Origin: a virus
Strand: one strand, 5' to 3'
Virus record (IMG/VR): IMGVR_UViG_3300027911_000006
Span: 1 to 43,475 of that record
Length of the DNA stretch: 43,475 bases
Part shown: positions 1-43,475 of the stretch, piece by piece
Numbering within the stretch: position 1 is the stretch's first letter
How the letters are laid out: the number at the start of each line of letters is the position of its first letter
Program-made: the position numbers and the translations under genes
The notes under the pieces: generated by a model
Database searches by the model: none
What the model was told of the DNA's origin: nothing
Seen by the model: only the letters and a program-made list of their open reading frames with translations

Positions 1-99
1 GGAAGGATAGAGCATCATTTATTGTGTTTGGGTATTAGTAACAGTCTCTTCCATCACCAGGGAATTCCCATAAGGGAAAGACCAATCCCCCATGCCTAT
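1..99. repeat. 99-bp direct repeat shared with the window end
   Basis: These 99 bases are identical to 43377-43475. The overlap shows that the contig closes on itself, so the molecule is circular or circularly permuted, or has a short terminal repeat. A length of exactly 99 is typical of an assembler k-mer overlap, so I do not take it as the physical phage end. One copy should be removed to obtain the true unit of 43,376 bases. It contains a perfect 10-base palindrome at 60-69 (GGGAATTCCC). Confidence 0.95.
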
Positions 100-154
100 T
101 CCCCATGCATGGGAATCATTTAATACTTATCTATATAGATATGACACACCCCCT

Positions 155-180
155 AGTGTTATCTCCTCTCTATAGGAAAA
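155..180 (+). promoter_or_regulatory. Upstream copy of a CTCTATAGG promoter-like repeat
   Basis: AGTGTTATC followed after 3 bases by TCTCTATAGGAAAA. The same two blocks recur at 399-425 with a 4-base spacer, immediately before the large terminase gene. The CTATAGG core superficially resembles T7-type promoters, but the genome has no recognisable single-subunit RNA polymerase, so a host polymerase or an unknown phage factor would have to read it. It could equally be a terminase recognition site. Confidence 0.4.
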
Positions 181-223
181 TATGACCCCCATGCCCAGGG
201 TTAGGGTAAACCCTTATGTCATT

Positions 224-251
224 GGGTGGGGAGGGGGAAAATGTTGTGGGG
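224..251 (+). other. Four G-runs, candidate G-quadruplex
   Basis: G-runs lie at 224-226, 228-231, 233-237 and 248-251 with loops of 1, 1 and 10 bases on the plus strand. This is striking in an AT-rich genome. Four runs of at least three Gs meet the usual sequence rule for an intramolecular quadruplex. Function is unknown; its place upstream of the terminase genes could relate to packaging or to polymerase pausing. Confidence 0.4.
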
Positions 252-398
252 TAATATAGTTATAACCCACCATCCGACGATTTTTATAGATTTCAAATCT
301 AGTAAATGTTAATGCTCGCTAACATGAAATAGAACCTATGGTTCCTTCCAATGAAAAACCAACCTGCATTTCTCGGTATATATAAATTTTGAAATTTA

Positions 399-425
399 AG
401 TGTTATCATTCTCTCTATAGGAAAA
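399..425 (+). promoter_or_regulatory. Second copy of the CTCTATAGG repeat, before terL
   Basis: AGTGTTATC (399-407), spacer ATTC, then TCTCTATAGGAAAA (412-425). It matches the copy at 155-180 apart from a one-base change in spacer length. The 3' end GGAAAAGG (420-427) also serves as the likely ribosome binding site for the ATG at 434. Conservation of two blocks rather than only the ribosome site argues for a protein-binding or promoter function. Confidence 0.45.
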
Positions 426-433
426 GGTGACAC

Positions 434-1858
434 ATGAAGCTAGATAGCCAATTAATTGAAGGATTCGTACGAGTGTTTCTTGCGCCACGTATGGACGCAG
501 TAAAAGCAATCCCTCAGTTTCACCGTACTCTATGGGGGAAGTTCTGCTCAGATAATTCTCGTGTTGTAGTCGCTGCCCCACGTGGAACTGCCAAAACAAC
601 AGCAGTTACCTTCTCAGGAACCCTAGCCTCTGCACTATTTCGTGACCGTGACTTTATCCTTTTAGTATCTAAGACAGAAGGGCAGGTAGTCAGGTTCTTA
701 GCCAATATCAAGGCAGAGCTTCTGGTCAATGAGGAGCTGAAAGCTCAATTTGGCATAAAGCGGTTCGTAAAGGACACTGAGACTGAAGTTGTAGTTGAGT
801 TATTAGACGGACACCAGTTTTGTATAATAGCCAAAGGTTCCGAGCAAGAGGTGCGTGGTCTTCAATGGAATGGTAAACGTCCTAACCTCATTATTATTGA
901 CGATGCTGAGGGTGCCGAGCAGGTAATGAACCCACAACGACGGGAGAAGTTCCGTAACTGGCTATTTAACGACTTATTCCCTTGTGGCTCAGAATATTGC
1001 AAGATAAGGATGGTAGGAACAGTATTACACATGGATTCTGCCCTAGAGCGCCTATTGAAAGACAATCTATGGGACTCAGAACGTTTTGCAGCGCACAATG
1101 AAGACTTTACTGAATTACTGTGGCCTGAAAAACTCCCAAAGCAAAAACTACTAGAAATACGACAATCCTATATTAACCAAGGAAATCCTGATGGCTATAG
1201 CCAAGAATACCTTAATAAGCCTATTGACGCAGAAAATGCTTACTTTCATAAAGACGACTTTATTCATGCCGATACTCCTGATAATTTGGAGTATTACGCT
1301 GCTATTGACTTTGCTATTACCAAGAAAACTAAGTCCGACTATACCGTTATTGCGATTGCAGGGATGGATGATGAGGGTGTGCTCCACATCGTGGACATTA
1401 GACGTGGCAGATGGGATGGCTTTGAGATTATCGAAAATATGTTCTGGGTACAAGAAAAATACTCTCCTAATCTGTTCATCGCTGAGAAAGGGCAAATTAA
1501 ACATACCCTCGATGCCTTCTTAAATGCGGAAATGGTAAAGCGTGGTCAATACATCAACCTACACGCAGTAACCCCTAAAGTAGATAAAGAACAACGTGCC
1601 AAACCATTGCAAGCCCGTATGAGGGCTGGTGGGGTACGGTTTGACAAAGAAAAGAACTGGTACCCTGGTCTAGTAGATGAGATGCTGGTATTTCCTAGAG
1701 GGCAACACGATGACCAAGTAGACGCACTAGCCTATGTTGGCTTGGCGTTAGATAAGGTTACTTTGGCGCCCACTAAAGAAGAGCTTGAAGACGAGGAGTA
1801 CGAAAGAGAATTTGGTAGTCAATTATTTGAAGGACAATCTATCTACACTGGGTATTGA
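434..1858 (+). CDS. terL: Terminase large subunit
   Basis: DNA-packaging motor ATPase and headful or cos nuclease of 474 residues, a normal length. The N-terminal ATPase has a Walker A motif APRGTAKTT (48-56) and a Walker B motif LIIIDD (152-157), followed by a probable coupling motif VGT near 194-196. The C-terminal RNase H-like nuclease shows acidic residues D292, D302 and the HDDQVDALAY segment (425-434). The GGAAAAGG ribosome site fits the ATG at 434. It is followed by the portal gene. The probable small subunit is far away, at 41614-42150, which becomes upstream of this gene after circularisation. Family assignment is firm; the packaging mode cannot be read from sequence alone. Confidence 0.95.
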   Translation: MKLDSQLIEGFVRVFLAPRMDAVKAIPQFHRTLWGKFCSDNSRVVVAAPRGTAKTTAVTFSGTLASALFRDRDFILLVSKTEGQVVRFLANIKAELLVNEELKAQFGIKRFVKDTETEVVVELLDGHQFCIIAKGSEQEVRGLQWNGKRPNLIIIDDAEGAEQVMNPQRREKFRNWLFNDLFPCGSEYCKIRMVGTVLHMDSALERLLKDNLWDSERFAAHNEDFTELLWPEKLPKQKLLEIRQSYINQGNPDGYSQEYLNKPIDAENAYFHKDDFIHADTPDNLEYYAAIDFAITKKTKSDYTVIAIAGMDDEGVLHIVDIRRGRWDGFEIIENMFWVQEKYSPNLFIAEKGQIKHTLDAFLNAEMVKRGQYINLHAVTPKVDKEQRAKPLQARMRAGGVRFDKEKNWYPGLVDEMLVFPRGQHDDQVDALAYVGLALDKVTLAPTKEELEDEEYEREFGSQLFEGQSIYTGY

Positions 1859-1883
1859 CTCTGTTACAATACTGTAGTATTTT
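1855..1883 (+). promoter_or_regulatory. Candidate sigma70 promoter before the portal gene
   Basis: TTGACT (1855-1860) and TATTTT (1878-1883) are separated by 17 bases, giving a 5/6 match at -35 and 4/6 at -10. It sits in the 46-base gap between terL and the portal gene. Confidence 0.4.
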
Positions 1884-1904
1884 CCTTAAAACACAAGGCA
1901 AACA

Positions 1905-3929
1905 ATGAAAATCGAAGAACTCTTACGTTCCCCTAATATTGCTGAAATGATGGATGACGATGCTTTGTCATCATTAGGCTTTACATTGATGAATGACATC
2001 AATCTAGACTTAACTTCACGTCTTGAATGGGAAGAGCGTAATGAGAAGGCTAACAAACTAGCCCTTCAAGTAGTTGAACGTAAAACATTCCCTTGGCCTG
2101 GTGCTTCGAATGTAAAGTTCCCATTGATTACCATTGCTGCAATGCAATACCATAGTCGTGCATACCCAGCCCTTATTTCTAATAATGAAGTAGTCAAGTG
2201 TAAAGTTTATGGTAAAGATGATGACGGTGAAATGCACAAACGTGCAGACCGTGTGTCACGTCACATGACTTACCAAGTTATGGAAGAAGATGAAGGTTGG
2301 GAAGAGAACACTGATAAAACATTATTGGTTCAGGCTATCTCTGGTACAGCAATCAAGAAATCTTACTTTGACCCAGTAAAAGGTCATAACGTATCAGAAT
2401 TAGTATTACCAAATGACTTTATTGTTAACTACTATACAAAGTCTATTGCAGAGTCCCCACGAGTATCTCATCGCATTCTGTTTACCTCAAATGATTTGCA
2501 TGAGCGTCAAGTTCGTGGATTGTTCCTTAAACTAGACGACCAACCACCTCCTAGCACTCCACAGCAGTCTATGCTGACAAATGCGATGGAAGATGCACAA
2601 GGCGTTCGTATGCCTACAGGTGACCCTGACACCCCATACGAATTTTTCGAAACTCACTTTTGGCATGACTTTGATGAAGATGGTTACAAAGAGCCGTACA
2701 TTGCCTACATCCGTAGAGACACTGGTAAAATCTACCGTATTGTCGCCCGTTACTTTGAAGACTCGATTGAGTACCACAACGGTGAAATTATCCGCATTAA
2801 GCCTGAACAGTACTTCACAAAATATGGCTTTGTACCTAGCCCAGACGGTGGATTCTATGACCTTGGTTTTGGCGTATTGCTTGGGCCTACTAATGACTCG
2901 GTAAATACCATTGTTAACCAGTTGATTGACGCTGGTACGATGAGTGTTACTGGTGGTGGATTTTTAGGGCGTGGAGTTAAAATTAAAGGTGGCGACTATT
3001 CATTCAAGCCACACGAGTGGAAGCGTGTAGACAGCACAGGTGATGACCTTCGTGCCAACATCTTCCCATTGCCAGTTCGTGAACCTAATGCCGTATCATT
3101 CCAACTCTTGCAACTCCTCATTAACTATGGTGAGCGTATTGCAGGTGCAACAGACATTATGACAGGTGTAAGCCCTGGTCAAAATACTCCTGCAGAGACA
3201 AGTCGTAACACTGTAGAGCAAGGTATGAAAGTATTTAATGGTATCTACAAGCGCACTTGGAGAGCCATGAAAGAAGAATTCCAAAAGCTATATCGTCTCA
3301 ATCAACTTTATTTGCCAAGTGAGCCAGTAGAGTTTGAATACAATAACGAACTATCATTCGTATTGCCTGACGACTATTCTATGGATATGAAGTTAGTTAA
3401 ACCTGCTGCTGACCCTAACGTTGTTTCAGATAGTCAACGTCAGATGCAAGCACAAGCCGTATTACAGTTAGCCCAAACAACACCTGGCTTCAATATGTAT
3501 GAAGTCCAAAAACGTTACTTAGATTCACTCAAAGTTTACGCTATTGACCAAGTTCTTCCTGACCCTAAAGGCCCTAACGCTATTAAGCCAGGCCCATCTG
3601 AGAAGATGCAGATAGAGCAGATGAAGAACCAAGAGCGTCAGATGAATCATCAACTCAAATTTAAACTTGGTATTGCCAAACTCATGCAAGAAGCAGAGCT
3701 ACAGCAAGCCAAGATTACAGAATTGCAAGCGAAGGCTGTACTTGAACTCGAACAAGCAGATGGAGTCAAGTCTGGTCATGCGATTGCGATGTTGGAAGCC
3801 CAAATAGGTGCTAAGAGAGCGCACGTAGATGGCATTTTGAAGTCTATAGAAATGATGACAAACCTAGAGAGAGAGGCAAGTAATGACACAGCAGGAATGG
3901 CAGGAGTGGCTTCACCACCACGTAACTGA
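1905..3929 (+). CDS. Portal protein (podovirus, P22-like)
   Basis: A protein of 674 residues forming the dodecameric ring through which DNA enters and leaves the head. Length and order (after TerL, before scaffold and coat) match P22-type portals. Visible features are an N-terminal segment rich in W, P and N (FPWPGASNVKFPL), a central region, and a C-terminal stretch of about 565-655 that is rich in Q, K, E and A with strong coiled-coil character, like the barrel and stalk of P22-type portals. Its end overlaps the next gene by 47 bases. I see no fused nuclease or protease domain. Confidence 0.9.
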   Translation: MKIEELLRSPNIAEMMDDDALSSLGFTLMNDINLDLTSRLEWEERNEKANKLALQVVERKTFPWPGASNVKFPLITIAAMQYHSRAYPALISNNEVVKCKVYGKDDDGEMHKRADRVSRHMTYQVMEEDEGWEENTDKTLLVQAISGTAIKKSYFDPVKGHNVSELVLPNDFIVNYYTKSIAESPRVSHRILFTSNDLHERQVRGLFLKLDDQPPPSTPQQSMLTNAMEDAQGVRMPTGDPDTPYEFFETHFWHDFDEDGYKEPYIAYIRRDTGKIYRIVARYFEDSIEYHNGEIIRIKPEQYFTKYGFVPSPDGGFYDLGFGVLLGPTNDSVNTIVNQLIDAGTMSVTGGGFLGRGVKIKGGDYSFKPHEWKRVDSTGDDLRANIFPLPVREPNAVSFQLLQLLINYGERIAGATDIMTGVSPGQNTPAETSRNTVEQGMKVFNGIYKRTWRAMKEEFQKLYRLNQLYLPSEPVEFEYNNELSFVLPDDYSMDMKLVKPAADPNVVSDSQRQMQAQAVLQLAQTTPGFNMYEVQKRYLDSLKVYAIDQVLPDPKGPNAIKPGPSEKMQIEQMKNQERQMNHQLKFKLGIAKLMQEAELQQAKITELQAKAVLELEQADGVKSGHAIAMLEAQIGAKRAHVDGILKSIEMMTNLEREASNDTAGMAGVASPPRN

Positions 3930-4089
3930 AGAATTCTTTAATTTTTTAAAGAAGGCTAAAGCTGAAACGCAAGAAGCATGGGCTAATCGCCAGTTTGTAA
4001 CTGAAGGGGAAAATCAATTTGCATTAGGTGGAGTCTATTCCATCAATCAAATTCTTGATTTGACTTATGAAGATATTACGGGGGTTTAA
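3883..4089 (+). CDS. Small hypothetical protein between portal and co-chaperonin
   Basis: An acidic, W/Q-rich protein of 68 residues starting inside the portal gene in another frame. A clear ribosome site (GAGAGAGGC) precedes ATG 3883, and its stop overlaps the next start by one base. I do not recognise a domain. Small proteins in this slot are common in P22-like phages, and the position suggests a head-assembly role, which is inference only. Confidence 0.75.
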   Translation: MTQQEWQEWLHHHVTEEFFNFLKKAKAETQEAWANRQFVTEGENQFALGGVYSINQILDLTYEDITGV

Positions 4090-4412
4090 TGAATACATCA
4101 GGATGGAAACCTACGGGTCACCGTGTACTCGTTCGGGTAGAGCAAGTTGAGCGCACAACAGAAAGCGGCATTATTATCGCTGACATCACCGCAGACAAGG
4201 AACAACTTGGTCAAGATGGTGGAGTCGTCGTCGAGCTTGGCAATACTGCTTATTCCGACCAATCGGAGGCGTGGTGCAAACCAGGAGACTACGTTAAGTT
4301 CGGAAAGTACGCAGGACAACTTATCCGACCAAAAGAAGCCTTAGATGGCATTGAATATCGTGTATTAAACGATTTAGATATAGTTTTAGTAAAACAAGGA
4401 GATAGTAAATGA
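4089..4412 (+). CDS. GroES-like co-chaperonin
   Basis: A Cpn10-family protein of 107 residues that would cap the host GroEL chamber and help fold phage proteins. Seen: the GroES start signature HRVLVRVEQ (11-19), a mobile-loop region with a hydrophobic tripeptide in TESGIII (24-30), the conserved GDYVKFGKYAG (66-76) and the closing strand RVLNDLDIVLV (91-101). It lies between portal and scaffold and overlaps the scaffold start (ATGA). T4 gp31 and RB49 CocO are known phage co-chaperonins for coat folding, so a role in folding the coat protein encoded 2 kb downstream is likely. Family assignment is strong; the client is inferred. Confidence 0.88.
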   Translation: MNTSGWKPTGHRVLVRVEQVERTTESGIIIADITADKEQLGQDGGVVVELGNTAYSDQSEAWCKPGDYVKFGKYAGQLIRPKEALDGIEYRVLNDLDIVLVKQGDSK

Positions 4413-5239
4413 GTGAAGAGCTGGCACAAGTATCAGCCGAATCATTAGATGGTTCAGCATCACAAGAAGCACAAACAGAAGGCACGCAGATTGAAGAGTC
4501 TGGTATTGATAAAGAGACACTAGCCGAGGCTAAACGACAAGGTTGGGTTCCCCAAGAAGAATATAACGGCCCAGAAGACAAATGGGTTGACGCAGAAACC
4601 TTTGTAAAGAAGGGTAAAGAGATTAATGCTCTGTTGCGTAAAGACAACGATTTCTTGAAGCGTGAAGTAGCGGAAATGAAGTCTACTATGATGGAATTCA
4701 AAAAGTTCCATGCAGAGACTGAAAAACGTGCTTATGAACGTGCTATGGCAGATTTGCGTGAGCAAAAGAAAGAAGCCATCTCTACTGGTGACGGTGACAA
4801 AGTTCTTCAGATTGATGATGCTATTGATGAATTAAAACAATCTCGTCAAACAGAAAAAGTAGCACATCCTGTAAATCAGCCTGATTCTACCTTTATTCAA
4901 TGGAGCGAAGAGAACAAATGGTATACCTCTGACGCACAACTTAAAACCGAAGCCGACATGATAGGTGAAGTTATTAAGCGTCAGAACCCTACATTGATTG
5001 GAGAAGCATTCCTAAATGAGGTTACAACCCGTGTTAAGCGTATGTACCCTGAAAAGTTTACTAATGCTAACCGTAATCGTCCATCTCCTGTAGAAGGTAC
5101 AACTGCTCCTAAAGCATCTCAGAAAGCTGGTAAAGGATTTAATGACCTTCCTCCTGAAGCTAAAGCAGCTTGCCAAAAGTTTGAAAAGCAAGGTCTCATT
5201 ACCCGTGAAGCCTATTTAAAAGAATATTTTGGTGAATAA
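4409..5239 (+). CDS. Scaffolding protein
   Basis: A charged, largely helical protein of 276 residues located directly before the coat cluster, as expected for an assembly scaffold. Residues 1-40 are acidic and low-complexity. Residues 45-66 carry the GWVPQEEY and DKWVDAETFV pattern often seen in phage scaffold-type proteins. Residues 80-150 are a predicted coiled coil rich in E, K and R. The C-terminus has a basic then mixed segment (RVKRMYPEKF) that could bind coat. It starts in an ATGA overlap with the co-chaperonin gene. No protease is visible nearby, so it probably leaves the head intact, as in P22. Confidence 0.75.
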   Translation: MSEELAQVSAESLDGSASQEAQTEGTQIEESGIDKETLAEAKRQGWVPQEEYNGPEDKWVDAETFVKKGKEINALLRKDNDFLKREVAEMKSTMMEFKKFHAETEKRAYERAMADLREQKKEAISTGDGDKVLQIDDAIDELKQSRQTEKVAHPVNQPDSTFIQWSEENKWYTSDAQLKTEADMIGEVIKRQNPTLIGEAFLNEVTTRVKRMYPEKFTNANRNRPSPVEGTTAPKASQKAGKGFNDLPPEAKAACQKFEKQGLITREAYLKEYFGE

Positions 5240-5242
5240 CCA

Positions 5243-5270
5243 TTGTATTTATAGTAAAATCACTTAAAAT
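5243..5270 (+). promoter_or_regulatory. Candidate sigma70 promoter for the head genes
   Basis: TTGTAT (5243-5248) and TAAAAT (5265-5270) with a 16-base spacer, in the 48-base gap before 5288. A strong TTAGGAG ribosome site (5274-5280) follows. It could boost expression of the decoration and coat genes. Confidence 0.4.
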
Positions 5271-5287
5271 AAGTTAGGAGTAATATA

Positions 5288-5785
5288 ATGCCAAGAGTAA
5301 GCAAAACACAAAGTAATCCTGAAACACAAGTTCGGTCTGTAGCTGACCGAGAGACCGAGACAGTTCGTTCACAGGCACAACGCCCAAGACGTAATTCAAT
5401 TGGTGTTCCAAGATTAACTTTGGCAGTAACTGACGAAATTCCAGGTCACCATCTTTGCTGGATGAATGATGATGGAAACGTTCAGAATGCACTAGATAGC
5501 GGATATGAGTTTGTCACCCGTGGTGAGACAGAGTTAGCAAATGGAGTCACACCTCAAAATACGGATATGAGTGACAAAATCAAACAAAAGGTAGGTACTA
5601 CACAGCAAGGCGATGTTCTATATGCTTATTTGATGAAGATTAAAAATGAGTGGCACGAGGAAGATATGGCTGCTATTGAACTTCAAAACAAACAAGTAGA
5701 AGATGCGATTGCTAGTGGAAATATTAATGGCTCCGTTGGTCAAGATGGGCGTTACAACGCTGGCATCTCGATTAAGCGGACTTAA
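5288..5785 (+). CDS. Head-region hypothetical protein
   Basis: A protein of 165 residues with a basic, disordered-looking N-terminus (about 1-40) and a soluble mixed domain containing the distinctive WMNDDGNVQNALDSGYEFV segment. It lies between scaffold and coat with a consensus ribosome site. Proteins of this type and position are common in podovirus head modules. I cannot assign a specific function; a minor head or scaffold-assisting role is inferred from context. Confidence 0.75.
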   Translation: MPRVSKTQSNPETQVRSVADRETETVRSQAQRPRRNSIGVPRLTLAVTDEIPGHHLCWMNDDGNVQNALDSGYEFVTRGETELANGVTPQNTDMSDKIKQKVGTTQQGDVLYAYLMKIKNEWHEEDMAAIELQNKQVEDAIASGNINGSVGQDGRYNAGISIKRT

Positions 5786-5812
5786 ACTTAATTTTATTGG
5801 AGCTTTATCACA

Positions 5813-6409
5813 ATGGCGAACTTAAATGCACCATTCGGCTTTTCAGCCGTGATTTATGGTACAAGCGGCGTCAATAACCAACAACAACGTGTTTACTATG
5901 TTCCATCAACTGATACCTCTGCGTATTACATTGGTGACACAGTTTACACAGTTGACGGTGGCGACGCTGCAGGTACTCCTGCGGTAGCAAAATGTACTTC
6001 TGGTCAAACACCTCGTGGTGTTGTAACTGGCGTATTGATTGCTAACCCTAACAACCCTTCTATCCAAGGTACAAACATTGACTTGACTACTACAAGCGTT
6101 CCTGCTTCTAAGTCTCAAGCCTACTACCTGCTCATCAATGATGACCCAGACCAGGTATATTGCATCCAAGGTGATAGCACAACTTTTGCAACAACTGACG
6201 TAAACAAGAACGCAACCTACACTGTAGCTGCTCCTTCTATTTCAAATCAGATGTCTGCAACCGTATTAACTGGTACCACTACTTCTTCTACAGCAGCATT
6301 GAAGATTGTTGGCATTGAACCAATCCCAGGCAACAACTTGGGGCCTTATGTACGTTTCTTCGTTCTCTTCAACGAGCACGAAATGTTACGTCCATCTGCT
6401 GGTATCTAA
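5813..6409 (+). CDS. Probable head decoration or structural protein
   Basis: A protein of 198 residues rich in T, S, N, G and V with few charges, as in beta-rich virion surface proteins. The N-terminal NAPFGFSAV (5-13) is a pattern I associate with small phage head proteins. It ends 15 bases before the coat gene and shares the coat gene's biased codon use (GCT, GGT, AAC), which suggests high expression. No enzyme motif is visible. A decoration role is inferred from position and composition. Confidence 0.7.
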   Translation: MANLNAPFGFSAVIYGTSGVNNQQQRVYYVPSTDTSAYYIGDTVYTVDGGDAAGTPAVAKCTSGQTPRGVVTGVLIANPNNPSIQGTNIDLTTTSVPASKSQAYYLLINDDPDQVYCIQGDSTTFATTDVNKNATYTVAAPSISNQMSATVLTGTTTSSTAALKIVGIEPIPGNNLGPYVRFFVLFNEHEMLRPSAGI

Positions 6410-6424
6410 TTAGGAGAATAAAAA

Positions 6425-7366
6425 ATGGCTGGTATTATTACAACTGGTTCGTTTCCAAAAGCACTGTGGCCTGGTATTAAGGCTTGGTGGGGTCGTTCAT
6501 ACAATGAACATCCTGTCGAATACACAGACTTGTTTGACACAACCACATCTGACAAAAACTACGAAGAGTACGTCCAAGCTACTGGCTTCGGTCTTGCTCC
6601 ACAAAAACCACAAGGTCAAGGCGTTGTTTACGACTCTGAGACTCAAGGTTTCGTAACTCGTTTAACTAACGTTGCATACGGCTTGGGCTACATCGTTACC
6701 CAAGAAGAACTTGCTGACAACCTTTATGAAGTTGTTTCCAAGCGTCGTGCTGCTGCTAACGCTTTCTCTATGCGTCAAACCAAAGAGAACGTTGCTGCTA
6801 ACGTATACAACAACGCTTTCTCTTCCAGCTATACTGGTGGTGACGGTGTATCACTCTTGAATCCTTCTCATCCAAATACATCTGGTGGCACATTCAGCAA
6901 CTTGTTATCTACTGCGGCTAACTTGTCTGAAGCAGCTATTGAGAACTTGATTATTCAACAGATGTTGGCAACCAATGACCGTGGCTTGCGTATCAATTTG
7001 ATGCCTCGCTCAATCATTGTTCACCCAAGCAACTGGTTTGAAGCTAATCGCATCCTCAAGTCTGTATATTCATACAACACTGGTGCTAACCCTCCTGGTA
7101 CTGCAAGTAACGCTGTAAACGTATTACACGCTACTAACGCATTGCCTGAAGGTATCAAGATGAACCATTACCTCACAAGTACTAAAGCATGGTTTATCCG
7201 TGCAAACGTACCTATGAATACAGGTATGATTCACCAAGAGCGTCAAGCTATTACTTTCGACCAAGACAATGACTTTGATACGATGAATGCTAAGGCTAAA
7301 TCGTATGAGCGTTATGCCTTCGGTTGGGGTGACCCACGTGCATTGTGGGGTACTCCTGGAGTTTAA
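6425..7366 (+). CDS. Major capsid protein
   Basis: A coat protein of 313 residues. The case rests on position (after scaffold, before a strong terminator), on codon use skewed to abundant tRNAs, and on sequence segments such as TRLTNVAYGLGYIVTQEEL (80-98) and LMPRSIIVHP (193-202), typical of the HK97-fold head subunits sometimes grouped with Mu gpT-like coats. The N-terminus shows no obvious propeptide. The ribosome site TTAGGAG lies 7-13 bases upstream. A factor-independent terminator follows the stop, consistent with the most abundant late message ending here. Confidence 0.88.
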   Translation: MAGIITTGSFPKALWPGIKAWWGRSYNEHPVEYTDLFDTTTSDKNYEEYVQATGFGLAPQKPQGQGVVYDSETQGFVTRLTNVAYGLGYIVTQEELADNLYEVVSKRRAAANAFSMRQTKENVAANVYNNAFSSSYTGGDGVSLLNPSHPNTSGGTFSNLLSTAANLSEAAIENLIIQQMLATNDRGLRINLMPRSIIVHPSNWFEANRILKSVYSYNTGANPPGTASNAVNVLHATNALPEGIKMNHYLTSTKAWFIRANVPMNTGMIHQERQAITFDQDNDFDTMNAKAKSYERYAFGWGDPRALWGTPGV

Positions 7367-7387
7367 TTAACTCGCACGTGAGCGATT

Positions 7388-7424
7388 CCCCCTAGCTTCC
7401 CAAAAGGTTTCTAGGGGGTTTTTT
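7388..7424 (+). terminator. Rho-independent terminator after the coat gene
   Basis: The perfect 8-bp stem CCCCCTAG (7388-7395) / CTAGGGGG (7411-7418) has a 15-base loop and is followed by six Ts (7419-7424). It lies 22 bases after the coat stop and is the clearest terminator in the genome. Genes downstream are presumably served by read-through or by promoters such as the one at 8519. Confidence 0.9.
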
Positions 7425-7446
7425 CTCTAAACTTAAAGGAAAAATT

Positions 7447-7590
7447 ATGCCTAACAAAAAATTACGTGAAGGCCAACCAATTGGAATGGGTATCAAAGCT
7501 CCTATGGGTGCTGAGAAAAAAGCTCTCAAGGGCAAAGTAACAAACCCAACACAACCAACTAAGGCTAAACAACCTAAAGGCGGGTACTAA
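7447..7590 (+). CDS. Small basic protein
   Basis: A Lys, Pro and Gly-rich peptide of 47 residues, predicted disordered, with the ribosome site AAAGGA (7435-7440). It follows the coat terminator and ends 2 bases before the next gene. I do not recognise it. Composition would suit nucleic-acid or virion contact, but no function can be assigned. Confidence 0.65.
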   Translation: MPNKKLREGQPIGMGIKAPMGAEKKALKGKVTNPTQPTKAKQPKGGY

Positions 7591-7592
7591 TC

Positions 7593-8000
7593 ATGCCTCA
7601 ATCCATTACTCCGTTACAGATTCTAAATGACGGTTACCGTAATGCCACTTTAAAAATTGATGGCTATGTTAATGCCGTTGATTACACAAACTATACAGTT
7701 CTTGACCCAAGTACATTGAGTCAAATTGATGCACAAGGAACAATTCCAAGTAAAGTACGTATTAAGCGTATTAACTTTGATATTCAAGATGGTATTCAAG
7801 TTGATTTAATTTGGGATGGTGCAACACCTACAAGTTTGTGGCGGTTAACTGGTCGTGGTGAGATTAAAGCTGGCCCATTTGGCGGTATTACCGATAATGC
7901 AGTAACACCTACTGGTAAAATTCTGTTAAGTACTATTGGTGGAGCAACAACTTCTTCCAATACTTCATTTACCATTATTTTAGAAATTATTAAAGATTAA
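7593..8000 (+). CDS. Structural hypothetical protein
   Basis: A beta-rich protein of 135 residues with the pattern IKRINFDIQDGIQVDLIWDG (57-76), then a Gly/Thr-rich end and the strand TSFTIILEIIKD. The alternating hydrophobic pattern and low charge fit a small virion protein. It is tightly packed between 7590 and 8002. No named family is recognised. Confidence 0.7.
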   Translation: MPQSITPLQILNDGYRNATLKIDGYVNAVDYTNYTVLDPSTLSQIDAQGTIPSKVRIKRINFDIQDGIQVDLIWDGATPTSLWRLTGRGEIKAGPFGGITDNAVTPTGKILLSTIGGATTSSNTSFTIILEIIKD

Positions 8001-8001
8001 T

Positions 8002-8160
8002 ATGGAAATAGCTCAAAGTAACGCAAAGGAAATACAATTAATAGCTACTATTACTCGTGCAGACGGTACTGTAGAGCAATTGGGCGTTATAGACTATTGG
8101 CATAAAAACCCTATTAAATTATTTGTTTGGAAACTTAAACAGTTTCTAGAAAGGAAATAA
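8002..8160 (+). CDS. Small hypothetical protein
   Basis: A peptide of 52 residues with an N-terminal strand-like part (IQLIATITRADGTVEQLGVI) and a basic, aromatic C-terminus (FVWKLKQFLERK). It starts one base after the previous stop and ends one base before the next start, so it is clearly part of the operon. The function is unknown. Confidence 0.6.
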   Translation: MEIAQSNAKEIQLIATITRADGTVEQLGVIDYWHKNPIKLFVWKLKQFLERK

Positions 8161-8161
8161 A

Positions 8162-8527
8162 ATGGCAACATTACTGGTTAATACTGGTCGTGCTATTATT
8201 ACTAACCGCCTAAACAGTGGTGGCACAGTTCCTTCCTATGTAGCATGGGGAACAGGTGCAGGTACTACTAGCGCAACAGATACAACCTTGTTTACCGAAG
8301 TAACTCCTCGTGTTTCAGGTACAGTGTCTCAAGTAACAACTTCAACAACAAACGATACATTCCAAGTTGTAGGAACTCAAACTGCTGCTACTGGTGAGAC
8401 AATTACCAACGCTGGTTTGTTTGATGCTTCTACTTCTGGTAACTTGTTTGTTAAAGGCGACTTTACAGGTATTGCATTGAATACTGGAGATTCAATTCAA
8501 TTTACTTTTAAGGTGCAGTTTTCATAG
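8162..8527 (+). CDS. Structural hypothetical protein
   Basis: A protein of 121 residues, very rich in T, G, V and S, with repeated strand-forming segments (VSGTVSQVTTSTTNDTFQVV) and an ending in FTFKVQF. The pattern NTGRAIITNRL...PSYVAWGTGAGTT is one I associate with phage tail or decoration proteins, without a firm family name. It is the last structural gene before the inserted endonuclease unit. Confidence 0.65.
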   Translation: MATLLVNTGRAIITNRLNSGGTVPSYVAWGTGAGTTSATDTTLFTEVTPRVSGTVSQVTTSTTNDTFQVVGTQTAATGETITNAGLFDASTSGNLFVKGDFTGIALNTGDSIQFTFKVQFS

Positions 8528-8547
8528 TATCAATTTAGTGTTATAAT
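8519..8547 (+). promoter_or_regulatory. Sigma70-like promoter for the endonuclease gene
   Basis: TTTTCA (8519-8524) and a perfect TATAAT (8542-8547) lie 17 bases apart. The promoter begins inside the end of the preceding gene and drives only the endonuclease unit, which has its own terminator at 9165. This independence from the late operon is typical of mobile or moron genes. Confidence 0.6.
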
Positions 8548-8555
8548 TCAGGTAA

Positions 8556-8571
8556 GGGGGCTTCGGCTCCC
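8556..8571 (+). promoter_or_regulatory. UUCG-tetraloop hairpin in the endonuclease leader
   Basis: GGGGGC (8556-8561), loop TTCG, GCTCCC (8566-8571), with one G-U pair. The very stable UUCG loop closed by C-G sits just after the promoter and 4 bases before the TTGGAG ribosome site (8576-8580). There is no U-tract, so it is not a normal terminator. It could restrain translation or protect the 5' end. Confidence 0.7.
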
Positions 8572-8588
8572 AAACTTGGAGAACTAAC

Positions 8589-9155
8589 ATGAACCGTATT
8601 TGTAGCAAGTGTGGAATAGAAAAAGACATATCAGAATTCAATAAGTCTGGTTGGGTAGATAAACGCCCAAGAACATTCTGTAAGGAATGTGAACATAATG
8701 AGCATAAGGCTTATGTTGAAAAAATTAAAAAACAACCTAAAATAACTCCTGAAACTAAACATTGCAACACTTGCAAAACAACAAAACCATCAAGTGAATT
8801 TGGCCGTGCAAACGGCAAAAGGGATGGATTAAAAAGTAAATGCAAAGTTTGTGAAAGACAGTATCAAAAACTTCTTTATCACAGTAATCCAGAAAAATAT
8901 AGAATAATATCTAAAGAATATCAGTTTCAAACAAGATATGGTTTGGAGCCTGAATTAGCAAAGAAATTAGCCAAAGATAATACTGGAACTTGTGAAATAT
9001 GTGGTACTATGGGAAAATTAGCAGTAGACCATTGCCACGAAAAAGTCAAGTTTCGAGGGTTAATTTGTCGTAACTGTAACTTAATGCTTGGATATGCAAA
9101 GGATAAAATTGAAACATTATTTGCTGGTGCAAAATATCTTAAGGACAAAGTTTAG
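8589..9155 (+). CDS. Endonuclease VII-like HNH nuclease with zinc-finger repeats
   Basis: A protein of 188 residues. The C-terminal recombination endonuclease VII (His-Me) domain shows C135-x2-C138, the DHCH motif at 147-150, C160-x2-C163 and N164, matching the zinc ligands and catalytic D/H/N of T4 gp49. N-terminal to this are two related CxxC...CxxC zinc modules (C5, C8, C31, C34 and C59, C62, C85, C88). Such zinc-module plus EndoVII proteins are usually free-standing homing-type nucleases rather than Holliday-junction resolvases, and this phage has a separate RuvC-like enzyme at 41166. The gene has its own promoter, leader hairpin and terminator, which supports insertion into the structural operon. 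Confidence 0.85.
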   Translation: MNRICSKCGIEKDISEFNKSGWVDKRPRTFCKECEHNEHKAYVEKIKKQPKITPETKHCNTCKTTKPSSEFGRANGKRDGLKSKCKVCERQYQKLLYHSNPEKYRIISKEYQFQTRYGLEPELAKKLAKDNTGTCEICGTMGKLAVDHCHEKVKFRGLICRNCNLMLGYAKDKIETLFAGAKYLKDKV

Positions 9156-9164
9156 TTAATCTAG

Positions 9165-9192
9165 AGCAGGGTGTAAAATCCCTGCTTTACTT
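9165..9192 (+). terminator. Terminator after the endonuclease gene
   Basis: The perfect 7-bp stem AGCAGGG (9165-9171) / CCCTGCT (9180-9186) has an 8-base loop and is followed by the T-rich TTACTTT. It lies 10 bases after the stop and closes the self-contained endonuclease unit. Confidence 0.7.
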
Positions 9193-9215
9193 TAAATAAA
9201 TTTAAAAGGGTAAAT

Positions 9216-9467
9216 ATGAAAATTGACTTTGAATTTGATACTCAATACGGTGTCTTTCGTGATGCTTTGCATTTAGACGATAACAACACTCTTACTCAAG
9301 CTGAGATTGATGCAATGAAACAAGCTCGTTTAAATGCTTGGATTGCTGTTGTTACTGCTCCTCCCGCAGAAGTCACTTATACATTAGTAACTAGCAATTT
9401 TTATCTTGGCTCAGATAATGTAATGTATTCTTTAGCTAATGGTGTTTATACTCCCGTACAGGCTTAA
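9216..9467 (+). CDS. Hypothetical protein before the giant fibre protein
   Basis: A protein of 83 residues, acidic at the N-terminus, with a helix around QAEIDAMKQARLNAWIAVV and a beta-type C-terminus (YTLVTSNFYLGSDNVMYSL). The ribosome site AAAAGGG lies upstream of ATG 9216, and the next gene starts 3 bases after its stop. It is probably a small virion or fibre-associated protein. I do not recognise a family. Confidence 0.65.
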   Translation: MKIDFEFDTQYGVFRDALHLDDNNTLTQAEIDAMKQARLNAWIAVVTAPPAEVTYTLVTSNFYLGSDNVMYSLANGVYTPVQA

Positions 9468-9470
9468 TAA

Positions 9471-12400
9471 ATGGCAACACGCTATTGGGTAGGTGGCGCA
9501 GGTAACTGGTCAAGCACAACTAAATGGTCAACAACTTCAGGAGGCACTTCAGGTGCTTCTGTACCTATTGCTACAGATGATGTTGTTTTTGATGCTAACT
9601 CAGGTCTAACTGCTGGTTTAATTGCAACAGTAGATACTGCACAAACTTGTAATAATTTAACGATTACACCCAATGCGACAGTAGGCTCTGCAATTATCGC
9701 TATTACTGTTTCTTTGACAGTCAATGGCACAATGTCTTGTTCAGGTACGGCTGGAAACCAGCGTATGCGTATTCAAGGCACAACCTATGGATTACAGCAA
9801 AACCTTATTGTTAATGCTGTTTCAAGCCTTGCTGACTTAGACTTTAGAGATATTATCGTCACAGGCACAGCAGCGCCTATTTCAGGCACTCGTATTGGTA
9901 ATTTGCGTGGTTGCTCAGGCATTACATTTAGTACACCTAAGACTGTTTATTGGAACTTATCTGGCGCACAAAACTGGTCAGCTAACGGATGGGCTTCTAG
10001 CTCAGGTGGTACACCAGCAACAAGCAACTTCCCACTAGCCCAAGACACCGCAGTATTTGATAACACAGGAAGTGTTACAGGTACGATTACGATGGACACC
10101 GCTATTCCGTACACAGGTACGGTAGATATGTCTGCTCGTACAAATGCGATGACATTAGCTAACGGAACAAACGCTATTACTGTTTATGGCGATTGGAAAA
10201 ATGGTTCTGGAACGACTTTAAGTGGTGGAACAGCAACAACATTTAGCGGGAGAAATACTCAGACAATTACCTCCGCTGGTATAACTTGGAACAGTTCAAT
10301 TACCATTGATTCCTATGGCGGAACTGTTCAGTTTGCGGATGCGTTTAATAATGGCTCAAATATAATAATAGTAACCAACGGAACACTTACAACTAACGGA
10401 TATTCAGTAAATTCTGGTGGTATTTCATCCAGCAATTCCAATGTCAGAACAATTAATTTAGGCGCTAGCACACTTACATTAGTATCTCTTGCGCCATTTA
10501 ACGCATTGACAAATACAAACCTGAAATTTAATGCTGGCACTTCGCAAATAAATTGCACAACAGTCACCAGCGGCGCTTCTTTTGGTTATGGTTTAAATTA
10601 TTATAATGTTTCGTTTACTGGAGCTGCAAGTCCATTAATTAATATAGTTGGCTCAAACACATTTAATAATTTTTCAATTACAGCGCCTTCTTCTGTTGGT
10701 TTACTTCCATTTTCTTTTTCTGGAAACAACACCATCAACGGCACATTGACTTGTGCTGGCTCTGACGCTGTTCACCGCATATTCTTATATTCATCTTCAA
10801 ACGGTACTCAACGCACTTTAACAGTAAATAGCCTATCTGCTAACTATTGCGACTTTAGAGATATAGCGATTGCTGGTACTGCTAGTGGTTCATCCCCAAC
10901 TGGAGCGGGTAATTGTGGTGGTAATTCAGGAATTACTTTCCCTGCGCCTAAGACGGTATATTGGAATTTAGCAGGAGCGCAAAACTGGAGTGCTACAGGT
11001 TGGGCAACGAGTAGTGGTGGAACACCTGCTTTAGCTAACTTTCCATTAGCTCAAGATACTGCGGTATTTGATAATACTGGTTCTGTAACGGGAACGATTA
11101 CATTAGACCAAGCATGGAACATAGGCACTTTTAACGCTTCTGCACGAACAAATGCAATGACATTTGCAACAGGTGCAGTAGCTCCAAGTATTTATGGAAA
11201 CTGGACTAATGGTACTGGTTTAACTTTAACTGGTACTGGTGCGCTTACATTCTTAGGAAGAAGCACACAAACAATTACTACTGCTGGCATTACATTTACT
11301 CAAGGTATTACTGTTTCTTGCCCTTCAGGAACTGTTCAATTAGGTGATGCTTTATTGATGTCATCTACTGCAACTCTTTCACAAACATCTACAACAGGTA
11401 CTTTTAACGCTTTAACTTACAATGTAACTGTAGGATTGTTTAGTAGGGCTGGTGGGCCTTTATTTATGGGTTCAGGCACTTGGACTTTAACAGGTGTAGG
11501 TACAGTATGGAGCGTTTCAGATAACACATTTAACTGCGGTACAGCTAACATTGTCTTATCAAATACAAGCACATCAGCTAGGACATTTTCTTCTGCTTCA
11601 GGTGGTACATACAATAAACTGACTATAGGTGGCACGACAGGAACTTCTACTACCACCATTACAGGTAGCGGAAACCAATTTAGTGAATTAGCTTCTACTA
11701 AAACTGTAGCCCATACCATTATATTCCCTTCATCCGTTACAACCGTAATCGGCAAATGGTCTGTAACAGGCACAGTAGGAAATGTGGTTACTATTGGCCC
11801 ATCTACCGCTGCAACAACTTATACAATCTCCATCGCTGGCGCAGCACCTAGCGGTATTGATTATTTATCAATTACTTATTGCACATTATTAGCAACAAGC
11901 CCTGCCGAGTTCTTTGCGGGCGCAAACTCTACAAACGGCACAGGAAATACAGGATTAACATTTACAGCTACTCCATCAGCTCGTACTCTTTACTGGGTAG
12001 GTGGTACAGGTAACTGGTCATCGACTACTAGCTGGTCAACAACATCTGGCGGTACTAGCGGTGCAGCTATTCCGACTTCCTTAGATTCTGTCATATTTAA
12101 CACATTATCTAATGCTACAGCTTATACAGCCACAGTTGACCCAACACAGGCTCGTTGTGCGGCTCTTACTATTGGAGCGCCATTAACAGGTGCTTTGACA
12201 TTTGCTGGTACTGGTGGATTGGCAATTGCTGGTAATACTTCTATTGCCGCAAGCAATGTCACTAGAACATTTACTGGAACAATTACTTTATCAGGTTCAA
12301 GTAGCTATACCTTTACTACTAATGGCGTAGCTTTATCTTCACCTATGATTGTTAATGGTGTTGGTTCAACTTGGACATTGGGAAGTGCATTAGATGATGG

Positions 12401-14954
12401 AACAGCAGTAGCACAAACATTTACTGTTGCCAATGGAACTTTTGATACAGGAAGCTACTCATTTAAAGTGGGTAGCATTTCTTCATCTAATACTAACCAA
12501 AGAACAATAAACTTAAATTCAAGTACGGTAACTTGCACTGTAGCTTCAGGTACTCCGCTTTTATTTACAACAAATATAAATTTAACTTTTAATGCTGGAA
12601 CTTCACAAATAAATATTAGCGGTTCTACACCAACATCTGTAGGTGGAGGGTTAACTTTTTATAATGTTTCATTTACTGCAACAACTTTAACTACATCAAG
12701 CATTATTGGTGTAAATACATTTAATAATTTATCTGTTGCTGGTCTTGCTTCTTCTGGAATTGCTGTTCTTTCTGTTGCGGCAAATCAAACTATTAACAAT
12801 ACATTTACCGTATCAGCTGGTACAGACGCTACTTGTCGCACAATGGTGCAATCAAGCACATTAGGAACAACAGTAACTTTAACCTGTAACGCTGTATCTT
12901 TAACCGATACTGATTTTAGGGATATTACAATTGCTGGTACTGCCACACCAGCTTCAGGTACAAGACTAGGTGACTGTAAGGGCAATACAGGTATTACATT
13001 TTCTGCGCCTAAAACTGTTTATTGGGTATCTTCTTTTGGCGGCAACTGGGGTTCTGCATCTTGGTTAAATACATCAAGCGGTACTGGCTCTGCAACTTAT
13101 TTCCCGTTAGCGCAAGATACTGCGATTATTCCAGCTACAACACCCAATAACCTTCAAACCATAACAATGAACGCCAACTATAACATTGGCACATTTGATA
13201 TGTCTGCAAGGACATCCAATACGATGACATTGGCAACAGGTACAACCGCACCGTTTGTTTACGGAAATTGGATAAACGGCACAGGTACGACATTAAGCGG
13301 TACAGGCGCTTTAACTTTTGCTGGGCGTGGCAGTCAGACAATTACAAATGCTGGAGTTACTTTTACTCAACCAGTTGCTATCAATAGCCCAAGTGGTTCA
13401 GTTACTTTACAAGACGCATTAAATTTAAGCGGAACAAGCACTACTATATTAACGCTTTTATTTGGCACATTTAATGCAAACGGGTATGCAGTCACTATAG
13501 GTGGTGGTTTTTCTACTGCTATTACTAACACACGAACTCTTGCTATTGGTAGCGCAACTTGGACTCTTGGGGGTTCAACAACTATTTGGAACGCACTATC
13601 AACCAATTTAACTGTAACAGGCACAGGAACTATTAGTGCAACTAATGCTTCAGCTAAAACATTTACTGGCGGTGGTGTATCTTACTCAGGTATAACCATA
13701 AACCAAGGTGGTGCTGGCGCACTTACCATTTCTGGTAATAACACTTTTGCCAACATTACCAATACCTACGGTTCAACAGGTGCTACCTCAATCGCTTTAG
13801 GCGCAACCACCCAAACTGTAGGCAACTTTACTGCCTCTGGCACAAGCGGTAACTTACTGACCATTACAGGCACTTCTGCGGCTTCTCCAGCAACATTGAT
13901 TTACTCTGGTGGTGGTACGGTAAGCCAAGACTATATTGTGCCTACTTATGTAAGGGCTTACCCTTTATCATCAACTTGGTATGCTGGAAATCACTCTACC
14001 AATGGTGGTAGTTTGGGTTATATCTTTGCCGCTGGTACTGTGGCTTACTTTCAAAATGTGACAGCTTCTGTAACTGCTACCTTATTTTTGCTGTTTGCTT
14101 TAACATTAAGCAGAACATATAGCGTTTCAGTTACTGGCACACCAACATTTACTAGATTAGCAAACTACTTTAGAACTTTAACTGATTCTGTAACATCTAC
14201 AGTTTCATATATCAGGGCAATTAGCAAAACTATATCTCAGTCTGTAACATCTACAGTTTCAGAATCTCAAATAAAAGTAAAACTATTTGTATTGTCTGCT
14301 TTAAGTTCTATTACAACATCAATTACAGAGATAAGGGGTAAGTTAATTTCTGTCTCCGTTAACAGCACTGTAAACGTTTTAAAGGCTATTAATAAGATAA
14401 TTTCTACCATCACTGAGACAGCTATTGTAGTTTTAAGTGATATTGCACTGCATCTAGTAGCTTTATCTAAGGTTGTTACAGGCTCCCCTACAATTGCAAG
14501 AGCGCTATTAAAATCTTTGTCTTATTTGTCTATAAGCAATATAAGTGTTGTAAAAAACATACAAAAGAGCTTACTGACAGTATCTTCTGCGGTAATTAGC
14601 ATAATAAAAGCAGTCAACAAAACAATATCTTATTTATCAAGCTCAACATCATCAATATCAATTTATAGAGCAAAAATCATTTCTTTGGCGGTCTCTAGCT
14701 CTGTAAAAATCAACAACTTGTTTGGTAAAACAATATTAATTGCTTCTAACACAATAGTTCAAATAAATAAAGCAATATCTGTTACTTTTAATGTTATTTC
14801 AGTTACAATAGTATCAATATTATCCTCTGTATTCCAAAGGCTTGGTGCAGTAGTAAGATATACTTTTACGGCAGATTTTAGAAGCAGATTGATTGGACTT
14901 TATAAAATTCGCAGTGTGTTATCAAACAAAAAGTACAACAAGGCAAAAAAATAA
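9471..14954 (+). CDS. Giant repetitive beta-rich fibre or adhesin
   Basis: A protein of 1,827 residues, 12.6% of the genome. It is almost free of charged residues and very rich in T, S, G, N and A. A repeat unit opening with YW(V/N)...NWS...W near residues 4, 159, 496, 841 and 1183 is followed by SGGT and an aspartate-plus-VFD segment; each unit then runs through about 300 residues of short strands like beta-helix or autotransporter-type adhesins. Units 2 and 3 share PLAQDTAVFDNTGSVTGTIT, but their DNA differs at many synonymous sites, so the protein is under selection. From about residue 1530 the sequence changes to a V/I/S/T/K-rich region with irregular repeats near 17 residues. It is probably the main host-contact structure, by inference from architecture and location. 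Confidence 0.75.
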   Translation: MATRYWVGGAGNWSSTTKWSTTSGGTSGASVPIATDDVVFDANSGLTAGLIATVDTAQTCNNLTITPNATVGSAIIAITVSLTVNGTMSCSGTAGNQRMRIQGTTYGLQQNLIVNAVSSLADLDFRDIIVTGTAAPISGTRIGNLRGCSGITFSTPKTVYWNLSGAQNWSANGWASSSGGTPATSNFPLAQDTAVFDNTGSVTGTITMDTAIPYTGTVDMSARTNAMTLANGTNAITVYGDWKNGSGTTLSGGTATTFSGRNTQTITSAGITWNSSITIDSYGGTVQFADAFNNGSNIIIVTNGTLTTNGYSVNSGGISSSNSNVRTINLGASTLTLVSLAPFNALTNTNLKFNAGTSQINCTTVTSGASFGYGLNYYNVSFTGAASPLINIVGSNTFNNFSITAPSSVGLLPFSFSGNNTINGTLTCAGSDAVHRIFLYSSSNGTQRTLTVNSLSANYCDFRDIAIAGTASGSSPTGAGNCGGNSGITFPAPKTVYWNLAGAQNWSATGWATSSGGTPALANFPLAQDTAVFDNTGSVTGTITLDQAWNIGTFNASARTNAMTFATGAVAPSIYGNWTNGTGLTLTGTGALTFLGRSTQTITTAGITFTQGITVSCPSGTVQLGDALLMSSTATLSQTSTTGTFNALTYNVTVGLFSRAGGPLFMGSGTWTLTGVGTVWSVSDNTFNCGTANIVLSNTSTSARTFSSASGGTYNKLTIGGTTGTSTTTITGSGNQFSELASTKTVAHTIIFPSSVTTVIGKWSVTGTVGNVVTIGPSTAATTYTISIAGAAPSGIDYLSITYCTLLATSPAEFFAGANSTNGTGNTGLTFTATPSARTLYWVGGTGNWSSTTSWSTTSGGTSGAAIPTSLDSVIFNTLSNATAYTATVDPTQARCAALTIGAPLTGALTFAGTGGLAIAGNTSIAASNVTRTFTGTITLSGSSSYTFTTNGVALSSPMIVNGVGSTWTLGSALDDGTAVAQTFTVANGTFDTGSYSFKVGSISSSNTNQRTINLNSSTVTCTVASGTPLLFTTNINLTFNAGTSQINISGSTPTSVGGGLTFYNVSFTATTLTTSSIIGVNTFNNLSVAGLASSGIAVLSVAANQTINNTFTVSAGTDATCRTMVQSSTLGTTVTLTCNAVSLTDTDFRDITIAGTATPASGTRLGDCKGNTGITFSAPKTVYWVSSFGGNWGSASWLNTSSGTGSATYFPLAQDTAIIPATTPNNLQTITMNANYNIGTFDMSARTSNTMTLATGTTAPFVYGNWINGTGTTLSGTGALTFAGRGSQTITNAGVTFTQPVAINSPSGSVTLQDALNLSGTSTTILTLLFGTFNANGYAVTIGGGFSTAITNTRTLAIGSATWTLGGSTTIWNALSTNLTVTGTGTISATNASAKTFTGGGVSYSGITINQGGAGALTISGNNTFANITNTYGSTGATSIALGATTQTVGNFTASGTSGNLLTITGTSAASPATLIYSGGGTVSQDYIVPTYVRAYPLSSTWYAGNHSTNGGSLGYIFAAGTVAYFQNVTASVTATLFLLFALTLSRTYSVSVTGTPTFTRLANYFRTLTDSVTSTVSYIRAISKTISQSVTSTVSESQIKVKLFVLSALSSITTSITEIRGKLISVSVNSTVNVLKAINKIISTITETAIVVLSDIALHLVALSKVVTGSPTIARALLKSLSYLSISNISVVKNIQKSLLTVSSAVISIIKAVNKTISYLSSSTSSISIYRAKIISLAVSSSVKINNLFGKTILIASNTIVQINKAISVTFNVISVTIVSILSSVFQRLGAVVRYTFTADFRSRLIGLYKIRSVLSNKKYNKAKK

Positions 14955-15265
14955 TGTCACAATTTAGCTACAAATATACTACCGAAAGTGAGCTATTTTC
15001 GTTCGATTTCAACCCAGTATTATCAACTGGTGAGACTTTAAGCACTGCATCTTGCACTGCAATAACTCTTCAAGGAACCGACCCGTCGCCATCTTCAATA
15101 CTATCAGGGACTCCTGTAATAAGCCTTGGTAAAGCAACTCAAATGGTAACTGGAGGCGTGGCAGATAATACATATCGATTAATAATGACGGTAACTACTA
15201 GCCTATCAAATATATTTACCTGTACTGGCGATATACCAGTTTATGACCCTTCTGAGGAGCTATAA
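14954..15265 (+). CDS. Fibre-tail adaptor-like protein
   Basis: A protein of 103 residues overlapping the end of the giant gene by one base. The layout FDFNPVLSTGETLSTASCTA near the start, then VISLGKATQMVTGGVADNTY and a TVTT strand, matches the small Ig-like phage proteins called fibre-tail adaptors, in which 'GD/E-T-I' and 'TY-I-T' motifs flank a beta sandwich. It could link the fibre to the tail. The family call is from pattern recall, so moderate. Confidence 0.6.
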   Translation: MSQFSYKYTTESELFSFDFNPVLSTGETLSTASCTAITLQGTDPSPSSILSGTPVISLGKATQMVTGGVADNTYRLIMTVTTSLSNIFTCTGDIPVYDPSEEL

Positions 15266-15267
15266 AA

Positions 15268-15741
15268 GTGGGTCATGCCGATTACCTGCGTAATGGCGAT
15301 TGGAATGCAATTTGTGACCGTTGTGGTTCCAAATTTAAGTTTTCTCAGTTAAAACTAGAGTGGGATGGTCTGTATGTATGCACAGCCAACGGGTGTTTTG
15401 AAAACCGCCAACCACAGGATTATGTAAAGGGTGTTAGAGATGACATGGCGGTGCCAGTTTCTCGTCCTGACCAACCAAATGTATTTTTAGACGAAATTAT
15501 TGTTAAACAAACGCCAAATGTGACTTTATCAATGTACATACATTATATTGTCACTAAATATTTAATTAATTTTTCAGTTTTATCTACAGCAACATTGTTA
15601 GTTCATAGAATTAATAATTATATAAATAATGCTGTATCTAGTATAATAACACCAACTTTATTGGTAATATATAGACCAAAACCTCAGCAAAGCGCAAAGG
15701 CGATTAATGGTTCGCCAATAGATGTAAATACATTAGGATAG
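15268..15741 (+). CDS. Zinc-ribbon tail-region protein with hydrophobic C-terminus
   Basis: A protein of 157 residues starting at GTG 15268; no nearer ATG keeps the zinc motif. The N-terminal ICDRCGSKFKFSQL and LYVCTANGCFENR give a CxxC...CxxxxC ribbon (about 16, 19, 38, 43), followed by a conserved-looking RPDQPN. The C-terminal half (about 80-145) is V/I/L/S-rich and resembles the odd C-terminal region of the giant protein encoded at 9471-14954. Zinc-ribbon proteins of this type are common next to podovirus neck genes. Function is unknown. Confidence 0.65.
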   Translation: MGHADYLRNGDWNAICDRCGSKFKFSQLKLEWDGLYVCTANGCFENRQPQDYVKGVRDDMAVPVSRPDQPNVFLDEIIVKQTPNVTLSMYIHYIVTKYLINFSVLSTATLLVHRINNYINNAVSSIITPTLLVIYRPKPQQSAKAINGSPIDVNTLG

Positions 15742-15743
15742 CT

Positions 15744-16802
15744 ATGACACCTTTATATACAAACAATGCTGCTACAACACTGGCAAGTGGAATAAATAGC
15801 ACAGCAACATCTATAACAGTTGCAACTGGAACTGGATACTTGTTTCCATCGCCAACTAATGGAAATTATTTTTATCTAACACTACAAAATACTGCTGGTT
15901 CAATTATTGAAATTGTTAAATGTACATCTCGCTCTACAGATACATTAACAATTGTACGTGGACAAGACAATACAAATCCAATGTCGTTTTCTACTGGAGA
16001 TAAAGTAGAACTAAGGCTTAATGCTGGAGGCATTCAAGATTTTGTTGCTTATGCAAGAGGATTTAGGACTAGATACTTTTCTAAAAGTGGAACATATACT
16101 CCAGCTAGTGATGTTAACCAATTTTGGGTGTTTGTATTTGGCTCTAACTCAACAAATTCATACTCTCGTGGTGGTGCAGGCGGAACTGGGTATTCTGAAA
16201 AATATTATTCATCCCCAGGCTCCTCTTATTCCTATACTATAGGAGCTGCTGGTACATTATCTCAAGGTGGCATAACAACTTTTGATGTTATTTCCGTAAC
16301 TGGTGCAAGCCCTGGTCTATCTGTAAGTCCTTATACAGGAGGTGCAGGTGGTGTTGCTTCAGGCGGAGACTTTAATGCTAATGGTGGTAATGGTGGGTTG
16401 GGCGTTAGTGCTGTAGTATATGCTGGGTCAGGAGGCCCTGGAACACGTGCTGGAGTTGGTGGAAATGGTGGAGCAGCTACATCAACATTAGGTGGTGGTG
16501 CAGGCGGAACTGGCGGCAATAATGCTTCAGGACAAAGCGGAGGAGCAGCAGCGTCATCACCAAGTGCAAGTGCTTTATCTTTGCCTTGGTTTCCAATTGA
16601 AACGTTTTCTGCTGGTGGAAATGGAAGCTCTAATAATGATGGTAATAAAGCGCCTGCAGGTATCTTTATGGATGGAATTTCTCTTCCGTTTGATTCTATA
16701 AATACAAGTTCTGTAAACTCAATAAATGCTCTTATGACTAATTTTGGAACTTCATCAAACAGTAATTCTGGTATTATTTTTATTGTAGAAGGGCTTAAAT
16801 AA
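15744..16802 (+). CDS. Glycine-rich tail fibre or tip protein
   Basis: A protein of 352 residues. Residues 1-105 form a beta-type domain (TLASGINSTATSITVATGTG, DTLTIVRGQDNT) seen at the start of many phage fibre proteins. Residues 145-275 are dominated by GGAGGTG, GGNGG and GGGAGGTGG runs with about one Gly in two residues. Glycine-rich tips of this kind, as in S16 gp38 adhesins, form polyglycine II lattices and carry variable loops for receptor binding. The C-terminus is a short beta domain. Its neighbours are the adaptor and a fibre chaperone-like gene, consistent with a receptor-binding role. Confidence 0.7.
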   Translation: MTPLYTNNAATTLASGINSTATSITVATGTGYLFPSPTNGNYFYLTLQNTAGSIIEIVKCTSRSTDTLTIVRGQDNTNPMSFSTGDKVELRLNAGGIQDFVAYARGFRTRYFSKSGTYTPASDVNQFWVFVFGSNSTNSYSRGGAGGTGYSEKYYSSPGSSYSYTIGAAGTLSQGGITTFDVISVTGASPGLSVSPYTGGAGGVASGGDFNANGGNGGLGVSAVVYAGSGGPGTRAGVGGNGGAATSTLGGGAGGTGGNNASGQSGGAAASSPSASALSLPWFPIETFSAGGNGSSNNDGNKAPAGIFMDGISLPFDSINTSSVNSINALMTNFGTSSNSNSGIIFIVEGLK

Positions 16803-17146
16803 TGTTAGCCGCAACCTTAAACGGAAATATTGTTACAAATGTTATTGTGGTTGATGAAATACCGCAAGGATATGTAGAGTGTCCATCTTGGGTTGGAATT
16901 GGAATGGATATTAATACTCCAAATCCAGGCCCTACAGCAAGTGAAAATAAGCAGACAGCAACTCAATTATTATATGAAACAGATTGGACTAGTATTGCTG
17001 ATGTAGCAAGCCAAAAAAATAAACCATATTTAGGAAATCAGACTGAATTTTTATCTTATCGTAACCAATTAAGAGCTATAGCAGTTAATCCTACTGATGG
17101 ATTCCTAAATTGGCCTATTAAACCAACCGAACAATGGATTAGCTAA
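16802..17146 (+). CDS. Tail-fibre assembly chaperone-like protein
   Basis: A protein of 114 residues. The C-terminal half, LLYETDWTSIADVA...FLSYRNQLRAIAVNP...WPIKP, matches the layout 'LL-ETDW-....YRQ-LR-I....WP-KP' of phage tail assembly chaperones (the Caudo_TAP / APC group). The N-terminus (NGNIVTNVIVVDEIPQGYV) is a small beta domain also seen in that group. It directly follows the glycine-rich fibre gene with a one-base overlap, the usual fibre-chaperone order. Confidence 0.7.
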   Translation: MLAATLNGNIVTNVIVVDEIPQGYVECPSWVGIGMDINTPNPGPTASENKQTATQLLYETDWTSIADVASQKNKPYLGNQTEFLSYRNQLRAIAVNPTDGFLNWPIKPTEQWIS

Positions 17147-17841
17147 TGACAGCTGCATACACACAATCTCGTAACGCAGTAATTAATGGCGCTTTGCGTG
17201 TATTAGGCGTTATTGGCTCAGGAGATACTCCAACCGATGATGATTACAATAACTGTTCACAAGCCTTAAATCTGTACATTAAACAATTACAGACTAAGGG
17301 TTTACCATTATGGAAAGTAGAAGACCTACAAGTTCCTATGGCGATTGGACAAAATACTTATAACCTTGGCCCAACAGGTGATGTTATCTGCACTCGTCCA
17401 TTACGAGTCGTTATGGCGTTTATTCGTAACCCACAAAACCAAGATACAACCTTACAAGTCATTTCTCGTCAAGAGTATATGCAACAAGGCTATAAGCCTT
17501 CTCAAGGTATTCCTAATCAGGTTTACTATGACCCACAATTAAACAATGGCGTGTTGTATGTATACGACACTCCTTCTGCAACTGGTTACACAATTCACCT
17601 ACAAGTTCAAATGCCTGTAGATGATGTGTTAAACCCTAATGCAATTCCTGACTTTCCTTCTGAGTGGTTTAATTGCCTTAAATTTGGATTGGCTGACCAA
17701 TTAAGTCTTGAGTATGGTGTTCCTGCACAAGTTCGTGCTGAACTAGCTCAACGTGCTGCCAAATTAGAAGAAATAATGACTGATTGGAGTCAGGAAGAGG
17801 CAAGTACATCTTTCCAACCTTCTAACAGGTTTTATAGCTAA
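17146..17841 (+). CDS. Head-tail adaptor, P22 gp4-like
   Basis: A protein of 231 residues. The opening 'RNAVINGALRVLGVIGSGDTPT-DDYNNCSQALN' and the later 'QGYK--QGIPNQVYYDP' and 'SEWFNCLKFGLADQLSLEYGV' are hallmarks of P22 gp4-type tail accessory factors, which bind beneath the portal and help plug the DNA. The order gp4-like then gp10-like is conserved in P22-like podoviruses. It overlaps its neighbours by single bases. Confidence is good from both sequence pattern and context. Confidence 0.85.
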   Translation: MTAAYTQSRNAVINGALRVLGVIGSGDTPTDDDYNNCSQALNLYIKQLQTKGLPLWKVEDLQVPMAIGQNTYNLGPTGDVICTRPLRVVMAFIRNPQNQDTTLQVISRQEYMQQGYKPSQGIPNQVYYDPQLNNGVLYVYDTPSATGYTIHLQVQMPVDDVLNPNAIPDFPSEWFNCLKFGLADQLSLEYGVPAQVRAELAQRAAKLEEIMTDWSQEEASTSFQPSNRFYS

Positions 17842-19412
17842 TGCCAGTATCTCGCATACCAACAGGTCATAACATTGGCTCTCGTGATGGAACTTTGGCT
17901 AAAGATTCTAAGGTTGGTAATGCTATTATTGAAGTAGAGAAAAAAGAATCAGTTTCTATTGTTAAAAGACCTGGATTAAAAGTTTATTCAACCCCTACTA
18001 CGACAGGAGCTGGACTTGGTGTATTTGCCGCTGGTAGTCACTTACTTAGCATTGTTGGAACTACGCTCTATGACAACGGAGTTGCTAAAGGCACAGTTGA
18101 CGGCTCTGACGAATATGATTGGATATACTCAGTAGATGGAACTCAAGTATTTTTTAAAAATGAGAACCATGCCTATGTCTATACTCTAGCATCTGGCACC
18201 ATTTTAGATTTATTAGGCACCATTACTACGCAAAGTGGTACAACCGCTACAGGTAGCCCTACGGTAACATTATCTGCATCCAACGCAGCTATTCAAGTTG
18301 GACAGATTGTGACAGGAACTGGAGTACCTTCTGGCACTTATGTTTTAACTGTATTTGGAACTACTTTAACTTTAAGTCAAAATGCTACAGCTAATGGAAC
18401 CGTTACTCTTACCTTTAATACCTCTTATCCTGGTACTACTGTCACTGGTGCGGTATTTGTGGACGGATATTATGTTGTTGGGACTCCTTCTGGGTTGTTA
18501 TATAACTCTAACGTAGAAGACCCTACAACTTGGCAAGCAATTAACTATATCGGCGTGGTGTCCGATGCTGACCCTCTTTTGGCTATTGGACGCACAATTA
18601 ACTATATTGTGACATTTGGTTCACATCATATTGAGTTCTTCTATGATGCAGGAAGCAGTCCAGGTAGCCCATTTTTACCTTATCAAAACGCTGTAATTCA
18701 ATTTGGTATTGCAGCAGAAGATTCTTTGGTGCAGATGGACAATACTCTTATTTGGATGTCTACTGCCAAACAAAAAGGTTATCAAGTAATGGCTATGTCG
18801 GGACAAACTCCACAAGTCATTTCTAATCAATACATTGAACGTATTATTAACCGTTGTGACCCAAATCAGGCTTATGCCTTTAGTATTAAGATTTCAGGGC
18901 ATTCCCTATACGTATTAACCCTTAGAGACTTAGGGTATACCCTAGTATATGACTTTGCTCAAAATGGTTGGACATATTGGTCTTCAATGGAAAATAACCA
19001 AGAGACTTATTTCTTGGGACAGTATTACACTAAATTTGGCACATTAGACCTACTACAACACGTCAATACGGGAACTATTTATCAGTTTGACCCTAACACC
19101 TACCAAGACTATGGAAACCCCATAAACGTGCTTTGTAGGACTCCATTAGTAGATGGTGGTACTAACCTACGTAAGTTTTGGAGAAGCGTCCAAATCGTTG
19201 GAGATAAGGTAGATTCCTATGCTTTATTGAGATATACCTCAGATGATTACCAAACATTTTCTGCGTGGCAGAACGTTAATCTAAATACCGCTAAATCTCA
19301 AGTTAATAGATTGGGACAAGGGCGTAGACGTGCATTTGACTTACTTCACCAAGATAATGTACCCTTGAGGCTTGAATATTTTGAAGTAGACGTTGAATCG
19401 GGGGACACGTGA
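17841..19412 (+). CDS. Packaged-DNA stabilisation protein, P22 gp10-like
   Basis: A protein of 523 residues. Features typical of gp10-type tail hubs are visible: GHNIGSRDGTLAKDSKVGN at the start, a beta-propeller-like middle with FAAGSHLLSIVGTTLYDNG, then GRTINYIVTFGSHHIEFFYDAG and a C-terminal beta part with RPLRW-type pattern FWRSVQIVGD. The protein would close the portal channel and connect to the tail needle and fibres. Residues 125-190 (SGTTATGSPTVTLSAS... and TVFGTTLTLSQNATANG) look like an inserted fibre-type domain. The last four bases (GTGA) overlap the next start. Confidence 0.82.
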   Translation: MPVSRIPTGHNIGSRDGTLAKDSKVGNAIIEVEKKESVSIVKRPGLKVYSTPTTTGAGLGVFAAGSHLLSIVGTTLYDNGVAKGTVDGSDEYDWIYSVDGTQVFFKNENHAYVYTLASGTILDLLGTITTQSGTTATGSPTVTLSASNAAIQVGQIVTGTGVPSGTYVLTVFGTTLTLSQNATANGTVTLTFNTSYPGTTVTGAVFVDGYYVVGTPSGLLYNSNVEDPTTWQAINYIGVVSDADPLLAIGRTINYIVTFGSHHIEFFYDAGSSPGSPFLPYQNAVIQFGIAAEDSLVQMDNTLIWMSTAKQKGYQVMAMSGQTPQVISNQYIERIINRCDPNQAYAFSIKISGHSLYVLTLRDLGYTLVYDFAQNGWTYWSSMENNQETYFLGQYYTKFGTLDLLQHVNTGTIYQFDPNTYQDYGNPINVLCRTPLVDGGTNLRKFWRSVQIVGDKVDSYALLRYTSDDYQTFSAWQNVNLNTAKSQVNRLGQGRRRAFDLLHQDNVPLRLEYFEVDVESGDT

Positions 19413-19861
19413 TTGAGTACAAAGAAGAACAATTTGATGATGTTATTAACGAAATTAAGCCATTATTGGAACATCATTACGAAGAAATAGCGTTAGATAA
19501 AGAGCATATTAAGCTCAATCCCGACTATGACACATACAAGAAATTGTGTGATTCAGGAGTAATGAGGATTATCACCGCTAGAGATAATGGTAAGTTGGTA
19601 GGGTATTTGATAGCGATTATTAAGTACCATTTGCATTATAGAGATAGTTTGACGGCAATTGACGATATATTTTATGTAGATAAAAGTTATCGAAAGGGAT
19701 TGACTGGTGTAAAATTGTTTATTAAGACTGAGGAAATCCTGAAGAAGTATGGTGTCCAACGAGTCATTATGAACACTAAATTGCACCATGATGTTGGAGC
19801 AATATTTGACCGTTTAGGATATAAAGAAACCGAACGAGTGTTCACTAAGATTATAGGATAA
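19409..19861 (+). CDS. GNAT acetyltransferase
   Basis: A protein of 150 residues. It has the GNAT fold order: a strand with DNGKLVGYLIAI (about 60-71), the beta4 segment AIDDIFYVDKSYRKGLTGVKL (about 91-111), where RKGLTG is the degenerate acetyl-CoA pyrophosphate loop, and the C-terminal NTKLHHDVGAIFDRLGYKETERVF (about 122-145). It starts at GTG in a GTGA overlap. A GNAT gene directly after the gp10-like gene is a recurrent arrangement in aquatic podoviruses. The substrate is unknown; it might modify a virion or host protein. Confidence 0.85.
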   Translation: MIEYKEEQFDDVINEIKPLLEHHYEEIALDKEHIKLNPDYDTYKKLCDSGVMRIITARDNGKLVGYLIAIIKYHLHYRDSLTAIDDIFYVDKSYRKGLTGVKLFIKTEEILKKYGVQRVIMNTKLHHDVGAIFDRLGYKETERVFTKIIG

Positions 19862-19866
19862 GAATT

Positions 19867-20844
19867 ATGGGAGTTTCCGCAGCAGTTGGAGCAGTAGTAG
19901 ATACCCTAGGTGTGGCAGGTACCGCAGCCGCAGGTGCCGCAGTAGGCGCAGGGGTTGCAGCAGCTACTGGCGGTAATGCACTACAGGGTGCGTTAATAGG
20001 TGGTACTGCAGGATTTGGTGGTGCTGAATTAGCTGGTGCCGCAGGATTAACTGGTGGTGCAGCAGCAACTACATCAGATATGATTGCTCAAGATGTCTTA
20101 AGTTTGCAAGCTCAAGGATTACCAGCAGAACAAATATCTCAAACTTTAGCTCAATCTTATAATATTGACCCATATGCGGCTCAAAATATTGCTGGAATGG
20201 CTGCTGGAGGTTCATCTGCTGCTCAAATATCAAGCGCATTAGCAGCCGATTATGGAGCAAACTTAACTGGTGTAACGCAAGGAGCTACATCATTAAGTGG
20301 TCTTTTGGGAACTGCTAAAACTGGTGCTCAAATTATTGGTGGTTTAGGTCAAATTGCTGGTGGTGTCAATACGGCATTAACTGGTCAAAAAGTTGGTCAA
20401 TTAGCTCAAAGGGCTGACCCATTTTCACAATATAGACCTGCTCTTGCTTCTCAATTAAATCAATTATTGCAAGACCCAAATACAGTAACAACTACTCCAG
20501 GCTATCAATTTAATCTTTCACAAGGATTGCAGGGATTGCAAGCTCAACAAGCAGCACAAGGGCGTTTAGTATCAGGTGGTGCTTTATTGCAAGGTCAACA
20601 ATATGGTCAACAGTTAGCATCACAAACATATCAACAACAATTAGCAAATTTAGCTAGTTTATCTGGTGCTACACAATCTCCGTCTACTGGTACTACAGCA
20701 CAGGCCAACCTTCTTTCTGGACAAGTTGGAGGGGGTCTTGGAGGTGCTCAAGCACTTGCTCAAGGTCTTGGAGTATTGACTGGTCAAAGTCCATTAGATA
20801 CTTTGTATTCAAATTACAACAAATCTTCACCAGCGGCGGCTTAA
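19867..20844 (+). CDS. DNA ejection protein, gp7-like position
   Basis: A protein of 325 residues, extremely rich in A, G, Q and L. The N-terminus (1-60) is an Ala/Gly-rich hydrophobic stretch able to enter membranes. The core QYRPALASQLNQLLQDPNT, GYQFNLSQGLQGLQAQQAAQ and QQYGQQLASQTYQQQLANL (about 193-265) matches a recurrent podovirus internal-protein pattern. It is the first of three ejection-type genes located where P22 has genes 7, 20 and 16. Such proteins leave the head with the DNA and form a trans-envelope conduit. Confidence 0.7.
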   Translation: MGVSAAVGAVVDTLGVAGTAAAGAAVGAGVAAATGGNALQGALIGGTAGFGGAELAGAAGLTGGAAATTSDMIAQDVLSLQAQGLPAEQISQTLAQSYNIDPYAAQNIAGMAAGGSSAAQISSALAADYGANLTGVTQGATSLSGLLGTAKTGAQIIGGLGQIAGGVNTALTGQKVGQLAQRADPFSQYRPALASQLNQLLQDPNTVTTTPGYQFNLSQGLQGLQAQQAAQGRLVSGGALLQGQQYGQQLASQTYQQQLANLASLSGATQSPSTGTTAQANLLSGQVGGGLGGAQALAQGLGVLTGQSPLDTLYSNYNKSSPAAA

Positions 20845-20853
20845 GGAACTATT

Positions 20854-22290
20854 ATGGCAGGATTAGGCACAGAATTATTTACATTAGCAACTTCTTTTGA
20901 CCCTTATGGAGCATATAAAGCTGGACAACGTGCTCCTTCTGAACAGGAGTTAAAAGATATTGCAGTTCAAGAACAATTAAAAGATGCTCGTGCAGAACAA
21001 GCTCAATCATTAGGTCAAATGGCTGGAACACCGCAAGCTGGTACAAGTCCTTTGGCTATGGGTGCTAAATCTATATTTGGTACAGACAAAGTAAAACTTG
21101 TTAATGATAACGGTCAAGAAACAATTGCTGGAAAAATTAATACAGAATATCAACAAGCAGCAAGAGACAATCAAATAGCAACCAGTCTTGACTCAGATGC
21201 CATGAAAATTAAAAAAATGGCTGCTTATGAATTAGATTCTTCTAAACGTGCTGAAATGCTTAACAAATCATCGGAAATTGCATTAAGAGCACAGAGTATT
21301 AGAGAAAAGAATCAAAAACTTCAAGACAACTATAAAAAAGAATTCCAAGATACACAATCTCAAGGTCTTTTAAATATGGTTAATGCCAAGAATCAAGCAC
21401 AAATTGACCAAGCTCGTAAAGACTATGAAGCTAAAACAGGATTACCTGTACCTGAGTTTTTGCCAACAAAGTATGACCCAGATTCTATGAAGGCTGCATT
21501 AAACAATCCAGCTATTCCTAAAAAAGTTGCTGATGCGGTTAAAAAAGATTTAAGAGAACAGCAAACGGCTGAAGATTTACACAAAGAGCGTCAAATTACT
21601 ATTCAAAAGAAACAAGCTGCAGAGCGTGATAATATTCTTTCTAATGCAGCACAAGGGCTTGATTTATCAAACCAACAACAAGTCCAAAACTTTGCTTCTA
21701 TGATAAACAAAAAGGCTCGCACTACAAAAGATGTAGCAACAACAGGTGAAATTAAAACTGTAATGAGTCAAATTGCTCCAGAGTACAGAGGAGACCTTAA
21801 TTCAGCTTCTAGTATTAAAGATGTAAATTCTAAATTAGATACTGCACGTCAAGCATATAAAATTTCTGACTTTGTTAAAACTAATCAAGTGTCTACTGGT
21901 AAGTTCGGTGAATTGTATAAAACATTAGATTCTTTTGATACATCTCCAGCATCTTTGGATAAAGTAAATAAAGTTATAGCAAACCAAGAACTATCCAAGA
22001 TGATTCTTGACTATGCCAACGCATATTCTCGGTCAGCTACTGGTCGTGGTGTTGCCACAATTGCTGAATTAAAAGCAGCACTAAAAACATTTAGTGAAGA
22101 AGGAATGTCTAGTACAAGCTCGGCAAATGTATTTAAATTTATGGGTAACAAGACTGAGCAAGAAATTGCTGACAAATATTTTGGTGGCGATATTAATGCC
22201 ATTAAATTAAAACATTCAAAAGTCGAGTCTGTTACCGCACCTAAATCTGATGTAGATACATCAAATCCTTTACTAAAAGGCAACGATTAA
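20854..22290 (+). CDS. Probable internal virion or ejection protein
   Basis: A protein of 478 residues, strongly helical and rich in K, A, Q, D and S, with long stretches of coiled-coil type (about 100-290). There is no enzymatic motif and no cysteine. It lies between two other ejection-type genes. Position corresponds to P22 gp20, although I see no direct similarity that proves it. It is presumably carried in the head and ejected into the host. Confidence 0.65.
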   Translation: MAGLGTELFTLATSFDPYGAYKAGQRAPSEQELKDIAVQEQLKDARAEQAQSLGQMAGTPQAGTSPLAMGAKSIFGTDKVKLVNDNGQETIAGKINTEYQQAARDNQIATSLDSDAMKIKKMAAYELDSSKRAEMLNKSSEIALRAQSIREKNQKLQDNYKKEFQDTQSQGLLNMVNAKNQAQIDQARKDYEAKTGLPVPEFLPTKYDPDSMKAALNNPAIPKKVADAVKKDLREQQTAEDLHKERQITIQKKQAAERDNILSNAAQGLDLSNQQQVQNFASMINKKARTTKDVATTGEIKTVMSQIAPEYRGDLNSASSIKDVNSKLDTARQAYKISDFVKTNQVSTGKFGELYKTLDSFDTSPASLDKVNKVIANQELSKMILDYANAYSRSATGRGVATIAELKAALKTFSEEGMSSTSSANVFKFMGNKTEQEIADKYFGGDINAIKLKHSKVESVTAPKSDVDTSNPLLKGND

Positions 22291-22291
22291 A

Positions 22292-23875
22292 ATGGCTGAC
22301 CAAATGGGATTAATGGAGGTCTTAAAAGACCCCAATTATATTAATGCCAATGAGGCTACCAAAAAAGCTATCTTTGATAAATATTCTGCTACAGATAAAA
22401 ATTACACTGATGCAAATGACGCTACAAAAACTGCCATACGTCAAAAATTTGGTGTAGAACCAAAAGAAGAAACGATGTTGCAGAAAGCTGGCAAAAAAAT
22501 TGGTGATGTAGCAGATGAAATAATTAGTGGTGGTGGATTGGTTGACCTGCGAAAAATGCTGACGCCTAAAGGTGCGGCTGAAGCGGTAACGACGGATGTA
22601 TCAAAAAAGATTGGTGCTCCTATTGTTAAAGATGTATCTATTGACCCATCTAAAATTGGTTCACAAACTACTGGTGATTATGTTTCTAAAGTAATGCAAC
22701 GTGGTGGGGAAGGTATGATTGCTGGTGCTGGATTGGCTCCATTCACGGGTGGTGGAAGTATTTTAGCTGGAGGTGCTGGCGGTGCTTTACAAGGTCTTGC
22801 AGAAGCTATTGCTGCTGATTTAGGATTGAGTGGTGATTTACAACAAGCCGCAGGAGTTTTGGGGCCTGCTGCTGCTGGATTTGTAATGTCTAAGATTCCA
22901 CAAACATCCCAACAAATCAATTCAGTTCTAAATAGTGATGCTGCTAATGCTATAAAAAGCAAATTGGCACACAAAGCCATTACCAAAGCATTAGGACTTC
23001 CATATTGGACTTCAAGCATTATAGAAAAAGTACCAAAGGCTTTTGAGGGATTAAAGACTCCCGATTACAAGGCGGTTGGCAAAGAACTTGGTGCAACTGG
23101 AGAAACATTAGGGGTTGGTGGTACCAAATATACTGATGCAGCCAATCAAGAACTATCACAAATGCACCCAGATATTGCTCCTGCAAAAGGGGAAAAAATA
23201 TCTAATGTTTTGTATGAACGGGCTAAAACTGCATACAATGACGCAAACGCTGAAGAATCATTTTTATCATCTCCTGAATTCAAAGCTCTTCATGGCGATA
23301 CTCCTGCGGAAAAAACTAAGTTTGAACAAATATTTCAAAACAAAAAAGGTGAAGCATACACAGGAGAGGATGTAGTCAATAATCTCCAATCTGGAAAAAT
23401 GGAAAACATATCTTATAAAGATATGGAGAAAGCACGTAAATCTTTTAATGATTACTTGAAACGCACAACTGGAGTTGACCACGAAAAAGTTGCCCGTGAA
23501 GCGTTTACTATTGAATCTGCGGCTAGAGCAAAAGATACCCTACCTGCATTATTTGCAGATAACGATGCCGCTGGTATTAATAAAGAACTTTGGAATCTAA
23601 GTAAAACCCCTGAAGGTATTTCCATTTTCAACAATGAACTTGTAAACGGATTAAAAAATAGCAACATAAATCCGGCGAAAGTTTTATGGGGTAAGATTGG
23701 CCCAAATGTTAAAGATAGAATGGAAGTAGACCCTAAGACATATAAAAAGGTTACTGACATTATCATTGGTGCAAAAACTGCTCAAGACATTGACAGAGCA
23801 ACCCGCATCATTAGACGATTTGCAGCACCCGCAGTAGCAACTGTAACCGTAGAATCTTATAAGGATAAACAATAA
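22292..23875 (+). CDS. Probable ejection protein with repeated N-terminal motif
   Basis: A protein of 527 residues. The N-terminus has a duplicated motif of about 22 residues ([19 protein letters not shown], then [19 protein letters not shown]), the 'D-NY--AN-ATK-AI--K(F/Y)' pattern often found at the start of phage internal proteins. Residues 130-205 hold Ala/Gly-rich amphipathic or hydrophobic segments ([22 protein letters not shown]) that could insert in the inner membrane; the remainder is helical and charged. Third of the trio, in the P22 gp16 position. No transglycosylase active-site pattern is visible. Confidence 0.65.
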
Positions 23876-24015
23876 TGCCCCTCAAAAAAGGTAGTTCAAA
23901 AGAAACCGTATCTAAGAACATTAAAAAGCTAAAAGGTGAAGGCTATCCACAGAAGCAGTCTGTAGCTATCGCTCTTTCAAAAGCAGGTAAATCTAAAAAA
24001 CAGAAATCTAAATAA
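23875..24015 (+). CDS. Small highly basic phage protein
   Basis: A protein of 46 residues with about 14 lysines. The pattern [18 protein letters not shown], then [17 protein letters not shown], matches a widespread small phage protein of unknown function. It overlaps both neighbours by one base, so it is surely part of the operon. High charge suggests nucleic-acid contact, perhaps inside the head. Confidence 0.75.
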
Positions 24016-25340
24016 TGTTTATTCTGCTCATTGACCCTGCTGGTGCATTAGTTGACTTTGGTGTTCGCTGTGTGGCGGAAGGACACACTGTTAAGCAATA
24101 TATTCGCCCACATGGTCAAGAGCGTTCTAAGATTGGTAAGGGCATTATTGACCAAGTCCAAAACTGGGAACTGTACATTAAACAAGCAGACTTAATTGTT
24201 TTGTCAGATAACGCATTTGAGATGCGTAAATTAGAGAAATACCACGAAGACGGTTACCCAATCATCGGTACCAATATGCTTGGTGCCAAATTAGAGCTTG
24301 ACCGAGATTATGGTCAAGATATTATGAAGAAAGCTGGTCTTTCTGTTATCCCTTCTTTTGAATTTCATGACTATAACTCAGCTATTGAATTTGTTAAAGC
24401 TAATCCCAAACGATACGTCTCTAAACCCAGTGGTGATGCAGACAAGGCTTTATCCTATGTATCTAAATCTCCTGCAGACATGGTATTCATGTTACAACGC
24501 TGGAAAGAAACAGGCAAACGAAGGGATTTCATTCTACAAGAGTTTGTTCCAGGTATAGAGTTTGGTGTAGGTGCTTGGATAGGCCCTAATGGATTTGGTA
24601 AGAATATCCTAGAAGGCTTTGAGCATAAAAAACTCATGTCAGGTAATTACGGTTGCAATACTGGTGAACAAGGTACAGTCATCAAGTATATGACCGAATC
24701 TAACCTGTTTAATGACACCCTTAAACGCTTTGAAGACTATTTGGTTTACATTGGACATACTGGCTATGTTGATTTGGCATTCATTATTGATGAAAAAGGT
24801 GAGCCTCGTCCATTAGAGTGGACAATGCGTAAAGGATGGCCTTTATTTAACATTCAACAAGCTCTACATAAAGGCTCTGTTGTCGATTGGATGGTTGACC
24901 TATTAGATGGCAAAGATACTCTCAAAGTTAGCTACGACACTGCTACTGGTATCGTTATCCCTATTGGGGATTACCCTAGGTCTAAGACTACGGGGCGTGA
25001 CCATACAGGATTTCCTATCTATGGTCTTCCAGACGAATTAACCAAAGATTACGCCTTATGTGAAGTAATGGTTGGCAATGCCCCTCAAAACGAAGATAAT
25101 GGGGTTGTAGAGCGTCCTTGTTTAGTTACTGCAGGTGATTATGTACTTGTGGCAAACGGGGTAGGAAAGACCGTTAAAGAGGCTTCTGAGCGTGCTTATA
25201 AAAACGTCAAGAAAATTGATATTCCTGACTGTATTAATGTACGTGATGACATTGGTGAAGCTATGGAATGGCAGATTCCCGCACTACAAGAATACGGATA
25301 TGCTGAAAACTGGATATATGACAGTTCAGACGAAGAATAA
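24015..25340 (+). CDS. ATP-grasp ligase resembling GAR synthetase (PurD)
   Basis: A protein of 441 residues, close to bacterial PurD in length. It has an N-terminal Rossmann-like domain (FILLIDPAGALVDFGVRCV), an ATP-grasp core with K137 in VSKPSG, the hinge LQEFVPGIEFGVGAWI (E176), the metal-site segment GYVDLAFI (D253), E268 in PLEWTMRKGWP, and a GARS-C-like end with IGDYP and later GVGKTVKEASERAY. PurD joins phosphoribosylamine and glycine in purine synthesis. Here it sits inside the late virion operon rather than with nucleotide genes, which raises the option of another carboxylate-amine ligation. Fold assignment is strong; the reaction is uncertain. Confidence 0.8.
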   Translation: MFILLIDPAGALVDFGVRCVAEGHTVKQYIRPHGQERSKIGKGIIDQVQNWELYIKQADLIVLSDNAFEMRKLEKYHEDGYPIIGTNMLGAKLELDRDYGQDIMKKAGLSVIPSFEFHDYNSAIEFVKANPKRYVSKPSGDADKALSYVSKSPADMVFMLQRWKETGKRRDFILQEFVPGIEFGVGAWIGPNGFGKNILEGFEHKKLMSGNYGCNTGEQGTVIKYMTESNLFNDTLKRFEDYLVYIGHTGYVDLAFIIDEKGEPRPLEWTMRKGWPLFNIQQALHKGSVVDWMVDLLDGKDTLKVSYDTATGIVIPIGDYPRSKTTGRDHTGFPIYGLPDELTKDYALCEVMVGNAPQNEDNGVVERPCLVTAGDYVLVANGVGKTVKEASERAYKNVKKIDIPDCINVRDDIGEAMEWQIPALQEYGYAENWIYDSSDEE

Positions 25341-26065
25341 TGGCAAAGTTAGCTCCACCACCTCCAACCAATCAAGACGTATCTTCACGTCAGTTTAGAG
25401 ACTGGTTCTACAGTGTTTTCCAATTTATTAACCAGCAATCTGGTACTTTGGGAACAATGGCATACGAAAATGCCAATTCTGTGGCAATTACAGGTGGTTC
25501 TATTGGTGGTGTTGGGATTTCAGGTAGTACCATTAACAATACCCCTATTGGTACAACTACACCCTCTACAGGAGCGTTTACAACCAATTTAACTAGAAAT
25601 GGATATACAGTTAAGCCTAATTGTTATATTGAGGCTTATGACCTTTCTAGCTCCATTTCAATTACAACTACTCCTACGCTATTAACACCAGCAAATACTT
25701 TGTCTGGGGCAACAGGAATTACTTATAACTCATCTACTGGAGTATTTACTTTTTCACAAGAAGGTGATTATAGTTTGTCTCTTTTAGTTAATGCTTTGTC
25801 TACTTCTGGAAACAGGATTCTTTATATTTACGCAGAAAAGAATACTGGCTCAGGATGGACTGTAAATGCAAACTCAGGTAAGATTTATAATCTAGTAAGT
25901 ACTCAAACAACTCAAATTGTTTATTCTAATTCGGTTCATCGTGTAGCAGGAGAACAAACTAGATACTGGATTTATGCAAACAATACTAATGTAACATTAC
26001 AAACTCAAACATTACCCTCCGTTTCAGGAGTGTATGTCCCCGCAATCCGCATACAATACTCTTAA
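25340..26065 (+). CDS. Virion protein with C1q-like C-terminal domain
   Basis: A protein of 241 residues. The N-terminus has an LPPPP-type proline run and a short helix (QFRDWFYSVFQFINQQ); the middle (about 50-85) is a repetitive GGSIGGVGISGSTINNTPIG stalk. The C-terminal 150 residues run as a jelly-roll: FTFSQEGDYSLSLLVNA, NRILYIYAEKN, then GVYVPAIRIQYS, resembling C1q/TNF-like heads of fibres. It may be a head or tail fibre or spike. It overlaps the ligase gene by one base and precedes the lysis genes. Confidence 0.65.
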   Translation: MAKLAPPPPTNQDVSSRQFRDWFYSVFQFINQQSGTLGTMAYENANSVAITGGSIGGVGISGSTINNTPIGTTTPSTGAFTTNLTRNGYTVKPNCYIEAYDLSSSISITTTPTLLTPANTLSGATGITYNSSTGVFTFSQEGDYSLSLLVNALSTSGNRILYIYAEKNTGSGWTVNANSGKIYNLVSTQTTQIVYSNSVHRVAGEQTRYWIYANNTNVTLQTQTLPSVSGVYVPAIRIQYS

Positions 26066-26067
26066 TC

Positions 26068-26253
26068 ATGGCTATCAATCTAACCGATGACGAACTCGAA
26101 GAACTCGTTGAAAAAGTAACCGAAAAAGTCCTTAATAACCTTTATTCCTCAGTTGGAAAGAATGTAATTCAAAAGTTCTTTTGGCTAGTTGGTATTTTGG
26201 TAGTTTCCATTCTTACATGGCTTGCTGGTGCAGGACACGTTAATATTAAATGA
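26068..26253 (+). CDS. Small single-span membrane protein, lysis region
   Basis: A protein of 61 residues with an acidic amphipathic N-terminus (DDELEELVEKVTEKVL) and one membrane segment (about 37-54, FFWLVGILVVSILTWLAG). It ends in a GTTAATATTAAATGA overlap with the next gene. Size and topology fit a pinholin, holin or antiholin partner, but no family motif proves it. Confidence 0.65.
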   Translation: MAINLTDDELEELVEKVTEKVLNNLYSSVGKNVIQKFFWLVGILVVSILTWLAGAGHVNIK

Positions 26254-26483
26254 GAGAATTTCTTAAACAACTTCTGACTGGAAAAGATAACCAAACCATT
26301 GATATTGGTAGGGTATCTTGGATGTTGTTTTCAATTTCTTTAATTGCATTAGCGGCATTTCAACTATTTCAATCTGTTACTGTTAGCCTAAGAGAATTTG
26401 CTGAATCTGCTGGAATCATTGCTGGGGCACATGGGGCATCAGTTATGCTAAAAAAAGACACAGAACCAACGGAGGAAAAGTAA
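26250..26483 (+). CDS. Holin-like membrane protein
   Basis: A protein of 77 residues. KQLLTGKDNQTIDIGRVSWML (6-26) precedes a membrane span (about 23-43), then a weaker hydrophobic helix in SLREFAESAGIIAGAHGAS and a charged tail KKDTEPTEEK. The pattern 'LLTGKDN-T-DIGRV-W' with 'AHGA' is a recurrent phage membrane protein located by spanins and endolysins, so a holin role is likely. It overlaps both neighbours. Confidence 0.65.
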   Translation: MREFLKQLLTGKDNQTIDIGRVSWMLFSISLIALAAFQLFQSVTVSLREFAESAGIIAGAHGASVMLKKDTEPTEEK

Positions 26484-26923
26484 TGTTTTCAACAATATTA
26501 GGATTTTTTACAGGCGGGACAGTCAATGTTTTCACTTATATCAAACTTGGACTCATTGCTATTGCTATTTGCATTTCTGGATATATTGGCTATAGTTATG
26601 AACATTCTAAGTTTGCTGCATATAAGATTGAGGTTGAAGAACTTGGAAAAGAACAAGAAGCAAAGAATCAACAAATCGTCAAAGAACAAATAGCAACAAC
26701 AGAGAGGATTACAAATGATTACAAGAATCAGCTTGCTCGCATTCATTCTTACTATGGCGGGTTGCACGACACCAGTAGCAGTAACTTGTCCAGCCCCAGC
26801 AACACCCTCGTCAGAGTTAATGGCTACACCACAGACCCTGTATTTGCTGAACAGTGTGCCAACACCACTGCCCAGCTCGTCTCTCTCCAAGAGTGGGTCA
26901 GGGAGCAAGTAGGAATTAAATAG
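26483..26923 (+). CDS. Rz-like inner-membrane spanin
   Basis: A protein of 146 residues with one N-terminal membrane span (about 18-38), then a periplasmic coiled coil (EVEELGKEQEAKNQQIVKEQ and on) and a C-terminal segment with two cysteines. This is the i-spanin layout. The companion o-spanin is encoded in another frame inside its 3' half (26715-26912). Rz and Rz1 span the periplasm and fuse inner and outer membranes in the last lysis step, so the host is Gram-negative. Confidence 0.85.
   Translation: MFSTILGFFTGGTVNVFTYIKLGLIAIAICISGYIGYSYEHSKFAAYKIEVEELGKEQEAKNQQIVKEQIATTERITNDYKNQLARIHSYYGGLHDTSSSNLSSPSNTLVRVNGYTTDPVFAEQCANTTAQLVSLQEWVREQVGIK
26715..26912 (+). CDS. Rz1-like outer-membrane lipoprotein spanin, embedded in Rz
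   Basis: A protein of 65 residues wholly inside the Rz gene in a different frame. It has a signal peptide MITRISLLAFILTMAG with a lipobox-type cysteine at 17 (LTMAGC) and a mature part rich in proline and serine, as in lambda Rz1. An embedded Rz1 is a known arrangement in lambda-like lysis cassettes. The start ATG 26715 has the weak upstream site AGAGGATT. Both the lipobox and the context support a real gene. Confidence 0.82.
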   Translation: MITRISLLAFILTMAGCTTPVAVTCPAPATPSSELMATPQTLYLLNSVPTPLPSSSLSKSGSGSK

Positions 26924-26925
26924 TC

Positions 26926-27012
26926 AAGCCGACAAGAGGGTATGCCCAACATAGGGATTTTTCGGCTTTCCCCCTATGACCAACGAAATGGTAGACGAGG
27001 GGCTGCCCCCTC
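26926..27012. terminator. Hairpins in the convergent gap between spanin and endolysin
   Basis: AAGCCGA (26926-26932) can pair with TCGGCTT (26962-26968); ATAGGG (26951-26956) with CCCTAT (26972-26977); and GAGGGG (26997-27002) with CCCCTC (27007-27012). The first two overlap and exclude each other. No long T-tract is present on either strand, so these may be weak or factor-assisted stops where the late plus-strand and the minus-strand transcripts meet. Confidence 0.4.
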
Positions 27013-27520
27013 AACTCATTTCTATTGCTCTAATACGCACCAATTCAACTCTTTTACCCCATCCATCGCCATATTTAGGCCATAGCTTTAATCTTTGCAA
27101 GAATACTAGTCTTTTATCAGAGAATTCATTTATTAAAGTTACTGGATTGATTTGACTTATTGCAGATACAGTATTGTTCCCAATAGCACCATCAACAGGA
27201 ACGCCAACAATCTCTTGTATCCAACGGGATGAATTACCGATACCAGAATTAATGGAAGCATCAAACATAGCGTAATCAAGTCCCGAAGGAAGAGCATCTC
27301 CGTGTATGGCATCCCAATACCTTTTCTTATAAAGTGGCTTAACATCTTCAACAGTTAGGTTCTTCATATCCTCTACGGTTACAGGATGACCTACATATTC
27401 TTCCCATACTGCTTGTGTACATCCGTGATTAGTAGGCCCACCTGTATCACCATCTAGGTCAGCATATCCACCTTCGGATTGAATTACATAATTAAATGAT
27501 TTATCCCAATTCCTGTTCAC
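27011..27520 (-). CDS. Endolysin, GH108 muramidase
   Basis: A protein of 169 residues, the usual length. The active-site region FNYVIQSEGGYADLDGDTGGPTNHG (about 9-33) has the catalytic Glu at 16 in SEGGY and the GGPTNHG(C/I)T loop of the GH108 family (zliS-type N-acetylmuramidases). The C-terminal part (VDGAIGNNTVSAI) matches the associated peptidoglycan-binding fold. There is no signal peptide, so it would need the holin to reach the wall. It lies on the opposite strand from holin and spanins and ends 87 bases from them, an uncommon split of the lysis genes. Confidence 0.88.
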   Translation of the reverse strand: MNRNWDKSFNYVIQSEGGYADLDGDTGGPTNHGCTQAVWEEYVGHPVTVEDMKNLTVEDVKPLYKKRYWDAIHGDALPSGLDYAMFDASINSGIGNSSRWIQEIVGVPVDGAIGNNTVSAISQINPVTLINEFSDKRLVFLQRLKLWPKYGDGWGKRVELVRIRAIEMS

Positions 27521-27529
27521 GATAGTACC

Positions 27530-27736
27530 TTATTTCTTTTTCTTTTTGACGGGAAATTCTGGCTCAATAACGACATCAGCTTCGTCATCTCTAACTTTGT
27601 ATTCATCAATTGCTTTGGTAAGGATACTAACAAGCCCCCACTGTACGAGCGTTTCAAGTCCTTCTTTATCGAAATCAACTTGAGCATTGGCTGAACCATC
27701 TTCATTTTCCTTAATGATTTTTACTGTTATTTTCAT
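27530..27736 (-). CDS. Small acidic protein with lysine tail
   Basis: A protein of 68 residues, acidic in the body and ending in KKKKK. It starts in an ATGA overlap with the end of the phosphoesterase gene. The first strand, MKITVKIIKENEDGSANAQVDF, looks like a small alpha/beta fold also seen in other phage small proteins. Function is unknown. Confidence 0.65.
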   Translation of the reverse strand: MKITVKIIKENEDGSANAQVDFDKEGLETLVQWGLVSILTKAIDEYKVRDDEADVVIEPEFPVKKKKK

Positions 27737-28692
27737 ACGCTGTATATCTTTCCTCTAAATTCCATTCGGTCTTCATCAAAAACACGAAAAGTCTCTGGTT
27801 GTAAAAGTTTACCTTCTTCAAAAGATAGCATTACAAAGCCACTATTCCAATCTTTAGGAGTGTCTTCAGTATATCTAAACTGTGGCCCATTTGGGTCAGC
27901 TAAAGTGCCTGTTTGGACTCCATATCGTGTTCCGTTATAGTCATTATAAGGAATGGAAGATAAAACATGGGTATGCCCAGTCACCATTGAAACCCCGCTA
28001 TTGACCGCATTGTTGCGACCACCTGTCCATCCACCCTTCCAACGATGCTTAACAATGACATCCTCATTAATCCATACTGACCAGCAACTTTGCCACATTG
28101 GGAAGTAATCTTTTAAACAGGTTCCTGTAACGCCTTCAAATGCAGGAAGATTATTTACCACTGAAGCAAGTAGCCTTTGGTCGTGATTACCCATTGGCCA
28201 AAACAATTTAGCACCTTTAGCTACCTTTTCTATGCCGCCCAAGTAGTGTTGGCACGCTTCAAGTTCCTCTTTAACTGAAGGTAACTTATCAAAATCCATA
28301 CGAGGGTGACGACTAATACCAGCACCATCAAAGGCATCACCATTGCAAATAATAGCAGTAGGCTTAAATTCTTTAATAGCTTCCAACAATCCTTTATAGG
28401 CGGTAGTCGTAATATCAGGCCAGAAATGAGCGTCACTAAATACGATAACCCGTCCCTTTTCAACATTAAACCCCCTTCTTGTGTGACCCTCTGTTTGTTC
28501 TATTTTCTTTTGCTTGCTAGTTCTTTGGTCATTAAATGTGGGTAGTTCAATTCCATGCCTGGTTTCAATTGACCTTCTGCGGTTATAAATAGACCTTACA
28601 TCTTGTTTGTGTATTTCTGCAAACTTTTGAGGACTACCTATTTTGTTCCACTCTCTTATAAATTCTTCATCACTTAAAAAATATGCAGCCAT
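27733..28692 (-). CDS. Calcineurin-like metallophosphoesterase with N-terminal HTH
   Basis: A protein of 319 residues. The two-metal phosphoesterase core is complete: D87 and H89 in FSDAHFW, D119 in NGDAFDG, N169-H170-D171 in MGNHDQR, H216 in VKHRW, and H240 and H242 in TGHTHV. Residues 5-45 (SDEEFIREWNKIGSPQKFAEIHKQ and on) look like a helix-turn-helix domain, a combination common in aquatic phages. The enzyme could be a nuclease or a phosphatase on DNA or nucleotides. It sits in the minus operon between a metalloprotease and the endolysin end. Confidence 0.85.
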   Translation of the reverse strand: MAAYFLSDEEFIREWNKIGSPQKFAEIHKQDVRSIYNRRRSIETRHGIELPTFNDQRTSKQKKIEQTEGHTRRGFNVEKGRVIVFSDAHFWPDITTTAYKGLLEAIKEFKPTAIICNGDAFDGAGISRHPRMDFDKLPSVKEELEACQHYLGGIEKVAKGAKLFWPMGNHDQRLLASVVNNLPAFEGVTGTCLKDYFPMWQSCWSVWINEDVIVKHRWKGGWTGGRNNAVNSGVSMVTGHTHVLSSIPYNDYNGTRYGVQTGTLADPNGPQFRYTEDTPKDWNSGFVMLSFEEGKLLQPETFRVFDEDRMEFRGKIYSV

Positions 28693-28693
28693 T

Positions 28694-28990
28694 TTATTCG
28701 CCCGTTATTAATTCTTGTAAATAATTAAGTAATTTTGGATTATCTATAAATACTGCTGCTAGTCCTGCCCCTACTCCATGAACCTGTCTTTCAGACATTT
28801 CTAAATTCATTTGATAGTCAATTGCGTGTGTAATTTCGTGAATCAATGTATCTAACTCTAAATCTTTAGGCATATCCTTTTTAAGACTAATGGTTTGTTT
28901 GTTGTCGTCACATTGACCACAATCTTCAAAATTAGCCTTAACAAATAGTTTATATCTTTTACCAACGATTTTTAGTGATTTTAATAACAT
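28694..28990 (-). CDS. Small HExxH metalloprotease-like protein
   Basis: A protein of 98 residues with a zinc-protease helix LIHEITHAID (H51, E52, H55) and a possible third ligand in the following ERQVHG segment. Two cysteines, C24 and C27, precede it. Family resemblance is to minimal SprT or gluzincin-like phage proteins. It has no strong ribosome site, and the start lies just 3' of the structured element at 29009-29070. Substrate is unknown; it might cleave a host or virion protein, or be a structural relic of a protease. Confidence 0.7.
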   Translation of the reverse strand: MLLKSLKIVGKRYKLFVKANFEDCGQCDDNKQTISLKKDMPKDLELDTLIHEITHAIDYQMNLEMSERQVHGVGAGLAAVFIDNPKLLNYLQELITGE

Positions 28991-29008
28991 ATCAATCTCG
29001 TATAAGGG

Positions 29009-29070
29009 GAGAGCACAAGCTGACGGAGGGGAGCCGTCGGGGGAAGTGGGGGATGAATGCCTGTGCTCTC
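29009..29070 (-). other. Structured intergenic element with nested hairpins
   Basis: The perfect 9-bp outer stem GAGAGCACA (29009-29017) / TGTGCTCTC (29062-29070) encloses a second 5-bp hairpin GACGG (29022-29026) / CCGTC (29034-29038). On the minus strand the loops are C-rich, on the plus strand G-rich. It occupies the gap between the nuclease and metalloprotease genes in the minus operon. The stem is followed by no T-tract on that strand, so it does not look like a simple terminator. Confidence 0.6.
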
Positions 29071-29085
29071 ATTGTTTAGTGTACT

Positions 29086-29898
29086 TTAAAAGGTAACGTT
29101 ACTCCATACGGGGCACCATTTATTTACGCTACAATAATCCTCACAACGCCTGTATGTAGCTGGTCTGTGCTCCCAAAATTGGTCTTTGCCGAGTGTAACA
29201 CCCTCTTGTGACGGATACAGCTTAATTGCTCTTTTACCACCCTTTTTCATTAAAGCCCATTGCTCAGGGGTAGTCCAGCGTTCCTCATCATTGCACATAG
29301 GTGGCTCTGACAATTGATGCAGTGCAATACGCTCATTGACATAAGCCTCCGCCTCATCCAATGTCCACATACGGATAGGAAGGGTTAAAATAGGTCTTGC
29401 AGGGTATTCTGGGTTCTTTTGCTGCTCACGGGGTCTCCAGTCACGAAAAATGGCTGTAATGCTCAATTTGGTCACTTCTGTGCCATTCTTATGCAATAAC
29501 CATCTCAGGACATTTAATTGGCGTTCCCACTCGATTTTACCGCTTACAGAGTATACGGAGGTCACCTTGTAATCAGATAGGTGAGAACCCTCTAAAACGT
29601 CGAATGCGCCCCCTAATTTCCATCCGAGTACCTCAGCATATACTCTCTCCTCAACTCGTGCTGTACGCCCTTTATAGGCCATTTCTAGCAGGTGATGGAC
29701 AGAGGTTCCAAATAACGCCCAAACACGGTCTGAAGCGTCTTCCTCGATGTCATTATCGTGCTTAATCCGTAACTGACGAATCAGAGGAGGCTGGATTAAC
29801 TGAGTAACCGTAATATCGCTACTACCTGGGGTATACCCTTGGTTTTGTACTGCATTGACTATTGGCTCTGGTAAGCCGAACTTATTTGTTAACTTCAT
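29086..29898 (-). CDS. Cas4/RecB-like PD-(D/E)XK nuclease with cysteine cluster
   Basis: A protein of 270 residues. It shows the RecB-type order: GTSVHHLLE (64-72, with H68 and E72), GGAFDVLEG with D100, SDYKVTS with D109 and K111, then EWERQLNVLRWLL carrying the Q motif (Q127). Four cysteines, C202, C252, C256 and C262, near the end resemble the iron-sulphur cluster of Cas4 and AddB-type nucleases. Phage enzymes of this class usually process DNA ends in recombination or replication. It is next to an SSB-like gene, which supports this. Direction and cluster content cannot be told from sequence. Confidence 0.82.
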   Translation of the reverse strand: MKLTNKFGLPEPIVNAVQNQGYTPGSSDITVTQLIQPPLIRQLRIKHDNDIEEDASDRVWALFGTSVHHLLEMAYKGRTARVEERVYAEVLGWKLGGAFDVLEGSHLSDYKVTSVYSVSGKIEWERQLNVLRWLLHKNGTEVTKLSITAIFRDWRPREQQKNPEYPARPILTLPIRMWTLDEAEAYVNERIALHQLSEPPMCNDEERWTTPEQWALMKKGGKRAIKLYPSQEGVTLGKDQFWEHRPATYRRCEDYCSVNKWCPVWSNVTF

Positions 29899-29928
29899 CC
29901 CTTAAATCCCCTTAAATTGGTGAGCTAC

Positions 29929-29994
29929 TCACAACCGCCATGTATGTGAAGCACGGAAAAATTTGGTTGCTTTCGCTCGTGGTGGGGTACTCAT
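29929..29994 (-). CDS. Possible 21-residue leader peptide or small protein
   Basis: In the 121-base gap between nuclease and SSB-like genes, ATG 29994 is preceded by GGGGGAAAG and opens a 21-codon frame, MSTPPRAKATKFFRASHTWR plus Leu. The composition is basic and aromatic. It may be a real microprotein or a translated leader that couples translation of the nuclease gene. Evidence is limited to the ribosome site and position. Confidence 0.35.
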   Translation of the reverse strand: MSTPPRAKATKFFRASHTWRL

Positions 29995-30019
29995 TTCTTT
30001 ACACTTTCCCCCGTAAAAC

Positions 30020-30631
30020 TTAAAACGGTACTGTTTCGTCGTCAATTTCAGGCTCATCATGTGAGCTAGACTGTGGAATTCCATTCTCTTCTAACTCTTT
30101 GCTCATTAGAATCTTCTTCTGAACATAGCTAGACAATGAATCGAATACCTTTTGGTCAAATGTGCCAATATCAAACTTGACTGCAGGATTAACCAACTCA
30201 GGGCAAACCATACCTTTTGGAAGGGCCATGATTGAGCCTACATTGGCATACATTTTAGAACCGTCTTTAGATGGCTTATGTACTACCCCTAACAAGCATG
30301 GAGCACCCAATACATTCTCAAGGCTGAAATTCTGTAATTCAGATGCTGTAAAAGGACGACCACGCCATGCTTCTAAATCTTTACGCAAGTTGGCCTTATC
30401 TCCAATTGAAGCTGTGTATTCACGAGAGATTGAGAATGGACGACCATCTTGCATCATCTCATTGAGTTCCCAAGTAATGCGAACTTTAGGGGCTACTTTA
30501 GCCTCACCTTTCCATTCAAACGTTTGATGACCTAAGTCAATAATTTGATAGCATCGTGCGGCAAATGAACCTGGAGGGCATTGTTCAAATTCGCCACCAC
30601 CACCATTACCTGCATTCACTGTTAAGCTCAT
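30020..30631 (-). CDS. SSB-like single-stranded DNA-binding protein
   Basis: A protein of 203 residues. The N-terminus is glycine-rich (NAGNGGGGEF), followed by a beta-rich OB-like body with VAPKVRITWEL and REYTASIG, and ends in an acidic tail DEPEIDDETVPF. The tail ends in Pro-Phe, as in SSB proteins where it recruits replication partners. The ribosome site is AAGGAAG. Context with a RecB-like nuclease and, on the other strand, helicase, primase and resolvase fits a replication and recombination role. Resemblance to a specific SSB family is not exact. Confidence 0.7.
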   Translation of the reverse strand: MSLTVNAGNGGGGEFEQCPPGSFAARCYQIIDLGHQTFEWKGEAKVAPKVRITWELNEMMQDGRPFSISREYTASIGDKANLRKDLEAWRGRPFTASELQNFSLENVLGAPCLLGVVHKPSKDGSKMYANVGSIMALPKGMVCPELVNPAVKFDIGTFDQKVFDSLSSYVQKKILMSKELEENGIPQSSSHDEPEIDDETVPF

Positions 30632-30648
30632 TTTTACTTCCTTTCTAA

Positions 30649-30837
30649 TTAACTGTTTGATATATCGCCAAGTTGCTTCTCAAGATTTACTATCAAAGCC
30701 TGTATCTTTTCAATATCGTTAGTAACTGCCATTAACTGCCATTCAAGACGTTCTTTCTGATACTTATAGTCGTGAAGACGAATCTCTAGCTGCTCTTGCT
30801 CACGCATGACTGTTTCATAAAATTCTTGTTGTGACAT
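30649..30837 (-). CDS. Small coiled-coil protein
   Basis: A protein of 62 residues that is one continuous heptad-type helix (YETVMREQEQLEIRLHDYKY and on through VNLEKQLGD). A strong GGGGGA ribosome site precedes ATG 30837. It could be an oligomerisation partner of the neighbouring SSB-like protein, but function is unknown. Confidence 0.65.
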   Translation of the reverse strand: MSQQEFYETVMREQEQLEIRLHDYKYQKERLEWQLMAVTNDIEKIQALIVNLEKQLGDISNS

Positions 30838-30863
30838 TTTACATCCCCCTTACAAAAAATATT

Positions 30864-31031
30864 TTACTTGTTTGTAGACACCCAGTCAATATATTTTTTT
30901 AGCATACTAACTGACATCTCTAACTTTTCCACTTTAACCTTTGCTTCTTCCAACTTTCGGTTATTCATATCATTGTGTGCATCTCGTGATAACTGGTTAA
31001 TATGAATAAACATCTCCGAATAATCTACCAT
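30864..31031 (-). CDS. Small helical protein
   Basis: A protein of 55 residues. I place the start at ATG 31031 because AAAGGAGAAG precedes it directly; an upstream in-frame ATG at 31061 lacks such a site. The sequence is a single charged helix (NRKLEEAKVKVEKLEMSVSM). No family is recognised. Confidence 0.6.
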   Translation of the reverse strand: MVDYSEMFIHINQLSRDAHNDMNNRKLEEAKVKVEKLEMSVSMLKKYIDWVSTNK

Positions 31032-31041
31032 TACTTCTCCT

Positions 31042-31428
31042 TTATAAAATACCTCTTTCAACCTCTACATACCAACCTGTAAGGAAGTTAATTAAGTCTT
31101 CTTCCCCTTCACCTACTAATGTCAAATTACCAGTAGGAGTAACCTTTTGAATAAGGCCAATATGAGGTTTATCATCCACATACCCAGTGATAATTATAAC
31201 TGTATGATGCCAGGCCAAGGCAGTCAATAACATCTTTTGACCTTGCTTCATATCCTCATCTTCACGCTTCCATTCCCCGAATAAGAATACTCCTCTACGC
31301 TCTAGTACCATATCAATATTAGATGGCATGAAATTAGGGTTACTAGGTATAAACCCTCGTAAGAATCCAAAGTCTACATGACTAGCATGAGCGTTACGCA
31401 TCGCTGGTATCATCGGAGATAAACTCAT
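31042..31428 (-). CDS. Small PD-(D/E)XK-like protein
   Basis: A protein of 128 residues. SNIDMVLE (36-43) and FLFGEWKR (48-55) give a D39...E52-x-K54 arrangement separated by one strand, as in restriction-fold nucleases, followed by a helix (GQKMLLTALAWHHTVIIITGY). A compact single-domain protein of this type appears in several phages as a hypothetical nuclease. It starts in an ATGA overlap with the preceding small gene. Activity is inferred only. Confidence 0.65.
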   Translation of the reverse strand: MSLSPMIPAMRNAHASHVDFGFLRGFIPSNPNFMPSNIDMVLERRGVFLFGEWKREDEDMKQGQKMLLTALAWHHTVIIITGYVDDKPHIGLIQKVTPTGNLTLVGEGEEDLINFLTGWYVEVERGIL

Positions 31429-31580
31429 TCTTTTACCATCTCCAAGCGTTTTAACATTACTTCAATAGCAGCTAACCAGCCAGCCTCAAATGATTCAAAA
31501 GTGTTTGGATGGTTTTGGCCCTTTAATGCTGGCTTCCATTCTTCACACCAATCTTCGTAATACTCTTGGATTTTATTCAT
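31425..31580 (-). CDS. Small acidic hypothetical protein
   Basis: A protein of 51 residues (MNKIQEYYEDWCEEWKPALK, then an acidic/aromatic helix ending RLEMVKE). It fills the gap between its neighbours with an 8-base overlap upstream and an ATGA overlap downstream. Operon packing supports it; no family is recognised. Confidence 0.6.
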   Translation of the reverse strand: MNKIQEYYEDWCEEWKPALKGQNHPNTFESFEAGWLAAIEVMLKRLEMVKE

Positions 31581-31791
31581 CTTCTGCAATATCCTCTAAA
31601 AACTTTCTAAACCTTCCTAATAACCAATAGACTTCTTGAGCATCTCCGCTACTACTAGCAAAGAATTCATTGCCGTCTTGGTCGTATCCCATGATGGTTA
31701 CCATTTGCAACTTTTCGCAACCTTTTAAAACCTCGCTGACTGGTATATCCCCAATAGTTCCCTTTTCAGGGAATTTGATTATATCAGCCAT
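31573..31791 (-). CDS. Small hypothetical protein
   Basis: A protein of 72 residues. The start at ATG 31791 is chosen for the upstream TTGGAGAAATA ribosome site; a longer frame begins further up without one. Sequence opens MADIIKFPEKGTIGDIPVSE and contains MVTIMGYDQDGNEFFASS, a strand pattern seen in many small phage proteins, and an acidic end. Function is unknown. Confidence 0.6.
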   Translation of the reverse strand: MADIIKFPEKGTIGDIPVSEVLKGCEKLQMVTIMGYDQDGNEFFASSSGDAQEVYWLLGRFRKFLEDIAEDE

Positions 31792-31906
31792 TATTTCTCC
31801 AATAAGTATCTTTTGGGTTATCCAACATGGATTTAATGAGTTCATCAATAGTAAAAAACCATTGAACCACTTTCATGCCATCATGCTGCATGATTGTGAA
31901 ACTCAT
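31784..31906 (-). CDS. Small hypothetical protein, 40 residues
   Basis: MSFTIMQHDGMKVVQWFFTI opens a 40-codon frame with GGAG nine bases before ATG 31906. It overlaps the upstream gene by 4 bases and the downstream gene by 8. The tight overlaps and ribosome site support translation. No function can be assigned. Confidence 0.5.
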   Translation of the reverse strand: MSFTIMQHDGMKVVQWFFTIDELIKSMLDNPKDTYWRNNG

Positions 31907-32100
31907 TTTGTTTTGCTCCATCCATTACACTTAGCCAAAAAGTCAATAGCACGTTCAAACTGGCCTTGCATATACTCTAAATCTTCATGTTGTTTACGAA
32001 GTACCTTAACTATGGCATCACAAGTAATATCTCCTGCAATAGCTAAAGTAGGTGTCATATTAGATTCTAGAAAGTCTGCTAGTTCTTTTGCGTTCATCAT
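31903..32100 (-). CDS. Small hypothetical protein
   Basis: A protein of 65 residues (or 64 from a second ATG). NAKELADFLESNMTPT and a helical C-terminus (KQHEDLEYMQGQFERAIDFL) recall small phage proteins that carry an 'A-ELAD-LE' opening. It is part of the overlapping chain of small genes. No function is known. Confidence 0.6.
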   Translation of the reverse strand: MMNAKELADFLESNMTPTLAIAGDITCDAIVKVLRKQHEDLEYMQGQFERAIDFLAKCNGWSKTK

Positions 32101-32327
32101 TTCTTTTTCCTCAAATCTTCTGAATGTAGTTTCTTTACAGTTTTAGGGACTTGACCCGCTTTTTTAGCCACTTTAGCTCCTTCTTCCCTACCAACGAAAG
32201 TATTGTCTGAAAGAACAAAACCCCTCTTGCCCACTGTATTAAGGTCATCGTGGCTCTCCTTTTTAGATTTGGCTTTAACTACTTTGCCATTAGTCTTTTT
32301 AATTGCAGGGACTTTAACTGTTTTCAT
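32097..32327 (-). CDS. Small basic phage protein
   Basis: A protein of 76 residues. I place the start at ATG 32327, preceded by AAAGGAAACC; a longer frame would run through the well-supported upstream gene. The body is rich in lysine (KTVKVPAIKKTNGKVVKAK), followed by RGFVLSDNTFVGREEGAKVA and KKAGQ, a motif present in other phage proteins as 'GFV-S--RFV-R-EA--IA--AGQ'. Function is unknown. Confidence 0.6.
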   Translation of the reverse strand: MKTVKVPAIKKTNGKVVKAKSKKESHDDLNTVGKRGFVLSDNTFVGREEGAKVAKKAGQVPKTVKKLHSEDLRKKK

Positions 32328-32517
32328 TACTGGTTTCCTTTTTTGCTTGGTTATTGTTCTCCTGGACAATTCCGTGGGCGAGTTCGATGGCCCTAGCAAT
32401 TTGCCGAATACTGAACGGATAGTTGAGATTAAATCCGATAACGTCGATTTGCTCATTTGTAAGTGCCTTTCTTGGCGGTTCATAATCTGTTAAATCTTCA
32501 AAAGTAAAAGTAGCCAT
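32314..32517 (-). CDS. Small hypothetical protein
   Basis: A protein of 67 residues from ATG 32517, one base after the stop of the upstream small gene, which suggests coupled translation; a second candidate ATG at 32544 is less well placed. Content: FEDLTDYEPPRKALTNEQID and NLNYPFSIRQIARAIELA. The latter half looks like a helix-turn-helix, but this is not firm. Confidence 0.55.
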   Translation of the reverse strand: MATFTFEDLTDYEPPRKALTNEQIDVIGFNLNYPFSIRQIARAIELAHGIVQENNNQAKKETSNENS

Positions 32518-32518
32518 A

Positions 32519-32659
32519 TTAGAAGCAAGTGACAACGTCACCATTCCTTATACAAGTAATTAGTTTCCCATCTGGGGTGATAATTTGAGTTGTTTGTGCA
32601 GGTGCATAACTACACATAGTAACTCCAAATGCAAATACTACAATCATTAACTTTTTCAT
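32519..32659 (-). CDS. Small exported protein
   Basis: A protein of 46 residues with a clear signal peptide (MKKLMIVVFAFGVTMCSYA) and a short mature part TTQIITPDGKLITCIRNGDV ending in CF. The two cysteines of the mature part are spaced to form a disulphide. It overlaps its upstream neighbour by ATGA. A secreted peptide inside an early phage operon might act on the periplasm or envelope, for example in exclusion of other phages, which is speculative. Confidence 0.6.
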   Translation of the reverse strand: MKKLMIVVFAFGVTMCSYAPAQTTQIITPDGKLITCIRNGDVVTCF

Positions 32660-32883
32660 TTCCAAGCCCCTAGTAAAGGTTTAAAATCCCAATTCAAACT
32701 GGGTGCATAGTCTTTAAGAATAGAGTAATAGTTTCCATTCTTTTGCAGCCATCCATTCTTTTCCATGTTTACTACTATCTTACGCAATGGATTGGTAGGA
32801 ATATGTAGCTCTTCTGATAGTTCAGCCACACTCATATCACCATCATGTAATTTGTCTAAGATTGCTCTTTGGTTCTCTGTCAT
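32656..32883 (-). CDS. Winged-helix DNA-binding protein
   Basis: A protein of 75 residues from ATG 32883, placed after the repeated leader with ribosome site. TENQRAILDKLHDGDMSVAE followed by LSEELHIPTNPLRKIVVNME and KNGWLQKNGNYYSI is a MarR/ArsR-like winged helix: recognition helix, then a wing. It is likely a transcription regulator of the small-gene operon or of the host. Confidence 0.7.
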   Translation of the reverse strand: MTENQRAILDKLHDGDMSVAELSEELHIPTNPLRKIVVNMEKNGWLQKNGNYYSILKDYAPSLNWDFKPLLGAWK

Positions 32884-32899
32884 TTCTCTTGTGCCTTTC

Positions 32900-32995
32900 T
32901 TAGTATTGCAAACTAATCCAAACCAGTGCAATCAATATTCCTATTGCTGGAACGGCTGGCATTAAAGCATCCATAAACATTTCTAATTTATTCAT
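32900..32995 (-). CDS. Tiny membrane protein, 31 residues
   Basis: MNKLEMFMDALMPAVPAIGI opens a frame that continues LIALVWISLQY. One hydrophobic span is predicted from about residue 12 to 28. It begins right after a copy of the repeated leader and is followed by another copy. Membrane microproteins of this kind are frequent in phages, with no known role. Confidence 0.55.
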   Translation of the reverse strand: MNKLEMFMDALMPAVPAIGILIALVWISLQY

Positions 32996-33011
32996 TTCTC
33001 TTGTGCCTTTC

Positions 33012-33110
33012 TTAAATTAGGGGTTGGCTGTGCAGACGGTAGCCAACCAATACCGTTAGCAATCGAGCGAGTTGTCCCACTCCAAACACTGCACTTGTTT
33101 TGCTAATCAT
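33012..33110 (-). CDS. Tiny hypothetical protein, 32 residues
   Basis: MISKTSAVFGVGQLARLLTV opens a frame that continues to LVGYRLHSQPLI. The ATG lies just after a leader copy and overlaps the upstream stop (ATGA), and the stop is followed by the next leader. It may be a short hydrophobic helix. Translation is supported by context rather than by family. Confidence 0.5.
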   Translation of the reverse strand: MISKTSAVFGVGQLARLLTVLVGYRLHSQPLI

Positions 33111-33334
33111 TTCTCTTGTGCCTTTCTTAGTATTGCTCTATTCCACTCATTACACATTCCTAGTTTGTTGGTATAAAACTCGCCACTATTGCAATATGGT
33201 CTTTCTGCTCTTGGAATGCTGTTAATCAATTTTGTATAACCATTTTTATAATGCTGACAGTTTTCACATCGTTCGCCATCAGAAACATAGTCATGTTTGT
33301 GTTTAAATTCTTTAATTGATGGTGTTCGGCTCAT
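33107..33334 (-). CDS. Small zinc-binding-type protein
   Basis: A protein of 75 residues. Cysteines at 23, 26, 48 and 61 (ERCENCQHY, RPYCNSG, MCNEW) are arranged as a zinc site; the sequence resembles the N-terminal zinc-type modules of small phage proteins. The end AILRKAQEK is encoded by the repeated leader element and is nearly identical to the end of the protein encoded at 33555-33818, although the rest is unrelated. Confidence 0.65.
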   Translation of the reverse strand: MSRTPSIKEFKHKHDYVSDGERCENCQHYKNGYTKLINSIPRAERPYCNSGEFYTNKLGMCNEWNRAILRKAQEK

Positions 33335-33558
33335 AAATCAATCACAGGTATAAACATGGTTTTCTGATAGCCTACACAATCTTCATCTTTCCATTCAACA
33401 TAAGAAAATTGGTCAAGTTCACCTTCTTTTCTATACCGCCATAGCGGATGTTTTGACAATCTTTCAATTAAGGATTCAATTCTTTTTGGCACATCTAAAT
33501 TGGCGTTTTGTTTTAACCTAATAATTTCTTGCAACAAAATAAAATCATCTGTATTCAT
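33331..33558 (-). CDS. Small hypothetical protein
   Basis: A protein of 75 residues with a helical N-terminus (FILLQEIIRLKQNANLDVPK) and a beta-type aromatic end (YVEWKDEDCVGYQKTMF). It begins in an ATGA overlap after the variant leader. No family is recognised. Confidence 0.6.
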   Translation of the reverse strand: MNTDDFILLQEIIRLKQNANLDVPKRIESLIERLSKHPLWRYRKEGELDQFSYVEWKDEDCVGYQKTMFIPVIDL

Positions 33559-33818
33559 TTCTCATTAGCCTTTCTTAGTATTGCTCTAGCAAATTCAATC
33601 CATCCTTCATTTGAATCAATAAGGTTTGTAACTGCATTTCCTGTTTCAATTATTTCCTCATCTGTTAGTGTCTTTGCTTTCAACGCTTCTATTTCAGCTT
33701 GTTGCTGGCGTAGCATGGTATCTGTTTCGTTTCTAATCCACATTGACAATTCGCCTTGTTCAAAGGCTTGTTTATCAGCTAGTTCATTTGCGGAGCTTTG
33801 CTCTGGTTTAACGTTCAT
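33555..33818 (-). CDS. Small coiled-coil protein
   Basis: A protein of 87 residues with a helical, glutamine-rich core (ETDTMLRQQQAEIEALKAK), followed by SNEGWIEFARAILRKANEK. The ending matches that of the protein at 33107-33334. This pattern 'LTDEEI---.......W--FARAILRKA' is typical of a phage family whose members carry such C-termini. Function is unknown. Confidence 0.65.
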   Translation of the reverse strand: MNVKPEQSSANELADKQAFEQGELSMWIRNETDTMLRQQQAEIEALKAKTLTDEEIIETGNAVTNLIDSNEGWIEFARAILRKANEK

Positions 33819-34011
33819 TACGAGCCTCCATCATTGCATTGGCTAATGAATAAGCCAATTCTGTTATTGCTTGGTCTGAATAATCATTGTGTGCTTCATT
33901 GAGCAAACCCTGCAACGCTTTAGCTGCAAAGTAATCACGCAAATCCATGCCTTCATCGTTTGGTGGCTGTCCGTGTTGTTGAACCCAATTTACTGTAGGA
34001 AACGCTTTCAT
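33808..34011 (-). CDS. Small phage protein with DLRDYFAAKAL motif
   Basis: A protein of 67 residues. GMDLRDYFAAKALQGLL (21-37) is a motif widespread in small phage proteins of unknown function; the N-terminus (MKAFPTVN) also matches that family. It overlaps both neighbours by a few bases. Role is unknown. Confidence 0.7.
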   Translation of the reverse strand: MKAFPTVNWVQQHGQPPNDEGMDLRDYFAAKALQGLLNEAHNDYSDQAITELAYSLANAMMEARNER

Positions 34012-34295
34012 AATCCTTGCTCCACTTCTCTTTGTGCAATAGACTCTGCACGTTTTTCCATGTAGTCATAAGAGATTGACCATATCTTTCTACCAAATTT
34101 ATCCCACTCTTTATTGGCAAGAAAATCATTTAATGTTTCACGGTCATCTTTAGATGCTTCTGATAGTGCCTCGACTAGGTTGTCAAGGTTGTCAGGGTCA
34201 CACTCTTCTGAACTACTCATTAGTTGGCTAATACGGTCATCCATATAAATCTCCTCATCCTCACCAGCGTATGCTGCGTTCATCCACTTTTCCAT
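34008..34295 (-). CDS. Acidic protein, first gene of the minus operon
   Basis: A protein of 95 residues from ATG 34295, chosen for the strong AAAGGGGAAG ribosome site; a longer frame exists upstream without one and would run into the promoter. Very acidic (EDEEIYMDDRISQLMSSSEE, DPDNLDNLVEALSEASKDD), it resembles DNA-mimic or inhibitor-type early phage proteins only in charge. It lies directly after the extended -10 promoter at 34328-34357. Confidence 0.65.
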   Translation of the reverse strand: MEKWMNAAYAGEDEEIYMDDRISQLMSSSEECDPDNLDNLVEALSEASKDDRETLNDFLANKEWDKFGRKIWSISYDYMEKRAESIAQREVEQGL

Positions 34296-34327
34296 TTTTA
34301 CTTCCCCTTTCGTGTTTACGAGATTCC

Positions 34328-34357
34328 AATATAGCATACAAATTTCTCTTGTGTAAA
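34328..34357 (-). promoter_or_regulatory. Promoter of the minus-strand operon
   Basis: Read on the minus strand: TTTACA (34357-34352), 18-base spacer, TATATT (34333-34328), both 5/6 matches, with TG one base before the -10 (extended -10). It should start a transcript about 25 bases before the ribosome site of the gene at 34295. Its -35 overlaps that of the divergent promoter. Confidence 0.65.
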
Positions 34358-34377
34358 ATATCTTTTGAGTGTATCAT
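34349..34377 (+). promoter_or_regulatory. Candidate divergent promoter for the regulator genes
   Basis: TTGTGT (34349-34354), 17-base spacer, TATCAT (34372-34377, 5/6). The expected start is near 34384, almost at the ATG at 34386, so the first message could be leaderless. The -35 shares 34352-34354 with the minus-strand -35, so the two polymerases would compete. Confidence 0.45.
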
Positions 34378-34385
34378 TTTTACAA

Positions 34386-34535
34386 ATGACTAAATACATA
34401 GTTCACGACGAGTTCGGCCCACTTAGGGTATTTGATAACAAAGAAGAAGCTAACCAGTTTTTACAGCCTGGTTGGTGGGTTGAGGTCGTCAAGATACCCA
34501 AAAAAGTCTATAAATTTGAAGATGCTCCTTTTTAA
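34386..34535 (+). CDS. Small hypothetical protein, first gene of the plus early operon
   Basis: A protein of 49 residues. MTKYIVHDEFGPLRVFDNKE then ANQFLQPGWWVEVVKIPKK is a pattern found in small phage proteins of aquatic phages, with no known role. No ribosome site precedes ATG 34386; with the promoter at 34349-34377 translation may be leaderless. The next gene follows after 30 bases with a good ribosome site. Confidence 0.6.
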   Translation: MTKYIVHDEFGPLRVFDNKEEANQFLQPGWWVEVVKIPKKVYKFEDAPF

Positions 34536-34565
34536 GGAGAGTTGTAGCACCATTTAGGAGATTTT

Positions 34566-34769
34566 ATGAGTCAAGATAGGTTCTATGAGCCACTGTTATA
34601 TGTTGTAAAAAAACACGGTTCCCTCAATGCCTCGGCAAAAGCCCTAGGGATTAGCCAACAACGCATATTCCATTGGAATAAGGCTAAAGTCATTCCAGAT
34701 GAGTGGAAGATTATTTTGCATAAGAAGTATGCCGTGCCGTATAAAAAGTTTTTCGAACAGCTTGAATAA
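34566..34769 (+). CDS. Cro/YdaS-like helix-turn-helix regulator
   Basis: A protein of 67 residues. VKKHGSLNASAKALGISQQR (14-33) is a helix-turn-helix with the recognition helix GISQQRIFHWNKAKV, followed by IPDEWKIILHKKY, matching the Cro/YdaS-type layout 'IP-e---i'. The TAGGAG ribosome site is close. As the only small repressor-like gene at the divergent promoters, it is the prime candidate to bind the dyad elements at 35341 and 43206 or the iterons at 35195. Confidence 0.8.
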   Translation: MSQDRFYEPLLYVVKKHGSLNASAKALGISQQRIFHWNKAKVIPDEWKIILHKKYAVPYKKFFEQLE

Positions 34770-34804
34770 TTTTTAGAAAGTGTGTTACCATTCCTTCATG
34801 ACTG

Positions 34805-34920
34805 TGGAAAGTCATGTTGGTATCGGTAAATAGGCTCCATTCACATGGGCTGGAAAATCATAGTAGCCGATACTATTACCAAACTTTCCACGCTCCAGTC
34901 CAGTTGAATGGGGCTTTTTT
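34805..34920 (+). promoter_or_regulatory. Switch-like leader with alternative hairpins and terminator
   Basis: Terminator form: 34833-34853 can pair with 34895-34914 over about 20 bp with a few mismatches and G-U pairs, followed by six Ts (34915-34920). Alternative form: TGGAAAGT (34805-34812) pairs with ACTTTCCA (34883-34890), TTGGTA (34817-34822) with TACCAA (34877-34882) and TATCGG (34821-34826) with CCGATA (34867-34872). The alternative stem traps one side of the terminator inside its loop, so the two forms interlock or exclude each other, as in attenuators or riboswitch platforms. Confidence 0.6.
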
Positions 34921-34934
34921 CATTCCTTGGGCGG

Positions 34935-35114
34935 GTCTTAGATGGACGGCTAAAAACACCAGCGTCTAAGATACAAGTGCTACTGGGGGATAGTTGATGT
35001 AATAGCACACAAATCGGTGGCGAAGCTAGTGCCGATTCAACGAACGACTGGCGGGTGACGAGAAACTCAACTGAGTAGACCGTTTGAAGGGACATCTAGG
35101 AGGCTAGGTGTCTC
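34935..35114 (+). ncRNA. Candidate structured RNA, chain of hairpins
   Basis: No open frame of size explains this stretch. Stems visible in order: 34935-34944 with 34963-34972 (10 bp), GTGCTA 34977-34982 with TAGCAC 35003-35008, AATCGGTG 35012-35019 with 35030-35037 (8 bp with G-U), CGAACG 35041-35046 with CGTTTG 35081-35086, ACTCA 35065-35069 with TGAGT 35072-35076, and an 11-bp stem 35089-35099 / 35104-35114 closing a GAGG loop. Local GC content looks higher than in flanks. It could be a non-coding RNA, a recognition site for replication initiation, or a ribozyme; no known RNA family is recognised. Confidence 0.5.
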
Positions 35115-35175
35115 GAAATCTAACCAAGTATCCCCGTAACAATAAAGTAAATTAATATCAAAAAGACAGCCTATT

Positions 35176-35190
35176 GCCTAAAATTTAGGC
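35176..35190. other. Inverted repeat next to the iterons
   Basis: GCCTAAA (35176-35182) and TTTAGGC (35184-35190) form a perfect dyad with a single central base, 5 bases before the first iteron. It is a candidate binding site for a dimeric protein or a cruciform. Confidence 0.55.
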
Positions 35191-35194
35191 ACGG

Positions 35195-35249
35195 ATTGTA
35201 AAGTTAAAAATCGGGATTGTAAAGTTATTGGGCGTTCATTGTAAAGTTA
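35195..35249. repeat. Three 12-bp iterons, candidate replication origin
   Basis: ATTGTAAAGTTA occurs exactly at 35195-35206, 35216-35227 and 35238-35249, with start-to-start distances of 21 and 22 bases, about two helical turns. Same-face direct repeats are typical of iterons bound by an initiator. A strongly AT-rich stretch (about 35250-35345), suitable for unwinding, follows, and the helicase and prim-pol genes lie just downstream. An operator array for the Cro-like protein is the alternative. Confidence 0.7.
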
Positions 35250-35340
35250 TGACTTATTAAAGAGTCCTTAAATAGGTTAAAGCCTTATTAATGAATCATT
35301 TAACATACTTTTTTCTTATTAACATTGTTGTGTGTTAATA

Positions 35341-35368
35341 CTGTATATCCATACATTAGGGAAAGTCC
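35341..35368 (+). promoter_or_regulatory. Dyad-containing control element before the helicase gene
   Basis: CTGTATATCCATACATTAGG followed by GAAAGTCC. The first part has the dyad TGTAT-4-ATACA (35342-35355). The whole 28 bases recur with two differences, inverted, at 43206-43233 upstream of the minus-strand genes. Each copy points toward a gene block, so it is likely a shared operator or part of a shared early promoter. Confidence 0.65.
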
Positions 35369-35417
35369 TAGTGCAAATAGTAATGAACACTAACTTTTAT
35401 TTTGAGATAATAAAAGA

Positions 35418-36866
35418 ATGAAGAACAATTTAAGGCAATACCAGGTCGATTCCATCAACGACCTTAGAAAATCTATTCTCAAAGGACACAAGCGCATAGT
35501 GTTGCAGCTCGCAACTGGCGGGGGAAAAACCACAATCGCTTCAGAAATGATAAGAAAAGCCAATGAAAAGGGTAAGAAATGTCTATTCTTGGCAGACCGT
35601 ATTGAATTAGTAGAACAAACAAGTAAAAGGTTGGATTATGAAGGTATTGAACACGGAATTATTATGGCGAATCATCCTCGCTATAAGCCTTATGCTATTA
35701 ACCAAGTATGCTCTCCACAAACACTGGCTAGGAGACCTACTCCTCCTGCCGATTTAGTCATTATTGACGAGTGCCATGTGGCTTATGGTATTCACCGTAA
35801 GATGATGGAAGCAATGCCTAATACAGTCTTTATTGGACTATCTGCCACTCCATTTACCAAAGGGCTTGGAAAGATGTATACGAACCTAGTGATAGGTGCT
35901 ACTACATCCAAACTGACAGACGAAGGTTATCTCGTCCCCGTCAAAGTCTTTGCTCCAAGTAAGCCAGACCTTTCCAAAATTCGCACTATCGCTGGAGATT
36001 ACGACGAAAAGGAGCTTTTCTCCCGTGTCAATAAACCAAAACTCGTCGCAGACATCGTAGATACTTGGATAAAACGTTCTGAGAATCGTCCAACAATCGG
36101 CTTCGCTGTCAATGTAATCCATAGTCAAGTTCTCTGTGAACAGTTTAAAGACAGAGGAATACGTGCAGCCCATATTGATTCATATATGCCTAAAGCAGAG
36201 CGTGAACAACTGGTAAAGGATTTTAAAGACGGATATGTTAAGGTTCTATTCAACGTAGGCATTCTTGATAAAGGGTTTGACTATCCTGAAGCATCATGTC
36301 TCATTATGGCACGACCTACTAAGAGTTTAATGGTGTATATACAACAAGCAGGGCGTGTGTTACGTACACACTCTAGCAAAGAAGACGCAATTATTCTAGA
36401 CCATGCAGGAAACACACAAGCTCATGGATTTGTAACCGATGATTTACCACAGGAATTAGATGATGGCACTAAAAGGAAGGTGGAAAGAACTGAAAAAGCA
36501 CAGGAAGAGAAAGGGAGGATATGCCCTTCGTGCGCTTTTGTCAGGAAAAAGCATGAGTATTCGTGCCCATGTTGCGGATTTGTTCCGAAAAAGAAAGATG
36601 CGGGCGTTGCTGTCCAAGAGGGCGACTTATTGGAGGTTACCAGGAAGAAGGTAACAATGGATGACAAACAAAGACTATACTCAGAATTACTTTATGTAGA
36701 AGTAGAAAAGGGATATAAGAGGGGATTTGCAGCACAAATGTATCGTAACAAGTGTGGAGTATGGCCTAAAGGATTAAATGACGTTCCTAGAATACCCTCA
36801 TTAGATACACTTAATTATATTAAATCACGCATGATTGCATTTAGACACGGAGCTAAACGGGCATGA
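35418..36866 (+). CDS. SF2 DEAH/RadD-like helicase
   Basis: A protein of 482 residues. Motif I LATGGGKTT (31-39), motif II DECH (117-120), motif III SATPF (142-146), motif VI YIQQAGRVLR (307-316). After the two RecA folds comes a zinc ribbon with C369, C372, C383 and C386 and then a helical tail. This layout matches RadD/YejH-type helicases and phage replicative or recombination helicases. It directly follows the candidate origin. It may open the origin or remodel branched DNA; a hexameric replicative helicase is not recognisable elsewhere, so it could be the main one. Confidence 0.85.
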   Translation: MKNNLRQYQVDSINDLRKSILKGHKRIVLQLATGGGKTTIASEMIRKANEKGKKCLFLADRIELVEQTSKRLDYEGIEHGIIMANHPRYKPYAINQVCSPQTLARRPTPPADLVIIDECHVAYGIHRKMMEAMPNTVFIGLSATPFTKGLGKMYTNLVIGATTSKLTDEGYLVPVKVFAPSKPDLSKIRTIAGDYDEKELFSRVNKPKLVADIVDTWIKRSENRPTIGFAVNVIHSQVLCEQFKDRGIRAAHIDSYMPKAEREQLVKDFKDGYVKVLFNVGILDKGFDYPEASCLIMARPTKSLMVYIQQAGRVLRTHSSKEDAIILDHAGNTQAHGFVTDDLPQELDDGTKRKVERTEKAQEEKGRICPSCAFVRKKHEYSCPCCGFVPKKKDAGVAVQEGDLLEVTRKKVTMDDKQRLYSELLYVEVEKGYKRGFAAQMYRNKCGVWPKGLNDVPRIPSLDTLNYIKSRMIAFRHGAKRA

Positions 36867-36900
36867 ACGCATTAACGCATGAAGGCATGAACGCATGAAA
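36861..36900 (+). repeat. Five tandem 8-bp repeats spanning a gene junction
   Basis: GCATGAAC, GCATTAAC, GCATGAAG, GCATGAAC and GCATGAAA follow without gaps. The stop of the helicase lies in unit 1 and the start of the prim-pol in unit 5; the variant unit 3 supplies GAAGG as the ribosome site. The array likely grew by slippage from a single ATGA stop-start overlap. Confidence 0.9.
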
Positions 36901-37713
36901 GCAGTAGACCACGCTATACAATACGCAGAAAAAGGATGGCACGTATTACCATTGCATTCCGTTATTGACGGAAAATGTACTTGTGGTAAGGTAGGATGCA
37001 CTAGCGCAGGTAAGCACCCTCAAACTATGAATGGATTAAAGTCAGCAAGCATTGACCCTAATACAATTCACGCATGGTTTAAGCACTGGCCTAAAGCTAA
37101 CATAGGGATTGCAACAGGGGCGATTTCTGGTATTGGAGTAGTAGACATAGACCCTAAACATGGTGGAGAGGATTCATTTTTTGAACTTACAACAAAATAC
37201 GGTAAAATACCTGACACAGTGGAAGCAATTACCCAGTCTCAAGGCCGTCACATTATTTTTCAATACGAAGAAGGCTTTAGGACAACGGCTGGTAAGCTGG
37301 GTAGAGGTATTGATACTCGTGGCGACGGTGGTTATATTGTCGCTGCGCCATCAAAGGGGATTTTGGGAGAATATCAGTGGGAAGCCTCATCTGAGCCAGA
37401 CTCATGCCCTATTGTCAAAGCACCAGCATGGGTATTACAATTACTCAACAAAGACAGAGAACTGGAATTTGCTTCCGAGAAAATCATGGAAGGATTGCGA
37501 AGTTCGTACCTGTGTAGTATAGGTGGGGCATTAAGAAGTAGGGGGGTTTCATTCAAAGCCATATTAGCTTGCTTAGTAGAGGAAAACTTAGCAAGATGTG
37601 AACCGCCTATGAGCAATACAGAAATATTTACGATAGCTAGAAGTATGATGAAATATTCTCCATCCGTGGAGCAAAATAAGTTAAGGATAAGCAAAAATGG
37701 CAGTATTCATTGA
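36895..37713 (+). CDS. Prim-pol (bifunctional primase-polymerase-like)
   Basis: A protein of 272 residues, shorter than full-length forms that carry a fused helicase. Visible: GWHVLPLH (14-21), a zinc-type loop CTCGKVGC (28-35) with GKHP, the catalytic DID in VVDIDPKHGG (D84, D86), GRHIIF with H119, and RGIDTRGDGGYIVAAPS (137-153). The end (VEENLARCEPPMSNTEIFTI and on) is a PriCT-1-like segment. It makes primers and perhaps short DNA at the origin, working with the upstream helicase. No separate replicative polymerase is seen in the genome. Confidence 0.87.
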   Translation: MKAVDHAIQYAEKGWHVLPLHSVIDGKCTCGKVGCTSAGKHPQTMNGLKSASIDPNTIHAWFKHWPKANIGIATGAISGIGVVDIDPKHGGEDSFFELTTKYGKIPDTVEAITQSQGRHIIFQYEEGFRTTAGKLGRGIDTRGDGGYIVAAPSKGILGEYQWEASSEPDSCPIVKAPAWVLQLLNKDRELEFASEKIMEGLRSSYLCSIGGALRSRGVSFKAILACLVEENLARCEPPMSNTEIFTIARSMMKYSPSVEQNKLRISKNGSIH

Positions 37714-37888
37714 CATTCAAGCAGTAATCACAATGTTTAAGTCCACCTATCGTAATTCTTATTTGCGTGGTGATGAGATAGCTAAAATTATTGAGTTGAG
37801 ATATGGACAGCAAGAGCAAAAATCGTCAGCTTATGCCAGAAACGGCAAAAGTAGTGGATTACTTCAGGACGGTCTTCCCGAAGATTAA
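37697..37888 (+). CDS. Possible small protein overlapping the next gene
   Basis: A protein of 63 residues (51 if started at ATG 37733). The part FKSTYRNSYLRGDEIAKIIE looks like a normal small helical protein, while the C-terminus shares 86 bases with the next gene in another frame and reads like a shadow (SSAYARNGKSSGLLQDG). It fills an otherwise empty gap after the prim-pol. I keep it at moderate confidence. Confidence 0.45.
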   Translation: MAVFIDIQAVITMFKSTYRNSYLRGDEIAKIIELRYGQQEQKSSAYARNGKSSGLLQDGLPED

Positions 37889-38000
37889 AGTAATTTATGC
37901 AGAGGAGGGTGATTACCGTATTGGTAAAAAGCCCGATGAGAGTAAGAGAGTAGTATTTAAAGGCTATTACGAGCCACCTAAGAAAGGTAAGAAAAAATGA
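37803..38000 (+). CDS. Small basic hypothetical protein
   Basis: A protein of 65 residues. PETAKVVDYFRTVFPKIKVI followed by YAEEGDYRIGKKPDE and a KKGKKK tail is a pattern repeatedly seen in small phage proteins near replication genes. Function is unknown. It is followed by a 4-base overlap with the next start. Confidence 0.65.
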   Translation: MDSKSKNRQLMPETAKVVDYFRTVFPKIKVIYAEEGDYRIGKKPDESKRVVFKGYYEPPKKGKKK

Positions 38001-38242
38001 GTGAAAAAGAACCAACACCAATTAAAGACTTCCCTATGGAGTCGGCTATGATGTCTGATATGGTGGCTTTAAGCGTTATTGAAGCTATGGTATCAAGCGA
38101 TTTAGGAAAGTCATTAGAACATCCAATGCAACAAATGACGGCTATTGGATTTGCCTTTGCTAAAGAGTTCCTAAAGCAGCGTGAAGAATGGCTAAAGCCT
38201 AAAGAAGAAGCACCAGCAGCAAGCCCAATCATTACGAGCTAA
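37997..38242 (+). CDS. Small hypothetical protein
   Basis: A protein of 81 residues, Met-rich (MESAMMSDMVALSVIEAMVS) and helical, with a charged middle (KEFLKQREEWLKPKEE) and an Ala/Pro-rich tail. It overlaps the upstream gene by ATGA and precedes the glycosyltransferase genes by 4 bases. No family is recognised. Confidence 0.6.
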   Translation: MSEKEPTPIKDFPMESAMMSDMVALSVIEAMVSSDLGKSLEHPMQQMTAIGFAFAKEFLKQREEWLKPKEEAPAASPIITS

Positions 38243-38246
38243 TCAC

Positions 38247-38858
38247 ATGATACCTATTGTGGTTTGCACTATTGGCTCTCGTAGCCTGGGAGTGCTTCAG
38301 ACTTCCGTAAAAATCTATAACCCTGATGTCAATTTAATGATATTTGAGGGATTTATGGGGAACTTTGGGGATGACTATAACGCAGTCATGGAGCTGGCAT
38401 TTAGAGACTATGATGAAATCATCATTGCTAATGACGATATAGTTCTCAATCCTGATTCTTATCGCTTACTGATAAACGATATAGAATTTCTTAAAAATAG
38501 ATTCCCTCGTAACTTGGGATTTGTTGCAGCACGTTCTGACAATGTAAGGCCACATCAAAGCATTGTTCATCAAAAAGAGCAAAATATTATACACGTTGAA
38601 GTAGTTTCCCCTTTGTTTGCTTATATCAGTAAGGAAGCATTTTCTAAAGCTAAATTCCCGCCCACTAATTGGTTCTCAGATGATGTTATGTGCAGGGATT
38701 TAGGAAAATTTGGCTATCAACATTTTATTTCTCGTTCTTACGTCCATCACGCAGGGTCTCAAACTATTGGCGTAGATTATGAAAAGCTATTAGAAGAACC
38801 TAAACAATGGATTGAAAACAATCGACCAGAATACTTTAAGGAATGGTATGTCTCGTAA
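38247..38858 (+). CDS. GT-A-fold glycosyltransferase-like protein 1
   Basis: A protein of 203 residues. The N-terminal strand MIPIVVCTIGSRSLGVLQTS, the DxD-like NDDIVL (62-67) after DYDEIIIA, a middle SPLFAYISKEAF and the acceptor-side FSDDVMCRDLGKFGY and YVHHAGSQTI match the GT2-type fold order. It lacks membrane spans. A second enzyme of the same fold follows with an 11-base overlap. Target may be DNA, virion or host surface; see findings. Confidence 0.72.
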   Translation: MIPIVVCTIGSRSLGVLQTSVKIYNPDVNLMIFEGFMGNFGDDYNAVMELAFRDYDEIIIANDDIVLNPDSYRLLINDIEFLKNRFPRNLGFVAARSDNVRPHQSIVHQKEQNIIHVEVVSPLFAYISKEAFSKAKFPPTNWFSDDVMCRDLGKFGYQHFISRSYVHHAGSQTIGVDYEKLLEEPKQWIENNRPEYFKEWYVS

Positions 38859-39546
38859 AATAATGATTGGAACTCCTTGCTATGATGGCAAATTGGAGCT
38901 GGACTTCATGGTATCTATGTTTAAAACAATGGAGCTATGTGTTTTAAATGATATACAAATGACCCTCAAGACTATTGTAGGGTGCTCATTGATTCAGAAA
39001 GCACGTGATGAGCTATTTCGCATGGCTTATGAAGCCGAAGTAGATGACCTTATCTTCATTGATTCTGACCAAGGATGGACTCAAAAAGACTTTGGTAATC
39101 TAATCTCCCCTACTGTGGACGTTATCGGTGGTGCAGTAGTGTCTAAAAATGACCTTATTCACTTCAATGTGAAGACTTTTGAGAAGAAATATGACTTTTA
39201 CTATGGCCTGATTGATGCAAGGGCAGTAGGAACTGGCTTTATGCGTATTTCTAAACGTGCCATTAAGATGATGTGGGAAGCATCGGAAGAATATAAAGAC
39301 GGAGATAAGACTTACCGCCATGTATTCGAGACTAAAGTAGTAGATGGTCAATTATTGGGTGAAGATGTTTGCTTTTGCCAAAAATGGCGTTCATTAGGTG
39401 AAAAAGTCTATGTCCATCCTGAAATTAGCATTTCTCACACAGGAAAAAAGACTTGGCACGGTGATTTCAAAAAGTATGTAGAAATTGCCAACCAAAATTG
39501 GGAAAATCAAAATCACTTGGAAACTAAAAATGATAAGTCAGCGTGA
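38848..39546 (+). CDS. GT-A-fold glycosyltransferase-like protein 2
   Basis: A protein of 232 residues from ATG 38848, chosen for the AAGGA ribosome site at 38836-38840. MSRKIMIGTPCYDGKLELDF starts a nucleotide-sugar fold; IFIDSDQGW has D72-x-D74 as metal-binding DxD; GTGFMRISKRAIKMM and GEDVCFCQKWRSLGEKVYVH follow in the GT2 order, with a final HTGKKTWHGDF. It overlaps the upstream glycosyltransferase gene, so the two are translated together. Confidence 0.78.
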   Translation: MSRKIMIGTPCYDGKLELDFMVSMFKTMELCVLNDIQMTLKTIVGCSLIQKARDELFRMAYEAEVDDLIFIDSDQGWTQKDFGNLISPTVDVIGGAVVSKNDLIHFNVKTFEKKYDFYYGLIDARAVGTGFMRISKRAIKMMWEASEEYKDGDKTYRHVFETKVVDGQLLGEDVCFCQKWRSLGEKVYVHPEISISHTGKKTWHGDFKKYVEIANQNWENQNHLETKNDKSA

Positions 39547-39847
39547 TATTGAGAAGGCTCTAGACTTTTTGAGGGATTCTGCTGAATCTGCAGCCATGAA
39601 TAGGTCTAATCGTGTTTACATGGAAGAATATCGTAAGTCTCTAAAGGCTCAGTTAATGTCAGAAAATTTAGATATGCCTGTAAATGCTCAAGAACGAGAA
39701 GCCTACAAAAATGTAGAATATATTACACATTTAGAGGCTATGAAAGAGGCCATCTACCAAGATGAAAAGCTCCGATTCTTAATTGAAGCTGCAAAAACCA
39801 AAATATCAGCATGGCAAACAATGGAAAAGGCTGGAGCTAATGTCTAG
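39530..39847 (+). CDS. Helical hypothetical protein
   Basis: A protein of 105 residues from ATG 39530 (TTGGAAACT upstream). MISQRDIEKALDFLRDSAES then AKAQLMSENLDMPVNAQERE-type segments and YITHLEAMKEAIYQDEKLRF define a helical family present in many phages just before nuclease or resolvase genes. Function is unknown. Its stop overlaps the start of the truncated copy at 39840. Confidence 0.65.
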   Translation: MISQRDIEKALDFLRDSAESAAMNRSNRVYMEEYRKSLKAQLMSENLDMPVNAQEREAYKNVEYITHLEAMKEAIYQDEKLRFLIEAAKTKISAWQTMEKAGANV

Positions 39848-39947
39848 TTATCTTAAGGTTAAGCCCTATCGTAACCCACAATTGCTAAAATTAGCAAAAA
39901 ATGCACCCTGTGCAACTAAAAAATGGTACAATAAACAAAACCCCTAA
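39840..39947 (+). pseudogene. Truncated 5' copy of the DUF1364-like nuclease gene
   Basis: Thirty-five codons reading MSSYLKVKPYRNPQLLKLAK, then NAPC and a divergent tail. The first 24 residues match the start of the intact protein at 40494 (19 of 24 identical) while the DNA differs at many silent sites. After the APC the match ends. The intact gene continues with its cysteine motif. It looks like the original 5' end left behind when an HNH gene inserted together with a new 5' end from another phage. Confidence 0.8.
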
Positions 39948-39968
39948 GATTCTGACAAATCAAAGGGG
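39941..39968 (+). promoter_or_regulatory. Two-part hairpin before the HNH gene
   Basis: CCCCT (39941-39945) pairs with AGGGG (39964-39968), and inside, after a 2x2 loop, GATT (39948-39951) pairs with AATC (39958-39961) with the 6-base loop CTGACA. CTTCT follows, so termination is possible but weak. It lies 32 bases before the HNH start and overlaps the stop of the truncated copy. Confidence 0.6.
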
Positions 39969-40000
39969 CTTCTAACCACCACAATTATGAAGGAATTGCT

Positions 40001-40492
40001 ATGGCTGATGAAATTATAACCAAAGAATATTTAGAAAAATTATTTCATTACAAAGATGGGTTTTTGTATTGGAAAAAAACAAAAGGCCCAGCAAAGGCTG
40101 GGAAAATTGCTGGAAGGATAAGCACTCAAGGATATTATCAAGTTGGAATAAATTATAAAGTTTATGCAAAGCATAGGCTGATTTTTTTGATGCATCATGG
40201 ATATTTGCCGATTGAAGTAGACCATAAAGACGGAAACAAACAAAACAATCGCATAGAAAATTTGAGGGCTGCAACATCTTCTCAAAATTCATTTAATAAA
40301 CCAAAAAAATCAACCAATAAATCTGGTGTTAAAGGTGTAAATTGGGACAAAGGGTCTAGTCAATGGATTGCTAGGTGTGAAGTAGATAAAAAAAGATACT
40401 TTTTAGGTAGGTTTAGTGATATTAAAGAGGCTGAAAAAGTAATTTTCCAATTTAGAAATCAATATCACGGCTCTTTTGCCAACAATAATTAA
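40001..40492 (+). CDS. HNH endonuclease with AP2-type DNA-binding domain
   Basis: A protein of 163 residues. The HNH core is KHRLIFLMHHGYLPIEVDHK (57-76) with D74-H75 and the N-rich DGNKQNNRIENLR (77-89). The C-terminus SGVKGVNWDKGSSQWIARCE to RFSDIKEAEK (about 107-145) is an AP2-like domain. This combination is typical of free-standing phage homing endonucleases. It lies between a truncated and an intact form of a gene, has lower GC than its neighbours, and has a hairpin leader. Confidence 0.88.
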   Translation: MADEIITKEYLEKLFHYKDGFLYWKKTKGPAKAGKIAGRISTQGYYQVGINYKVYAKHRLIFLMHHGYLPIEVDHKDGNKQNNRIENLRAATSSQNSFNKPKKSTNKSGVKGVNWDKGSSQWIARCEVDKKRYFLGRFSDIKEAEKVIFQFRNQYHGSFANNN

Positions 40493-40493
40493 A

Positions 40494-40832
40494 ATGCCAA
40501 GTTACTTAAAAATTAAACCGTACAGAAACGAAAAACTTTTGAAACTGGCAAAAGAAGCCCCTTGCCAAAGTTGTGGGAAGTACGGAACTACCGTCTCTGC
40601 TCATTCTAACCTATTAGAGCATGGAAAAGGAATGGGAAGAAAGGCAGATGATTGCTATATTGCATTTCTCTGTCATAAGTGTCATTCAGATATTGACCAA
40701 GGCTCTGATAGTTACGACAACAAAAAGTTAAAATGGTTTGAAGCTATGGCAAAGACTTACCATTGGCTGCTTACACATAATTATTTAATTATCAATCCAA
40801 TCGGCAATACAGAAGGGAGAGAATTCCAATGA
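40494..40832 (+). CDS. DUF1364 / YbcO-like nuclease
   Basis: A protein of 112 residues from ATG 40494, placed by homology with the truncated copy at 39840. APCQSCGKYGTTVSAHSNLL (23-42) and GMGRKADDCYIAFLCHKCHS (47-66) give CxxC and CxxC zinc pairs with H residues of the DUF1364 group, relatives of the RecA-dependent Ref/YbcO HNH nucleases. It follows the inserted HNH gene by 1 base without a ribosome site, so translation is probably coupled. A role in recombination is suggested by the downstream resolvase. Confidence 0.75.
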   Translation: MPSYLKIKPYRNEKLLKLAKEAPCQSCGKYGTTVSAHSNLLEHGKGMGRKADDCYIAFLCHKCHSDIDQGSDSYDNKKLKWFEAMAKTYHWLLTHNYLIINPIGNTEGREFQ

Positions 40833-40987
40833 TTCCTACTTTTATAGAAATTTGCATTGAAGATAAGTATGTCATCCGTATATACAAAGAAAGAATCGAA
40901 AAGTCTGAATTTGGCAATTTATCTGTCACTATGACGCTTGATGAATGGAATGAGCACGATAAAAATATTAAATGGGACGAAAAATGA
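40829..40987 (+). CDS. Small hypothetical protein
   Basis: A protein of 52 residues (MIPTFIEICIEDKYVIRIYK and on to NEHDKNIKWDEK), overlapping the preceding stop by ATGA and the next start by ATGA. It is charged and mixed, with no recognised family. Confidence 0.6.
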   Translation: MIPTFIEICIEDKYVIRIYKERIEKSEFGNLSVTMTLDEWNEHDKNIKWDEK

Positions 40988-41166
40988 GAGATGGCGGCAA
41001 AGGAGATAAACCAAGACCTTTATCAATTCCTATGGAAGAGTTTGATAATAAGTGGGATGCTATTTTCAAGAAAAATCAAGAAAAAAAAGAATCCCCGATT
41101 GAATTAGACTTAGAAGCTAGTAATGATGAACTAAAGGCTTCAATTAACTTAAAGATTCCATTCTAA
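40984..41166 (+). CDS. Small phage protein with MRDGGKGDKPRP motif
   Basis: A protein of 60 residues from ATG 40984 (ATGA overlap). MRDGGKGDKPRPLSIPMEEF and DNKWDAIF match a small phage protein found in numerous genomes with the opening 'RDGGKGD-PRPL'. Function is unknown; the neighbour is the resolvase. An upstream in-frame ATG at 40972 lies inside the previous gene. Confidence 0.7.
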   Translation: MRDGGKGDKPRPLSIPMEEFDNKWDAIFKKNQEKKESPIELDLEASNDELKASINLKIPF

Positions 41167-41633
41167 TGATTATCGGTATAGACCCAGGCTTAGACGGTGG
41201 AATAGCTATCCTTGATGGCTCATCCATTGAACTACTCGAAACCATCCCAACCATGACTAAAGGCGGTTTTATCAAGCGTCAGGTAGATGCTCAAAAATTA
41301 AGCAACATACTTAGGGGTTACCCTGATTTGGTATGCTATCTTGAGGGAGTAGCTTCAAGACCTGGTCAAGGTGTTGCATCTGTCTTTAGTTTTGGAGATA
41401 CTTACGGCTGCATCAGAGGCGTTTTGGGAGCATTAAACATACCAACCTATACCGTCATACCATCTAAATGGAAAAAAGAGCTTAAAATCAGTTCTAAAGA
41501 AGATTCACTAAAGGCTTCAAAAGACTTATTCCCCTCGGTATTTTTCAGAAAGAAAGACCACAATATAGCGGAAGCCCTTTTGATTGCCTATTACGGACAG
41601 AAAGAGAGAGAAAATGAGCAAAATGACATATGA
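41166..41633 (+). CDS. RuvC-like Holliday-junction resolvase
   Basis: A protein of 155 residues. The RNase H-fold core has D6 in GIDPGLDGG, E60 in YLEGVAS, and D131-H132 with E136 in DHNIAEALLIA. These are the catalytic positions of RuvC. It would cut four-way junctions made during recombination-dependent replication before packaging. It overlaps the next gene by 20 bases. It starts immediately after the previous stop. Confidence 0.87.
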   Translation: MIIGIDPGLDGGIAILDGSSIELLETIPTMTKGGFIKRQVDAQKLSNILRGYPDLVCYLEGVASRPGQGVASVFSFGDTYGCIRGVLGALNIPTYTVIPSKWKKELKISSKEDSLKASKDLFPSVFFRKKDHNIAEALLIAYYGQKERENEQNDI

Positions 41634-42150
41634 AGAATGGCAAAACAAATTTTTGATGGAAGAAGGTAGCACCTATGACCGAGAATTTAGGTATCAATTT
41701 TTAAGTGATTACCTTTTGAATCCTAATATGGTGAAAATTTGTGAAAAACACAATGTCCCATATGCTACTGCTACATCTTGGAAGAGCAAAAATTGGTGGC
41801 ATGATTTTTGTGAAGAAATCCTTTTAAACCATAAAGAAGAGCTCTTGGCCCGTCAAAGAAAGATTATTGAAAAGACCTATGAAAGCATTGAAGAAAGACT
41901 AGAAAATGGGGATGAATCTTACATTCCAAATGAAGGCCACGTCAGAACCAAAGTAAAAGCCAATCACCTAGCCACTATTGCCGATGTCACACTAAAGGCT
42001 AATCAATTGCTTCAAGGTAAGGCGACGCAAATCAGTCATGTAACGATTGAATCATTGGCCGATAAATTGCGAACCATTACCCAAGATGCAATTGACATTA
42101 CCCCAGAATCTCAAACCATTCAGCAGGTAAAACAAATCCCCCAGGATTGA
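41614..42150 (+). CDS. Probable terminase small subunit
   Basis: A protein of 178 residues from ATG 41614 (AGAGAG upstream). NPNMVKICEKHNVPYATATS (36-55) is a helix-turn-helix, followed by a long amphipathic helix ILLNHKEELLARQRKIIEKT and the 'SIEERLENGDE' turn, an organisation typical of small terminases. After circularisation it lies about 1.7 kb upstream of TerL with a minus-strand gene block between them. The C-terminus (ESQTIQQVKQIPQD) is flexible. I do not see an alternative TerS in the genome. Confidence 0.6.
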   Translation: MSKMTYEEWQNKFLMEEGSTYDREFRYQFLSDYLLNPNMVKICEKHNVPYATATSWKSKNWWHDFCEEILLNHKEELLARQRKIIEKTYESIEERLENGDESYIPNEGHVRTKVKANHLATIADVTLKANQLLQGKATQISHVTIESLADKLRTITQDAIDITPESQTIQQVKQIPQD

Positions 42151-42304
42151 GCACTAAAGGCTTATTGTTATCTTGATTTTTTGGGGGATTATCATTAGAT
42201 AATTGCTCTCTAATCCTTTTGAATGTCTTTCTAATATCTGTTTGTGCTGCTGGAATGTATTTGAATGATGGATTCAATATATTTAACTTATCATCTTTTA
42301 ACAT
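42098..42304 (-). CDS. Small hypothetical protein
   Basis: A protein of 68 residues with a strong AGGAGA ribosome site before ATG 42304. It contains KYIPAAQTDIRKTFKRIREQ, a pattern also seen in other small phage proteins. It overlaps the small terminase gene end-to-end on the opposite strand by 53 bases. It lies after the terminator at 42345, so it may be expressed only by read-through or from its own promoter. Confidence 0.6.
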   Translation of the reverse strand: MLKDDKLNILNPSFKYIPAAQTDIRKTFKRIREQLSNDNPPKNQDNNKPLVLNPGGFVLPAEWFEILG

Positions 42305-42344
42305 AAAAGCTCTCCTGGATTGATTAAACCCTATTTTTAGGCGA

Positions 42345-42376
42345 TAAAAAAGATGGGGAATACCTAAACCCCATCT
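42345..42376 (-). terminator. Terminator of the minus-strand small-gene operon
   Basis: On the minus strand AGATGGGG (42376-42369) pairs with CCCCATCT (42358-42351), an 8-bp perfect stem with a 10-base loop, followed by six consecutive Ts (the last arm T plus TTTTT, from 42351 down) then ATCGCC. It lies 16 bases after the stop of the gene at 42392. Confidence 0.8.
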
Positions 42377-42391
42377 ATTAAAAAAATTGCT

Positions 42392-42640
42392 CTACAACGT
42401 ATTAAATGTATTTCTAGTGTTTACCCCATAAGAATCGTATTCATCTTCTTCATGGTCAATAATTGTTTTAATTGCATCATCTACTAATTCACAAGCAGCA
42501 CTGTATTTGTCAAAACAATTATTGCCTTTTTCATCGTATAGGTATTCATCACAATCTGTATCAAATGGCATAAAACCATTGTCGGTTTCCATAATTATGA
42601 ATCTATCGGCAATTTCATCCCATCTTGTTGTGTTATACAT
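42392..42640 (-). CDS. Small acidic protein
   Basis: A protein of 82 residues. It starts with MYNTTRWDEIADRFIIMETD and is strongly acidic later (DCDEYLYDEKGNN, DDAIKTIIDHEEDEYD). A CAGGAG ribosome site precedes ATG 42640. It ends just before the terminator. High negative charge would suit an early-type inhibitor, but no family is known. Confidence 0.65.
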   Translation of the reverse strand: MYNTTRWDEIADRFIIMETDNGFMPFDTDCDEYLYDEKGNNCFDKYSAACELVDDAIKTIIDHEEDEYDSYGVNTRNTFNTL

Positions 42641-42642
42641 TT

Positions 42643-42741
42643 TTATGCTCCTGTTAAAAATTCAGCAATCATGTAACCAAGGCCAAGGCCCATCAAACAA
42701 AACATTACAAAAGAAAATGATGCGGCAATTAACTTTTTCAT
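42643..42741 (-). CDS. Tiny membrane protein, 32 residues
   Basis: MKKLIAASFSFVMFCLMGLG opens the frame and LGYMIAEFLTGA ends it. AAGGAGAA precedes the ATG. It is one hydrophobic span with a short basic start, either a membrane peptide or an uncleaved signal anchor. It is tightly placed between two genes of the operon. Confidence 0.6.
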   Translation of the reverse strand: MKKLIAASFSFVMFCLMGLGLGYMIAEFLTGA

Positions 42742-42742
42742 C

Positions 42743-42949
42743 TTAATTCTCCTTAAAGAATGGGAAATAATCTATATCTTTTGAATCGGCCTCACTAATT
42801 GCATCAATTTGCCAATCAATTTCTGGATGCTCATAACAATCATCTGGATAAATTTTTGCTACTAATTCATCAAGATGCTTTTCATCTTTTGCTTCTACCA
42901 AAACAGTGAAATAAACCAATTGTGTTGCTATAACTTTGTAAGTTTTCAT
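42743..42949 (-). CDS. Small acidic hypothetical protein
   Basis: A protein of 68 residues with MKTYKVIATQLVYFTVLVEA then KDEKHLDELVAKIYPDDCYE. The beta-alpha opening and acid-rich end resemble other small phage proteins without named function. It overlaps the upstream gene by ATGA. Confidence 0.65.
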   Translation of the reverse strand: MKTYKVIATQLVYFTVLVEAKDEKHLDELVAKIYPDDCYEHPEIDWQIDAISEADSKDIDYFPFFKEN

Positions 42950-43119
42950 TTTGATTCCCTATAAATTTCCATCAATAAGGCCAATTGCTCTCCGTCTAGG
43001 ATTCCACGTGCAAAGGCAATAGATAAGGCATAGTGCATCTTTTGGTCTTGATACCCGTATTCATAGTGAATCCAATTAGAAAAAGACTGTATGAATTCAT
43101 CTTTGCTGATATATGCCAT
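42946..43119 (-). CDS. Small hypothetical protein, first gene of the minus block
   Basis: A protein of 57 residues (MAYISKDEFIQSFSNWIHYE and on to EIYRESK). TAGGGGAA precedes ATG 43119, and the stop overlaps the next start by ATGA. It is helical and unrecognised. A longer frame in this stretch (42996-43187) is out of phase with the ribosome site and is not used. Confidence 0.65.
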   Translation of the reverse strand: MAYISKDEFIQSFSNWIHYEYGYQDQKMHYALSIAFARGILDGEQLALLMEIYRESK

Positions 43120-43163
43120 TTCAATTCCCCTAAGTAAGTAGGCATCCCCATGCCATAAGAAAG

Positions 43164-43192
43164 ACTATACCCTATTTTTTCTATCAATACAA
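43164..43192 (-). promoter_or_regulatory. Sigma70 promoter of the minus-strand small-gene block
   Basis: On the minus strand: TTGTAT (43192-43187), 17-base spacer, TATAGT (43169-43164, 5/6). Transcription would begin about 35-40 bases before ATG 43119. The dyad element at 43206-43233 lies just upstream of the -35, where an activator or a repressor could act. Confidence 0.7.
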
Positions 43193-43205
43193 ATTTATTT
43201 TGTAG

Positions 43206-43233
43206 GGATTTTCCCTAATGTATAGATATACAG
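43206..43233 (-). promoter_or_regulatory. Inverted copy of the dyad-containing control element
   Basis: On the minus strand, CTGTATATCTATACATTAGG then GAAAATCC. The dyad TGTATA-GA-TATACA (43219-43232, plus strand) is perfect over six bases per arm. It differs from the copy at 35341-35368 at only two of 28 positions. Confidence 0.7.
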
Positions 43234-43376
43234 TGTTTACCCTATGTTGCCTATTTTTTAAGCAATATCAATTAGATGCGAAGCGGCCCGATAAAAACTA
43301 CTACAAAGATAGTTAAGACCTGCTAACAATAGAATAGAAAACAAGTAAGAGAAACATATAGAGAGAAAGCATATAG
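43234..43376. other. Non-coding region at the window end
   Basis: About 140 bases without a gene, continuing into 1-433 after circularisation. It is purine-rich at 43330-43376 (AGAATAGAAAACAAGTAAGA, CATATAGAGAGAAAGC). I see no clear structure beyond that. Confidence 0.5.
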
Positions 43377-43475
43377 GGAAGGATAGAGCATCATTTATTG
43401 TGTTTGGGTATTAGTAACAGTCTCTTCCATCACCAGGGAATTCCCATAAGGGAAAGACCAATCCCCCATGCCTAT
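43377..43475. repeat. Copy of the 99-bp terminal repeat
   Basis: Identical to 1-99; see that entry. It marks the closure point of the genome. Confidence 0.95.

Follow-up and report, generated by a model that had tools for sequence, protein, structure and literature searches.

Several described RNA elements resemble, in parts of their behavior, the phage locus considered here. The put RNA of phage HK022 is approximately 70 nt long, consists of two simple hairpins and lies near early promoters, and GOLLD is found partly in phages. The EAR element of the Bacillales eps operons is, like the RNA described below, a pseudoknotted RNA inside long operons, but it belongs to other hosts, and the Rfam scan of the window (the whole stretch of DNA analyzed, a virus record of 43,475 bases from IMG/VR) gave no EAR match. 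The terminated leader of lambda pR′-tR′ (6S RNA) and the attenuators of plasmids and phages share with the present locus a promoter, a short transcript, a strong terminator, a regulated operon, and alternative pairing; in contrast to these systems, the leader here combines the interleaved helices A/A′ and C/C′ with a stem of 22–26 bp, and neither a Q-like factor nor a countertranscript was identified. GOLLD and ROOL are likewise conserved ornate RNAs of unexplained function; they are several times larger than the ~200-nt RNA dealt with here and form oligomers (structures in PMC12286853). The likeness to put is that of a phage early-operon RNA which lacks a terminator of its own and acts as RNA (PMC9378689), whereas the RNA here is larger, pseudoknotted, located behind a strong terminator, and followed by almost no intrinsic terminators. 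The likenesses to put, EAR, lambda pR′-tR′, and GOLLD are comparisons of behavior, not memberships. Membership is held in the Rfam family RF02932 (Betaproteobacteria-1 RNA): the window RNA exceeds the cutoff of this family at full model length and, unlike the family as described in Rfam, comes with a conserved terminated leader which often precedes the RNA.

Genes for terminase, portal, and head occupy the left part of the window, and its early genes diverge around ~34.3 kb. A sequence-only reading of this DNA had singled out a gap of some 650 bases before the helicase gene as exceptional, and by the list of open reading frames the gap at 34770–35417 (648 bases) is the largest in the window. 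It is bordered by the gene of a 67-aa helix-turn-helix (HTH) protein of a Cro/YdaS-like type (34566–34769, +; PHROG transcriptional regulators, 2.5e-4; Pfam YdaS and P22_Cro below cutoff) and by the DNA helicase gene (35418–36866, +; phrog_16, 1.9e-97; Pfam ResIII and Helicase_C), which is followed by a Prim-Pol gene. Proteins of 77 aa with YdaS/Cro matches occupy the equivalent position in 41 loci. The small HTH protein, standing just 5′ of the leader and the RNA, is by position only a candidate for the control of the leader switch (see below). In another, convergent gap of the window, 5′ of the endolysin gene, positions 26913–27017 (+) match Rfam RF02496 (Atu_At1, an sRNA of Rhizobiales) at 66.8 bits against a cutoff of 60, which is unexpected in this virus.

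In a scan of all Rfam families (E ≤ 1), the single match in the gap region was that of 34935–35056 (+) to RF02932 (109.4 bits, cutoff 49.4, E 6.5e-20, model positions 1–120). The conserved element extends about 80 nt beyond the Rfam model (~195–207 nt versus 120). Its full extent in the window is 34935–35130 (+), as delimited by the Rfam match, by our own model R1 over 34934–35144, and by covariation; the conserved stretch reaches ~35130, which is the end of the second copy of a locus-specific direct repeat. R1 scores the window RNA at 146.5 bits, the window being one of the seed sequences of this model.

A degenerate 40-base pattern of the RF02932 core was found in at least 119 viral contigs versus 7 of 84,980 prokaryote species genomes, all seven with beta-proteobacterial names, and a similarity search revealed the RNA in one named phage record, that of Acidovorax phage AP1. 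Hence, the Betaproteobacteria-1 RNA is a phage RNA, carried almost only by viruses of beta-proteobacteria. The similarity search yielded no match in plasmids. Of 300 genomes sampled in the order of Variovorax, 5 score above the RF02932 cutoff with the covariance model; one genome of this order (G292) harbors three RF02932-like copies, on the contigs L142, L149, and L150, one of them below the cutoff. The viral records typically carry one copy (29 of 30), the remaining record carrying two. No literature on RF02932 was found in the library searched; the pseudoknots or the phage context may already have been noted in the original description of the family, which is the main uncertainty on novelty.

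The region 34780–35130 folds at −116 kcal/mol (shuffles −97.2 ± 4.9; z −3.9), in line with the chain of hairpins read earlier from the sequence at 34935–35114, the larger part of which is now recognized as RF02932. Covariation was assessed in 50 aligned sequences (with an identity threshold of 85%, their effective number is 46). In these, mutual information picks out the helices P2, P3, P4, and P5 along with two pseudoknots, PK1 and PK2. Over 36 pairs in eight helices, 86.4% of the cells are paired versus 67.8% in shuffles, double-change cells amount to 363 versus 121, and the covariation score is 0.497 versus 0.190, with none of 500 shuffles as high on pairing, double changes, or covariation score. 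Sliding by 1–3 columns brings the score down to 0.115 or less, a control that leans in favor of the structure, since the latter was read from the same sequences as those tested.

Helix P1 (34936–34944/34963–34971) displays double changes in 7 of 7 pairs tested, with only 59% of its cells paired in this alignment. Its loop pairs with the loop of P2 in PK1 (34959–34962/34983–34986; 97.5% paired, with C-G/U-A/A-U/G-C exchanges), which lies outside the Rfam structure. P2 itself (34977–34982/35003–35008) is 95% paired, 4 of 4 pairs tested covarying, and its loop also pairs with the strand 3′ of P3 in PK2 (34994–34997/35037–35040, within 34993–35041; 90% paired, covariation in 4 of 4 pairs). P3 (35014–35017/35032–35035; 94.5% paired) is interleaved with P4 (35026–35030/35047–35051), both lying within 35013–35051; P4 is 100% paired, and one of its pairs is UA, CG, and AU in 19, 18, and 13 sequences, respectively. 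The 3′ domain comprises P5 (35057–35060/35081–35084; 81.6% paired) and P6 (35092–35098/35105–35111; 83.8% paired), both with covariation. Since P3 and P4 interleave, besides PK1 and PK2, the RNA has, as judged from the aligned sequences, three pseudoknots. The structure line of RF02932 in Rfam consists of three plain hairpins, the three pseudoknots being missing from it; these consensus hairpins are kept in the RNA family with compensatory changes. All these elements are given for the + strand, which is the RNA according to the excess, outside P1, of G-U cells (108) over A-C cells (22).

Overall, the long structured RNA envisaged by the sequence-only reading is borne out by strong covariation across the 50 sequences, including the compensatory changes in the stems whose absence had been named beforehand as a refutation. 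Several of the real helices are pseudoknots, which that reading could not list. The same evidence bears on the view that the gap merely combines an ordinary terminator with regulatory DNA, its similarity to an RNA being incidental, or else encodes a protein. Open frames of 51 and 84 aa do cross the gap, but the pseudoknots covary pair by pair and the score is double the Rfam cutoff, which makes this view hardly credible.

The RNA also contains a direct repeat, V1/V2, which is degenerate in the window (V1 ~35065–35077 in the P5 loop, V2 ~35118–35130 at the 3′ end, +). The repeat of 7–11 nt differs in sequence from phage to phage and is present twice in each RNA; across 71 loci, the mean shared word is 7.0 within a locus versus 4.3 between loci (at most 4.75 in 2000 permutations). 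The loci compared yielded no partner of V1/V2, whether as a further copy or as a clear complement. In one locus (L113, ~1640–1730, −), an insertion within the P5 loop harbors two DnaA-box-like TTATCCACA boxes.

The RNA is preceded by a second conserved element, the leader, which has no Rfam match in the window or at eight further loci. Its putative sigma-70 promoter in the window, TTGAAT-N18-TACCAT (34762–34791, +), was read from the sequence and is weak (8/12), the −10 box included; of 39 distinct leaders, 29 have a correctly placed −10-like box of at least 5/6, compared with a mean of 14 and a maximum of 25 in 1000 shuffles. The antiterminator-type helix A/A′ joins 34804–34812 (GTGGAAAGT) with its exact complement at 34883–34891 (ACTTTCCAC), and the intrinsic terminator C/C′ spans 34832–34920 (arms 34832–34855 and 34893–34915, duplex −34.6 kcal/mol, T6 at 34915–34920), both on the + strand; the terminator with alternative pairing proposed earlier for 34805–34920 is thus present. 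Of 49 loci, 71% have an A/A′ that outperforms shuffles at p < 0.05, and the window reaches p = 0.005. Helix B/B′ (34820–34826/34867–34873, +), read by eye and reaching into the loop of a small hairpin D, is not significant as a set (22% of loci; window p = 0.07). A/A′ and C/C′ occupy different bases and might coexist as a pseudoknot. The leader of the window also contains a possible upstream open frame of 11 codons (34799–34834), which is longer in L003 and not general elsewhere.

Leaders of unrelated sequence share a common order: the −10 box, A, B, C, hairpin D with B′ in its loop, A′, C′, the U-run ending just 5′ of the RNA, and, after a few more bases, the RNA itself. Of 67 distinct loci, 30, among them the window, have a strong C/C′ stem (duplex ≤ −28 kcal/mol with a U-run) ahead of the RNA; of 892 random positions in the same contigs, 3 have one. 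The attenuator-like architecture recurring in many loci with unrelated sequences agrees with the expression switch suspected before the RNA, and the leader behaves with the RNA as a cassette. In 37 of the 67 loci, often those where the RNA sits 7–35 nt after the primase gene, the leader was not detected; hence, it is not required. Locus-specific complementarity between the leader and the RNA was not significant when the RNA was taken as a whole (p 0.32); restricted to the core, it gave p 0.013, as one of four tests.

On the 3′ side of the RNA, the window displays a dyad, TTGCCTAAAATTTAGGCA (35174–35191), seen partly also in the relatives L129 and L140, followed by three iterons, ATTGTAAAGTTA, in exact 12-bp copies (starts 35195, 35216, and 35238, i.e., 35195–35249, +; spacing 21 and 22) and by AT-rich direct repeats (35253–35272/35284–35303), a possible unwinding element strongly conserved together with the iterons. 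The dyad, the iterons, and the AT-rich run had all been listed from the sequence and are where they were placed; the sharing of the dyad with another promoter is partial, its single copy elsewhere (43248–43265, −, near the window end) having three mismatches. The window contains no fourth exact copy of the iteron. On the − strand, the iterons include twice a promoter-like TTTACA-N17/18-TACAAT, a potential source of antisense transcription across the RNA.

The window has a group of helicase relatives, L129–L141 (71–97% identity), in which the leader and the RNA keep their layout despite heavy sequence change; because near-identical pairs occur among these contigs, fewer of them are independent. 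Iterons with the 21/22 bp spacing recur in 7 of 11 relatives (L129, L130, L131, L134, L136, L139, and L141), in some with one repeat degenerate by a base, and a very conserved AT-rich repeat stands behind them. Conservation of the iterons, on which the sequence-only reading had also staked its proposal, is therefore found in most relatives; they are missing in L133, L137, and L140, and L132 has a single copy. L137 possesses a leader of the window type, and model R1, run without filters, found the RNA nowhere in its 45.8-kb record; L133, with a helicase 90% identical to that of L137, carries the RNA. A second RNA class in the place of the RNA in L137 was considered and rejected (no R1 match, z +0.5 versus shuffles, unique in the viral collection). 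The patterns of L137, L133, and L140 indicate that the leader, the RNA, and the iteron block are separable and that some members can do without the RNA. The order of elements in the window had suggested one combined origin and switch; this finds no support in L140, which keeps the switch and the RNA without iterons, in L137, with the switch but neither RNA nor iterons, or in the several operon positions of the RNA across phages, that between scaffold and capsid genes included. The iteron and AT-rich block is rather a separate, exchangeable module and a candidate replication origin.

A participation of the RNA in DNA replication, as primer, activator, or controlling transcript at an origin to which the iterons also belong, appears improbable. 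The RNA does adjoin iterons in the window and in 7 relatives, often lies beside replication genes, and in L113 includes the two TTATCCACA boxes; the GC-skew minimum of the window is found at ~34 kb, but it coincides with the change of gene direction and hence cannot decide the origin role. At the same time, the RNA is present without iterons in L140 and L133 and with one iteron copy in L132, resides also between scaffold and capsid genes, and is missing from L137.

The genomic position of the RNA varies across phages: it is encountered after an HTH gene, after primase, or between scaffold and capsid genes, where the leader–RNA unit stands directly behind an ordinary terminator (L048, L065, L082, and L088). 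In nearly all loci, the RNA is on the same strand as the neighboring operon. A single downstream gene family served by the RNA was sought and rejected: the next gene belongs to no constant family, and its distance varies. HNH and endonuclease-VII genes are the commonest next genes but a small minority (around 10 of 67 loci); in L031, L034, L046, L048, L050, L060, L065, L074, and L105, the RNA 3′ end coincides with the start of an HNH gene, and these genes fall into two or more unrelated types. In one locus (L116:6417–7229), seven or eight tRNA genes are arrayed directly 3′ of the RNA.

The starts of unrelated nuclease genes at the RNA 3′ end, the joint occurrence of leader, RNA, and HNH gene between scaffold and capsid genes, and the recent gain or loss between L133 and L137 would all suit an RNA belonging to a selfish mobile unit with HNH homing endonucleases. 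Still, we deem such a unit improbable: most loci, among them the window, lack a nuclease there, no boundary of an insertion could be resolved, and homing genes often settle beside conserved sequences anyway.

The stretch from the RNA to the next gene contains a terminator-like hairpin in 4 of 67 loci and none in 63, so the RNA is co-transcribed with the next genes, and its action in trans would need processing. The RNA could instead act in cis on its own RNA polymerase, aiding transcription through a long operon by processive antitermination. The operon strand in nearly all loci, the location inside transcripts without a terminator of its own, the lack of a constant gene or distance, the phage-borne nature, and the precedent of put (PMC9378689) are consistent with this. 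However, only two strong intrinsic terminators were found on the + strand in 261 kb downstream (6 kb after each RNA), with no excess over the other strand; a put-like RNA would thus have little to overcome except Rho, which weakens this role, and the one strong terminator at hand precedes the RNA, out of reach of such an element. We therefore regard cis antitermination as rather unlikely. A trans-acting RNA is more likely, given that position, next gene, and distance vary, i.e., no single gene is served, and there is little to antiterminate; the absence of the RNA from a close relative (L137) also favors trans action.

Taken with the observed anatomy of the sequence, the fold and strand of the RNA, its association with phages, and the leader–terminator architecture, the reading we tentatively prefer, at somewhat less than even confidence, is that of two adjacent modules: an attenuator-controlled cassette making a trans-acting structured RNA and an independent origin-like block. 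A transcript would start from the sigma-70-type promoter at the end of the HTH gene, and its first ~130 nt would form an interleaved structure where A/A′, perhaps with B/B′, keeps the terminator arm C in a loop. Being made before C′, A/A′ would delay or permit formation of the strong terminator C/C′, and only the transcripts escaping it would yield the Betaproteobacteria-1 RNA and the operon behind. The RNA would then fold compactly with its three pseudoknots, be processed, and act in trans, presumably binding a conserved beta-proteobacterial host component through its invariant stretches GGUGGCGAAG and CGAA-G-CU-GCGGGU. The second module, i.e., the three iterons with the AT-rich repeats, may serve as a replication origin. 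Several points count against the cassette part: no processing site was identified, the leader is missing in 37 of 67 loci, the window promoter is weak, and there is no convincing locus-specific complementarity of leader and RNA.

As a broader proposal, possible if on the doubtful side, phages of beta-proteobacteria would carry an exchangeable two-RNA cassette, in which a pseudoknotted self-terminating leader controls a new class of host- or polymerase-directed RNA with three pseudoknots. An orphan RNA family gains its full extent, pseudoknots, strand, and home in beta-proteobacterial phages, along with a companion leader outside Rfam, and its function can be tested in a cultured carrier, Acidovorax phage AP1. 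If the RNA binds the host polymerase or ribosome, it would represent a new class of phage RNA effectors; action in cis would make it a new antitermination element.
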